From Linnemannia hyalina (Eukaryota > Mortierellomycota > Mortierellomycetes > Mortierellales > Mortierellaceae), in contig JAHRHY010000011.1 in assembly GCA_019671135.1 (NCBI GenBank), positions 1,674,001 through 1,738,000 of the forward strand: a stretch of 64,000 nt of DNA, read 5' to 3'. The position numbers and the translations under genes were made by a program. Below are positions 1-64,000 of this stretch, piece after piece. The notes beneath the pieces are model-generated. The model made no database searches, was not told where the DNA came from, and worked only from the letters and a program-made list of their open reading frames with translations. Numbering within the stretch: the first letter of the stretch is position 1; every line of letters begins with the position of its first letter.

Positions 1-389
1 CACTCCTGCCAGAACCGCAGCCCAGTAGACAGAAGGACCATAATAAACATAATCGTTCCACCCTGGTCATCCCCCGTGAGGAGGGTCGCAGTGCCCAGGA
101 CGGCAAGGAGGATGTTGAAAGGGTGAACGAGGGCATGGAAGAGAACCTTGTACCAGACTTGGTCGTTTCCAAAGGCGATCAGGTTTTTACCGTGGAGAGC
201 CTTGGCGCACTCAACTTGTTCGTCGCTGAGAGGCATGAGGCCTGTGAAGTCATAGGCTCCAGGGAATGGGGTAGGGGAAAGGGAGAGGAGGGGGGAGGGG
301 AGGGAGGTCGACACCATGTCGAAGTAACCGGTGCTTGTGGGGTCGTGGGTGGACTTGTCGTCGTTGTTGTTGGAGTGGGAGGATGTCAT
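1..389 (-). CDS. P-type IIIB (MgtA-like) Mg2+-transporting ATPase, N-terminal part
   Basis: Partial gene: the ATG is at 389-387 and the frame stays open to the window edge, giving about 129 residues. The first 50 or so are a Ser/Thr/Pro-rich cytosolic tail. After it comes a Cation_ATPase_N-like segment (LSDEQVECAKALHGKN), then VLFHALVHPFNILLAVLG, a TGDDQGG loop and IMFIMVLLSTGLRFWQE. The HPFN motif opening the first membrane helix and the LRFxQE end of the second helix are typical of bacterial MgtA/MgtB, which import Mg2+ using ATP. The catalytic DKTGT motif lies outside the window. Such ATPases are mainly prokaryotic but also occur in some fungi. Family assignment rests on this N-terminal stretch only; another P-type subfamily is possible. 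Confidence 0.75.
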   Translation of the reverse strand, partial: MTSSHSNNNDDKSTHDPTSTGYFDMVSTSLPSPLLSLSPTPFPGAYDFTGLMPLSDEQVECAKALHGKNLIAFGNDQVWYKVLFHALVHPFNILLAVLGTATLLTGDDQGGTIMFIMVLLSTGLRFWQE

Positions 390-3300
390 TGTGAAATGAA
401 CTTAGGGCGGCTTGTGCGAGGACTGGAATGAGTGTAACAGAAATAAGTATGAACGGTGTTGGGATGTTAGATCGCATGCATGCAAGTGGCATTTGTGAAC
501 AAGGGAAGAAGAGGGAAAGAGAAAGATGCATACGTGGATATCGCCAAGGATCTTCTGGCTGTTTCGGTGAGGGTTGATGGTCGCCAGTGCTATTGCAAAA
601 CAAGAGGAAGATCGTCACAAGTGGTTAGGCCATGATCATGAACACTATGACTGAGAGCAGGGCGAAGACGTGAATTGAAGATTAAAAGAGACGAACCTGA
701 TGACGATGAAGGGCAAGGGGGGCAAGTCGACGCCAATTCTTGGATACGGGTTGAAAGAGGAAGGAGCAAGAGGCTGCTGAGGAAGCTATGGAGAAATGTA
801 TCTGCTATTGAAAGCAAACGAAAGTGTGAAAGAAGAAGAAATTGTACGTGCGTATGAGGCAAGAGAAGGAATGAAGGATGGAGAGAGCGTTCTGAAAGTG
901 AAGCAAGGAGCAAGAACACAGATGGAAAAGCTCCCTTTTATATCTTTTCGATTGATCTCCTCGGACTGGAAAGGGCGTCCTGATATGAAGCAGGGCTGGT
1001 TGTTTCGACTTTTGAATTCAGTTCATAATTTAAAAAACGTGCCCAATAGAAACAAAAATATTTATACGCCGATAAACGAAGACAGGGTGTCCAGGTGGAC
1101 ATACATTACTTTCACGCACTTTCTACAATGGCCTGGCGCAGGCTCGCAAAAGGACTAACTTTCGGCATTCTTATTCTTCTTCTTATCAAAAGTAGACGCA
1201 AACGCGTTTGTTTGGTTGCAAGAAAGCAAAAAAGAAAAATAAGGTAAGCTCCGACTTACTGGATCTGCAGGAGGGAGGGTGGACCCCTGCCATCAAACTG
1301 AAAAAAAGCCCACATTCAAAATTACGGGTGTGCAACCCTGACTATTATCCGTCGTGTTCACACTGAAAGCAGTGGTTCGTGAAAATTTCATGAGGGGTAT
1401 AAATTTTTTTTGGCCCAGGACCGGCCCTCGTTCGAATGGAAGGTGAAGAAACTGGTGTAGCTTCCTACGAAAGGGGCAGACTTGGAAAAGAAACGCCCTC
1501 CAATCTTGAAAAAAGTGAGGCATTTTTTTCATTCAACGACAACAGCAACAACTAGGGCGGCGTTCTATGGAAGGCGAAAAAGAAAATAAAATAACGCGCG
1601 AGATAATCTTTCTTGGGCGTTAGCAAAGGCACCCTCGCCTGTTCTCGTAGCATTATTTTAGAGTTGTGATCTCTGCTACTGCGGCGGTCTCTCCTCTTTT
1701 TATCTCTCTCACACACTCGCTTTAATTATGTCCCGCCATTCATTTATGTCTTTCCGCCATCCACCATGAACCCACAAGAACAACACATTCTGAGGTAGCA
1801 AGACGAAATAAAGGAAGAAACATGTTGCTGTTGCTGTCCTTAGGTGGGGCCTCAAAACGGCCATTCTACCTGCGTCACCCACACCTTTTTATGTTGCTTG
1901 TGAAACAAACAATGACCCCAGATGGAACCCCAGGAAACAACTGCAAGATATGTCACATATGAATGACAGTCCTTTGAAAGACGCACGTTTTCTTAGCTCC
2001 TTTTAGTGGCAAAGGTACGCAGTGTCGGAACAACTTTGTTACCAATGCCACTACAGTTTGCCTCTTTTTCCCCCTCTTGTGTGCATCATCACCCTTGGAA
2101 ATTTCAGAGTAAAGTGGATCCCTTGCCTCCATGTTGGCACAATGAAGAGAAAGTAAAAAGCGGGGGACCAGATCTGGGTGGATCTTGGAGACTACTCCAG
2201 AGGTGCGCTCTCTTGACCCATCCTTCAACGTCATGTTTCTTACCCGGCTTGTTCTTGAGGTATGTATGGTTCTCGGTGACGGAAAGAAAAAAAGGCGAGT
2301 CACATGCAAGATTCTCAGGCACGTATCATAGATATGAAGTGTAAGATCAGGTGTTATGATGGCTTCCTACTCATTGTGCTTGGGATGGCTTACTTCTTTT
2401 TGTGCTTGGAATGTCATTTTGTTATAATTGCGCACACCGGACTATCCTTGTACTCATTTGTTTTTGCTCGTGTGAGATCATTTGTAAGGGGGCATGAAAG
2501 GAGACAAGGAAGGGGAGAGAGAACACGGTGCCCCGGACCTAACATCGAGATGATTCACCACCATACTGCAGCTGGAGTGGACGGCGACCCTTACTAAGAA
2601 CATCACCAAGTGAGAACCTCTTAACAAACACATAAGCTTTAGGACGATGAGCAAAACCAAGGTGCTGGTAGACATATCATCATACTATCATGCTTCAATT
2701 GCTGTGTTTCTTATCCTTGAAAGCGGTGATGGAGGGTAGGGGTGGGCAAGTCGATTTGGAACTGAAAAGGACGCGCCGTCAAGAATGAGTCCATTGTTCT
2801 CTCCCTGTTTGTCTGTTATGTTTTTGCATTCGTCATCATAACGCGTTGTCGTCTATGCTTTGTCGGCCTTCTTTTACCTTTATATGTAACAAAGAAAGGG
2901 GAGGGAGTGAGGGAAAGAAGGAGAGAGGCAGAGAGCATAAGGGGTGGCAAGGCAAGCATACCCAAAAATAAAAACTAGGCATAGTGGATGGAAGGAAATG
3001 GATGAGAGTTGGGATCGCCTTATTGTCTGTCCATTTCTATATGCTTACAAGGAACACGACAAAAGAGGATGAGAGCATGTCTTTCGAGCATGGACCAGGA
3101 CCATTGCTTCTTCTTCTTTCGTTCTGGTATTTCTCGCTCACGCACTCTGCCTCCCGTAGACTGTGGCAATGCTCCCTGCCTCACTGCCCCCTCTTCTCCC
3201 TCCTCTCCCTCCTCTCCATCACCTTCTCGTATCATATCGCCTTTCCATAGCGAAGCAAAATTTCGTTCCCCTTTATTTTGGACAAGAATTCTAGGATACA

Positions 3301-3609
3301 ATGGAAGGAGGCATGAAAAGCGGACGGAAGGAGAGAAAGGAGAAAGGCACACGGCATTGACAACCCACCCATTGCTCGTCTTCTTCTGTTTTGCCACTCG
3401 GCAATGCTCGTCTTTGCTCTCGAAGAGTTAAAACACAACGGGTTTGTGTTTCTTTCTTCTCTTCTCTTCACACCTCTGCCCTCTTCTTCTCTTCCATCTA
3501 CACTTCATATATCTTACATTCTTCCCTTTCCTGCCATTCCTTCCATATCCCTCACACTCTACTGCACTCAACTCCAACCTAACCAACACTACAAATAACA
3601 GTCTCAAAA
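390..3609. other. Intergenic region between divergent genes
   Basis: No gene is supported in these 3.2 kb. Open frames here are short, lack recognisable domains and coincide with purine- or pyrimidine-biased DNA. The stretch must hold the promoters of the Mg2+ ATPase (reading left) and the GT69 gene (reading right). The last 170 bases before 3610 are strongly C/T-rich, as is common in 5' leaders of highly spliced fungal genes. Confidence 0.6.
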
Positions 3610-6327
3610 ATGACGGCTGGATATGTCCCCGTGAGCCAGCGCTCGTCACACCCAAGCACTGGTGGTCGGCGTAGCAATTCTTTCAACAGTGAGGATAACG
3701 ACAGTGACCGAGACCTAGAAAGCCAAGGGTTGCGATCCCAGAAGCCTTTCCAGATGAGTCAAGGGCAACGCCAACTTGTGGGAATGATGGTCTTTATCTG
3801 GTTCGTCTGCCTCTGGGTCGGCCTGAAAATGATGGTAACCTGACAGGGTGCTGTTGTTGTCGTTGTTCGAGTGCCGCTTTGTCCAGTATATTCTTGTTTT
3901 GAGCACAGATCAAAATTACTTACCAAACGCTGCATTTTCCTTACATCGATTACCATCATCGCTTCAACAGGAGGCAGCACAGTACAGCAACAGGAGCCCA
4001 CTTCTCCCAACAACAAACGCTCTCCTTGACACCCCAGACCTCTACCACAGTCTGACCGTCCCATTACTCAATCTCGTCAACCGCACTAAACTAATCTCCA
4101 CCCGCTGTGGAGCCACGACCCTCGAACCACACCTCCTTTCCTTCCTCACCAACGACCTCGTCGGATCACCTCTTTCTACCACCTCCACGACGACGACAAG
4201 TTCTAATAATGATGACACGCTCGCCAATACGACCACCACCACAACCACAACCGAGCAGTCGGCGGCAGCCGGAGCATTGATCAAGAGGACACGGCCGTAC
4301 CGGTATTTGTTCGCACTGGTCCTCCAGGACTCTGAAACAATCCTGCCCGATGTATTGACACGCACCCTGGAGACGATCTCGATCATGGGGCCTGATAACT
4401 GTCATCTGTCGGTGGTCGATCATGCGTCGACGGATGCGACCAAGGTGATGTTGCGGATGTTGAAGGAGTTCTTGGATTTGTATAATCGTGGCGATATCCA
4501 GTTGTCAAATTCTACCCCGTCGTTATCGTCATCTTCAATGGAGGCGGTTGAGAAGCGTGCTGTAGAAGAGACCGAGAGAGTTGAGCGAGGAGTACGAGGT
4601 CAGGACCAGGACAAGAAGCACAAGGCGAAGAAGGACAAGAAGCAGAAGAAGCAGTACTTGTCGTATACAATCACGACTATGACCGCACGGGACGCGTCTG
4701 CCGAGAATGTTGCTCGGATTAAGGACCTCGCATTAGACCCTCTCCTCGCAGCCGCATCTACTTCAGAAGTCGTCGTGAGCGGTGGCTCAGACAAGAGCGG
4801 CGCTAAGGGAGAAGGAGAGGAGGATGAAGGTGTGGCGTTTGACAGGATCATCTTGATGGATCCAGCGGTGACCTGTGCGGAGGATCTGTTGGAACTGGTC
4901 TTCCAGAGTCTGCTTCAAGATGCTGATGTGACTTGTGGTATGGATCTCGGGTACTATTCGACCGCAGATGCTGGAGAAACTGTTGGTGCTGAGGCGGATG
5001 TTACTGCTACCGATCCTGACAAGCTCCAAGATGGTGGTAATTGACATTATGATGCTTCTTTTGCAAGATGCTTTGTCCCTTTGTTATGGCTTGTCAAAAA
5101 CAGAGATCGTCAAAAATAGACGAAGAAACTAACCGCAAAAATAACTCATCTCTCCCTTCATCTCATTTTTGCATTCCATCCTCTTTTTGACTGGAATGCA
5201 GTCTACGATAGCGTAAGTAAACAAAGCATTGCACCTCCACCTGCATTCATGCATGCCCTGCCCTTCCCTTTCCCAATGCATCCCTCTAATCCCCTAATCC
5301 ATCTTCTGCAACACTGCCCTGACTCTTTTCTTTCAATTTATAGACTGTAACGCGCGATATGCTCCACCAAAAGCTCCACCGATCCTCCCCCTCTTCCTCT
5401 TCCTCCGCCCAGACCAACAAACAAATCTCAAACGACCCACTCACACAGACCCGGTTCTCCAAACGTGTTCCCTTCCAAGTCGAATCCTGTTGGAGTCGTG
5501 CTGTGGTGTTAAAGGCTGCATCTGCGCTCAGGGTGTCTGGTGTGCCTTCGGGGAAACCGGTGTTGTTCGCGGAGGTTGTTGAAAAGCAGACGAGGGAGGA
5601 GATTGTGGAAGTGAAGGAAGGGGAGGGTGAGCAGTGTGCGACGACTCATACGGTGCAGGATGAGCGTAATATGTTCTCCAATGCCCTCTGGAGCACTACA
5701 GCACCATCAACAGAATCATCAGGAACAGAAACATCCTCTCCAGCAGCCGACACCACCAACATCGTCAAGATGGTGGTCGTCCCCTCGATCCAATTCACAA
5801 CCTCACCCAAAGAATACGCCCTTCAAGGCCGCTTCGACAGCTGGGGATTATGGCCAAAGACCGAAAAGCAATACCGTAACGAACTCGAGACCCGCCTCAT
5901 CGCTGCCAGTCATCGCCCCCTATATGGGTACCGCCCGTCAACGTCGTCGTACGGATACACCCCCCGGGTGGAGGAGGAGGATTCTGCGGGTGGGGTGGCT
6001 GGTCTGTTGGATGTTGTGTTTAGCGGACTGCATGGGCAAGCGGACAAGGGCACGACAGAGGAACAGGATGGGGAGCAGGATCATAATCAAGAACAGAAGG
6101 ACAGAGAAGAACAGGAGAGGAAGGAGGAGGAGGAGAGAATGGTGTCGGCGATTGTACCAGAGGAGACGGTGGAGGGACTAAGAGTACGGTTAGAGGCTGT
6201 GGGAGCTGTATTTGGGGTGCAGGATATCCAGAATGCGGTGCTTGCCAAGCGGGATTCAGATTTGATCCTGGACTGGCGTCCGCGGTTTGCTATGGCCAAT
6301 GCTCCACCTGGCAGTGTCGACTGCTAG
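3610..6327 (+). CDS. CAP59/CMT1-like mannosyltransferase (GT69 family)
   Basis: Predicted 789-residue type II membrane protein with four exons: 3610-3834, 3887-5036, 5202-5212 and 5344-6327. Residues 55-75 (QLVGMMVFIWFVCLWVGLKMM) form a signal anchor. From about residue 213, YRYLFALVLQDSETILPD and a D-H-A-S-T-D motif near 253 match the start of the cryptococcal CMT1/CAP59 fold. DRIILMDPAVTCAEDLLEL with CGMDLGYY follows near 394-430. The microexon supplies VYDS and joins to TVTRDM, the expected YDxxVTRD block. CESCWS-like and FAMANAPPG segments close the domain. Known members are Golgi alpha-1,3-mannosyltransferases or capsule-synthesis proteins using GDP-mannose. Low-complexity inserts (Thr-rich near 170-200, Lys-rich KKHKAKKDKKQKKQ near 318-332, Glu/Gln-rich near 700) explain the large size. 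Substrate unknown. Confidence 0.85.
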
Positions 6328-6519
6328 CTTGTATATATGAATGCGGAAGGAGTAGGTGTTCCTGTAACACCTTGATAGTTGTAACATATCAAATGCACAA
6401 ATAAACATATTCACAGATAAATTCCGTTTGCATGTTTATTCTTGCGTTGTGCTCCTGTGAGCAGAATGCATTCTCTCCTTCTTCCTCTCTGATTCCCTCT
6501 TTTGCAACATCAATCCAAG

Positions 6520-7503
6520 TTAGACCTTGACAGTGTTGATCGTAATGTTGTTCTGGAGCGCATGTGTAAAGGGACAGATCTCATGAGCAAGCTTAACAGC
6601 CTTATCGAAATCAGCACCCTCCAATCCAGACTTGGCGACACGCAACTCGGCAGCGAGCTGGAACCCCTTGGGTTTGGGGCCGATGCTGATCAGGGCCGTG
6701 ATGGTGGTCTCGGGGGCCAGCTTGATTTTGAGCTCGTTAGTCGCTACGCCGAGGGCTCCACCGAAACAAGCCGCGTAGCCACCTCCGAGCAGTTCCTCGG
6801 GGTTGGTTCCTGGGCCGCCTATTGGGGCGTGATAGTTGGTAGAGAGAGTATGAGTGTGAGGAAGGAGGGAAGAGTGGAGCGCAGATGTGTATAACAAAAG
6901 AGTGCGTATTGTGTGACGATTGACTGTGGTGGAGCGTGCAGTGGGGGAGCGTGAGGGCATCTCCGCTGGCGCTGACGTGATGACGGCATCGTCCTTTTCT
7001 CTTTTTTTTTTGCTTTCCTCTTGTCATCGCGTATTCATATCCTTAAAGTCTTATCCTTACCCTTGGTGCCGAACTCCTTGGGCATGTCCAGCTTCACATC
7101 CAAGCTCCCGCTCTTGGTCGTAAGGTGTCCGTTTCTAGAGTAGCATAAGTAAATGGTTCGAGGGGTGTGAGTAATATGCGACAGGGTCAGTGTCTCGACA
7201 AGCAGCACGCCATTATTTTTCCGTGAGAAAAAGTATCAAGGCGTAAAGGATATTGCATCTCGTTGAATGAATGACAAGACAAAGTGTACTTCTACTTCCT
7301 CCTTTATCCTTCTTGTGAATAAGCAGGATCAACAACGTAGAGAGAGAGAAAACCAAGAGATAGGGTTACCTGGCACCCTTGACGGTGGACTCTGCGGTGT
7401 AAATGGGCTTGAAGGAAATGTGACGGAGAGCGGTGACGGTGACCATGGGGGCAGCGAGACGGAGACGCGCAGCAGGGCGGATGGCGGTACGGAGAAGAGA
7501 CAT
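6520..7503 (-). CDS. Ohr/OsmC-family organic hydroperoxide reductase, mitochondrial
   Basis: Three exons (7503-7370, 7134-7061, 6818-6520) join in frame to 168 residues. The N-terminus (MSLLRTAIRPAARLRLAAP) is Arg-rich and free of acidic residues, as in mitochondrial presequences. Then IYTAESTVKGARNGHLTT and LDVKLDMPKEFG match the Ohr N-lobe, followed by GGPGTNPEELLGGGYAACF carrying the peroxidatic Cys. HEICPFTHAL carries the second (resolving) Cys. Ohr enzymes reduce organic and fatty-acid hydroperoxides with a thiol, often lipoyl, donor. Exon phases (2, 1) are consistent across both introns. Convergent with the GT69 gene; only about 190 nt separate the two stops. Confidence 0.92.
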
Positions 7504-9100
7504 CTTGTGTTGGTTGTTTGTCGATAGGGGTGTTGTTGGGTTTTTTGTTGGATTGATAAGAAAAAGAAAAGAAAGAAGGAGTGTGGGCGAGTATTTGTAG
7601 GGGATGGATCAAAGACGGAGAGAAAGCGAGGGACGGGGCTTGGACCCCTACATGAATGAGAACATGAAGAAGGTAGCCAAGCCACTCGTGACGCGACTCT
7701 CTCTGGCAACTCACTCTTCCAATAATTCAATAATTATGGCACATTGTGTGTGCTCTCTTTTCAATTTTCGGGCGACTCAACCACTGGGCGATCATCCCCT
7801 ATGGGCACCCCCATCGTCATAGCATACACATGCATTCGCTAACTGACAAATGCAACCCCAGATAATGAGGTACCGGGTATTCCATGATCCCTCTGCTCAT
7901 GCCCAATGAGATCGCGTGTCGGCTTATTTTTATCCGAATTATAAGATGATCAAGGCAATCGAGGGATGTTTGTTTACCTGCTGCTCCATCGCAGAAATGT
8001 CTGTGGGTAAGGAGGTATTGCTGGGCATAAATGGCATTGAGATGACCTAACTTTTCTACGAAGGCACCTCATACCTTATTTTGCCCGCGCGGCGCTCCGT
8101 TTGGGCGTTGCGGATGTGTGGCGACTGCAGACTACAGAAAGTGGATAGGTGAGCTGAGATGCACGAAGATGATACGGCCACATTGTTGAAAGATAACGCC
8201 ACCTCCTTGCATCCAGGATCGTTTTTTTTTTAAAGTGCGACGACGGGTTAGAAGTAATACATGTAAAAAGGATAGAGAGTACACACGTTTAGGGAATTAT
8301 GATTGTCAAGAGGAGAGGAGGTAGCAACACACATGAGCATTCATGTCAATAACGAAAAGGCTTTCATTATTCTTTCTTAGTAACGCCCCTTTTTTAGTTG
8401 TTGCTGGTTTATTGCTACGCTTTGACGAAGGCGTGAACCCTGTCGACATTTGAACAAATGACATGAACATCCTTGAATAGTGTGAGGGAGTTGTTGACTT
8501 GATGATGATACAGAGGGAAAGAGGAGGAGTGCAAATGGAAAGGCAGGAAAGTTCGGACAAGAAAGCAAGTGAAAAGACTAACAAGCAACCGAAAGAGCGC
8601 ATTTGTTTTTCAGGCACAGGGCTGTGCTTGTGTGATTGGCTAGACCACCAGACCAATATCCCCAAAGCGCACATTTCTTTTCTTTTTGCAATGTTTCCAT
8701 TGTCGACTTCTTTTTCTTCAAGGTAAGAATGATTGTGTTGTGCAGAGCAACAAAATGATAAAAAGAGCACTAAAAATAACATGCGACGGCAACGGCGCGT
8801 GTGTACGGTGTGTGTCGACTGTTTACTGTTGTGCCTGGCCCTGGATTGGATTAGCTGTTGAGTAGGTGGTGGTTCTTTTTGAAGCGTTCGAGAGCGAAGA
8901 CAAACTGTGCTATTTCCAAGAACTGATTTTATCGCTCGCACCTGAAGCCAATCCGTCTCACATATGTATGTATATTAGCAGCCAAACCCGACAACCTAAC
9001 TTCATAAGTGTTCCTTCTTCCTCCTCATCTCTCTTTTCTTCTTTCTTTCCCATTCATCTTCACCCTCGATCAACTCATCACCCTCTTCACATAAACAATC
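7504..9100. other. Intergenic region, divergent promoters
   Basis: 1.6 kb between the starts of the Ohr gene (reading left) and the CYSTM gene (reading right). No domain-bearing frame was found. The last 100 bases before 9101 are C/T-rich. Several T runs are present, for example at 8222-8231. Confidence 0.55.
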
Positions 9101-10506
9101 ATGTCGACCGATAAAGGATACTACCCCACCACTGCACCTCCACAATACCCCCAGCAGGTTGCCGGATATCCTCCGCAACAACCTTCTCCATACGGTGCTC
9201 CCGGCTATCCCCCAGCACAGTCGCCCTATGGCCAGCCCGGATACCCTTCACAAGGATACCCCTCACAGGGATACCCCCAACAGCCGGGTTATCCTCAACA
9301 GGGTTACCCTACCTCGCCTGCGCCTCAGGGATACTATGCTCAATGTAAGTCCTCCCTGTCTTTTTTTACTGTCCAGCTGGTCTCTTAGGCACCATAACTT
9401 CTCACATCCTCTACAGCCTGACGTTTTTTTTTTTTGGTTGTTTGGAACTGGGAATGAACTTACCGAACAAACTGTCTTGTTAACTCCCCTTTTTTCTTCA
9501 CTCTTCCTCTTCTCGGTAATAGCGCCCGCGCAGCCTACAGTGATCATCCAGCAGCAGGCACCCCAACACCACCACAAGGACAACAGTTCTGATGGTCTCT
9601 GCATGGGATGGTATGTCTACTTCTTCCTAATCCTTTCTCTTCTCCTTTGCTCTATTGATGTCCTTTCTTCGCCGTTCTCCCTTGGCAGCGCATGCCTGTG
9701 AGCCGTTATTTCAACTGCAAAGTTTGATGGCTCTCGTCACTTGCCTCTTGGTCCAATTTCCACCCAACTTGTTTGTTTCCTCCCATCTTCCATTGCACAA
9801 CATAACAACACACCCCTGCCATCTGTCTTCCTTTTCAACAACAATGATACCCACTCCTTATGGACGCCTCGATCCAGTTGACTCTTCGCCGTCACAATCG
9901 TCCCCACCCACCTTCTCTCAATAACACACCCACCAACAACAGGGGCAGCGCCTTTTTTTTTCTTGCGTTCTCTTAGGACCACCCCTGCCCACCTGATACA
10001 AAAAACCCTCTCTGAAACGCAAAAGTCGAAAACCAACCAACTTTCCAACCCCAATACTGCTGCACGACAGCACAAATAAGGATCCGAGCACCTCTATTTT
10101 GTGCAATTTTTTTTTTTTTTTTTTTTTTTTTGGGAAAGGACAAGGAGAAAACGAAAATGGCGTGAGGGTGAGGGCGAGGCAACAAATGAGACAGAGGGAC
10201 AGGGCTAGAGTTGTCGGGGCACTGGTTGTTCTTGATACTTCTTTTCCCGGCACTTTATTTCGACCGTTGTACCGAAAGATTCAATTGCAATTGAATCGCT
10301 CTCAAAACCGCAACTGACCATTGAAAACACGTTTTTTTTATTGCTTGTTCTTTTCGGTTATTAGCGCTCTTGGTGCCTGCTTGTGCTGTTGTCTCGATGT
10401 AAGTACCATGTGCCTCTTTCATCATGTCCGCCTTTGATCTGACGCTTCAATCTTTAAAGAACCTATAACTAACCCATCAGAATTATTTTTTTCATAGTTG
10501 TGCTAA
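9101..10506 (+). CDS. Pro/Gln/Gly/Tyr-rich CYSTM-domain protein
   Basis: Exons 9101-9344, 9523-9610, 10365-10398 and 10498-10506 give a 124-residue protein. Residues 1-81 are PGYPxQ-type repeats ([20 protein letters not shown]). Next come a Gln/His stretch and, at the C-terminus, [20 protein letters not shown], a clear CYSTM (cysteine-rich transmembrane) module. CYSTM proteins are small tail-anchored membrane proteins linked to stress tolerance and metal exposure in eukaryotes. The third intron acceptor is 754 nt from its donor and the intron holds a 25-T tract. A nearer acceptor (cag ending 9688) would give GLCMGCACL then stop, losing the Cys cluster. The last exon supplies only Leu-Cys-stop; an alternative acceptor at 10480 would give a longer basic tail. 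Confidence 0.8.
10107..10131. repeat. Poly(T) tract, 25 nt, inside CYSTM intron
   Basis: Uninterrupted T run in the 754-nt intron of the CYSTM gene. In the transcript it is a U25 tract about 230 nt before the acceptor. It is also a likely length-variable site. Confidence 0.95.
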
Positions 10507-11461
10507 ACGATGCAAACGAACTCGCTATTCTACTTGGACCAAACCGACAAAGGACAAAGGACAAAACCTGCGATGAATGAGAAGAGTCCACATGCTGGCA
10601 TCTATATCATACCATTTTTCTTAATAAATACCCACTCCTTGTAACTTACTATGCTACTCCTTCGCCCCGTGGTCGATCATGGGCTGCTGTGCGATATGAA
10701 TGAGAAGAAAGAATTACCGAGGATGCGAGAATATTGACTCTTCCATGATCGACAGTGTCTGTTCTCCCTCGCCGCACCAAGCTCTTCGTTTTAGCGCCGT
10801 TGCCTTGTTTTTAATACTTTGGTCACATGGTCTTGGAAAGCAAAAAAAGGGGTGCGGCGAATCCTGGTCCTTGTCCCTGTGCCTGTCCCTGTGCCTAAGA
10901 ACCATTATTCATCCTCCTACCTTTCTTCGCTCGACCTCCCTTTACTTCAGCATCCCATTCACCTTTTTACTTCTCCGAAAAAAAAACACTCATTCCTTTC
11001 TTGACAGTCCCACATTCGCTCGCTCACCACATCACTCATTCGGCTTACACTCAACAAGACCGGAGTGCATTACTTGTTCATCCCGCATTCCTTTTCGTAC
11101 ATTCAACAACATAAGTGTAGGTATAGGGGACCAAGTGTGTTGGAAGTTACGACAAATGTTCAGGTTTTGTTGCTCGTTGTCACGAAACGTGAATGTGGGG
11201 CCTAGGAGTGTGAAAAACATAGGGCGAGACTAATAGGGTATTTCCTGATTTCATGAAGACTGGCGGAGTGTAGTGGTGCGAAAACATGGTTTTGTTCTGG
11301 CTCGGAGACCAAAAAAGAATTAGTGGCCACGGTTTCCGTTGAAAAAAAAAAAAAAAGTTCGGGTATAATAAATACGAGGTTATTTATTTGTTTACTGGGT
11401 GTAGATGTTGCTGTTGTAGGTGAGGTGTGGAGGGTGAGGAAAGAAGGCGGAGGGTGTGTTT
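10507..11461. other. Intergenic region between convergent genes
   Basis: Nothing recognisable is encoded here. It holds the 3' ends of the CYSTM gene and the unknown membrane protein gene, with an A tract at about 11341-11355. The frame 10700-11233 has no domain and runs over C/T-rich DNA, so it was left out. Confidence 0.5.
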
Positions 11462-13174
11462 CTAGTCCATTTTGACGGAGACATGGTCAGACGACGACGA
11501 CGGTGAAGTAGACCCAGGCGTTGCTAGGGGTGATGGGGAAGAGGAATCAAGGGAGGTGGCGATCACGATACCCTGGACCAGCGCAGAAGCTGACCCACCC
11601 TCGCCACGACTCCATTCCTGACTCGTCGACGTCCTGCCACCACCTACGACAATCGTAGGGGAAGTTAGGGTGGGACTATTACTGTTGCTATTGCTGCTCC
11701 GCCGATCGCTGAGTTCGTGGACCTCTTCGTCCCCTTGCTTCTCGTTCACAGACGACATTGTCGGGACGCGTTTTGATAATCCACTCAATCTGTTTGTTCC
11801 CGCTGTTGTTGTGTTGTTGCTGGAGGTGGTGGTGGTTGAGTAGCCAGTGCTGTTGGCGGAGTGGTTGCAGCTGCAGGTGTTAGTGTTGCCATTGACAGCT
11901 GTAGACGCCGAGAAGACGGATGAGGAGGAGATGTTCTTGTTGTTGAACATGTTTGATGTCGGCGTTCCTGTGCCGGCTCCGGTCGTAGAAGTGGATAACT
12001 GGGCGAAATTCATTGTTGGGAACACAGATGCGGTACTCGTGGCTGCGTTAGATGTCGCAGCAACCGCAAACTGCCTGGGACTCAACCCCGCCGGCCCAAT
12101 CCCTCCATTCGCAACACTAACCCTTGATAAAACACCCCCCGCCGTCTGCGTCCCATGATTATCCGTTGGCGGAGCAACCATCCACCCAATACTCAAACTG
12201 GGATCATCAATCCAGAACATTGCAATGAACGCACAAATAACAAGGAGGATGATTTGGGTGAATACGAATATCCAGGGTTTGACTTGTGGGAAGAGGCATT
12301 GGGAGACGGAGGAGGAGAAGAGGGAGAGGGTTCCGAAGGCGACGAATGATAGAAGGGCGTGGCCCCAGATGTGGTAGTCGCCGAAGTCTAGATAGTAGTT
12401 TCCTGTTGAGTGTGAGGGAGAGGGTTAGTGGAGTGGAAATCGATTTTATAGTTATGCAAGGGTCGTGGTTATGATTTTTACCTTGTGCGTATCTAAGAGG
12501 GAGCATGCAATTGGTAATCTGTGGTCAATTAGCACATCCAAAAGAAAGCGCCGAAGACACAGACCAACAGCACAAACAAATAACAGCTGAAATCTTACAT
12601 GACACCTGACCGATACTTGATTTTCTTGTGCTCCCCTGCAACCTTGACCCTCACCGCCTGCCCTGCCTGTTGTTGAAGGTGCACAGTCTGCGTTGAATCA
12701 TCCGCCAGCCCATCATCCCCTCCATCCCCATCCTTACTCGCCAACGGCGGCGACCCACCTATGGGTACATGCTTTAAGAACGACAAGAAAACCGCGAGAA
12801 AGAATCCAATGGATAGGGAGATACATAGCGCATTGGATTGGTCGGCGGTACAGCTTGTGTAGGTAAAACTCCCATCGGGGATATAGAGGCATGTGTAGTT
12901 GATGGTGGGCGTTTGAATGATAGTTGTTATTGGCGCGGGGGACGTTCCTAGGGAGAAGGAGTAGGTTTCTCTGTTTTGGAATGAAGGGTTCGTTATTGGT
13001 GGCGGAGAAGAGGCGATGGTGAGTTACAGTTTTTTTTGCTGAAAGAACAGAAACAAAAAAGTGAGCACAATGGAAGCGACGAAAGTGAACTTACAGAGCG
13101 GTGTAGATGACATAGGACCCCAAGGGCATATAGTTCGCCAGACGACTGATGGAAGAAACGATCGTTGGATTCAT
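11462..13174 (-). CDS. Unknown multi-pass membrane protein with long Ser/Thr/Asn-rich tail
   Basis: Not recognised. Best splice model: 13174-13095, 12970-12599, 12492-12482 and 12402-11462, giving 467 residues. Exon 2 holds an extracellular-looking stretch with NYT and two Cys (YTCLYIPDGSFTYTSC), then a hydrophobic helix (ALCISLSIGFFLAVFLSFL) and a hydrophilic Asp/Gly loop. Exon 4 starts GNYYLDFGDYHIWGHALLSF and adds two helices (HALLSFVAFGTLSLFSSS; WIFVFTQIILLVICAFIAMF). About 250 low-complexity Ser/Thr/Asn/Gly residues follow. Exon 1 (MNPTIVSSISRLANYMPLGS) is the least certain. The 11-nt exon is one of two ways to keep frame: a donor at 12609 (cag/gtgtca) joined straight to exon 4 would skip it. 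Some fungal tetraspan families share this layout, but I cannot name one. Confidence 0.6.
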
Positions 13175-16100
13175 CCTTCACTTTATGCGCTTCTCGGCAA
13201 GCTTTGTTGGCAAAAGGATTACTGCTGTTCTTGTCGTTTGAGGGAAAGAACACTCGTAGGCTGGAAATTGATCCAAGAGGTGGTCAACTTTTTTGAGGTT
13301 CCCCTGTTTTTAGCGTGAAAATCGGAAGTATGAAAGGGTTGGACGAAGGATGAAGGAAGGAAGAAGGGGGGAGAAGAGATATGAAAAGGCTATACGTTGA
13401 GGTCAAAAAACAAGGGCAATTGAAGATAGAGGGAGTGGAGGAGGATAATGAAGGAAGGGTTGGCGTTAAGACGTGCTAAGAAATGAAAAGAGTAGAAAGA
13501 GTAGAAAAGTGGAGGGCGGGAAGAAGAGAAAAGACGAGGGAGTACAAATACAAGAAAGGTGAAAAGCAACAAGAGAGAAGGAAAAAGGGATGAGAGGGGT
13601 GTGGGTGGGGCAAAAGACGAAGAAGAAAGAAAGCGAAAAAGAAAAGGGAAAAAAGAAATTAAGGAGCTCGATCTATGTATGCCCTGGGTGAAAGTGTGGG
13701 TGCAGGGGTGAATGGACAGTGAAAGCGTGCCCAGTCCATTGACAGGGTCATGCTGGCGTCTCACACGAAGACGACAACAAAAAAAAGGAGAACAACAACA
13801 ACAATAATAACGAGACAGACAAGGTTGCATCGAGACAAGTAGTAAGGACACAACTTTACTCAACCGACCGAGAAAAAGAAAATGAGTGGCGGCATGTCTG
13901 TCTTCACCTACACATTGGAGTCACAATCCTGTCCGAATGATCACCCCTTTTTTTCCTTTCCTTCAACTAATCAGCCAACCATTTGTCGCCTTTGCGTGCC
14001 TGACCTCTGAAATAAGAAAAAGAGACCAGCAGGTCCACATACCCATCAAACAGCAGAAATCAGAAATCCTCCAATAACATCAGCTACCAAGCAGCAGCCA
14101 AAGTAGCCTATTTATGAGCTAGCCCTTTTTTTTTTTGTTGTCGTGGTTCTTCTGTCATTTTTTACGTCTCTGTGGAACCAACGCTTCATCGACCGTCTAG
14201 TCAATGCCCTTCCCATCAATTCTTAGTCGCGAGAAGAGGTTATGCGAGATAGCTTTTTATATATGTTGTTTTTTTTTCCCGAGGAAAGAGATGAATCGTT
14301 GCTGATGTACCCAACCCGTAAAGATGACCATGATCGCCATGGGTCACCCATCCAGTAGGCTCTTGGAAAGTGAGAGGGTCAACCTTTATCATCCGTCTAA
14401 TTTTTTCTTGCATTTTCCTCCTCTCTCTTCTCTGTCCTTTACCAAAACACATTGTTCTCTTCCGTCATATTTTACCTCATGCATGGAATACAAAAGCCCA
14501 TAACATGATTCGCAAGCAACGAATCATCCAGGCGTTGCTTTAAAATTGCTATTCAAAAATCGGCTGTTCACAAAAGAGAACTATTTCAGAGACTGCAGAC
14601 GATCTGAATGAATTACTTCTATCCGCAAGGTGTCGGGGTTCTATTCTCCAAGGTCAATAAAAAAAAGTAAAAGGGCTTACTAGGTCGTGTACGAATGCGA
14701 AAGGTTCACAGGCTAGCTACCGTGATCTATCAGCTCTTCTTATGCTATCCAAAGTTTGGGTTATTCCATTGAACTTTCAAATCCCTTGATGGCAAGCACT
14801 AAAAGATATCGAAGAGCCACGTAATATAAAGAAAGTGCCGTCGGCAATGTGAAGGCTTTTTAAAAAAGAAAACCTAGACTGGATACAAAGTCTTTGAGCC
14901 CCCTCAAATCAAGAAGAATCCATCGTTAAACATGAACTGTTGTGCTTGAAGCGCGAACGCCAAAAACAGAACAAAAGTGTCGGCTAGGAAAATAAGGACG
15001 AGCTATTTCATAGCGCAAAAAAGATACGCTAGAAGTATGGAGGATATCCTAGTGAACAAGCTCTTTACTCACCTGGCTCTCGCGACCTCGCCCTATCCCT
15101 CTCCCTCGCCGCCATCATACTCTAACTAGACAGTAAAAAAAACGACAGCCAGCAGCTCGTCAAAGGCAACCAAAAGCAATAAGAAGGAAGGCAACGCCCA
15201 TCCGCTGGCATGAATAGTACCTATAGTTAAAGCGTTGGAGACACCTTCTAGGCGATTTATTGCTGCTAATAATCACCTGGTCCACCGCATCTTCTTCTTG
15301 TGCATGCTCATTTCAAACCATCAAATCGTCGTGTGTGCTCATTGCATATCATTGCCATTGCGTATCCATTGTATCGGCGGATTTGAACGTCGCAAGGCCA
15401 AGGGTTTACTGCGTTTGAAATACATCTCATATCGCCTTGCCGCCGTCGCCATCAGCAACCCGGTATAGACCCTAAGCAACCCCACAGAATCGCGGCCGTA
15501 ACAGTGTCACGACCAAGCCACCTTATTAAAACCATGTCATGGTAGAAAAGGTGTTGTCCTGCCCTCATCGTCTCTCATGGGGACCATATTTGTAGACCGA
15601 CAACAAACGAAAACGAACAAGAAACCGAGATCGAGCCTAATTGCTTAGTAGTACCATCAATCCATTTATGAACATCGACTTCGACACGAACTGGTCGTTA
15701 TATGCCTGTGCTCGGTCATCGCTCTATCATAAGAAAAGACGCCAGCTCGGTTGCATATAATACATCGGCATCAAATGACTCCTTTTTCTCATATACACGG
15801 AACACCATATCGATTGCATTATATCGCCTATTGCCTGTCTGTAAGCCAACCAGCAAAATATACTTTACCTTCCTCACATCGTTCAAAGTTGTCCTTTAAT
15901 ACCCCACAGAAAAGCGGAAACGGAATATGGGGGATCGCTCTATCTTCATGGTAAATCTGTCCTCCTGCAATGATTTCATCACCAGCGTGGTACTAAAAAC
16001 CATACAATACACCATCATCATCTTCCTTTTTCTCTTATCATCGTATGTGCCATCCTGTGCGTGGTCCCATATCGCCATAAGGTATCAAGGCTTCAACAAA

Positions 16101-16681
16101 GATGGTCTATCGCCAAAAAAAAAAAATGAACGAGCCATATTATCCCGTGGCAAATCCAATGTTCAATCCCACATGTCGCGAAAAAAAAGGCTTTGATCCA
16201 GAAACGCACCATTCGAATCCATCTCGGAAACACATCGCTGCTACAAAAAAAAAAAAGGGGGGGGGGGGGGGCGTTTATCACTACAACGGCTTCTGACTGG
16301 TTCCTTCAGCATCCCTGAGCTCCACCTCGCGCAACGGAATTCTTCATACACAAAGAAAGAAAGAAAGCAGGGTGGCGATGGCAAGAAATAAAGTAGCGTA
16401 CTTAAAATCGGGAATTCTCGACGACTTCGTCGACAGCAAAACGGAGCAAAAAGAATGGACTCGAAATAAAAAAGTCGGGCTATAATGACATTCCTCTTCA
16501 GTGCAAAGAGTGTCATGAGCTACAACAAATAAAAAGGGATGGCGTGATATGCATTGGATGGAAGAAAGAGGGTCTATTAGGGTAACGGGTAAGATGGTAA
16601 GAGTGTATAGCTATGTGGTCGTCAGTCACGGCGCAAAAGCTTCCTTGATGAGTTGCGACCTGGAAATAATAGTCCTAAGTG
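13175..16681. other. Long intergenic region, no gene seen
   Basis: 3.5 kb without a supportable gene. 13390-13860 is purine-rich on the + strand. 14460-16250 is less repetitive and differs in texture, with a 7-bp-stem hairpin at 14506-14526 (TGATTCG/CGAATCA). 16245-16271 is an A12/G15 block. No transposase, reverse transcriptase or tRNA could be read. Confidence 0.5.
16245..16271. repeat. A12-G15 homopolymer block
   Basis: Twelve A followed directly by fifteen G. The G run could form intermolecular G-structures and is a probable sequencing-length ambiguity. Confidence 0.9.
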
Positions 16682-19600
16682 TTATGACCACATAGTTCTG
16701 GACTTGGTGGGAGGAGGGACATATCCTTGATTCTGCATCTGGGGCCCTGCACCATAGCTACTGCCTGTCGAGACTCTGTTTGGGTCCGCCACTGGGCTTG
16801 ACACTTGGACCTTGTAGTCGTGGTATTCAGTTCCTGGCGACTCCTGAGGCGCTCCTGGTGCAGTTGCCGCCCGGGTGTTCGGAGGACGGAGGTCTCCGAG
16901 GACCTCAGTCCTGTACCGGTCATACGAGTACTGAGAGTCGGGGATAGTCGCCGTATCGTCGTATAATTGTGGGCTTCCTGCAATCCGAGTCTCGCTAAGG
17001 TTGGAGCCACCAGGCGTGATCATTCCAGAATGCTGAAGGCTGGAAGATGTGTTGGGCGGACGTGCATATGCACCAGCAGAGGCAAAGTCGCCGCTGCGTC
17101 GAGAAAGTGGCGCGGCCGTCATCGCTGAAGTCGAGTTTCCGCCGGCAACAATGTTAGTGGATCCGTTTGAGATCGGTGGCATACTGGAACTGTGCGAGGT
17201 GGGCTTAGGATAAAAGTTGGCGGTGGATCCTGAGTGAGGCACTCTACTCTCGTCATAAGGCTGCTGATGCTGCTTCATAACTCTCTGCTGCTTCTGCTTT
17301 TGGAGCGCCTCAGCCATCTGCTCGTGATACAGTTGCTGTTCCCGCAATTGGTTGGCATAGGCCAAGTGCGCCTGCGCCTCCTGAGAGGAGGGGTCGTCAA
17401 AGGTTTCGCCAGGAGTGAACTGTCCGTAAGCATACTCGTTACTGTTGGTATTGTCATCGTAGGCGGCGGTATGCTGCATTTGAGAGGTGCCAGGGGCGAT
17501 CACAGGGTAGTATCCGGTGTTGTTGTTAGAAGCGGGGTTGTTCACGCCGGCATGAATGCCGGCGGAAGCGAGAGGGTCCTCCGAGTATGGGTTTCCGAGA
17601 GGCGTTCCTCCACGCGCGGTTAGTCCAGGTCCTGCTGCTGGCGTTGCTCCCCCGAGACGTCCGTATCCCTGCTGGTTGGTGTTGGTCATCTCATATCCTT
17701 GCTGCTGCTGGGCGTAGTTGTTGTTGTAGTAGGTGTCGCCGTCGTCGTTGCTGTAGCTGGTCGGAGGAAGAGGAGATTCGCGAGAGTCCTAATGTACCAA
17801 AAATCGAAACAGCTTGTTAGTGGACACCGCTGTGAAACTGAACGAGAGACATCGCAATGGGAAAGGCCAATAGGGTAGTGAGAGACATACATAGCCCTGA
17901 TTGAGGTAGGAGGCCGAGTTTTGATGTTGCAGGTGTGCTGGTGCAGCAACGCGACTCACGGGGTATTGTTGTTGAAACTGTTGCTGGTAAGGGTGAGTGG
18001 GCCTGGTCTGGGGCTTGACCCGCGATAGAGCTGCTCGTCTCTCGGCCTCTGCAGCAATAGCTGTGATCTCCTCCCTCCTATCCTCTTCCTCCTCCCGCTT
18101 GGCGGCCTCCTCCATCCTGGGCGACGTGATCATCTCATCCTCCTTGAGCGACTCGGGAAGATCCTTAAACGCCAGAGGACGACGGCGGAACAAGATGGTC
18201 CAGACGAGTGTGACGATGGCAAAGATGACTGCACAGGCAAGGCAGGCAACCAATTGAGTCTGCCAGAGGCGACAGTGGACGGTGTTGTCGTAATTGTCGG
18301 TCGGGCAGAGGAATCCTGTCTGTGGGCCATCGCCTTCACTAAGATAAAACTTGCTCATCGACAGGTTGTCGGTGAAGGCCAAGTAAAGCTGCCAAGCTCC
18401 AGCAAAGCCGAAAAGTCCTGCCATCAATCCGTCGAGAACAATCTCCTGAATCATTGGGCGTCCATTTTCGTAGATTCTAGACTTGAAAGGCCACAGGGCT
18501 GTCAACAATGTCCCAAGTCCAGCTATTGCATGAATCGCGAAGAGCAAAAACAGGTGGTGAGTGGATGAGGCGATGCATAAGCAAAAATAGGGAGAGATGC
18601 ATGAAAAACGTCAAAGATGCGAAACAGGCGCCACGGGGGCGAAGGTAACGAGTACGGGTGGTTCAAAGATAGGGGAGGGTGGGATCGGACTACCAGCAAA
18701 AATGAAAGAAAAAATCTAAAAAAAGAGTGTATCCACGTACGCACGCACGCACGCACACACCACACAAGGCGTCTCCCTAATCCACCATACAGCACGACAG
18801 AAGTGCGGTTGCTGGTGCAGGAAGAAAAAAAGGACTAGGATATCAAGGGCTAGGGTTTCTCAAGAAAACGAAGGTTCAACTGTGGCTGCTGAAGAGCAAA
18901 AAAACTGAACGGAGGTTTACTTCCACTTTCCTTCACGTTTGAGCAGTGTAACGCCACAAGGAAATAAATAACCAGGCGCGCGCAATCAGTCATGGCGCCT
19001 CCTGCTTTTCTTGGCAAACAAACGAGTCGGGCGCGGTCAAAAAGGAAAGTCTAAGTCATTGACGAAAATGAGAGCACCACTCCAAAAACCATGGATAACG
19101 TTCAAAAACGGCTACTGCAAGCTGAATTGGAACGTTGAACGGCCAGAATGCCCTTTAGGAACAGCAGTTGGTCCATAGAAATGAAGAATGAAGCAACAGC
19201 CCACACAGAGAGAGAGAGAGATATTATTTGGCGCAGAGGAATGCTCTCACCATTGTTGACTCTTTGTGTCACTAAAACTCTCTCATCCGTTTGTTTTTTG
19301 CCGCTTCTCCCTTTTTTTCGCAACAAGTTAAAGCCTGGCGGTTGTCCTCACAGGGAACGAAATAGACGAAAGCAACAACAAAGAAACGGACATGTGTTGA
19401 GATGGGAGAGATAGAAAGAAAGTGAAAGAAAAAAATGAGAGCGAAATTTGGGCGCTTGGGATATTTAAGCTTTTCGGAAGGGGATGAGATGGGTTGGGTG
19501 GGGGATATGTGTGATGATGACCGTATGCTTGCTTGCTTGTTGCTTGTTTGCTTGTTGGTTGAAGGAAGGAGAAAGAGAGGGCGAAACTTACCAGTGATGA

Positions 19601-20247
19601 GAATGTAGTATGTGAACCATGTGAAGTCATATCCATCGACAACACGGCGTGTTGTAACTATTCGGCCATTCGAAACGAGTTCCCAACGAAATTAAATAAT
19701 TGCCAAAGAAAAACAGGAGAGCGAGAGATTGGGAGGACGATAAGAGAGTCAGTGTCAGAGAAAACATGTATCCATGGTCAAACATCGATCTAACAAGGTT
19801 GCCAGTTCGCAATTAAAAGCAAACAAACAAACAAGCAAACAGTGAACAGTCGAGAGATATCACAGAAAGTTGTTGTTGTTCCTTACTGATTTCGGTGACA
19901 AGGCATGCTAATGTCTATTGTTGGTGGGTTTGAGGAGTAAGAGAGTGTGTGACGAAGAGACAAGTTGGGTGTCAGTTGAGACAGATAGTGTGCTTCACAG
20001 CAGGTCTGTTTGTTTTTAGAAAAGGAGAGTGTGTGAGGATGCAGGTGTGTGTCAGAGCAAGACAAAACAGTTAGGGGAGCAGTAGCCGAGTCGAGTTGTT
20101 TTGGTTGTGTGGACTGTGGAGTTGAAGTGGCATAGAGTCGAGTCGGGTTGAGTGTATCCAAGGTGAAGGAGTGTGTGATGTATTTACCCCTGCGCTGAGG
20201 ATGAACATGAGCAGGTGGACCACCCGAATGAGGATCCTGTTGAACAT
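16682..20247 (-). CDS. MARVEL-domain-like tetraspan membrane protein with long disordered tail
   Basis: Five exons (20247-20188, 19914-19887, 19657-19592, 18522-17891, 17788-16682) join to 630 residues. The membrane part covers residues 1 to about 175 with four helices: RVVHLLMFILSAGTLACLV, then FTWFTYYILITAGLGTLLTA, IVLDGLMAGLFGFAGAWQLY and LVACLACAVIFAIVTLVWTI. This is the MARVEL layout, with a Cys pair in the last loop (FLCPTDNY, VHCRLW). An acidic/basic coiled stretch with EEAAKREEEEDRREE follows, then some 400 Gln/Asn/Ser/Pro-rich residues ending PPPTKSRTMWS. MARVEL proteins organise membrane domains and vesicle traffic. The third intron is 1.07 kb. The short early exons are supported by perfect phase continuity across three junctions. 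Confidence 0.8.
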
Positions 20248-21263
20248 AGCGGAAGGTGTTCGAGAGAGGAGAGGAAGGAGTGGAGTAGAGAGGGGTGTTA
20301 ATCCCTGCAGGGATCGAGGTTGAGTGTGCGTGTTATGTGAAGAAGGGATGAAAGGTCGAAGAGTGAGTGTAGCGAGGTAAAGAAGAGAAGATAGAGTGGG
20401 CAGGGGTGAACAATTGAGTGGAGTCTTGATGAGCCAAGCTTTAAAATAAATGAGAGAGGATGGGTTGAACAAGAGTGAGGTTCAAAGAAGTGAGAGAAGA
20501 GGAAGACAGAGAGAGAGTGCAGAGTGCAGAGTGAAGACAGGAAGGACAGCCAATGCTGGTTGGCAAAGCAAAAGATGACGAGAAAAAGAATGAACCCAGT
20601 CCTCGTTCCTCCTCCTCCTCCTCCTTGACCCAATCCAGCCATCAGTATGTCAGTAGGGTGCCTGGGCAGTGAGGGTGGCTGACACAAATAAGGCGAACTG
20701 GGACCAGGCGAATCATTTTCTTTCTTTTCTTGTCACCTCTCCCCCTTTCCTTCCTCTTTCCTCTCCCATGGCATTAGAACTCCGAGACTACTTCTCTGCT
20801 CTTATTTGCAACTCCTACTCGACCTTCCATCTTCCTTTTCTATGTTACTATGCAGACTTATCAGCTGTAATATGAATATCCATGCAGGACGCGTCTTCTC
20901 AGGAATAGTAACCAGCACCCCACCCCTGGTTCCTGGTCAACGACTCATGGATTCTCATCTCTCTCTCTCTCTTGCCTTGATTTTCTTGATTGGCATACTG
21001 CTGCAGGCCATGCACCAAAAGAAGGGACAAACAATGCCCCTCAAGTGTCCTTCTTTTGCGCTATGGTCGTGTGTTCTTGCAGCCACCCTTTCCACTAATC
21101 CTCTAAGCTCATCCTAGACACATATAAAAAAAAAGGAGTGCACATTCCCCTTTCCTCTTTTCTTCTTCTCTTTATCCTTCACAACCTTCCCTTCTCACCT
21201 TCCGTCCACTCCAACAACCAAACCAATAACCACCCACCGACACCCCAAATAAAAACAAATACA
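20248..21263. other. Divergent promoter region
   Basis: About 1 kb between the MARVEL gene start and the NDUFA4-like gene start. It contains a (TCC)n run near 20606-20623 and a C/T-rich leader from 21145. No coding sequence is supported. Confidence 0.5.
21123..21129 (+). promoter_or_regulatory. TATA-like box upstream of NDUFA4-like gene
   Basis: TATAAAA lies 135 nt before the ATG at 21264, with a pyrimidine-rich stretch between. Position and match suggest a TATA element; no transcript start data exist here. Confidence 0.5.
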
Positions 21264-21858
21264 ATGGCTGGAGTCTTTCACCTCGTCAAGACCAACCCTG
21301 CTTTGGCTCCCCTCTTCATTTTCGGAGGCTCAGGCATCGTCGGTGGTGTTGCGTAAGTTTCCCTTTTCTTTCCTATGTTGCCTGCCTCTCACTCGCTTAC
21401 TGTCAACAGCAGGTCTAACTAAACAGCAACAACGCCTTCAAACCTCTTAGCTACATCGGCCACTGCCTCGCCAACGGACCCGACGTTGTTATCAACAAGA
21501 CTGCCGCCGAGAAGCCATGGAACCGTATCCAGCCCCACGAAAACGCCAAGGTATTATTCTCATACCCTTTTCCTTTTTTATATCGGGTGGACAAACCCTT
21601 GAACAACAGGAGCGCGGAAAGGGACTGCAGCTTCATTGAGGTCTCCCTTTTTTCTCTTTACAGCCAAACCGAACCAAGTCAGACAAGCCAAGGAACAAAG
21701 CGATAAACAAACAACAAGACAGTATGAACTGACCCGCTCTTTCTTCTCCTTTCATCTTTTGTCTGTCTGGTTCCATGACACTCTAGCTCTGGTCGCCCAA
21801 CAAGGACTTCTGGCAGAACCGCAAAGTCAACGCCGAGCAGCTCAAAAAACAAGTATAA
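21264..21858 (+). CDS. NDUFA4/MLRQ-like respiratory chain subunit
   Basis: Exons 21264-21352, 21427-21550 and 21787-21858 give a 94-residue protein. MAGVFHLVKTNPALAPLF and FIFGGSGIVGGVA form the single membrane helix region of the B12D/MLRQ family. NKTAAEKPWNRIQPHENAK and WSPNKDF follow, close to the conserved P-W-N and SPN/D motifs of NDUFA4. In animals NDUFA4 was named as a complex I subunit but sits in cytochrome c oxidase; fungal relatives are small inner-membrane proteins. Length and phases (2, 0) fit. No cleavable presequence is visible, as usual for the family. Confidence 0.85.
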
Positions 21859-24640
21859 ATACCGCTCTGTCTTCTTTCAAACAACACCACTGAACAGGAT
21901 AACAATGCCTTCCTTCTTCTCTCCACTCCAATACTACTGTACATAAAAAAAGCACAAAAAACAAAGCCTTCTAGTCTCTTTTTTTTACCGTTGCGAACGC
22001 CTTTGCCTTCTGTAGAACGATAGAAACGATTAAAGAAAACAAACAAACAAACTTCTCTTCTCTCTCGTTGTTAAACCATGCTGTCAATGAACAATGAAAA
22101 GGTTTAATACCCCACACCTCGTTCACTCCCACACATACTCCGCAAAATCCGAGCTTCGGTCTTTTCGCTTCATTTTTTCCCCACACTCTTCCCATTTTCC
22201 CCTTTTTGTGCTCTTGACACAGTCCTGTCCCTGTCCTGCAGAGCATCCGTCTGTTTAGCTCGGCGTTCTTCAAGAAATGATATCGATTTTTTGTTTTGTT
22301 TGCTCACACCCCTACGCCTTTCTTTTCTTTTGCATTGTCCAAACCCTTTTCCTTCACACAATACGGCTCCCATAAGGTTTTCTTTGATCATGCGAACTTC
22401 GGTGCAACCATGACTTGTCCCAGCTCCAATCAGCTTCTGCCTCATCGACTGTGCAATCTATCTCTCTGTTCTTCATTACCCCTCGTAGTCCAACCATTAG
22501 TGTCAGGGGTCACGTCAGGGCTCCCTGTCTCCATGATATATCTTGTAAGATATTACAGAGAACCGAGCGCAGACCAAACCAATCAACAATGAACGGCTAG
22601 CCAGTGAAAACAGACAGGGGTGGGTACTAAGGTGTAATGAGATTGTTCGGCCCGCTTGCGGGGGGTTTTTATTATTATTTTGACACCTGACTTATCCATG
22701 ATGAGGCGGGGAGAAAAGTGGCTCTCCTTACGACTTCTACCTAAGCCCTCTTCGGGACCTTTTTGTCAGCATGGCTATGGCAGAAAATGGGTCATATTGG
22801 GTCAAGGAATACAATGGAACATACACAGTTTGGCAGAAAGATATTGGTCTTGTTTGTCACTTCTGTTTTTTTTTGGGTTGCATGCAAGCACGCTTGGTTT
22901 GCCATCCATAGAGACTCGGGTTTGTCTCATTTTTTTCTTCAGTAACCGCACCATCTCCTTTGTTCGACTTGACAGTAAATGTCACCTGCAACTCATGGAA
23001 AACACAACCACAGATTGCAACGCTGAATATACACACAATTGGGATCTGAGAGTCTCTTTTTGTTCTTTTATTCTCAACGATCATCTTTCCTGTGAAAACA
23101 CATTTTCTTTTGGTCCCTTCTTTTCACAGATACCACCCGTCACGGATACCTACAAAACAAAACATCAATAGCTCAATACCATCAAACAGAAAACATCCTC
23201 GTCCCCCATTAAGAATGGAGAAAAACAACTCGGGTATCGTGACCATTGCCTGATGTTGACTGCAAACTTCATTGAGCGACGCTTGCCCTAGTCGATATTC
23301 TATGATCTGCATTCTCAAATTAAGGCGATGTCCGGTCGCGAACAAAGGATATTTTCTTTTGACCCAGCAATTTATGGTGGAAAACACATTGGAATGACTG
23401 TTGATGTTGAAAGAAGACTTTGCGGCTAGAAGTAGACGTGTTTTACAAAACATTGAAGTCTTTCAATGACAAATGATGAGCGCGCTTCGGAGACAATTGG
23501 TGCGTCGAGTCCGAAAATGTGCGAACGATGGACAAAGAGAAGAACCCTATTCCCACGAATATTAAACAACAACCACAAAAATAAGGTGACGATTCCTTGG
23601 ATGGTAGCTACCCTTGTTTGCCTCACGAACAAACCAAAACAAAAGCGATATATGTATCATTTCCAATCCGGGGTCGGTTGTTCGTGTTCTTTAGTAGATG
23701 TTGATTTGTTCTGTTCTGTTCTGTTTTGCTCTGTTTTATGTTCTTCGGGTTTGCCTTGTGTTTTATAATAAAGTTGGTTGCTGGCACTGGACTCGATCAT
23801 TGAAGTACAAAAAAAAACGAACAAATGCCTTGTTTACTTTGACGAAGTGCAGCAACGATACGTGGTTTGGTAGGACGTTGACTGGATTCTTGCGTCGAGA
23901 CCCATAAGGTGATCGAAAGGCTGGACGCCTATTCCTTTTTCTTTTTCTTTTTCTGTCTTATTGTTTCCTTACTTCATCGTATTATTTTATTTTACGTTTT
24001 TGGGGATGTAGAGAAGGTGCTCTTCGTTCTTGGGTTTGATGTGCTCAAATAGCCTACGACGACGGTGTCTTCTTTTTTATTTTGTAAGTACACTTATGCA
24101 GTGTCGTGGACAGCGAGGATGAAGGTGGCCAAAGAAACACGAGAGAGTGGGAAAAGCAAGGCGAATAATTGGACCCATGCCTAATAACACCGTGAACATT
24201 GAGGATATCAGCAAGCATGGCGTGACAGAATCTGCCATCAGCATCTGTAGACCATCCCACTTAGTTAGTTAGCACTCCTAACAAAAGACGGAAAACCCAT
24301 CACCTACACAAGTCATCAACAAAGGGAGACCACAAGAAAGGGAGCGCGCCTCTGCTTTCGAACAGAAAATAAAAACGCGCTTCTCATTTTGACTCTTAGA
24401 ACGCGCAGTGATAAAAAATAGCGACGCGCGCGTTCTGCGCTACCTTTTCGAGGACCAAAACAACATCTTCACCCAACCCCCCCGTACACCACTGAAAAAA
24501 TGGAGGAAGAAAAGAAAGAAAATAATGTATTGTTTTGGTTCGCAATGCTTTATTTTTCTTTTCTGCGTTTCACAAGGTGTTGCTTTGAAAAGTGATCTTC
24601 CCGACATGTTGGTTGTTTTTGTTGGTTCAGACACACTGAT
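21859..24640. other. Long intergenic region between convergent genes
   Basis: 2.8 kb holding the 3' ends of the NDUFA4-like and eL14 genes. Several frames up to 171 codons exist but show no domain, no splice continuity and no compositional sign of coding. No RNA gene was recognised. Confidence 0.5.
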
Positions 24641-25779
24641 TTAAGCCTTGGTGGCCTTGACAGCCTTGTTGACGATCTCGCGACGCTATTTTGTGTCACA
24701 TCGAACAAACACGTATCGTGGTTAGAGTCAAGTCCCTGTCAGGCATACATATCACGTCCAAAAAGAACAACAGAACCAAAGTCGAATAAAAAGACGAGAA
24801 AACTTACGAGCTTCTTGTACTTCTGGAGCTTGAAGCGGTCAAAGTCGGTGTTGGAGGCACGCTGGGCACGGGAAGCGATCTTCTTGGCCCAGGAGGTCTT
24901 GGCCCAGGAGCCAGCAAGGTCCTGCTTCTCGATGGCAGCCTTGAGGACAGCCTGTCCGGCACCACGGGGAACCTTGACAACAAGGGGAGTCAAGGTCAAG
25001 CGGCGGAAAGCGTAACCGGTACGGGCAATACCGGTGGTGGGGCCCTCAATGAGAGCCTATGTTTTCAGGGAGAAGATGAAATGGGAAGAGGTGTGGGTTA
25101 GGATATGGGATCGATCAAGGAACAGGGATAGTTGAGAGTGGAAAAGATCGAGTTTTGTGCATGTCGTGGTGCTGTGGGGAGGTAGGTGTCCTGAAGTTGA
25201 GCGGCGCCTTTCTCCTAGTTTAGTCAGAGCAGGACCGAGTATCTCTTAAGTTGGTTTCAGGTCAAGGGGCGTTGGCCGCAGTGAAAAAGTGCCGTGCTAA
25301 GAACACAAAAGCTGAGTGTTCCTGTTCTGCTATGGCATGCTAGCAACTTGAGCCTTATAGCTCAAGAGCCCCGATCTGGCGCCCTTCATATTGTCCGGTG
25401 TCGACTTGTGCAAGCGTGCTATAGTCATGCTGTTGCCGGCAGGATTGTAGTCGGTTGGCTGACGCACAGTCCAAATGATCCGCTCTTTTTGCTTTGTCGC
25501 TTTTGAATCCCCTCCGTGTTGTTGAGTTGTCGATACCAGGGATCAGCACTTCACTCCTGCACACAGTGACAACGCTTCCCCTCCAATCGCTCCAAGTCGA
25601 GTTGGTGAACAGGTACCCTGATCCATGATCTTCCTTTGCCTCCTGTTCCAATTGCTCGCTTTCGTAGTCATAGAGAGAACACATACACGGTTGTGGTCAA
25701 TGATATCGACAACGACGGCGAGCTTGCCGGCATCGGGACCATAGTTGATCATGACAACACGGCCAATCTCAACGACACG
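24641..25779 (-). CDS. RPL14: 60S ribosomal protein eL14 (5' exon not located)
   Basis: Three exons join in phase 0: 25779-25687 ([20 protein letters not shown] onward, to DHNR), 25056-24808 ([20 protein letters not shown] to KYKKL) and 24685-24641 ([14 protein letters not shown], stop). The [17 protein letters not shown] and IDHNRALIEGP motifs and the conserved [17 protein letters not shown] block identify eL14, a large-subunit protein near the L7/L12 side. 138 residues are covered. The start codon lies in an upstream exon. One possibility is an exon ending at its ATG (26452-26450, followed by gtactg), which would give M-RVVEIG; I could not confirm it. The intron 25686-25057 is 630 nt, long for this locus, and might carry a small nucleolar RNA, though none was identified. 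Confidence 0.9.
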
Positions 25780-26874
25780 CTGGAAGGTAAATGAACGCTA
25801 TTGTTGGTTGATAACGAAGGAGGAGGAAAATTGGCGATAGGTTCGTTTAGTGTATTGCTTTTTGGTGGTTTGGCCTGGCTTGTTGGTAGTGTGTAAGGTC
25901 CTGGTAGGCAATTTTGGTAAGGGTTTGGTTCATAGTTCCTGATGCTGTGGGTGAGTGCCGACGGTCGGTGAGAGGTACTGGGGAGCGATGCGTTATAGGA
26001 TGTATGTATGCTTGCCCAACTTTGATGATGGGTTCCCTTCCTTGTGTGTGCTGAAGTGTTGAAGGTCCTGCCATCAAGTCTGACAAGACCCGCCCTTCCT
26101 CTGAAAGTAGCACCCATCAACCCGACAAGGCCGGAGCCTTGCTACCCGGTTTCAGCGAGCTGCCGCACAACTCCTACACCCGTTGGCCTCTCTTGTCGTG
26201 TGCTGAATCAGAGGTCCATCGCACCATGGAACTTTGATTTTGCATCAAAAACTCCATCTCCTCCATCCTGTATTTTTTTCAGCGGCGATATCGAAGGTAA
26301 TATTCGGATGCATAGGGATGTTGGGTTCCGGACGGGCGATGGGTTCTCCATGCGTTGACGATGATGATAGATGGATCGATGGCTTCCTGCATTGCCATCC
26401 ATATCCATGGATGAGTGGGTGTCGGAGTGACGTAGCCCTTAAGCAGTACCATTGTTCTAAATGATTGTAGCAAAGAGGAGGTTCCAATCACCGCACCGCT
26501 CCCGCCTAAATCTAACCTCTCTCCGCACAGGCAGGCGTGCACGGGTCAGAGAGGGATGAAATTTTTGGGTGGCTTAGCACTTCTTCTTATCTTCATCTTC
26601 GAAGTGGAGGAACGAGAGCAAATAACGCGTGCTCTTGGGCGAACAAGAATCGTAGGGGTTGGCATAGTTGAGTATGCACAATTTGCAAGAATGAGGTGAG
26701 AGGGGTTTTTCTTTAGGATGAGGTCAGTGGTTTTATTATTTACATGTATTGGAGGTTGGCTGATTCATCGCTAGTATTTTTGGTAAGGAAAGGGTATCAC
26801 TTTTCTATACATTTTTTTGTTCTTTTGGTTTGGTATAGAGGATGGTTCAATAGACATCAACTAGTTGTCCTTGT
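25780..26874. other. eL14 upstream region and 3' side of the His-rich gene
   Basis: This should contain the missing eL14 first exon, its promoter and the 3' untranslated region of the neighbouring precursor gene. No other coding sequence is supported. Confidence 0.5.
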
Positions 26875-27310
26875 TTAAGCATCGCAAGAGGAAGAGGAAG
26901 AGGAAGAGGCCTTCTTGTTCTTGCGGTGAAGGGCCATGGGAGAAGCAGCACGCTTTTCGTTCTTGTGGCACGAGGAAGAGGCCTTCTTGTGGTGAGAGTG
27001 GTTGACCTTCTTGCGGCGGAGAGCCATTGGTGAGGCGGCGCGCTTCTCGTGCTGGTGGTGCGAGTGTTCCTTTCCGCGGTGGTGGGCCTTCTTGCGGTGT
27101 AAGTTGATGGCACGCTTGTCGTGCTGGTGGTGGCTAACACGGTTCTTGTGATGAGAATGGTCCTTTCCGTGATGGTGAACCTTCTTGCGGTGCAAGTTCA
27201 CGGCGCGCTTCTCATTCTGGTGGTGCGAATGGTCCTTGCCGTGGTGGTGAACCTTCTTGCGATGAAGGGCCAAAGCACGCTTGCTCTGTCTGTGGTGGCG
27301 CGAGTGATTA
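26875..27310 (-). repeat. Coding tandem repeats of the His-rich precursor
   Basis: Protein residues about 138-282 consist of imperfect repeats of 22-29 residues, each closed by Lys-Arg. DNA of the units is close enough (e.g. the LHRKKVHHHGKDHSHH encoding segments) to suggest recent duplication or recombination. Confidence 0.85.
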
Positions 27311-27723
27311 ACCCTCTTGCCATGGGACGACTTTTTGTGGTGGGAATGGTTAACCCGGTTCTTATGCTGCGAGTGATCATTTCCATGATGCTTCTGCTTC
27401 TTGTGAAGCCCCATGTTGGCCTCAGCGTGGGCGCCGTTCACTTGGGGGGCGGCAGCAACAGTAGGGGCACCACCGGGGATAGGGACAGCAGCTGCCAGAA
27501 GGGGGTCCTGAAGATCACGACGTTGGATCTTCTTTGAAGAGGACTTGCGATGGTGAGAGTGGTTGACCTTCTTGTGGTGGTGAGAGTGGTCCTCGTTACT
27601 GTATTTGTTGTGGCGGGGCTCAAGACGGAAGGCTGTCTGTTGACCCTTTTGGCCGTGAGGATCGGCAGTCGCCATGGCGCCCAGGAGGGCCGTGGCCAGA
27701 ACGACGGAGAGAATGAAACGCAT
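26875..27723 (-). CDS. Secreted histidine-rich repeat precursor with Kex2-type sites
   Basis: Single-exon protein of 282 residues. Residues 1-20 (MRFILSVVLATALLGAMATA) are a clear signal peptide. About 51 residues are His. Lys-Arg pairs occur at 136-137, 148-149, 172-173, 203-204, 227-228 and 257-258, with Arg-Arg at 68-69. Between them lie blocks of 22, 29, 22, 28 and 24 residues. Three start A-x-x-LHRKK and continue with HH(H/R)GK(D/E)HSHH; two start AASPMAL. Earlier copies of KxVNHSHH lie at 51-58 and 121-129. The last block ends in a Ser run and one Cys. The layout fits a kexin-processed repeat peptide precursor (KEP type), with products resembling histatins or His-rich metal binders. An intact cell-wall or metal-chelating protein is the alternative. 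The function is not known to me. Confidence 0.8.
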   Translation of the reverse strand: MRFILSVVLATALLGAMATADPHGQKGQQTAFRLEPRHNKYSNEDHSHHHKKVNHSHHRKSSSKKIQRRDLQDPLLAAAVPIPGGAPTVAAAPQVNGAHAEANMGLHKKQKHHGNDHSQHKNRVNHSHHKKSSHGKRVNHSRHHRQSKRALALHRKKVHHHGKDHSHHQNEKRAVNLHRKKVHHHGKDHSHHKNRVSHHQHDKRAINLHRKKAHHRGKEHSHHQHEKRAASPMALRRKKVNHSHHKKASSSCHKNEKRAASPMALHRKNKKASSSSSSSCDA

Positions 27724-28695
27724 TATTGTAGGTGGTATAGTTTTTGAAGAGTGGGGAAGTGGGTATACGTGAGTGGTGGGTTATTTTGGCGTTGTGGGTT
27801 TGAGGGCGGGTTAGGGTACAACGAGAAGTAGGGAAAAAGAAAAGAAAATGGGAGCGGTATATATATGATCTATGGATCAGGCGAATCGAACGTGAATATG
27901 CAAGTTGTCGTTATGTCAGATGAAGGAAGAATCCGCGCGTGATGCAAAAAATCTCGAGTAGCACGAAAAATGCCGAAATGCAATGGGTGACAACAAGAGA
28001 GTACAGGATACACCACGTAGAAAAATAGGCAGGAATGGAACCGAAGTAGCCAAAGGCTGCCTGTTTTGCTCATCGTTCGTCGAATAGATTTATCATCCTC
28101 CCTTTCCACCACTTTTCTGAGTGGGCAATTTTGCTCACTGTTGATAGTCGCGGTCGCAATGCATATCCTTCCCTCCTTCGTTAAAAAGGGGAAGACAGTA
28201 CATCTTCCCAATTCCCAACCAATCTGCCTTAGCAAAAAGGACTTCCTGTTCGATAGGTATGCACAGGCAGAAAAAATGGGGAGAGAAGAGAAAGGTTCAA
28301 AAGGTCGCAGAAATGGTTGGTGGTAAAGAATTGGGTAAAATGCATTCCTTTCTGGCCCCTCCTTCTTCTGTCTGAATCCTCCCACGGATATCGTAGATGT
28401 GAATGATGACGCAGACACACCAGCAAGGAAGCAGTTCCTTCTATGACCACCAGGGTAAATTGATTATCGAAGATAACAGGATTGGGGTCAGAATGCAAAC
28501 AAAAATTAACGTTCCATTAACGTTCCATGCACATTCTGCCACATTCTGCTTATCTCTTTGATTCACAAGAATCGAATCTGCTCCTCCTTGTGTGCCGACA
28601 TCGGAGGATATGCAGCCATTTGGTACTTTGTATATGTTTTTTTTTTATTATTACATTGTGAATGTTATCGTTTGTTAGTTTTTTTTTATAGTAGT
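27724..28695. other. Intergenic: promoter of the His-rich gene and 3' end of the KCH gene
   Basis: Apart from the TATA element, I see T runs (28640-28648, 28680-28688) near the KCH stop and no convincing frame. A direct repeat of GTTCCAT occurs near 28511-28530. Confidence 0.5.
27858..27866 (-). promoter_or_regulatory. TATA box of the His-rich precursor gene
   Basis: TATATATAT lies 135 nt upstream of the ATG at 27723 on the minus strand. It is the strongest TATA match near this gene and suggests a regulated promoter. Confidence 0.6.
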
Positions 28696-30883
28696 TTAGT
28701 TGTATGGGCGATTCATGTGTGAAGGATTCTGCTGCTGGTAGCGCCCACGCTGCTGATCAACATAGCTAGGACCACCGACGACACTGCCACCGCCTACTAC
28801 ACTTCCTCCGGGGCTCAATCCACCACCCAAACCAGTAGGTGGCCCGCCAGGGTATCCTCCTCCGTATGGGTGTCCGCCGCCGCCGCCGCCGCCACGATGA
28901 TGCTGGGCTCCACTCATGTCCGTCATCATCACCGTATCGGCATAGTTGTTGCCGTTTCCGAGGCCTGCCTCGCGCGACAATACCTGTCCATGATGGAGTG
29001 GGTGCGGCTTTCCTGTCCGGGATCCATATCCGCCCACAACACTTCCTTGATTCGATCCGCTCAGAACTGTACTGGTATCGGATGGCTGGCGCCTGTGGCC
29101 GTGGGGTTGAGGTTTTGGCGCGTACTGTCCTCCACCGCCCATGTTGTGTCCTCCACCGCCTATGTTGTATCCTCCACCACCTCCGGCGCTGTAGGCATCG
29201 CTGACCTCGCTTTGATCGTCCGCAAAGTCGTATAGCTGATCCTGTCGACGGAGGTTGCGGTTATGGTAATGCTGGGCGTGATTGTCCTGACGCAACGGCT
29301 TGGTATCGCCGTCGTCGTCGACAGAGGGGGTATAGGGCCGGGGCGCAGGGGAGTAAGGTCGTGGAGGGTGCTGAGGCATTTGTTGGCGACGGTAAGGATC
29401 GTTGGGTGGAGGGAGCTGGCCTTTGCGAAGTCCTGGAGATCCGCCCATGTAAGGTGACTGGGGTTGCATGCGTGGCGTTCCTGGGGTACGTGCTCCTTCG
29501 TCAAAGAGGTTGATGTTGGGCAACGTTGGTTTCTGAAGAGGGGTGTCGCCTCCCTTTCCATTCTTTTGGTTTTTGGCTGCCTCTTGAGCACGCTCCTTGA
29601 CCTTTAACTTCACGATTTCGTCAATGCTAAAGAAATATATTGGTAGATACGAGTCAGTTACTCCGCTTCAATGCGAGTCGTGAAAATATCGACGCAGTTT
29701 TTTTTGAAGCCAACTTACCGCTTATCGATCTTGTGACAGCAGTACTCCTTGAGGTTTCCTTGAATGTGGATGACCAGAGGGATATAAAGGATAACGGCGA
29801 CAAACATCAACAGGACCGAGATCACCCATAGCGTGAGTGTGAACATCATAAGACAAATAGTAATCATCTGCATTGTTGGCAACTGGTAGTCCCAGACTGC
29901 GAGTCCGTGCGTGCTCCAGTGCCCTTGGACAAGTGTTATCAGAACGATCCCGTTAATGACCTGTCTCGGTCCATCGGCAAACATGAGTCGCTTCCAGCCT
30001 ATGGCAAAGTGAAAACAAATAGTTAGTAAACCAAGTCAGGACCAATCAAATCCCGTATAAAGAGTCTAGTTCGCTTGAATCAAAAGTACCTCTGAAAGTG
30101 AAGAAGCAGAAGAAAGCGATCTCGTCAATCTGCTTCTTGGAGTTGTGGATCTTTGAGAAGAGGCAGAAATGAGCGTAACTCTTGATGGCGTAATATCGAT
30201 AGGCGATCATGCTGGTAAAGGCATAACTGATGTCGCGACTCTGGATGATGGCCGTGGCCTTCTTCATATCCCATGCGAGTAGAATGAACGAGAGTACGAT
30301 ACAGGCGGCGAACACCCACTTGTAAATCTCGAATGAGATCTTGATGCTCTCTAACAGACATAGTTATTCCAGTGGCACGCAAGGTTCAGCGTTAATAATG
30401 AGGAGGATAAACATCAACATATTTCGGTTAAAGAGCCCTTCGGGTCGTCTTTTTTTCGACATAGTTTTCTTTGTTCCTCTGACCGCAGTGCTTGCTCGCG
30501 GATGAAATGAGGACGGCAAAGGATTTGCCAACTTACGAAAAGAAATCTGACCGCCTTGGACACCCAGGTTTGATGTCCATGTTCCCGATACTAACAAGTT
30601 GACAGCCGTCCTGAAGGAAGGAAGAAAGAGGAGGTGAGAATGGGAACAAAAAATTGTATGTCAAGTCAACAAAACTGGCCAGCAAAAAGCACCCAATCCA
30701 TTGGCAACTTTTTTTTGGTCCCAGCTACGTACCACAAATCGGCACAGTAAATGAGGATACCCTTGATGACAATAGCGAAGACGAGGGAGTACTTGAACTT
30801 TCGCCAGGGCGAGTTGTCGACGTAGTCCTCGACATCGATAAAGTCGAACTTGTGGTCCTGGACCTTTTGCCGCCTCCAGTCGT
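28696..30883 (-). CDS. KCH-family low-affinity K+ transporter (PRM6-like), 5' exon not located
   Basis: Five exons read in frame: 30883-30733, 30610-30537, 30350-30090, 29998-29719 and 29626-28696. They give about 566 residues. Family marks in order: KFDFIDVEDYVDNSPWRKFK, helix YSLVFAIVIKGILIYCADLW, then TAVNLLV, helix WVFAACIVLSFILLAWDMKK. Next come RDISYAFTSMIAYRYYAIKS with HFCLFSKI, and DEIAFFCFFTFRGWKRLMFADGPRQVING; two to three more helices follow, ending CCHKIDKRIDEIVKLKVKER. Yeast Kch1/Kch2 (Prm6) mediate K+ influx that activates Ca2+ channels during pheromone or ER stress. The 300-residue C-tail is Pro/Gln then Gly/His-rich (GGGGxNMGGGG). The first exon, normally short and Cys-rich, should end with a G to complete Asp; I could not find it. 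Confidence 0.88.
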
Positions 30884-33540
30884 CTTTTTGGTTTGAATAA
30901 AGACAATAATGAGAGAGGGTAAAAAATAGAGAGTGGAGTGGAGAGAGGGGTCAATGTCAGGGTTCATTCACAACAAAGGGTAAACTCGAACGGTATTGAG
31001 CGACAAGAACAAGCAACGTCCATATTCGATATAAATAACTTTTTTTACAGCCCAAAATTAGAACCATCCCCCCTCTCTCCCCACTGTCCATGGCATTGAT
31101 TGTATTCTCTCCCTGTCGGCATTGTCACCCACAGTTACACCCTCTCCTCTTTTTGTGCTCGTCTGGGTGTCTCCTTTGTGCTGACAAAACTGCACAGGGG
31201 TAAAAAACGCGGGCTGTGTCGTTATTGACCTTCCTGCTTATGAAGTCTTGTTTGTCGAATGCACTCGGAGACCACGACAAACGAAAGCGAACCAGGGTCT
31301 GGGCTTTATTGTCTGGCGAGTGTGCCACAAACAGCGAACGCAAAATATTGCACCCCATATGGCTGTTGTTGTCCTTTGTTGCCACCTTTGTTGTTTTGGA
31401 GCAGATGGATGGAGAGAGAAAAAGTCGTGTGTTGTGGTGATACAGGAGAAACATAGCAACACGAAGGAAATGTAAACAGTTGCTGTTTAGGTGTTTGCTA
31501 CGTTCTGGTTGCCTACGGGTTCGTGCCTGAATCGAGCTCACTGAGCGAAGGAAAAGTGATAATCCTGTTGTCCTGTTCGATTGTTTTTCCGACTTGCAGC
31601 TTCAACTTTTTTCCACAAGTACAAGAGAAGCGAGGGTGAGTGCATGGGTGTAAGTGCTGTTGTTGTGCTACCTACTCTGTGACATTGGTGTTGTGTTGTT
31701 GTGGTGTTATGCAGGCTGATTGAAGGAAGGACGCCAGCAGTGTCGAGTGTGAAGGATGGGGCGAGAGAGAAGTGAATGTGATGGGTGCTAGCGAAGTTGA
31801 AGGTGGGAGTGAAGGCGAGTAGGGAAAGGGATGAATGCGATGCAGAGAGGGAGTGTGTTGAGAGGAATAGTAGTGCTGTCGGTGCTAACAAGCAAGTGAA
31901 GGGAGGGTGATCATAAAAGGTGAATGGAGAGACGGGAGAAGTGAAGGAAAAAGGATCCCGTTTGAGTGAGAGGAGAGAGAGTAAGGGGCGGAAATGATAA
32001 CAATACAGTAAGCAAGAAAAAGAAGTAAGAAAGGGAAGAAAAGAAGGAAAGGAAAAAAGAAGAAAAGGTGCAAGCAATTGTGCAAAGAAATAAGTAAACA
32101 GGCGGACTAAGGTAGTAATTAATGAGTTCGTGAAAATGGAGTTCAGGAACAATCACTAACTGAGATTGATTGGGGAAATTTCACAAATAAGATCACTCTG
32201 TTTGACCACTATCCGATCACTCATAGAAAAGGACAGGGACAAGAGACACACACGAAAGTAAAATACCAGGGTCAGGAACAAAAGACGGGAGATGACAATC
32301 CACCAGAACCATTGCTTGCTTCTTGTCGCGCCAATCGTTGTCGTTGTAGCTGTTGCTGTGGAAGCAAGCCATCGTCTTCTACATTTGACAGAGGGATCCT
32401 CCCGCTCACAGCTGCCATTCTTCCCCTCTTTTCCTCTATTCCTTTTCATCATCAGCAACAATTAAGGAAAGAGCAATATCCTATTGCACAAATTATGAGC
32501 GAGGGCTGTGCGAGCAACACATTCAACCCTGTTTTTGTCGACTGCGGTCCTCTCACTCACTAGTGGGCCCGGTCCAAAATAGCAACACAAAGGACTAAAT
32601 ACCCAACAGGAGAGGAGAAACACGATCGGGGAACCCTTTCTTTTTGCTTTGCTTGACTTGGGTCGTTGTTCGAATGCTGCCAAAGCAAGGGAAAACGCAC
32701 TAGCGCACTTTCTTTTTCATGCCATGGCTCCCATGTCTATGCTCCCTGGCCGCTCATACAAACAACAATTGCAGCATAGAAGCACCCAGACCCCTCTTTT
32801 TTTCTTATCAAGGTGGCAATCGTAAACATGCTGTTTGAAGTGAACAGTCGTTGGATTTGGAATGCATGTGTCAACACGCGCGTATCTCATGAAGGAAAGG
32901 GCAGGGTTCACGTACACGCACGTTGAAATTACTATTTGCTATCTCGGCATCCTACCATGGACTAATCTGTGGACCAAATCGCACAACTATACCCGAAAAA
33001 AATTATATTACAGAAAGACGCGCAGCAAGCAGGCTGGAGTTGACGCCAGAGACATTCATCGGATTCACAGAAACGTCTAGCAGGAAACACGTTAACTGTA
33101 GGAGCCGTTTGGTGCCGAAGGGTGCAGAGTGCAATTCTGCGTCTTCTTTCCTTCTACCGTTGATTCAAGGATGATCGACAAGACTACTAAGCAAGATACG
33201 ATGAGAAAGAACCGCGACTTGACTGCTGTAAAGGGTTATTTGTCAAACATAAAGCTGTCTCCTTGAAAACCCTGGCAGCCCTACAGTACATCCTGTCATC
33301 CTTCCTTCCTTCCTCTTGTGCTTCCTTGCCTCCTTTCCCTTCCCTTACCTTCTCTCTCTCCTCTTTCTCCGTCACCCTTGAGCAACCACCCTTTTTTGTT
33401 TTTGTCGTTTCGTCTTTCAAAACACACTTTTATGTCTCCTTGCACAATTTTTTAAGGAGATGCTTGGTTGTTGACCTGCTGGTCAATGCAGACAAACACT
33501 CGTATCCTTTTGTCAGAGTTTCCCTTTTTTTATCTCGTTT

Positions 33541-33543
33541 GGC

Positions 33544-33575
<32 letters not shown>

Positions 33576-33611
33576 CGCTCGCTCTCTCCCTCTCTCTCGC
33601 TCCCTCTCTCC

Positions 33612-33640
<29 letters not shown>
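33541..33640. repeat. CT-rich microsatellite
   Basis: About 100 nt of (CT)n broken by CGCT and CCCT variants. It creates spurious Leu/Ser-rich and Arg/Glu-rich open frames on both strands. Confidence 0.9.
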
Positions 33641-33642
<2 letters not shown>

Positions 33643-34898
33643 GTCCATTTCATTTCTCATGGTACACTTTTGCTTAGTGAGTTTGTTTGGTCCCCTCGCC
33701 GCCGTCTTTCTTTACCTTAAAACTCTCGCTCTCTCGCTTGCGTTCCTCGACGTGTTGCCTCCTTTATTGATTCAAAATAATTGAGTGTTGGGACTGTAGG
33801 CATGGGAGAAAAAAAGAGTAAAAATAACCCATCGGAAGGATGAGCCCTTCGTATCTCTCTCCCATTGTCCCTCTGCCCCCAGACATGGACCAATCCCAAT
33901 GCAGCCATCTTTTTTCTTCCGCCCTGAAGTGGCACCCAATTGCTCAATCTCGACTATTGTTGGTTAGTCTGAGCTGCATTGACCATTTAACGCGCGCATG
34001 AACAGTGCAGTCCCCACGATGACCCTATCCTGCGTGTGTTCATATAGTACCCCTTTTCACAAGTGGTAGGATAGGTGGGTAGTAACGAAAGCAAAAGGAT
34101 GGCAATTGGCTACTCCCTTTTTCTGATACTAGTATGGTTCTCTGGACCCCAACCTCCATCATTATCCCATTCCCATCCCTCGTGAGATTAAGCAAATAGA
34201 CGACGCCATGATGAACATTCTGGCCACTAGCTAAGAGTCAGGCGAAGAAGGTCACTTTCCTTCCTTCTTAAATGACAGGCGGCGGCGAATTCTGCTGTAT
34301 CCTTATTTTCCTTTCTTTGTTTCCTTTTTGTCTCTCCTAGCTGGGACTAAGGAAGGTACTCCTTTTTCATGCTCCCGTTTATGCTCTTGCAACTCCTTTT
34401 TCTCCCCATCCCTCATTTCATTCATTCATTCATTCACCCTTTATTGTCTATTCGTGCTTTACTTTTCTTTCTCTCCCAATCTCACCAGTTTTCTAAACTC
34501 TTTTTTTACTCTCCTTTAAAGAAATCGTCCCGACTAGATCGACCCATCGTGCGGTACTCCCTCGTTTCGTTTTCATGCTCCAAGATTCGTTAGAGTAAGA
34601 ACGCAACAATACCGTTGAGAACCAGAAGAGCATTTACATAAACTGTGAGTGAATTGAGAGGCAGGCAGAAGGCAAGGTAACGCGGACAAATAACAATGCA
34701 AGAGAGGAGAAAAACCTCCATCCATCTTAGCGCCCATGCGTGCCTGAAAATAAAAATGGTTTGCGTGGCCCCTCCCCTTTATTTTTGTTCAACCCACTTG
34801 GATACTCATGAGAGCACTCCCGAAGGGGTGGAGGTGGGACATGAATAACAAGTACTATTCAGCTTGCATTGCAAACAAACAACACGCATATTAAAACA

Positions 34899-34905
34899 TA
34901 TAAAG
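34899..34905 (+). promoter_or_regulatory. TATA-like element
   Basis: TATAAAG 153 nt before the ATG at 35058. It sits downstream of an in-frame ATG at 34869, which argues that 35058 is the true start of the following gene. Confidence 0.45.
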
Positions 34906-35057
34906 CTTGTCCCTTATCCCCTTCGCATTGCCGCGTTTTATCCTTTTCATTTCTGATTCTTTTTCACATTTTCTTCTGCACCAGAACATCAAGAATACTT
35001 CTCTTTCCCCGCTTAAACCTCAAAACGTCTTCACTTTTTATTTCACATCGACGTGCA

Positions 35058-37265
35058 ATGGAGTTTCCTCACGCGACACCATCCGAGTCGCCATTTGGCA
35101 TCGTCAAGCCCTCTTCTTCCTTCTTCACCAAGCCCATCCGAGTCGCACCTCTCAACATCGCCACCAAACACCAGCAACAACATCAGCGACCATCACTCAC
35201 AGCCTCGGTCAAAATGATGAGTCCAACATCCTTCGCTTCCTCTCCACACCCTTTTTCAACCCAGACACCCCGCCCTTCACTCTCGTCACAGACCTTCCTC
35301 GAGGCCAATGTGCGTCTTTTGTGTGACATGGTCGACACTATCATGCGAACCAACGAATCCGACCAAAAGATGCTCCGCATCGAAGTCTCTCAACATCCAA
35401 CCACCGTCGATATGCCCACGAATGCGCTCGAGCCATCCTGTAATGACCCCAAATCGCCACTCTATATCCTTTCGCCCAAATCGTTCACCCAGGCAAAGAG
35501 CGATATCTCTAAGTTGGATGACAGTGTCGTCTCCAAGTTGAATAGCAACACACTCTTGGACCTCTTCCCAACACCGCCTCCTCTTCCTTCTGCTGCTCCT
35601 CATATTCCTTCCTCAGAACCAACAAACAACAACACTACATCGATTACTTCAGCAATCCCTCATCTCGCCATTCCAATCTTGGACCGACCCACCACCATTA
35701 TTGTCTCCCCAACCACGTCTTGGTCTTGTCCTTCGGAAGATTCTGGGGACTTTCGACCCAGGAAAGGGAGCAAGCAGCATCGAAATTGGGTAATCTCATC
35801 GGGTCTCTTTGTGTCTACCTCAGAGACTGCAGCAACATCAACAGCAGGGACGGAGGAAAGGGAGGAGGAGAACGACTCTACTCACCCCAAAGGCGCACTG
35901 ATCCACGGGTCCAAAAAGATGACAGAAACGGAGGCCTCCAAAGGGGGTTGTCACCTTGCAGCAGCATCACCACCTCCTGGCATTATTTCTCCAGCATCAT
36001 CGACCACAACCACAGCTGCAACCATGTCAGCAAAGGCAGCACCAGCTGCAGTACTTCCCCGCCCCCTTGTTGCACGGAGGAGTTTACGCCAGGAAAAGAA
36101 CCACTTGTCCTTCTCATCTACCGTCGGATCTGCTTTGCCTGCTCCCTTGGTGACCGCCAATCTGGGCGTCGCCTCTAGTAGTATGGAACGTCTGCCAATC
36201 AACGCTAATTTCAGCAGCAGCAACAATAACATGGACACTCCTTGTTCGGCCAGCACGATCATGTCGCCCTTCAGCTCTATGGATGCCCTCTCGCAGAGTC
36301 TTTTGGAAATCGAGACCCAGATGCGACGACCCTCATTCCTCATGAACAGACGCACCTCGATCCTCTCCACCCTCTTTGCCACTAACTCGCTTGCCCTGGA
36401 CCAATACGACCGAAGCGAGCAACCATCACCGTTCCCATCGATCGAGTCGTTGACTGTCGAGTCTGCCGAGGTCGAACCTAGCACTCTCTTCTTTGGAGTT
36501 CCAAAGGAGCGTCATGAAACTAAGGGTGCTGGACCGTTGGATTCCCTCCACTGTACATTTGAGCCAGTACAGGCGATGGACTGGCGTGCATGGCATGGAT
36601 CTTGGATTCGTAGACGGATCAAGCCCGAGGATGACGGTTCTGTCCTCTCGCCTACCAGCCCCGCTCCCTGCTCATCCTACTCCTCGACCCGTTCATGGGG
36701 ATTGCTGTCACCTACGAGTCCAGCTCCTCGTTCATCCTACTCCTCCACCAGATCATCATCCTCCAACACTTGCACATCACCCAATATTACTCTGAGCCCA
36801 GCAACCACACTTGTCAAGCGCCTCTCCCAAAGGATCCGACGCCCCCGCATGCTCACCACCACTTCTCCTACTTCAACCCTCTCCTCCTCTGCCTCCTCCC
36901 CACTCGCCGCCTTCGCATCCTCGCCCATGTCAACATTTTACTCCCCCTTCGCCCTCCCCACCACCCCAACCACGCCTACCAAGGACGCTAACCCTGAGCT
37001 CTGGGAGAATGAAGGCCAAAAGTGGGGCGATCGTTTCCAATCCCTCCTCAACAACTTTCAACCCAACTCTACTTCTTCCTCGTCAGCCTTGCCTCCTCTG
37101 CCGCCTACACCTTCTTCACCACCGCCATCGTCGAATGGAAAGCCGCCCAAGAAGCGGTGGGCCGACATCCTGCCCAAGAACCGATGGAACAAGTGGTCTT
37201 CTTCTAGGACATCCTCCTCCCCTTCCCCATCCTCTCGGTCTTCTTCTGATTCTGAACGCGCGTAA
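35058..37265 (+). CDS. Unknown Ser/Pro-rich, mostly disordered protein
   Basis: Single exon, 735 residues from the ATG at 35058. The frame is open back to 34869, but a TATA-like element and a Ser/Phe-rich leader lie between, so I prefer the later start. No known domain was recognised. Possible ordered islands are FLEANVRLLCDMVDTIMRTN (near residue 80) and SLHCTFEPVQAMDWRAWHGS followed by WIRRRIK (near 500). SPTSPAPxSSYSSTRS occurs twice in tandem (36646-36755). The C-terminus has a basic PPKKRWADILPKNRWNKW segment, then a Ser tail. The many Ser-Pro and Arg-x-x-Ser motifs suggest phosphorylation by CDK/MAPK or basophilic kinases, as in cell polarity or signalling scaffolds. That is inference only. 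Confidence 0.7.
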   Translation: MEFPHATPSESPFGIVKPSSSFFTKPIRVAPLNIATKHQQQHQRPSLTASVKMMSPTSFASSPHPFSTQTPRPSLSSQTFLEANVRLLCDMVDTIMRTNESDQKMLRIEVSQHPTTVDMPTNALEPSCNDPKSPLYILSPKSFTQAKSDISKLDDSVVSKLNSNTLLDLFPTPPPLPSAAPHIPSSEPTNNNTTSITSAIPHLAIPILDRPTTIIVSPTTSWSCPSEDSGDFRPRKGSKQHRNWVISSGLFVSTSETAATSTAGTEEREEENDSTHPKGALIHGSKKMTETEASKGGCHLAAASPPPGIISPASSTTTTAATMSAKAAPAAVLPRPLVARRSLRQEKNHLSFSSTVGSALPAPLVTANLGVASSSMERLPINANFSSSNNNMDTPCSASTIMSPFSSMDALSQSLLEIETQMRRPSFLMNRRTSILSTLFATNSLALDQYDRSEQPSPFPSIESLTVESAEVEPSTLFFGVPKERHETKGAGPLDSLHCTFEPVQAMDWRAWHGSWIRRRIKPEDDGSVLSPTSPAPCSSYSSTRSWGLLSPTSPAPRSSYSSTRSSSSNTCTSPNITLSPATTLVKRLSQRIRRPRMLTTTSPTSTLSSSASSPLAAFASSPMSTFYSPFALPTTPTTPTKDANPELWENEGQKWGDRFQSLLNNFQPNSTSSSSALPPLPPTPSSPPPSSNGKPPKKRWADILPKNRWNKWSSSRTSSSPSPSSRSSSDSERA

Positions 37266-38822
37266 ATGATTTCACACCAGGGCCATTTCCCCCTTTCACA
37301 CTCAGTCGCCCTCCTTCTTACGACCATCTGTATATCATCATCGCCTCCCTCTCTCTTCCCTTACCCATCCCTCACCTGTTATGAGCAGAAAAATATTCAT
37401 ACCATTCTGTATGAACCCAACGGACCCATTCCTCGAGCAGCTCTCGACTTCAAGCACGACATAGTTTCCCCTTCTGTACGATATTCTCCCCCTCTCACAT
37501 ACTTCCTCCTCATTCCTCGAACTTCAACCTCATCCCACCCACTTGTTTTTCATGACCCGCAGAAAAAGGCACTTGTACTACCATTGTCATAATAAAAAAA
37601 GCCATTCGTACAAAGAAAAATAAAACAACAAGAATGAGTGGACTATTGGTAACGGTAAAGAAGTGGAGATAGGCGCTGTTACCTCGATACTGTACTGTAC
37701 TGTATGTCGATCCATGTATGGGTACACAGTCTGGTGTACGTCGTTGTTGTGTACCTGTGCAAATCGTGGAAACGTTGTGACGGAATTTATTTTTTGTTTG
37801 TTTATGTGGGTGGGGCACGGGCACTTTCTGTCGATCCAAATGTTTAGTTGTTGACAAACAGGCGGCTCCTCTCCTTCCTTCAATCTAATTCCTCTGTATT
37901 GAGATATTTCATTATTTTTTTTGGTGGGAGAGGAGAACAAGACGGCCACGAAAGAAAAGGCACAAAAAATGCATGTGCAGGGGAGTATTGCAACTATTTT
38001 TGAGAACGATATCAACCCATTTCAGGACCAACAAACACAGCGACGACACAAATAGAAGCATTGAAAACGCAATATCCAGCAAAAATATGTAAACCACGGA
38101 GAGAGAGAAAAGTCTGAAGGAAAATCAGCTAGAAGAACCAGCAGTTTGCTGTCTATCTCATTGTCGGAGGAACAAGAAAAGGTAAGTGTTTGGCACACCG
38201 ATCGAGGAGATTCAATTCAATGAAGTCAAGTAAATTAAAAAGATAAAGGTATTGACCAGTCTTGGTAACACTTTCTTGATCTACACCCTACGATTGGATC
38301 GAAAGGTGAGGAGGGATAATGAAAGAAGGAATGAGTTCATGAGCGTTAAAATGATAAATGGCGTTTACGACTCTCTTCCTGGCGGGATGGATATTGAAGG
38401 GAAAAAAGGTGGGGTAGTTCTAGGGAAAATCTCATCAACACAAAAGATTGAGCAAATGCTATCGTGGCAAAGGAGGTCAAGGAGGGAACGGTCTAGTTCT
38501 TTGCAGCTTGCTCTTGACACATTTTAAGCAGAGAAGCTTACCGCGTCGTTGTACAAAGAGATAAAAAATAAGATGAACCTCGCCCCCACATCCATCGCTG
38601 TTTTGAAGGATCAGAGGGTAGAGCGATAAGAAAGAGTTGAATAAAAGAATAGGAGTGCGCTCGGACAGACCCCCATAACAGGGCGCAATTCTATAAGAGG
38701 TCATTCTCCCCGCATTTCTCTCTTTGCGAAGCAAATACTCATATTATAAAAGAGGGCTATCCAAGCATGAATCATTGCATTGTTGTTGCGTTACTTGTCA
38801 CCAGGTCAGGATCTTGCAAACC

Positions 38823-38823
<1 letters not shown>

Positions 38824-38858
<35 letters not shown>
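38824..38858. repeat. Poly(A) tract, 35 nt
   Basis: Uninterrupted A run. It could be a retroposon tail, but no SINE or LINE body, A/B box or target-site duplication was recognised next to it. Confidence 0.9.
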
Positions 38859-38860
<2 letters not shown>

Positions 38861-39830
38861 AAAATGATAATACATCATGTGCAAAACAAACAATCAACAG
38901 TCCGTGAGAGAAACCATCAACAATGAACAAGGAGGTAATAGGAAAATTGTATCCGGGCCTTGTTCCTGGATAACAAACTAACACTCTTGGACCCTTGATA
39001 CAACTTGTCCTCCGCTACCCCTAGGCCCTGTTTTTCCTTCCTATTGTCCTCTTAGCGTTGTCTGACACGCTGATGCCTTAGTGCCTCCAGGTACTGTATC
39101 AATTCCCTTTTTAGGCTCGTCCAAGAAAAACGGTAGAAAAGGTGGGTAAAGCAAAATGTGAGTAAAGTCCTATCCAATTGCCGAATAAGACAACGATGGA
39201 CAAGAAGGGACGAATACGAGTGGTCCAGGATGAGGTGCTGAACCTTTTATGAGCAGGAGCATTTTCTTCGAAAGCGCGTTTTGCAAGTTTGAATCTCCAC
39301 AGCCTTTTCGTTGCGTTTTTTACAACTCCTCGAGGTGAAAATGGGCGACAGCATGCTGTGATGGAGTAACAAATGTAGGAAAGACGAAAAGAAAAGTAGG
39401 GATGGAAAAAATTAATTCTCCTTCAGGCGGCTGTTCATGGGACTGAGAGCGCCGTTTTGTAATCGCGGTACCTTTTTGGACAGCTTTCCTTTCTTCCCTT
39501 GTTCAATGCATTGAAGCAGAAGGAAAAAAGTATCATTCCTTGGCTGAATGGCGACAGGGCATCCATGAGGGATATTATGTTGACGACAGTATGCTTGAAG
39601 GAGAAGAAGAATGTTCTCACGATATTATCATTCGAGAGTCCGTTTGCAGGTTGTAGCGAGTCGTTCGTTGTCAAGGAGGATCGTGGTGGGCAGAAAAAGA
39701 GGTGACCAGCCAAATAATAAAAATGAAAAATAAAAAATTGCCACGCTGTTGCTATTCATATCTGATATCACTCGGGCTGAGACTTCCACGATTTTGAGTG
39801 CGAGCGACACCTGTCCAATTATATCCACAG

Positions 39831-39916
39831 TAGGGATGTGCTGTTGTACCTTAGGATAGGATATCGTTATTCAATCCGATTCAATAGCGAGTGAATCGAT
39901 ACAACCCCTACACTTG
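39831..39916. mobile_element. Possible MITE-like relic with hAT-like ends
   Basis: About 86 nt. The left end reads TAGGGATGTGCTGTTGTACC and the right end, reverse-complemented, reads TAGGGGTTGTATCG. The middle holds an imperfect palindrome (ATTCAATCCGATTCAATAGC with a complementary GTGAATCGAT arm). TAGGG-type ends are seen in hAT elements. No 8-bp target duplication is obvious, so this is tentative. Confidence 0.35.
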
Positions 39917-40015
39917 TTTTTTCTTGAGTTGAAGTGTATTCTTAACTCGGTGGCGGTAGTTGTAGCTGAGAACGCCATCGATGATACCCTCTTAGTCACC
40001 ACTTGAAAATACCAT

Positions 40016-40022
40016 TATATAT
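40016..40022 (+). promoter_or_regulatory. TATA-like element upstream of PRM10-like gene
   Basis: TATATAT about 310 nt before the ATG at 40333, implying a long leader rich in C and T. Confidence 0.4.
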
Positions 40023-40332
40023 CCATTGTCCGCTTTTCTTTGTTTTCTTCTCTTTCTTTGCTACTTCTTCATCTTTCTTCTATCCACCCCCCCCTACTCT
40101 CTACCTCCACTGGTTGACTCCCTTGGTCGCAGTCGTCTTGCTGCGTCCGATCCATACCCACTTCCTCCCTTTGACACAACATTTTTAATTTTTCGTGGAA
40201 CAAACAACGGCGAACAGACCACTCTCATCAACGGCTTCCCAGGAACGGACAACCATCTGCACTTCACCTCTTCCTCCTGCACTAGTGCCTTATCCCACAT
40301 ACCCTTATCCCAGCTCTCAATTCATTTCCACA

Positions 40333-43300
40333 ATGCCACCACCAACAACCAATGCATCCTCTTCTTCCTCTTCCTCCTCTACCGTCACACCAGCACAGAC
40401 AACAACGGCGGCAGCACCATTGCCACAAACTCCCTCCAGTCGCATGTCAGAGCATCAAATCAACATCGAACGCAATCACCGCACCCTACCCCCTCAATTC
40501 CACTCCACCCCGCCATCCAAATACCCCTCCATTCCTCGTTTCACTCCTGCTATCCCAAGCCGGATGGGCGGGAACTATACCCCTAATACCCAACAAGGCT
40601 CTGGCACCAACAACAGCGGAAACAACGGAAGCAGCAATAGCAGCAGTTATACCCAAAACGGCAACGGTTACAACCACAGGAACGGGACTAGTAGTGCTTC
40701 GAGTTCTCCACCAGGCACTCCTCCCAGTGGTCTTCGCAATTATTATCTGAGTGCTGCTTATCAACGGTCGCAGCATCACCTTTATTCGAAGGGGTCCTCG
40801 GCACTCCCATCCAACACCTCCTCGCAACAGCAACAGCAGCAACAGCAGCAGCGGCCAGCCCTGTCGACTGGAGCACACCGGCAGCAACAGCAACAGCAGT
40901 ATGGAGCTCGAGTCCAGGTCCCTGAACCAGCGGTCGCTCGTCGGTCTTACTCTGCTGATCATTTGCAGGTACCCGAGACAGATCTTGCAACCGGTGGAAT
41001 TCTCCAATCAACCGAGAACCACGTCATGATCCTCCAGAGGGCACTGTCAAGGCTGATCGAGAAGAACGAGCAAGACGAGGATGATGGCGAGGAGAACAAG
41101 GATCGACATGCTGCCACCGCCATTACCACTGAAGGAGAGAACACACCAACCACCAAGACAGGATCCATCTCTTCTTCTTCGTCCACACCTCCAGGAACAC
41201 CCCCTCACCGTAAGGTTGTTACCAAGTACCTCAAGGTCGAAACTGAGCGTCTGGATTCTGAGAAGGCGGCTGCTATCACTCTAATGGCCGGAGAATCGGA
41301 TATCACTCTCGCACCACCCACCACGACGACTGCTGCACCTGTGACCGAGATCTCGGAGAAGGATACCCAGAAGCAGGAACAAGAAAAGCCCAAGAAGAAA
41401 ACTGGTCGGGTCTCGATCTTTTTGCAGAAGGATGGACTCGACTTGCCCCTGCCTTCCACCACACCTCTGTCGACTGATTTGAGGAGACAGCCCTCCAAGG
41501 CGGGTGTTCTGAGCAACCTGTTGAAGCTCCAAGGCATTGGTCGTCAACAAAAGGTTCGTTGAACATCGACTGGTTTGAGATCTGATTTTGTAAGTTGTGC
41601 GACCATGTGTCCTAACCCATTCTCTTCCCCTTTGAATCAAATAGCAACACCGCGCACCAAAGGTCAAGACAACAAAGGAAAAAAAGAAGCGACCGACCAT
41701 GTACAGCCGCTCAGCAAACGTATCGACTGCATCCCTCGCCACCAAATCCGTCTTTGGAACCTACCCTCCCTTGCCCGCCACACCTTCTCAACAGCAGCAA
41801 GGGTCGACATCTCTCTCAATCTTCCACCCAACCCCTCGCAACAACAACGGGAACAACAGTGGGACCAACAGCAACCGTCAATCGGCCCATTTTGACAATG
41901 TCTTTGCTCAGTCGTTCTCGGTCATGAACTCGCCCCTCCAATCGCCCAACATATCGCCTCGCGGATCCTTCTCTGGTGGCGAAAATACTCCTAACGGATT
42001 CTACTTCACGCCGGCCGCCAGCGGTGCCACCAGTCCCAACAGTCCCTATGGAGCTCCTCTTTCAAGCGAGGAAAAGATGCTGATCACCATTGCGGTCGCC
42101 GATATTCTGGAGCGTCAGGATTTTATTCTGAGGCTGGCAAAGTCGTTGATCAAGTACGGAGCTCCCTCGCATCGACTCGAGGATGCAGTCGACCATGCTG
42201 CCAAGACACTCGAGATCAACCTGCAGTGCGTCTACCTCCCCAACGTCATGATAGTCTCTTTCACCGACTATGAAACTCACACCTCCGAGACCCACTTGCT
42301 CAAGGTCCCTGCTGGTCTGGACATGTACAAGTGTGCGATGGTTCACCAAGTCCAAAAGATGGTCACCCACTCCTCCATGCCTTTCGAAGAAGCCATTATG
42401 AAACTGGACGCGATCAACACCGAGAAAGATGCCAACGGCCGCTGGATCACCGTCTTGGCCTATGCCGTCGCCGGATTCTGCACAGCACCCATGTTCTTCA
42501 AGGGCAATTGGATCGACGCCTCCATCTCATTTTTCATGGGCGCCGTCGTCGGTTTGCTGGTCTGGCTCTCTGAAAAAGTCCCCAGCTACGCACACATATG
42601 CGATGTCACCATGTCTATCGTCGTCGCCTTTGTCGCCGAAGCCCTCCACCACCACAACGTCTGCACATCCGCCATCAAATTCGCGGGTATTGTCATCCTC
42701 CTCCCCGGATACACTATCACCTGTTCGATCCTCGAAATCAGCTCCCGCCACATCATCTCCGGTTCTGTCCGCCTCTTTTATGCAGTTGTATTTTCTCTCC
42801 TCCTCGGATACGGTCTGACCATCGGCGCTTCCCTCTGGTACCTCTTCGACCACTCCAACCGCGACGACGAATCCAAATTCTCTGCAGAATGCCCTAACGC
42901 ACCCCTGAACCCACTCTGGAATATCCTCTTCGTCCCCTTCTTTGCAATCTCGCTCAACATCTGGCTCAAAGCCCACCCTCGCCAATGGCTTCTCGCCACC
43001 GTCCTCTCCATCGTCGGGTACGCGGTCTCCTATACCTCCGCTGTCTATGGCGGCGCCAAGACCGAAGTCTCCTCAGCCCTCGCCGCATTCGCTATCGGAC
43101 TCTGCGGAAACATCTATCAACGCCTCACCCGTCAATTGACCTTCCAGGCGGTTGTGTGTGCAGTCTTCTTTTTGGTCCCGGGTTCGATTGGATTGAAGGG
43201 TGCGATGGCTTGGTTCACGGAGGACATGTCGGGTGGAATCAACTTTGCGCTGCAGATGGTAGTCACTGCGATTGCTATCAGTGTCGGGCTGTTTACTTCT

Positions 43301-43354
43301 GCGTTAGTGGTATATCCCATGGGCAAGACTCGGTCTGCTCAGATGACTTTTTAG
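40333..43354 (+). CDS. PRM10/ThrE-family membrane transporter-like protein
   Basis: Exons 40333-41553 and 41645-43354 (phase 0) give 976 residues. Residues 1 to about 540 are low complexity with Ser, Pro and polyGln runs. The ThrE domain begins near 548 (SSEEKMLITIAVADILERQD) and carries the hallmark LIKYGAPSHRLEDAVDHAAK near 576 and NLQCVYLPNVMIVSF. About ten membrane helices follow in two halves, corresponding to the ThrE/DUF1212 (PF06738) and ThrE_2 (PF12821) modules. The C-terminus is VVYPMGKTRSAQMTF. Corynebacterial ThrE exports threonine and serine; the yeast relative Prm10 is a pheromone-regulated membrane protein of unclear substrate. An open frame upstream (from 40195) lacks an ATG, so 40333 is the first usable start. 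Confidence 0.9.
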
Positions 43355-43564
43355 AGTCGTTTTTTTTGTACATAGTGGAATCTTGATTTCGATCCTACAA
43401 TGTTGTTTTTTCACCTTTCAGCATTTAGTTAGTTTAATTGCATATACCCCCTTTGTCATTCATCCATGTCATTCATAAACCGCGCTCCCCTTCTCTTTTC
43501 AATAGATGAAAACCGCAAAAAAGTTTCTGTATTTGTAAAAACGGAATTTATTAAAGTGGCAATT

Positions 43565-45461
43565 TTACGCGTTGACCACCACGCATGACCTGAGATAGTC
43601 CTTGGCCTCATAATGTCCTATATCGGCTGCCTTATTAAACCACTCCTTCGCCTTTGCAAGGTCCCGAGGGAGACCGCCCCAGCCATCGTAGTAGAGCACG
43701 CCAATGCAAAAATAGGCTTCGACATGTGGTCGATCCGCCGCCCTAAGATACCACTCCATCGCCTTCGACGAGTCCCGCACGACCCCTTCGCCATTGTCGT
43801 ACATAACACCAAGAGTAAACTGCGACACCATGTCATTCTGATCGGCAGCCTTGTGGAGCCACTCCATCGCCCGAACAAAGTCTCGGGCAACACCCTGTTG
43901 ACCGTTCCTGTACATGACACCGAGGCTCCTCCTGGCGTCCACATTCCCGAGGTTGCCAGCCTTGACGAACAATTCTTCCGCCTTAGGGAAATCCAAGGGA
44001 ACACCTCGACCCTGGTAGTACATCATCCCCATCTCGAACGGCGCGACGTCGTATCCAGGATCATCCTCCATCGCCTTCCGAAGCCACTCGATCGCCTCCC
44101 CGTAATCCTTCAAAACCCCTTGTCCTGTCATGAACAACATCGCAATGTGAACTTCGGACTCCGCGTGCCCATGTTTTGCAGCCTTGAGGAAATAGGTCAT
44201 GGCGGAAGAATAATTCCACCTGTCAGATTCCATCAGTCCAAGTTGACATTGAGCTTGAGGGAGGTCCTGACCGGCGGCCATTCGGAACCATTCGGTAGCC
44301 TTGGCATGATTCTGTCCAACACCTCGACCGTGCAGGTACAGGAGCCCCATCCTGCACTGGGCCATGGCATGTCCTCGATTCGCTGCTTTGCGGAAGTACT
44401 TCATAGCGCTGGTATGGTCCATGGTCAACCCTTTGCCAGTCTCATATGCATCTCCGAGCTCGACCTGGGCGTCCATGTCACCGCGGTCGGTCTTTGCGAT
44501 GAGGTCAGCGATGCGGTCGGCATCGGGCGAAGCGGACTCGAGTGTGTTGGCTACCACCGAAGAGTGGTTGTTGGTGTCGACAGAAGGATGTGTGATAGAA
44601 GAGTGGCTGTGAAGCTGAGACCCCCCAATGACGTCATTCGGCGTTGTCTGAGGTGTAGGCTCGGTCGTTGGGAGATCAAAGTCCTTGGACGTATAGAAAG
44701 CAACGTCTTCAGAGCCGTACTGCGAGCTCTGTTTAGTAAGGTCAATAAGTTCTGACTGTTGCAACACCAATTGGACTGGTGGTAGTTGAGATTGCGATGG
44801 TGGTAGAGACAGAGGAGGCGTGTTGAGGTCTGGTTGAGACGTTGATGGTGGTGGTGTCGCTGGTACCACTTTCAATTGGATTGGCTGAAAGTCGATATAC
44901 ACATCCAAGACGGTTTTCGGCATTGCAGCAATACGCAAAGGCACAAGGCTGTTCCATTCAGACAGAAAGGGATTGAACCTTGTTAGTATACTTGCTTCTC
45001 ATACTAGATGGGGCTGAAGTATTAGGATTAAAGGGATAGTCGCGAGTGACTTACGAATAAAAGCGCTCGTCTTTCAAGAAAGGAAGCACCCTAGTCTTGT
45101 GTCGAACATTGTCGGCGCCCTTGAACGCGCCCAATATTTCTTCCCACAGGATAATGTCCTTGCCAGTCGGGTCTTGATAAATATCGATGTGGACAATCTC
45201 CGACTCTGGTAGCTCTGGCGATGCGACTGTTGCGTTGCTGCGTTTATAGACAGAGCGGAGTGCCTGGAAGTGTCCCTCGAGTTCGTCGTCCATTTCTGCC
45301 TTGGAGGTGTTGTTGGTAGATGGTGTTGGCTGACTGGGGAAAAGCAAGGATGTGTAGGATGATGAAGAAAGAAGCAAGCGAGATGGCGAATGGAATGGGC
45401 TTTCTGCATCTTTTTTATCAAACACAGCGTTACCCCTAGATTGTGCACAGAGCGATGACAT
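43565..45461 (-). CDS. Sel1-repeat (HCP-like) protein, intact copy
   Basis: Exons 45461-45055 and 44948-43565 join (phase 2) to 596 residues. An in-frame second ATG at about residue 56 (MDDELEGHFQ) is an alternative start. The N-terminal module, SEIVHIDIYQDPTGKDIILW to FLKDERFY, continues over the intron into LVPLRIAAMPKTVLDVYIDF; two decayed copies nearby share it. A Ser/Pro/Thr linker follows, then at least eight Sel1 repeats from about residue 275. Each is near 36 residues with the A-x-x-x-LG-x-x-Y-x-x-G-x-G-V pattern (e.g. AQCRMGLLYLHGRGVGQNHA). Sel1 repeats form TPR-like superhelices that bind proteins, often in signalling or ER quality control. The partner is unknown. The gene is convergent with the PRM10-like gene (210 nt gap). 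Confidence 0.88.
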
Positions 45462-45770
45462 GGATGGACTGTTTTATTTTATTTCCTCTCCAACGCCTTT
45501 CAATGCTATTGGCGCGAACAAAGAGAAGGACGCAACTAACACCTTATTCCACTGCTGAAAAACAGAGAAGGCATTGAGTGCCCATCTTTGTTCCTTCTTT
45601 TTCGTACACAGCGCTTGCTTGAGTGCCATTTGCATTGGGCAAACAAGGTACGTGGCTTTTTTTTTTTTTCTTCGCCATTTGCGACAAGGCCGACCAAGTT
45701 CTCGCAAGTTTCCACGTCTCAGAACCATAATATGTCTCGTCTTTTTTTATTTCGTCGTAGGAAAAGTGTA

Positions 45771-46868
45771 TCAACGACTCTTCAAAAAGGCTAAGTTATT
45801 CATCGCCGTAGCATGCCCCCTATTCGCAGCCTGGTCATACCAACACATAGCCTTCGACATATCCCTTTTCACCCCCTGTCCATTATTATACAACATCGCA
45901 ACCTCATACTGACCCTCGCTATTCCCTTGCTCGGCGGCCGTCAGAAACCACGGCAGAGTCTCCGCATAACCCACCTCCGTATGTACAGTAATAGCACACT
46001 CCCCAACTTTGACCTGCGCTGGCACTCGTCCTTGCTTGGCAGCCTCCAGGTACCACTTAAGCGCCTCGGACATGTCCTCGATGACACCTTGACCGTGCTC
46101 ATAGAGACTGGCGATGTTGGTATGGGCGATGGCATTGTTTTCGTCCTTTGTCTCGGCGGCTTGGAGGTACCATATCATGGCTATGCTGTAGTCCTGTATG
46201 AGTCCGTACTCTCCTTTCCTGTATATTGTTCCTAGCCGGACTTGGGCGGCTGTGTCTCCTGCGTTGGCTTTAGTGATTATTTGTTCCCGCACAGACTCAA
46301 CTTCTGGTGGTCGTGGCGACTGGGGTGTGCTGGTTGCCGAAGGTATGCTCGCAATAGGCGTGGTAGTATTGACTGGGCTGTGTGCTGTGATCGGGGTTGG
46401 CGAAGCAGAAGTCGCTGTTGCTGCTTCGTAGGTCGGGGGAAGGTCTTATCGGGCGACTGTAGCAGTTTCTGTTCGGGTCAATCGACTTTCGACATAGACG
46501 TCCAAGATTGTATCTGGCATTGCGACAATGCGAAGCGGTTCGAGGCTACATCATGAAGGAGGGGAAAATGTCAATAAGGAACTACTCGACTTGATGTCAT
46601 AATCAACGGTCCCATTAGCAATCCGTGACCATTGTACAACATACGTTCTAAAGGACGCATCTTTCAAGAAGGGGACAACCCTAGTTCCATATCGAATATT
46701 GACAGCATCCTTGAACGCTACAAGTATGTCCTCCTAGGGGACAATGTCTTTCCCGCTGGGGTCCATATGAATATCGACATAAACAGTCTCTGATGGCGGG
46801 GGTGGTGAAACGGGTGTGGGAGTATTGCCTGTGTGCGTTCTTAAGATTCGTTTCCTTGCTGCATAGCT
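45771..46868 (-). pseudogene. Sel1-repeat protein, decayed copy 2
   Basis: Parallels the intact copy upstream of it. The exon-1 equivalent (about 46865-46635) reads SETVYVDIHMDPSGKDIVP, then an in-frame TAG (46736-46734) where the intact copy has ILW, then EDILVAFKDAVNIRYGTRV. The exon-2 equivalent starts LEPLRIVAMPDTILDVYVES after a tag acceptor near 46548 and meets a TAA at 46448-46446. Beyond that the frame is open through a Ser/Pro linker and five Sel1 repeats to the stop at 45771. No ATG is in frame at the 5' end. Two nonsense codons plus start loss with otherwise preserved frame suggest recent decay. A transcript of only the Sel1 part from a downstream ATG is possible. Confidence 0.8.
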
Positions 46869-47328
46869 GTAGTTTATTCGTCAAGTGTTGTGCGGCCTTG
46901 TGTTGTCTGAGTGGGTATGTGCGTGTGGTTGAAATAAGAAGAAGGGTGGAGTGAATGAATCTGTAACTAAGAGATGAAAGTGGAAAGTAGAATGGCAAAC
47001 ACCTTCGAATAAGGCTAGGGCGAGACCCTGACCAAGGTGCATCCAACAACAGTCACCCATCCATAAGCAGCAACTCAATCCGTCTCATCTGGGCAAAAGG
47101 TCATCTATTTTTGGCTGTTGTCGTTACATAGTCCATGAGTCGTGGGAAGTATTACAAGAGATGACTTCCTGCCGAGGGACCTCACGATCAAACAGAGCAA
47201 AAAGATGAAGCAACGTTCAGCGTGAGAAAAATAAACTAATAAAGTGTGTTTTAATACTTCAAGACTGACGGGCAGCATAAGGAATGCGCAGTGAGAAAAT
47301 GAAAGGAGAGACAATCCAGAAAAGCTAC
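46869..47328. other. Intergenic
   Basis: 460 nt between the decayed Sel1 copy and the GST stop. No feature recognised. Confidence 0.5.
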
Positions 47329-48330
47329 TCAAAACTGGAAAAAGCTCAAGCTACCAGCATCAAGATCCTGATATCGCTGTGTCTTCTTCCACGCCGCCAT
47401 GGCCGGGTGTCCATTCACTGTCTGCAGCACCTTCCACAAGTTCGGACTCTTCTCCTTCGAGAACGGTGGCTCCTTGGCTCCCTTTGGTCTCATAAACAAC
47501 ACCCTATCGATAAAATGCGCCGACTTCAAATCCGCCAACGTAATACTCTCCCCAAAATAATACCCATTCTCTCCATTCTTCTCCAACTGGGATTCATGAT
47601 TTGCAATGTAGGGCGGCAGGATCTCGTCGTAGAACTTGTGGGCCTCTTCGATACGCTTGTCGAGGGGTGCCCAGCGGACTCGTTGCCAGAACAATTGGTT
47701 AGCGAAATCGGTTGAAGTGTAGATTTGGTCAATCTTGTGGGTCGAGTAAGGGTCGGAGCCGTAGAGACCGTATTTGGTGGCCAGGTAGCGTTCAATGGCG
47801 TGGGATTCTGCCAACTCGAGGATCGTGCCGTCCGGGGCGGTTTCGTACAAGATGGGGATGAGCTTGAATGGCAACTGCTGCTTTTGAACACTCAAGTCCT
47901 GTATGATTGCAAGGGATGAAATAAACAATGGGAAGAAATGTTAGAGGAGCGTTGGAGTAATAGCAAGGTAAAGTGAGACAAGGCTGATACATACGAGAGG
48001 GAGTTCTTCCCACTTGGCACCGCTGAAAACAAGGAGGGTACGGGTCAATTCACCACGACCATGCATAGGAAAGTACAGGAGCTGGTAGGTTGATGTGGTG
48101 GATCTGGATGCCTCAGCAAGGACTTTGGCATCCGCCTTGGTGGGGACAGGGAGAGCAAAATTGTCGTTGGGAGCCATAGACTGTTTGTGCCGAGCGATAA
48201 TGGTCGGGTTGAGGAACAATGGTCGTGAGAGGGATTGAAGGCGGGTTGGGAGTTGCTTGAAGAAGTGCTGGTGCTGTTGGTGAAGGGGCAACGAAAAGCG
48301 TGAGAGCGAGGTGAGTCGTGTTGCTGACAT
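47329..48330 (-). CDS. Glutathione S-transferase, possible mitochondrial and cytosolic forms
   Basis: Exons 48330-47995 and 47898-47329 (phase 0) give 301 residues. The first 50 residues are Ser/Arg/Gln-rich and hydroxylated without acids (MSATRLTSLSRFSLPLHQQH), like a mitochondrial presequence. A second in-frame ATG at 48177 (MAPNDNFALPVPTKADAKVL) could start a cytosolic form. The thioredoxin-like domain reads YQLLYFPMHGRGELTRTLLV with the catalytic-Tyr region, then PILYETAPDGTILELAESHA; ESHAIERYLA is the glutathione-binding ESxAI motif of sigma/alpha/mu-like GSTs. The all-helical C-terminal domain has NGYYFGESITLADLKSAHFI. It conjugates glutathione to electrophiles or reduces peroxides. It lies between two Sel1 pseudogenes, same strand. 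Confidence 0.9.
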
Positions 48331-48779
48331 TATCTTCGGTGAGGAGTAAAGAGGAAAAGAAAGGAGAGAAGAGAAACTATCAAAAGACCAGACCGAGGGT
48401 GGTACAAATTGACCGTGGTAAAATTTCGGGGGAGTCCAAAGTATGGGAGCAGACATTCAACCTGAATCATGTGCAGGATGCAGCAAGAGCAACCAACAAA
48501 CTTCAAGATTAGTAATGGAAGGCTTGCAACAAAAAAAGGCGAGGCAAACATCCATTTGGCCGTTTTTCTTCTCACTGCTTAATCTTCATTAGGTTTATTT
48601 GCTCCAATCGCCTACTGTAAGGACGAGCAAAAGGAACAATTATCTCACACGCGGGCAGAGATGATTTCGCAATGGTCGAGAAATAAATAGTCGACACGCT
48701 TCTTTTTAAAGATAGTCTGATACTGGTGGCTACTTGAAACCATGGCCACGTTTCTCCAAAATTTCATAGGTCTCCTGAG
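48331..48779. other. Intergenic
   Basis: 450 nt between the GST start and the third Sel1 copy; contains the GST promoter. No clear TATA box. Confidence 0.45.
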
Positions 48780-50002
48780 CTATGATATGACCTTGCCGTA
48801 CCGTTCCTTCGCCTTGACGTAGCCCTGTGATGCGCCCTGTCCATTGTGGTAAATCCGTCCGACGCTGTAATGAACGTCCTTATCAACGGCCTTGAGATAC
48901 CACTCGAAAACCTGGGAATACGACAACTCCATGGAATACTGCACACCTAGACTCTTCTGCGCCTCAACATGTCCTTGCTCAGCAACGTTGTGGTACCACA
49001 TTTTTTGCAAACGACGTGTACGGGGATGCGCTTTGACCAAGCTCGAATATATGAGTCAAACTGCACTGCCTCGATGCTTCGCCTTCCTCCGCTGCTTGAG
49101 TGAACCACAATAATGCTGCTGTGTAATTATGTTCATACCATAGCTCCTGTCCTTGTTCGCCTGACCCAATCAGTCCTGCGCAGGAATGTAGCCTACCTTC
49201 CAAAATGATGGTCACCGGAATATCCTCGACACGAACATGAGGTGTTGTTGTGCTTTGACAGCGCAGGAATATCGTTGCCATCGTTATGGTTGTTGGTGAT
49301 TGCTTGCATTGGTAAAGAATCCATCGCTGTCAAAGGTGTGTCGGCACTTGAGGACGTGAAACTGAAGGCGTTGGCAGAATGGTCGTAGAAATTAGCGCCT
49401 TGCACAGCATCCTTAGGAACAAACTGAGGTCCCTGGGCGGTAGGGCGATGTTGGTAAAGTCCCACGACGTGTTGCTTGTTGCCTCAGCTGGGTCATATGT
49501 CGGGTTCCTTGTTTTCTGTGTAAGAAAGTTATTTGGTGTTGATTGGAAAGAAACAGGAGGTGGGAGTATCGCTGATATTGCCGCAGTTACCCTGACATAG
49601 CTTAAGGCAATTGGGTGTCAACATAGACATATATGACAGCGCTGAGTATAGCTGCGATTCGCAAAGAGTCAAGACTATCGTTGCGGACAAAAATAAGAAC
49701 AAGCTGCTGTGTAAGTCGCTCGTCTTGCTTAAACATACAATTGCAACTGACATGTGGAGGATGCCAGCACTCTTCTCGACTGATGGCCCAAAGTCGGAAC
49801 CCATCAGGCACTGAAGTATCTCGCTGCTGTGCCGGACATTCATGACTCCCTTTCCTGAGACGCCGTCCTGGTGTTTTTCGATATAAACTACCTCAGAAAG
49901 TGGAATAGAATTACTAGAGTTACTGTCGTTGGAGGATGACTTGCACACGGCCTGTAGTACTTGGACGCCTACCTGAGGGGTATGTTCTTCGACTTGTAGC
50001 AT
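48780..50002 (-). pseudogene. Sel1-repeat protein, heavily decayed copy 3
   Basis: Remnants follow the order of the intact copy. First comes SEVVYIEKHQDGVSGKG, with an apparent deletion before NVRHSSEILQCLMGSDFG (compare NVRHKTRVLPFLKDERFY). Then SLRIAAILSAVIYVYVDTQL, followed by a TAA, corresponds to LRIAAMPKTVLDVYIDF. A degraded linker (about 49465-49200) follows, then Sel1-like YTAALLWFTQAAEEGEASRQ. After a frameshift near 49030 come AEQGHVEAQKSLGVQYSMEL and VHYSVGRIYHNGQGASQGYV, to a stop at 48780. Several frame breaks and a nonsense codon exclude a full product. It is older or faster-decaying than copy 2. Confidence 0.75.
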
Positions 50003-50579
50003 TAGATACGACAGGAGTGTACAAGAAACGCCGATTGGGAGACTGTTCGCCTAGTGATGAAGCAGGCTGAGTTGGTGATGTGAGAAGAATGAGAGTGGGA
50101 TGAAAACGATGATGAAAGAAAGCGAATGAGATGAGCCAAAGGCAGGAAGGCAGGCACCTCTCTCTACTTACATTTTTCTTGTGTTGCACAAGGTCTGGGC
50201 ACATTGATATCTCCACGACAATTCCTCTTCTCGTTTATTCCACCCCCAAGCTGGCAACGTTCTCCATAATGTACCGAACAGTTAGACCTCAAAGGTACGT
50301 AGGAACAAATAGCCGTAAGAAGTGATCAAATGCCGCGTTCTTTTAATATATCGCTTGATCATCCAGCCGTGTGTGGCTTTTTGCACCCACCTTGATCAGT
50401 TGTGCGACTGCCAATTACATTATTACCCGGACGTAAAAAAAGTCGCGCACATAAAAACGCTCAAACGCTCCACCATTCACATCTCTCACACCCCTCCTCT
50501 CCTTCTCCCCTCCTCCCCTCCTCCCCTCCTCCTCACTCACCTTTCCTCCCCGCTCTACGAGCACTCCATCAACCTCATC
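50003..50579. other. Promoter region of the PIG-L gene
   Basis: 580 nt; the last 120 are C/T-rich with a (CCCTCCT)n run at 50500-50535. No coding sequence. Confidence 0.5.
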
Positions 50580-51935
50580 ATGTCGTCTTTCGAAGTGCTA
50601 CAGTTGGCCTTCTACGCCCTGGTCATCTCCTCCGTCGCCGCCTACGGATTCTTCCATGGCCGCTTCCTCAAGAACCCCATCACTCGGACAAGCATCCTCC
50701 TCACGATCGCCCACCCTGATGACGAAGTCATGTTCTTTGGACCGACACTCGCAGAACTCTCTCGGCCTGAGCATGGAAACACTATTCACGTTCTTTGCAT
50801 GTCCTCTGGTAAGTTTTTGAGTTTGTTAAAGCTTCTATTTTAGAAGTGAGAGGGTTTTGTGGTAAACACGCGATCTGTTAGCAATTGATCTGACCATGCC
50901 TTTTGCTTGTACAATTGGTAGGTAACCACGATGGATTGGGAGAGACTAGGAAGAAGGAATTGGTTGCCAGTTGCAAGATGTTTGGTATCCGAGAATCCAA
51001 CATCCTCATCCTCGAGCGCGAGTACGTCTACTTTTCAATCACTACAACGCAGGATTGCATACGGACGATACGCAATCGGATCGTCATTGTGCTGACCACG
51101 TGGACCACATCCTTCGTTTTTTACGTTTTCATGAATTAGGGAGCTGCAGGATGGACCCACCAACCTCTGGGACCCTTCGTTGGTCGGCGATCAGATGAAC
51201 TTGTATGCCAAGAAGTACAACATCGAGACTGTAAGCCAACTGCTCTCCAATGTCTTGGTTTTTTTTTCTGCGTTTCACATTCATCCACATGCGGATCATG
51301 CAGAGCTATGGCCAATTATCACGTCGCCTAATGTTGTTTTCCTTCTACTTTTGCATATAGATCGTTACTTTTGATGACAGAGGCGTCTCCGCCCACACCA
51401 ACCATATCGCCCTCTACGTCGGATTAACGTAAGGATCCAACCATGCAACACAACATTATCGCCGTACTGCCGATCAATTCATTTTACAGGAAAGCTAATA
51501 CCTGGCCGGATCCTCACTCTAACCATTACTTTACAAACGTCATCATATATCCAAAATAGATACTTCATCCAAACATTCAAGGAGCGCACCCCTGTCAAAT
51601 GTTGCTACGTCCTCAAGTCCGTCTCTCTCCTCCGCAAATACATCGCCATCCTCGACTTGCCCATCACAATGCTCAAGACCGAAGCTCTCATGCCCCTCGT
51701 CTCGCAAATGTTTGGGCTTGGTGGTTCGGCTGCCCTTGCGGGGGGTGCCAGTTCATCGGTCAGGTCCAGGGCCATGACTCGACCCCAGGAATTGTTGTAT
51801 GTGAGTGCCCCCGCGGCAGTGTTCAAGGCCAAGGCGGCGATGGAGAAACATGAGTCCCAGATGGTTTGGTTCAGGAAGATTTATGTTGTTGTGTCGCGGT
51901 ACATGTCCATCAATGAGTTGAGGAGAGTTATGTAA
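50580..51935 (+). CDS. PIGL: N-acetylglucosaminyl-phosphatidylinositol de-N-acetylase (PIG-L/GPI12)
   Basis: Five exons (50580-50808, 50922-51021, 51140-51230, 51361-51428, 51560-51935) give 287 residues. An N-terminal membrane anchor (VLQLAFYALVISSVAAYGFF) is followed by the catalytic TIAHPDDEVMFFGPTL, whose AHPDDE motif supplies metal ligands and the general base. LCMSSGNHDGLGETRKKEL, LQDGPTNLWDPSLV and FDDRGVSAHTNHIALY follow, the last with the second His motif (HTNH). The enzyme removes acetate from GlcNAc-PI in step two of GPI-anchor synthesis on the cytosolic ER face. All four introns keep frame. Length and motif order match yeast Gpi12 and human PIG-L. Confidence 0.95.
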
Positions 51936-53330
51936 GGACATTATCATGGATGTCAGGATACAGATGTCGTAGCAAGGAAAAGCGTTGCAGATCATGGATT
52001 GCGATGCGAGAACAACAATAAATAAAACCGTTAATATTTTGAGCAATGGTCCATTGGAAAGCCATGAGATGAGAATGCGAGAAACACAGGAAAAAAAAAC
52101 CTTTCGAGGTTTGGACCACGTTTACCCCAGCAACCCCCAAAATACGGATTGGCAATAGGCGGAGAAAAAAAAAGGACAAGAGAAAAAAAGATGATGAGAC
52201 AAGGTGTACAGTAGCTGGTATGCACCTGATCCAAGCGGATAGTAATAGCGATGGTGATGCGAAAATTAGCACAGATGGGTGCGGGGGGCTAGGCGGCGTC
52301 GCCCATATGATCATCGAGTCTGGACCTTTCCCGCGTGGATGGGGTATTCAATAACTAGCTACGCCGATCATTAAATAAGAATTGGGAAATGGCCGATGTG
52401 CTAATATGATAGCATAATACCGCCGAAAGGTCCATGGATCCGAAAAGCCACATTCAGCAATTGAAACGGTAAAAAAAAAAAATACATTAGGCAAGGCTGG
52501 GCCAGATCGAAATGGTTGGACGAGGTGCAAGTGCTTATGAGATTCGCTATGTCGTTACAAAAGCAGTGGACCAAGAACAAGAAGAAAGCAAGCATGGAAG
52601 TACAGTACGCAAAAAAAAAGTTGCATTTATTTCTCCTATGTCATCTGCTTGTTCTTACCTTTACTCAGTGCCAAAGAAAAACTTGATAGTACCTTTGGCG
52701 CGTATCCTCATGGTCCGAGTGTTAGTATGATTTTGAGTTTTGATGGCCTGCTTAAGAAGCACGTTTTCTTCCTCTACTTGGACTAGACACTCCTGCGGGC
52801 TGGCTTCAGTCGAAGAGGTGAGTGCAGATGGGTGCCTAGTCATCCATCTCAACCGACTCCCTGTACTCTCCTGCCCCTGCCATCATCGCGGTGAGTGGTC
52901 CCGCACTGTGTTGGTGATGCCGTCAGCAGCGATACTTTTTTCGAACGACGTCGTGTTCATTGTCTTGGTTGTTCAACTGGTCTGTGGGTGTCGCCGGGAA
53001 GAGCGAATCACGAGAGTGTCAGAATGAAAGTAGGTGGTTTGTTTTCTTGTGGTAGTGTGGTGGTTAGAATGAAGACATCAAAGTATGAAAAAAGGAAGCG
53101 CGGGTCAAACTGGAAAACATAATTGAAATCTCTTCACCACGACATGGAAAGTGAAGAGTAGTGGCAGCAGTGGGAACAAGACCAAAAAAAAAAAAAAAAA
53201 AAAAAAGACATCAACAATCAGTTCAGCGGTCAGTTCAATGACCTTTTTTTATTTATTTGCTGGCTTGTGGTGACACGGACGCGACAAAAACAAGAATGCC
53301 GTGCGGACAACTAAACGCCTAGATATCCAC
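51936..53330. other. Intergenic region between convergent genes
   Basis: 1.4 kb with A tracts (52469-52481; 53184-53206, 23 A) and no recognisable gene. Confidence 0.5.
53184..53206. repeat. Poly(A) tract, 23 nt
   Basis: Uninterrupted A run downstream of the lipase stop (on the opposite strand it is T23). Confidence 0.9.
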
Positions 53331-55860
53331 CTACTGGCCCGTGGCAACTCCACCCTCCACAACCTCACCATCATCATCCCCTGAAACATGTCCAGAATCC
53401 CCCACCCAAATTTTCAACTCTTCCACCTCCTTCTCCCTCGTAGCCTCTTCCAACCACTTCAGAACCCGCGTCTTTCCAGGAAAACTCTTGAAATATAACC
53501 GCCCCCTCACCAAATCCCTCTGATACGTAGCGGGTGCATGCGACAACAGACTTGGGACCATGAGGATTAAGGACTGAAGGGGACCAGGTTGACGGAGTCG
53601 AGAGAGTTCAATGTTGTAGAGTTCTTGGGCTCTTGCGACGCCGTCAGTTTTCTTTTGGGCGGCCCTTATGCGTTCCAGGACGATTGTTGCCTCGGCGTCC
53701 AGGTCGGCGGGAGTATTGGGTTCAACATTGCCCAAATTGCTCAAAAACACCAACACCTCCTCCCTCGTCCTCAACACACCCTGCGACAGATCTGCTTCAA
53801 ATACCGAAGGTCTCACTACAGGCACGCGCCTCTCATTGAAGACTGTCACCAACTGTCCGACATGCTGATAATCCAGCAAGGAGTGGAGGTGTTCGGGATG
53901 GGCGCCCTGTTGTTGGTCTTCGTTCTGTTCTTCCACGAGCCATTCTTCGGGCGTTCTGACGCAGTGGATGCAGGGGCCGACACTTATTGATGGTGGGAGA
54001 TGGGGAACTATTGCATATTGCCAGACAGAGAGAAAGATGATGTTCGGAAGAGGGGGGGGGGGGGGGGGGGGGGTCAATTGATTGAAAAACATAAAATAAT
54101 CACGGGTACGAATAATCGCATGTGCCTCTGGACAACTCCTTGTTCACTTACTGATATCCTCGTTTGTAACGACACGCCAGTAAACAGACTTGTAGGGACT
54201 GGCATGACGAAAGGCAGACTGGTGCCTCGCAAACTTATTCGCGAACGTCGAATCGCCAATCTTGGGACTCGCAACGCTATAACAATCCCTCAGGACAATC
54301 AGCTCCCGATCACCACTGTACTGGGCCAACATCTCGGCCAGCACCGTCCTCGACTCGTGCACCTGATTTCCCCTCAAAAGCGGATCACCCCTTTGCAACG
54401 GCATCTGTAATCTCGCCATAACCAAGGCCGCCAACGCCCCACCCAAACTATGTCCCGTCACCCACAAATTCACCGGCTTCCCCGTCCTTTTCTTGGCAGC
54501 CTCGGCGACTTCAAAGATAGTCTCCATGATGGTTTTAAAGGGGTAGGGACCGTCATAGGTCGGCGCCCCGGGTATTACGTCGGGGAAGAGACATTCGTAG
54601 AAGCCCTTGTGGACCTCGCCGTAGAGGTATTCGCTGGCGTCGACTCTTTGCATGGTGACATCGATCAGGTACTCGTCTTTGTGCGTGCACGTGTGATCGA
54701 GGAGGGGTTGAAGCAAAGATTAAGGTTAGCATGTTTCAGCCCACCGCAATGATGAAATGTGTGAGCCCCCCCACACCCCCTTTCGTACCTGACAACAAAC
54801 AATAACAAACGCGAAGCAAAAGCAACAGTAAAAAAACACTTACTGAAAGCAAGGACAGAAGTTCCCTTAAAAACCAATACAATCGAGTCATTATTATAAA
54901 ACAACCCTGCAAAAGGACCCCCCAAAGTATTCAACTCACTAATTCCCGTAAACCGCATCCCAAACTCATTCAATGACTTTTCATCGATATCCTTCTCCGA
55001 GTCCAGTAAGAGCTGCTTCGCACGGTCGAGTCTGTCGGTGGTGAGGTTGAAGAATAGTTTGGAGGCCTCAGCGACAAGTTTTTCGTTGCGTTGATATGCC
55101 ATAGAGCACATGATGAGGAGGAAGTTGGCGATGTTGTAGGAAAAGCGGGTTTCTGGGTGAGGCGTCCGGGAAGCGAGTTGGCAGATCGCTTCCTCTGTTC
55201 CTTCAGGGTCGATGTAATCTGAGGCACATTGGGGAGAAAAAAAATAGTAGTAAAGGGAAGAAGAAGGCCGTTAGCGTGCATTGAAAACATCCGTCACACC
55301 TTGCGCCACCGCGATTGCTAAGCACGCACAAAACACGACAACAAACAACAAAAAAACCTCCCCTAACCAAACAAACATCAACTATCCCTGGGCGACCTAC
55401 CACAATCATCATAGAGCGCAATCTCATTATTGAAAAATCGCTCATAGGCCCTCCTCCCAACCTCCGTATCATTCACAAGAATCACCAACAACCCAATCCC
55501 ACCCTGAACAATCGCCATACTAACAACCAGCACGGGGAATAACACCATCGCATAGAGACGACTGAACCAATCCGTCCCTGGGATCTGGTCTGGGTTCCTG
55601 AGGTTCGACTTGTAGAGGCGTAGGCCGTCTGTGAGGAAATCTGTGAGACTTTTTGGGTGGATAGGATCCGGTCCGTCCCGGTGGTGACGGTGGTGAGCAG
55701 ATAGAAGGACATGTACAGGCCAAACAGTGAACTCAGCGAGGTGGCGAGGGTTGACGGGTGGTTTGGGTGGGGCGGCTTGTTGACGTTGGGCTATCCTCAC
55801 TGCCCGTGAGGGCAGGGAAGTATCATGGCCGTGGTTGGTGGTGGGTTCGTCCTGTGACAT
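53331..55860 (-). CDS. Membrane-anchored class 3 lipase
   Basis: Exons 55860-55401, 55218-54844, 54676-54152 and 54007-53331 join to 678 residues. Residues about 113-137 (RLYAMVLFPVLVVSMAIVQG and beyond) are a membrane anchor. The Lipase_3 (PF01764) fold begins near NIANFLLIMCSMAYQRNEKL. It has FKGTSVLAFNEYLIDVTMQR (oxyanion strand and FKGT), the nucleophile elbow LWVTGHSLGGALAALVMARL with catalytic Ser, and SVASPKIGDSTFANKF. WRVVTNEDIIPHLPPS carries the Asp region, and HVGQLVTVF resembles the final strand before the His. Relatives hydrolyse triacyl- or diacylglycerols. About 170 C-terminal residues beyond the fold are helical and of unknown role. Exon phases (1, 1, 1) match throughout. The third intron contains a 22-nt homopolymer. 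Confidence 0.9.
54052..54073. repeat. Poly(G) tract, 22 nt, in lipase intron 3
   Basis: G22 on the + strand, hence C22 in the lipase transcript, ending about 45 nt before the 3' splice site. Likely length-variable and hard to sequence. Confidence 0.95.
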
Positions 55861-57069
55861 GATTGTGCAGGATCGGTTAGCTATCGATGGGTGGTGGTGT
55901 TTGGATCAAAGGGATAGAAAGAGATGGGAGAGGAGGGGTTGAATTGAACCTATCCGCTCGAAAAGGGGGGTGAAATTGGTGGTTGGTGAAGGAAAGAAGT
56001 GGAAAGGGGAGAGAAGGACAATAGAAGTAAGAAAAAAAGGCGAAGTTTATAAATGCGGGATGAGTATTTCTAGGGAGAAAAGGAAAGAAGGAAAATAGAG
56101 TAGGGCCTGAGCGGGAGCTGAGAAAGATAGTTTTGCTTGTGAAAGAAGGGTGGAAAGCATGCATGCGTGGAAAAAAAGTCAGCCAAACTTTTTTTTGCTA
56201 TGTCGAGCGAGATAAGCCTTGAGATGAGGTGAGAGAATGAAAAAATGTGCAGGCTCTGGCTGGGACATGACATTCCGCGGCATGAATGGGGAAGTGGGAT
56301 GAGGGATAAAAGTCCGTCGCTGTTTTTCCAGAAGGATATCAATATCCATACAGCATGATGTGAGAACAATCGAGTTCACTGCCACTCCAAGGTGGAAAAA
56401 CTGTCTACACAATATGCATATGTCTATGCCTATGCCTATGTCCATGCAATATGTCTATGTCCATGCAATATGTCTATGTCCATGCAATATGCATATGTCC
56501 ATGCAATATGCCTATGGCCATGCAATATGCCTATGGCCATGCAATATGCCTATGGCCATGCAATATGCCTATGGCCATGCAATATGCCTATGTCCATGCA
56601 ATATGCATATGTCTATGCCTATGCCTATGTCCATGCCCATGCTTGAAAGGTACAAAAGAAAAGAAGGGGGTGGTGGCTGAAAGATAGGATGGAACAAGAA
56701 GGGAAAGAGTGTGAAGGGAGGACGTCGACACGTGCTGTCGTCAGGGACACAAGGAAGCGACGACATGAAGTGCATCCTGTTCATCCGCTGGGCTATTGTT
56801 CCTGTCCTAGCGTGGATACATCTGTCCCGTGCGAGCGTGGTCCATGTCAATTGTACAATGGTCGAGGGGAAAAAAAACGAAGCGTGGCGTGGCGTGGCGT
56901 CGAGAAACGAAGAGTGTAGTAAATGCGATTGGGAAGAATTATGCTGTTTATGCTTTGCTTTTATCAAAATGAAAAGAATGTAATACTAAAAAATGGAATG
57001 GGATATGAAGGGGGAAAGTGCAAAAATGAAATGGTTTGAAACCAAAAGGAATGAATGTACAAGAACACT
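55861..57069. other. Intergenic region with minisatellite
   Basis: Contains the lipase promoter (TTATAAAT-like box near 56047-56054, about 190 nt before its ATG), the minisatellite at 56408-56642 and the bystin 3' end. No gene is supported. Confidence 0.55.
56408..56642. repeat. 19-nt minisatellite
   Basis: Core unit CCATGCAATATGCCTATGG (19 nt) repeated exactly four or five times around 56518-56594, flanked by variants with TGTC, ATAT or CCTATG changes. Because 19 is not a multiple of 3 and no phase gives a stop, all three + frames encode the same 19-residue repeat. The overlapping Met/Cys/Tyr-rich frames are therefore by-products. Confidence 0.92.
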
Positions 57070-58765
57070 TTAAATGTCCATGAGCATATCATCATCAGCT
57101 GGCTCGGGCAACATCTCACCACGGGCTACGCTGTTGACCAACTCTCTCCTGATCTCGGGTGAAATGCCCTCGTGTGTTTTGAAGCGCAAGAGCTCGAGGA
57201 GGGCCTGCTTCTGGTCGGGGGTGATGTCGGATTTGTAACGCTGGGCAAAGATCAAGAAGGCCTGGTGCCAGAGAACGGGCATCGGCCGTGGGTCCATCTT
57301 GAATCTCAAAAAGTGGTCCACCAATCCGTCAATGACCTTGTAGGGGAGGGCGTACTTCTTGTCCAATAATACACGAATGAAGAGAGAGTTGGGTCCTGTT
57401 GTGGGTAGGCAGAAGATTGGATGTGATGTTGGTTATGAAATTGAAAAGGCCCTGATAACAGATCAAACCATCGAGCATTTAGTTCTTGCCAAGCGCAAAA
57501 AGGACAAGGGACTTACCGGTGTACTCCATATCGGCCAATCGCAAGAGGGCGGCGGCAGAGTGCAAGACAGGTATACTAACTTTGGTGATGACAGATCCGA
57601 CGACGGCAGCCTCCTTGAGGGTGCAGGTACCAGATTCGCACAGGGGGAACAGGATTCCCTTGAAGAAGGCCTTGGACTTGTACAACGACTTCTTGAGGGC
57701 CATGTACAGGTGGTAGTTCAGCTTCTTGTTATCGGCAATATCATCCCGAATCTTATCCAACAAAACCAGAGAGAAGAACTTGTGCGCTTGCTTCTCCTTC
57801 AAGTTGGACGTGAAAATTCGGGTGGCCTGGTAGGTGGCGTGAACAGTCCAGTTCTCAGGTGCGGTGATGTACAGGATCTCCTCCCAGTTCTGAAGCGAGG
57901 GGATGATCTTGAAGGCCTTGGGCAACTTGCCCGACTTGTAGCGCGACAATAACAGTCCGACCTTGGAGTAGACCTCCACGACCTTGGGGCTGAGACCCAT
58001 AGGCATAGGGCGGTTGTCGCCAGTCTCATCCTCGTCCGCATAGTCCATGACCGAATCCAGGGGTCCCCTCTTCTCGGGGACGACAGCAACATCGTTTCCT
58101 CCAGCGGCAGCAGCGGCGGCGGCGGCGTTGGCGGCGTTCTGGGCATTAATCTTCTCCATGATCAAGTCTGCGAGCGTCTTCTTTTCCCTGGGTGCTGCGG
58201 GCATGAACTTGGCCAACAACTCGGCATCGCGCTGGTCAATCTCGATCTCATCAAAGGTGCCAAAGTCACCCTCCTCATCGGCGTCGGAATCTTCCTCGTC
58301 GCTGTCGCCGCCAATGGCAGGAATGAAGCTCTTGTTGGCTCCCCCTGATGATCCTGCCTTCTTTCCATAAGTCTGCTCCTCTTCCTCATCGTCGTCTGAG
58401 GAAAGACCTCCGCGTGCCTCCTTGCTGATCTCATCCTGCTGCTGCTGTGCGATCGACAAAATCTTTCTCGACAACTTGGCATCAACATAGTTCTATGTTC
58501 ATTTTAGCGTTGAGAAATAGTAGGCGTGAGTTCGCAAAATACATTAAGTTGGTATGTGTGCTGTTCCGAAGCAGGAAAAGTAGCGAAAAACTGTGTTGTA
58601 TCATACAGCATCGGGCTTGTTCTTGCGCTCGTTACGGGCAGTCTTGGCTCTGGGCTGCTTGCCCTGGGGAAGGGGGTCGTTCTCCGAGGGACCCATCAAC
58701 TGGACATGGAGGGGATCGTGGCGCTGGGCCTTGGTGGCAGGCCGTCCGTACTGGTCTTTTCCCAT
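57070..58765 (-). CDS. ENP1: Bystin/Enp1, 40S ribosome assembly factor
   Basis: Exons 58765-58607, 58492-57517 and 57395-57070 give 486 residues. The N-terminus is basic ([35 protein letters not shown]), followed by acidic runs ([27 protein letters not shown]) and an Ala run. The bystin domain includes [40 protein letters not shown] and [20 protein letters not shown]. It also has [40 protein letters not shown] and [20 protein letters not shown]. Enp1 binds pre-40S particles and is needed for 18S rRNA processing and export. The phases (0, 1) fit and the gene looks intact. Confidence 0.96.
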
Positions 58766-59271
58766 TATGATATATGTATAGTCGAGTGCGAAAAGGGGAA
58801 AGGGATGAGAAAGGAGGGAGAGGGGCGATGGGATGGAGTCGTCGGTGATGAATGAGCGAGTGGAGAAAGAAACGCAAAAAAAAGTAGTCGCCCAAGTCAA
58901 GGTTGCAGCAGTGCCAAAGCAAAAAAAAAAAAAAAATGTAAACAACAACTGGTGGTACCAATCATCACGTGGGCGATAAAGCAGTCCCACTCATCAACCA
59001 TTGACTTGGATCTGTAACGGATTGTCGGTTGTGCCTGAATGACTTCCGCATAGAAAGGATAGAGAAGAAACAATAATACTGCAGGTCCAGTTCAATTGAG
59101 AAGCGAAGCAAGAGGGTACTGTGTATATCAATGTTTATTTTTTGTGGGTAAAAGGGGGGGGGGGGGGGTTCTATGGTACAAATGGATGAAATTATCCATT
59201 GGAAGGAGAAGCAGATGAAAGGCTTTCCCTCATTCTAGGTTTTTTTGTTCTAAAAAGCAATTGAACTGAGT
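58766..59271. other. Intergenic: bystin promoter and transporter 3' end
   Basis: 500 nt with an A run at 58920-58936 and a G15 run at 59154-59168. No gene. Confidence 0.55.
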
Positions 59272-61396
59272 CTAGTTGAAGCTAGCGCAGCGGTCGATGG
59301 CAGCATCAGGTGCTGAGACCTCGACCCAACTGCGGATCGTAATATACAAGGTAAACGCCATTGCGGCAACACCGACAACTCCAAGGATAATATCCAACAC
59401 CTTGGCCCAGGTGGTTTTGGCGCAGGCTTTGTAATGGAACATGGCGGGGAAGATGAAGCACAAAGGCATACAGGCAACACTACCGACGAACGAGACGAAC
59501 TTGTCCAGGTTGGGACCACCGACCACGTAGCTGATGACGGCGCAGCAGCAAACCAAGGCGATTCTGATTGCGTTCTTGGACAACTTGACTGTGCGCTCGA
59601 CGCTGCCGGAGCGCGTAGGGAAAATACCCATCTCGAGGATTTTTGACGCTGGGGATAACATCAAAGGGACGGAAAGGATGATGGCGAGAGAGTACAGGAT
59701 CTGGACAGTAATGGTCCAGCCCGAGGTGACAGGAAGGTTGAGGACGACGATGGTCTGGATGTTTTCACCAAAGGCGGTGTAGCAGAGAGCACCGACACTG
59801 CCGAAAATCAAGCCGACAATAGAGATTGTGATCGCCAACACCTTGGGAAACTTCTCAGGCTCGGCCATCGACTCAGTAATGGGGACAACTGTTGAAGAGA
59901 AAGGAGAAAATAAAACAATGGTGGTTAGGAATGGGTGTGCAAAGTTCGCAGGAAGGTTTCTCTAAAATTCACACAAAAAGGAGGACTTACCAAGACCAAT
60001 ACCCTCAAAGGAAAAGACGATGGTACCGATGAGCAGTGCAAAGTCATCCTTGTTGAAGAGCTCGATGTTGGGGCCGGGTCCCTCGATAGCGAGGTGGTGG
60101 ATGCTGTAGTACCAGAGGTAGACGATACCAAAGATAATAAAGAAGTTGGCGAGCATACTGGGCAGCGACAGGATCTCCATCTTGCGGATCAGAACCAAAG
60201 GAATCAGGATAAGCAGCGGGATAAAAATATAGACCTTCTCTTGGATGCCGTGGAAGGTGCATTTGGTAAACGTTTGGACAATGGCATCGACGTTTTCGGC
60301 AACAAAGATCAAGTAGGCACAGCAGAATCCGACCTGGGAGAGGAAGACAGAGACAAGGACAGCAATACGGACCCATTTGCCAAAGAGGATCAGACCAATG
60401 TCCTGGAAGGACTCACGGACGACCAGACGAACCTTGACGAGCATCAGGAAGGCGATACAGCAGATGGTGGCGACCACGGCGATTGTCAGACACGAGAACA
60501 GGATACCTAAAGACAAAATGATTTAGGTTAGGTCAGTGTGAGTTCGAACACGATTCAGTGGACACAAAATGTCGTCGTAGTTTAGGTTTAGTGCGTTTGC
60601 AAATCGGATCTGCTCTGATCTGCAAACACACACACACAACGCTCTGTGCTTGTTTGTTTCGTCTTTGTCGAAACGACGAGCGTAGCGGAGGACAATGCGG
60701 CTCATATCCCCAGAACTCCAAACACACACTAACAAAGACAAAAAATACATGCTAGTTGTATTTACCTCCGTTCTTGAAGGCCTTGGGCAGGAAGAGGACA
60801 CCGGTACCGACAAAAGCCTTGCCAAGCAAGAAACTAGCCTTGAGAGGGGTCACAGTGCCGCGGGGTGCAGCAGCAGCATCCACCTCTGAAGAAGTGGAGG
60901 CACCGCTGGAACCATCGGGCATAATATCCTCCTTGATCAAGATAGCCTCACCAGGGTAACTCTTCTGGGCACTGGGGCGGGTCGAGCCAGGGATGGCCAT
61001 CTTCTCGTTCGAAGGGGCAATGTACGAGTTAGGACCGGTGGCGGCCTTGATGCTCTGGGGACGGGAAGAAGGGGTAGACTCAGTCTTGGCCACACGACCC
61101 TCCTCCATCTCGGACATGCCAGGATGGCCATGGTGGTTAGAGTGCTGACCGCCATAGTTCTCAAACATGTTGGCGTATTCGGAATTGGTCTGCACCAACC
61201 AAGAGACAGGGCGTGAGGGAGCACGGGAGCCCGGTCTGGAGTTGGGTCTTGAAGAAGGTCTGGAGCCGGGTCTTGAGTTAGGGTTGGAGGATGGGAACAG
61301 GGAGCGGCCGCGCTGCTGTTTTTGTTGAAGGTGCTGTTCTATGGCCTCTTGTGAGTAATGGACTCCTCCATTAGGATTTTCCTGGGGTGCACTCAT
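59272..61396 (-). CDS. AAAP-family (Avt3/4-like) vacuolar amino acid transporter
   Basis: Exons 61396-60766, 60506-59991 and 59888-59272 give 587 residues. The cytosolic N-tail (about 180 residues) has tandem (S/N)RPGSR-type repeats and Ser/Pro sites. The Aa_trans domain (PF01490) starts with TPLKASFLLGKAFVGTGVLF and LPKAFKNGGILFSCL, the signature first helix of the family. It continues with helix LTIAVVATICCIAFLMLVKV, VFLSQVGFCCAYLIFVAENV, LLIGTIVFSFEGIGLVVPIT and MAEPEKFPKVLAITISIVGL. About eleven helices fit. Avt3/Avt4/Avt7 export neutral amino acids from the vacuole and PAT-type relatives act at lysosomes. The N-tail is the likely regulatory part. A TATAAAAAG box lies about 200 nt upstream (61593-61601). 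Confidence 0.93.
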
Positions 61397-61592
61397 GATA
61401 GAAGTGTGAAAAAGGGAGGGAGGTGATAGGTGAGGAGGCAGATGAAAAGGGGTGTGGGTGAGGAGAGTAAGTGGTGTAGGAGGAGAGGAATATTAAGTAA
61501 GGAGAAGGAGAAGACACGAATAAATGACAAAGGAGAACCAGATGAGAGGAAAAGAGAGAGAGCTAGAAAAAATAGAAGAGGGGAGCAGCGTC

Positions 61593-61601
61593 CTTTTTAT
61601 A
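61593..61601 (-). promoter_or_regulatory. TATA-like box of amino acid transporter gene
   Basis: TATAAAAAG on the minus strand, about 200 nt before the ATG at 61396, with a purine-rich leader between (pyrimidine-rich in the transcript sense). Confidence 0.5.
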
Positions 61602-62005
61602 CTTGTTTTGCTGTGAGTCGCTTGAATTCTTGCACAAACAAAACGACCAAACGGCAGGTGGAGCCGGGGGGATATAGTACAGCCACGACCACAGACAACT
61701 ACTGGATGGAAGAGGGTTGGAAGAACACGGTAAACCCCGCTCAGAGTCCAAAATAACAGGCCAAAAAGTCATTACGGCATTTGTCTCTGCACTTCCTGGA
61801 TCCACTAAAGGCAAGAAAAAAAAGAGGTTCCAGGTCAACTACCACTTTTCACTTTCCCACCGTCTTAATAAAACAATACGAATTAAAGTCCGGTTCAGCC
61901 TTCTTGATGCATCCAACAGAGTGCACCCTGCCAACAAGGAAGAAAATAAGGATATCCGACATTCGTTGCGTCGACAATCATGTTGCTTGATGGTTCTTGT
62001 ATTAT

Positions 62006-62054
62006 GTATGTATGTATTATGTATGTATGAATGTATGTATGTATGTATGTATGT
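62006..62054. repeat. TGTA/ATGT tetranucleotide microsatellite
   Basis: About twelve imperfect GTAT units, interrupted twice. Confidence 0.9.
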
Positions 62055-62457
62055 ACCCATGTGGGTGTCCTCCCTCTCTCACAAACGCTCTGAATATTTG
62101 TTGATTATCTCGAACCGATCATTCTCTCATTGTGCATCGCAGAATAAGATATCTATATTTTACTTGTACGTTTATTTCACGGGTCCAACCTTGAAAATAA
62201 GGAAGGAGGGGGGCAGACAGAGAGTGAAGGGTCCTTGCTCGCTCGCTCGTCACCTAATCATAGTCATCAATCCGTCTTGTGGTGTTGGTTGATCCCCTGC
62301 TCCTATCCTCACCTGGAACCCGCCATGGGTATCCAGCACAATGCAGTGTGTATTACACACTTTCCCCATTATCTCTTCCCTTGGTAATACCTTTTTTTGT
62401 CAATTTTCCACCCCACAGACTAAGCACATTTATGGTGCTTGAGCATAGCAAACAATC

Positions 62458-62611
62458 AAAAACAAAAACAAAAACAAACAAACAACAAACAAACAAACAA
62501 ACAAACAAACAAACAAACAAACAAACAAACAAACAAACAAACAAACAAACAAACAAACAAACAAACAAACAAACAACAAACAAACAAACAGACAAACAAA
62601 ACAACAAAACA
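62458..62611. repeat. CAAA tetranucleotide microsatellite
   Basis: Roughly 150 nt of AAAC/CAAA units, about 22 of them perfect (62482-62574), with CAACAAA interruptions at both ends. The + strand frames read Asn-Lys-Gln-Thr, the minus frames Cys-Leu-Phe-Val. Confidence 0.95.
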
Positions 62612-63570
62612 AATAGCCTTTTCCCCAAAGGGATTGAAGGTGTCCTTGCCTTTGATTTTTCCCTCTTTTGTGTGCTATGTTTTCGGAGCTCTTTCTTCTC
62701 TCCTCCTCTTTTACACCCCACTTTTCTCTCTTCAGGTACCTGCCTGGCCGCCATCTGTTTTTGTTCTTTTTTCCTCTCACGCGAGTACGACGGAGAAAGA
62801 AACCTCACTGCAAAGAAAGCGTTCATTGAAGAGAGCACCTTCAAACGATCGATCACCGTCAGCAAAAAAGAAACATTCAGGAGCAGATCAACTATAACAA
62901 ATGATGGTGATCAGCAGCGAACGAAGGATGGCCCAATTCAATCAGTCTCAACCTGGCAGTGATCGAAGAGAGAACAAGAAAGGATAAGACTGAGGATGAG
63001 GATGGATGGGCACACCACCACTGCCCCTGACAAAGAAGTCAATTTAATGAGAAGTAATGGACATACTACCTTTTGGCCCTATGGCCCCTTTTTCTCTCCT
63101 GTTCGCCTTGCCAGGGTACAGTAGATCATGGGCTGATCGGGTACTCTCCCTCTCTCCCTGTGCCCTCCCAATGCGATCAATCAAAAGGCTGTACTACATA
63201 GAATGGGATAGGATAGGATTTGGATTATGATGAAGCATGGGTAATCCCTTCCCTCCATTGGCGCTCGACTCTCACTCGCCAAGTTTCTTACTTTGTCACA
63301 CACTTAGCTTTTCTCTTCTCTCCCCTGAGGGGAGGGGCCCTCGACGACCCTCGGATATCCTCACCCGCAGACACAACATTTTTTGCCTGCAAGATGACTC
63401 CATTCCTGATCAAGCTTTCATTCCATCCACCGCGATAAAAAAAGGGCTAAACTAGTTTTTTATTTTCTCTCCTTTCCATCTTTCTTTTCGCTCACTCACA
63501 ACTCACAACTCATCTTGACACACTGCATTCCACTTCGTCTTTTCACCTCTCATACAAGAAGACAACCAAT

Positions 63571-63850
63571 CATGCCCCAAGAGGAAAACGGCCAAAAAAA
63601 CCCCGTCATGGAGAATATTTTTCAAACAGCGATGCTACTTTACCATTTCTTGTGTAGAGTATCTGCCCTCTAGGCTTTTCTTAGTTATTTTTCTGCCATG
63701 GTTCCTTTTCGGTGACTTTCTTTTTTTTCCTGCAACAGAGTGGGTACCCAATCATCGACGAACCACAAACAGACAAAGAGAACAAAAAATTGCCCCGGAC
63801 AGGTGCGAGGGAATGGGGGGTATTCCAGCCTTACAGGGCGTATATATGAG
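63571..63850 (+). CDS. Weak candidate two-exon small protein
   Basis: Not recognised. ATG at 63571 follows a C/T-rich leader (63480-63565) of the kind seen before other genes here. The frame MPQEENGQKNPVMENIFQTA continues to FLCR. It then could splice (gtatct donor near 63659 to the cag ending near 63738) into SGYPIIDEPQTDKENKKLPR, stopping near 63850. Both splice sites are plausible but the donor is weak and no domain is visible. It may be a chance frame. Confidence 0.2.
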
Positions 63851-64000
63851 ACATGGAGCCGGAAGGGCCGCCATGTAACATTTGATGTTGGGCGGAAGCC
63901 AAAACGGCTTTTTTTTTCCTTCCTCCTTTCCTCTTTTCTCCTTTCTTATAGGCCGATAGGAGGAGCATCATCGTTATGACAAGTGACAAGTGGGGGAGCA

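Follow-up and report, generated by a model that had tools for sequence, protein, structure and literature searches.

The gene on the minus strand at positions 26875..27723 of the window (the whole 64,000-nucleotide stretch of Linnemannia hyalina DNA that was analysed) belongs, as judged from its own sequence and those of its relatives, to a genuine and conserved family of precursors whose layout suits kexin processing. We propose, with a probability of roughly three in four, that it encodes a processed secretory pre-pro-protein of the kind of the KEPs (KEX2-processed repeat proteins), and we hold the processing of this precursor by kexin to be likely. The ORF is intact from ATG to stop, has no internal stops and has relatives in the database. 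Its 282 residues include 51 His, 37 Lys and 23 Arg; six Lys-Arg (KR) pairs bound five blocks of 22, 29, 22, 28 and 24 residues, which a 10-residue block, VNHSRHHRQS, precedes, and three of the five blocks contain LHRKK(V/A)HH(H/R)GK and HSHH. These numbers confirm what a sequence-only reading of the same DNA had counted (51 His in 282 residues, six Lys-Arg pairs, five blocks of 22-29 residues, three of them with shared motifs). That reading had also noted a signal peptide; by eye the N-terminus has the form of one, and the AlphaFold2 model places a helix there (residues 2-18).

All parts of the precursor lie on the minus strand. The putative signal peptide (aa 1-20, MRFILSVVLATALLGAMATA; 27664..27723), recognized by eye from a hydrophobic core and an A-T-A (A-x-A) before D21, is followed by a single-copy N-terminal segment ending in LEPR (aa 21-37, DPHGQKGQQTAFRLEPR; 27613..27663). 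A His-rich spacer with HSHHRKSSSKK and the C-terminal dibasic QRR (aa 38-69; 27517..27612) leads to a linker, first Ala/Val/Pro-rich and then His/Lys-rich, which closes with KR 136-137 (aa 70-137; 27313..27516). LEPR (aa 34-37) and QRR (aa 67-69), neither of them mentioned in the sequence-only reading, are predicted cut sites in addition to the KR pairs. Next come the predicted peptide VNHSRHHRQS (aa 138-147, with KR 148-149; 27277..27312) and the units, each of the first four with its KR: unit 1 (ALALHRKKVHHHGKDHSHHQNE, aa 150-171; 27205..27276), unit 2 (AVNLHRKKVHHHGKDHSHHKNRVSHHQHD, aa 174-202; 27112..27204), unit 3 (AINLHRKKAHHRGKEHSHHQHE, aa 205-226; 27040..27111), unit 4 (AASPMALRRKKVNHSHHKKASSSCHKNE, aa 229-256; 26950..27039), which has an AA-SP start and an internal RR, and the C-terminal unit 5 (AASPMALHRKNKKASSSSSSSCDA, aa 259-282; 26878..26949), also with an AA-SP start. 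Units 1-3 have the common plan A-x-x-L-H-R-K-K ... H-S-H-H. A putative TATA-like element, read by eye, lies 5' of the ORF (27858..27868, minus strand).

The single-sequence protein search found 15 relatives (3997 candidates), the profile search 22 (7996 candidates, only those sharing most words being scored) and a leader-only search with residues 1-75 of family member P0019 gave three matches among 29 candidates, none of them new, which amounts to 23 different database relatives. The genera named are Linnemannia, Podila, Dissophora, Haplosporangium, Gamsiella, Mortierella and Modicella; the six species checked, one per genus except Mortierella, are all Mortierellaceae. The fragment closest by identity, from Linnemannia elongata, is 88% identical over 15% of the query. 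A second precursor copy, 53% identical to the window copy, is present on contig C12 of the same genome, and no third copy was found in genome searches with three family proteins. The family set comprises 25 rows, these being the 23 database proteins, the window precursor and the second copy, with RPL14 parts trimmed.

Both copies lie between the same neighbours. Upstream in the window is the gene of a fungal potassium channel, KCH (28696..30315, minus strand), two exons of which match PF16944 (E=4.9e-24 and 5.6e-20), and downstream are exons of RPL14 (24739..25832, minus strand; Ribosomal_L14e E=4.9e-24; KOW E=1.2e-4, just under the cut-off). A Gly-rich tail ORF, which on its own has no Pfam match, was assigned by position as the 3' part of KCH, and a convincing ATG and donor for a first exon of RPL14 were not found between RPL14 and the precursor. 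The KCH-precursor-RPL14 block is present twice with order and strand kept (window 24739-30315; G000:C12:179120-184548), the KCH exons being at C3:1703718-1704342 and C12:183880-184548; the genome has two RPL14 matches, one per block, and in a direct comparison of the blocks the Gly-rich tail and the RPL14 exon are alike too. Judged from this arrangement, the three genes were apparently duplicated as one block, by a segmental or a whole-genome duplication. The Lys codon AAG accounts for 35 of 37 Lys codons in the precursor, 10 of 10 in the RPL14 exon, 6 of 6 in the KCH exon and 7 of 11 in the KCH tail; codon bias as a sign of high precursor expression was rejected, the KCH exon being equally biased. 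Elsewhere in the window (56410-56636) about 12 copies of a 19-base unit, CAATATGCCTATGTCCATG, form an array across which all three plus-strand frames are open.

The number of KR pairs is not in itself evidence of processing: when the mature part was shuffled 2000 times, at least six KR pairs arose in 7% of cases (6 observed against 3.1 expected, p=0.07). Since such a number is within the reach of so basic a protein, the case rests on the placement of the pairs. In the window precursor all five [LF][HR]RK cores have a KR exactly 3 or 6 residues upstream, against 0.09 expected on shuffling (p<=5e-5). The 25 rows contain 47 such cores, counted past residue 60 only, and 34 of them have a dibasic pair exactly 3 (22 cores) or 6 (12 cores) residues upstream; in all 34 the pair is KR and never KK, RK or RR. 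Of the remaining cores, three have KR at 10 residues upstream, and in the other ten KR is absent within 12 residues. When the core is narrowed to [LF]HRK (45 cores, one of which has no upstream dibasic), KR is the closest dibasic on the upstream side in 35 of 44, compared, under the same nearest-upstream definition, with 54 of 372 other dibasics in the family. The pooled counts overstate independence because the rows are related and the units within a protein are duplicates; row by row, shuffling of nine of the 25 gave p<=0.00035 in seven and about 0.05 in P0007 and P0012. In the 34 KR-spaced units KR is followed by A (23 units), D (8), S (2) or H (1); H[SA]H occurs in 28 and SS in 24, and the LxLHRK core is preserved across units. 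In the relative from Mortierella sp. GBAus27b, five near-identical 24-residue units and one diverged 25-residue unit are each bounded by KR.

Comparison of units 1-3 in pairs showed pS of 0.54-0.64 and pN of 0.09-0.17 (19 codons), and the two AASP units gave pS 0.72 and pN 0.08 (11 codons), the samples being small (about 11 synonymous sites). The copies look old, with their peptide sequence held. Between the window copy and the second copy, the N-terminal segment (12 codons) has pS 0.69 and pN 0.04, the signal peptide pS 0.44 and pN 0.15, and the spacer outside the LE[PR]R segment, which is weakly held, pS 0.39 and pN 0.21.

From this layout we infer cleavage, trimming, release and role of the peptides as follows. 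Signal peptidase would take off residues 1-20, and kexin, late in the secretory pathway, would cleave after LEPR (aa 37), after QRR (aa 69) and at the six KR sites, whereupon a carboxypeptidase would trim the basic residues. This would release the conserved N-terminal peptide, a pair of spacer fragments and, from the C-terminal part, six peptides 10-29 residues long; a further kexin cut could fall at the internal RR (ALRRKK) of unit 4. The genome has two kexin-like genes (G000:C47:1481719-1486611; L003, L004), probably a tandem duplication: P_proprotein is matched twice on C47, at sites separated by about 5 kb, one of the matches running through a stop that is probably an intron, and the adjoining exons resemble subtilases, one of them matching a solved Kexin at 8.2e-68. 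Both genes have, by eye, membrane-span-like stretches and acidic tails. DPPIV_N and S10 carboxypeptidase matches add candidates, on sequence similarity, for the Ste13 and Kex1 orthologues. The sequence-only reading had proposed a secreted precursor laid out for Kex2-type cleavage, and both the KR spacing in the relatives and the kexin-like genes support this; the interpretation given there as a whole is partly supported.

The most likely role of the products, put forward tentatively, lies outside the cell, where as cationic peptides responsive to metal they would act on nearby microbes or on the wall of the fungus. The computed charge of the six C-terminal peptides is about +2 to +6 at pH 7.4 and +4 to +14 at pH 5, and with this rise they would therefore be strongly cationic in acid surroundings; their His residues could allow the binding of Zn or Cu. 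Length and composition of the units vary within one precursor, unlike what is seen with a single receptor ligand. We favour His-rich, cationic peptides outside the cell with a response to pH and metal. The antimicrobial part of the guess is tempered because the mushroom KEP peptides whose tests are described in PMC9769878 lacked antibacterial activity.

Instead of acting on neighbours, the units or the N-terminal segment might act on a receptor of the fungus itself, as an autocrine or mating-type signal of the alpha-factor sort, which we consider unlikely. The layout does resemble that of alpha-type precursors and the LxLHRK core is preserved in the units. In addition, some units begin with the XA/XP pattern defined in PMC6339444 for Ste13-like trimming. 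An XA/XP dipeptide follows 7 of the 88 KR sites in the 25 rows (two of six in the window protein), and in six of the seven a second one comes next: the window has AASP at two sites and the L. elongata fragment at one, L. gamsii has AAPA, and the second copy has both AAPA and AARA. The DPPIV_N matches, at two sites of the genome, would also suit such trimming. However, the double XA/XP starts are confined to four rows (the window precursor, its own second copy, L. gamsii and the L. elongata fragment), and unit length and sequence differ within and between species. The starts have a bearing of their own, as Rhizophagus irregularis is the only early-diverging fungus for which PMC6339444 gives Ste13 signatures. 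Their occurrence here suggests Ste13-like starts in early-diverging fungi beyond that species, and the Linnemannia precursors may be the second such case, in one genus so far.

By comparison of the rows, the best-conserved part of the precursor is the single-copy segment of aa 21-37 and not the His-rich array. The sequence-only reading had overlooked this segment. Qxx[FL][RH]LE[PR]R is present in 24 of 24 N-terminally complete rows, with Q, L, E and the last R each in all 24 and F in 23; this R is preceded by P in 14 rows and by R in 10. LE[PR]R fits the expanded Kex2 motif LxxR, which is given in PMC8528282 with Leu at P4, Lys, then Arg, Thr, Pro, Glu and Ile at P2, and Arg at P1. The conservation of the leader is favoured by the way the rows were collected, because every one of them was found via similarity including the leader. 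The rows that also have the dibasic pattern [QHE]RR[DSENY] number 18 of 24. Another module, EL[AE]FHRK, occurs in 8 of 25 rows (L002:1183-2256, P0007, P0012-P0016, P0019) and is missing from the window copy; it is His-poor, and the dibasic closest before it is KR in three rows and KK, RK or RR in the rest. The motif [KE][TA]Q[DE]I shares these eight rows. A dual precursor, in which a variable His-rich peptide array accompanies a well-conserved N-terminal peptide (around Q-Q-x-x-F-R-L-E) released by cleavage at LE[P/R]R, this peptide being a family-wide extracellular signal of Mortierellaceae that was kept in the array-less Podila clade, is a speculative and distinctly unlikely extension of the proposal.

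Ten of the 24 N-terminally complete rows (P0006, P0008, P0009, P0013, P0015, P0022-P0026) lack KR-spaced units, although the tails of P0008 and P0009 may be missing because both models end at their RPL14 join. Seven of the ten form one Podila clade, which is resolved in the leader tree (100/98; of 21 inner branches four are starred and 13 open), has 7.8-16.1% His in the mature part and carries an extra basic pair (PKR or PRR) between the signal peptide and the N-terminal segment. Since records with units exist for Podila clonocystis and P. horticola too, a single paralogue line may have lost the array. The sequence-only reading had named homologues that lose the Lys-Arg spacing while keeping the His content as counter-evidence to processing; the seven-row Podila clade is of this sort, whereas the KR spacing is kept in other relatives.

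The Podila clade, which retains His without units, also speaks for a His-rich protein, secreted or in the wall, that buffers metal without being processed, its dibasics being by-products of composition; the very basic composition and the KR count near expectation point the same way. We regard it as improbable nonetheless. By-products of composition do not account for an exact spacing that is occupied by KR and never by KK, RK or RR, for LE[PR]R in 24 of 24 rows or for units held at the amino-acid level. Moreover, no folded domain was found: the precursor has no match at E up to 1 in Pfam or among PDB sequences, and the AlphaFold2 model, for which 17 of the 25 family rows were aligned, has a mean pLDDT of 49, reaches pLDDT >=70 in 16 of 282 residues, contains no helix of four or more residues other than 2-18 and shows no confident fold outside this signal helix.

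Even more doubtful are repellent-type surface peptides, whose Kex2 products would assemble on hyphae like those of Rep1 of Ustilago maydis: the units are hydrophilic and basic, and fibril-forming repellents tend to be more hydrophobic. What speaks for such peptides is that Rep1 is likewise a Kex2-processed repeat precursor, the peptides of which make hyphal-surface fibrils (PMC8528282). A spurious ORF or gene-model artefact, as the fusion of the family to RPL14 in four database models (P0002, P0008, P0009 and P0011, from Linnemannia zychae, L. elongata and Podila minutissima) could suggest, is rejected as practically negligible in view of the intact ORF, the second genomic copy, the 23 database relatives and the low pN, the fusions being apparently false and due to automatic joining with the adjoining RPL14 exon.

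The peptide products of early-diverging fungi are little characterised, and according to PMC6339444 the role of KEPs there is yet to be determined. The precursor family provides candidates that are short enough to synthesize and have predicted ends, in soil fungi of which several relatives are sequenced, and cleavage, metal binding and bioactivity are therefore directly testable. Among known systems, histatins and zincophores such as Pra1 and Aspf2 are each a His-rich or zinc-binding secreted peptide or protein. Compared on composition and computed charge, the precursor is like them a His-rich secreted candidate; it differs in that no PDB sequence matches it up to E=1. The Tyr-containing core of a cyclic RiPP of the ustiloxin type, which such products need, is absent, the six window peptides having neither Tyr nor Trp. 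With the alpha-pheromone precursors of ascomycetes the precursor shares a pre-pro leader, KR-bounded copies and XA/XP-like starts in some units, but its units are basic, His-rich and unequal, and at 22-29 residues with differing sequence they are not near-identical short copies. With the K1 killer toxin the cut site alone was compared, and no other likeness was noted: there, removal of a short pro-region depends on Kex2 and takes place at its terminal Pro-Arg, a Kex2 site of moderate to weak quality (PMC7021474). Glomeromycotina, also early-diverging, have [KR]R-bounded repeats in SP7-like effectors and a His-rich motif in four RiSPs; as described in PMC5293756, repeats and His motif there belong to different proteins, and no Glomeromycotina protein was among the relatives in the single-sequence, profile or leader-only searches.

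The KEPs, defined and surveyed by Le Marquer 2019 (PMC6339444) and Umemura 2020 (PMC7329392), are the closest comparison. In mushrooms, KEP peptides have been detected, kep knockouts had no phenotype and the peptides tested were without antibacterial activity (PMC9769878). Di-histidine motifs are described in two Ascomycota KEP types (PMC7329392). The sequence-only reading had supposed that peptides of this sort were not described in early-diverging fungi. This does not hold for the class, since KEPs have already been reported there (PMC6339444), with 357 KEPs in 38 of 39 Mucoromycota strains (PMC7329392, Table 1); it could hold for the precursor family only. The word Mortierella is absent from the main text of both surveys, and literature searches found no paper naming the family, which supplementary KEP tables may list. 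Cutting at KR/RR leaves seven fragments of at least 8 residues, the C-terminal one excluded, where the definition asks for at least four (PMC6339444). The largest group of similar fragments (at least three are asked for) has seven members by a shuffle-based alignment that stands in for FIMO, approximates the KEP criteria and is lenient where composition is this biased; an alignment of three units spans 19 codons, and the repeats make up 0.25 of the protein (at least 15% asked for). Across the family 7 of 24 rows, the window precursor and the second copy included, pass the approximate criteria and 17 fail, some rows being partial records. The precursor is like the KEPs in its signal-like N-terminus and its compact array of similar KR/RR-bounded fragments; it differs in His/Lys-rich units with an LxLHRK core and in a single-copy N-terminal segment ending in LE[PR]R. 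As KEPs are known in early-diverging fungi, the precursor therefore represents a new family of a known kind.
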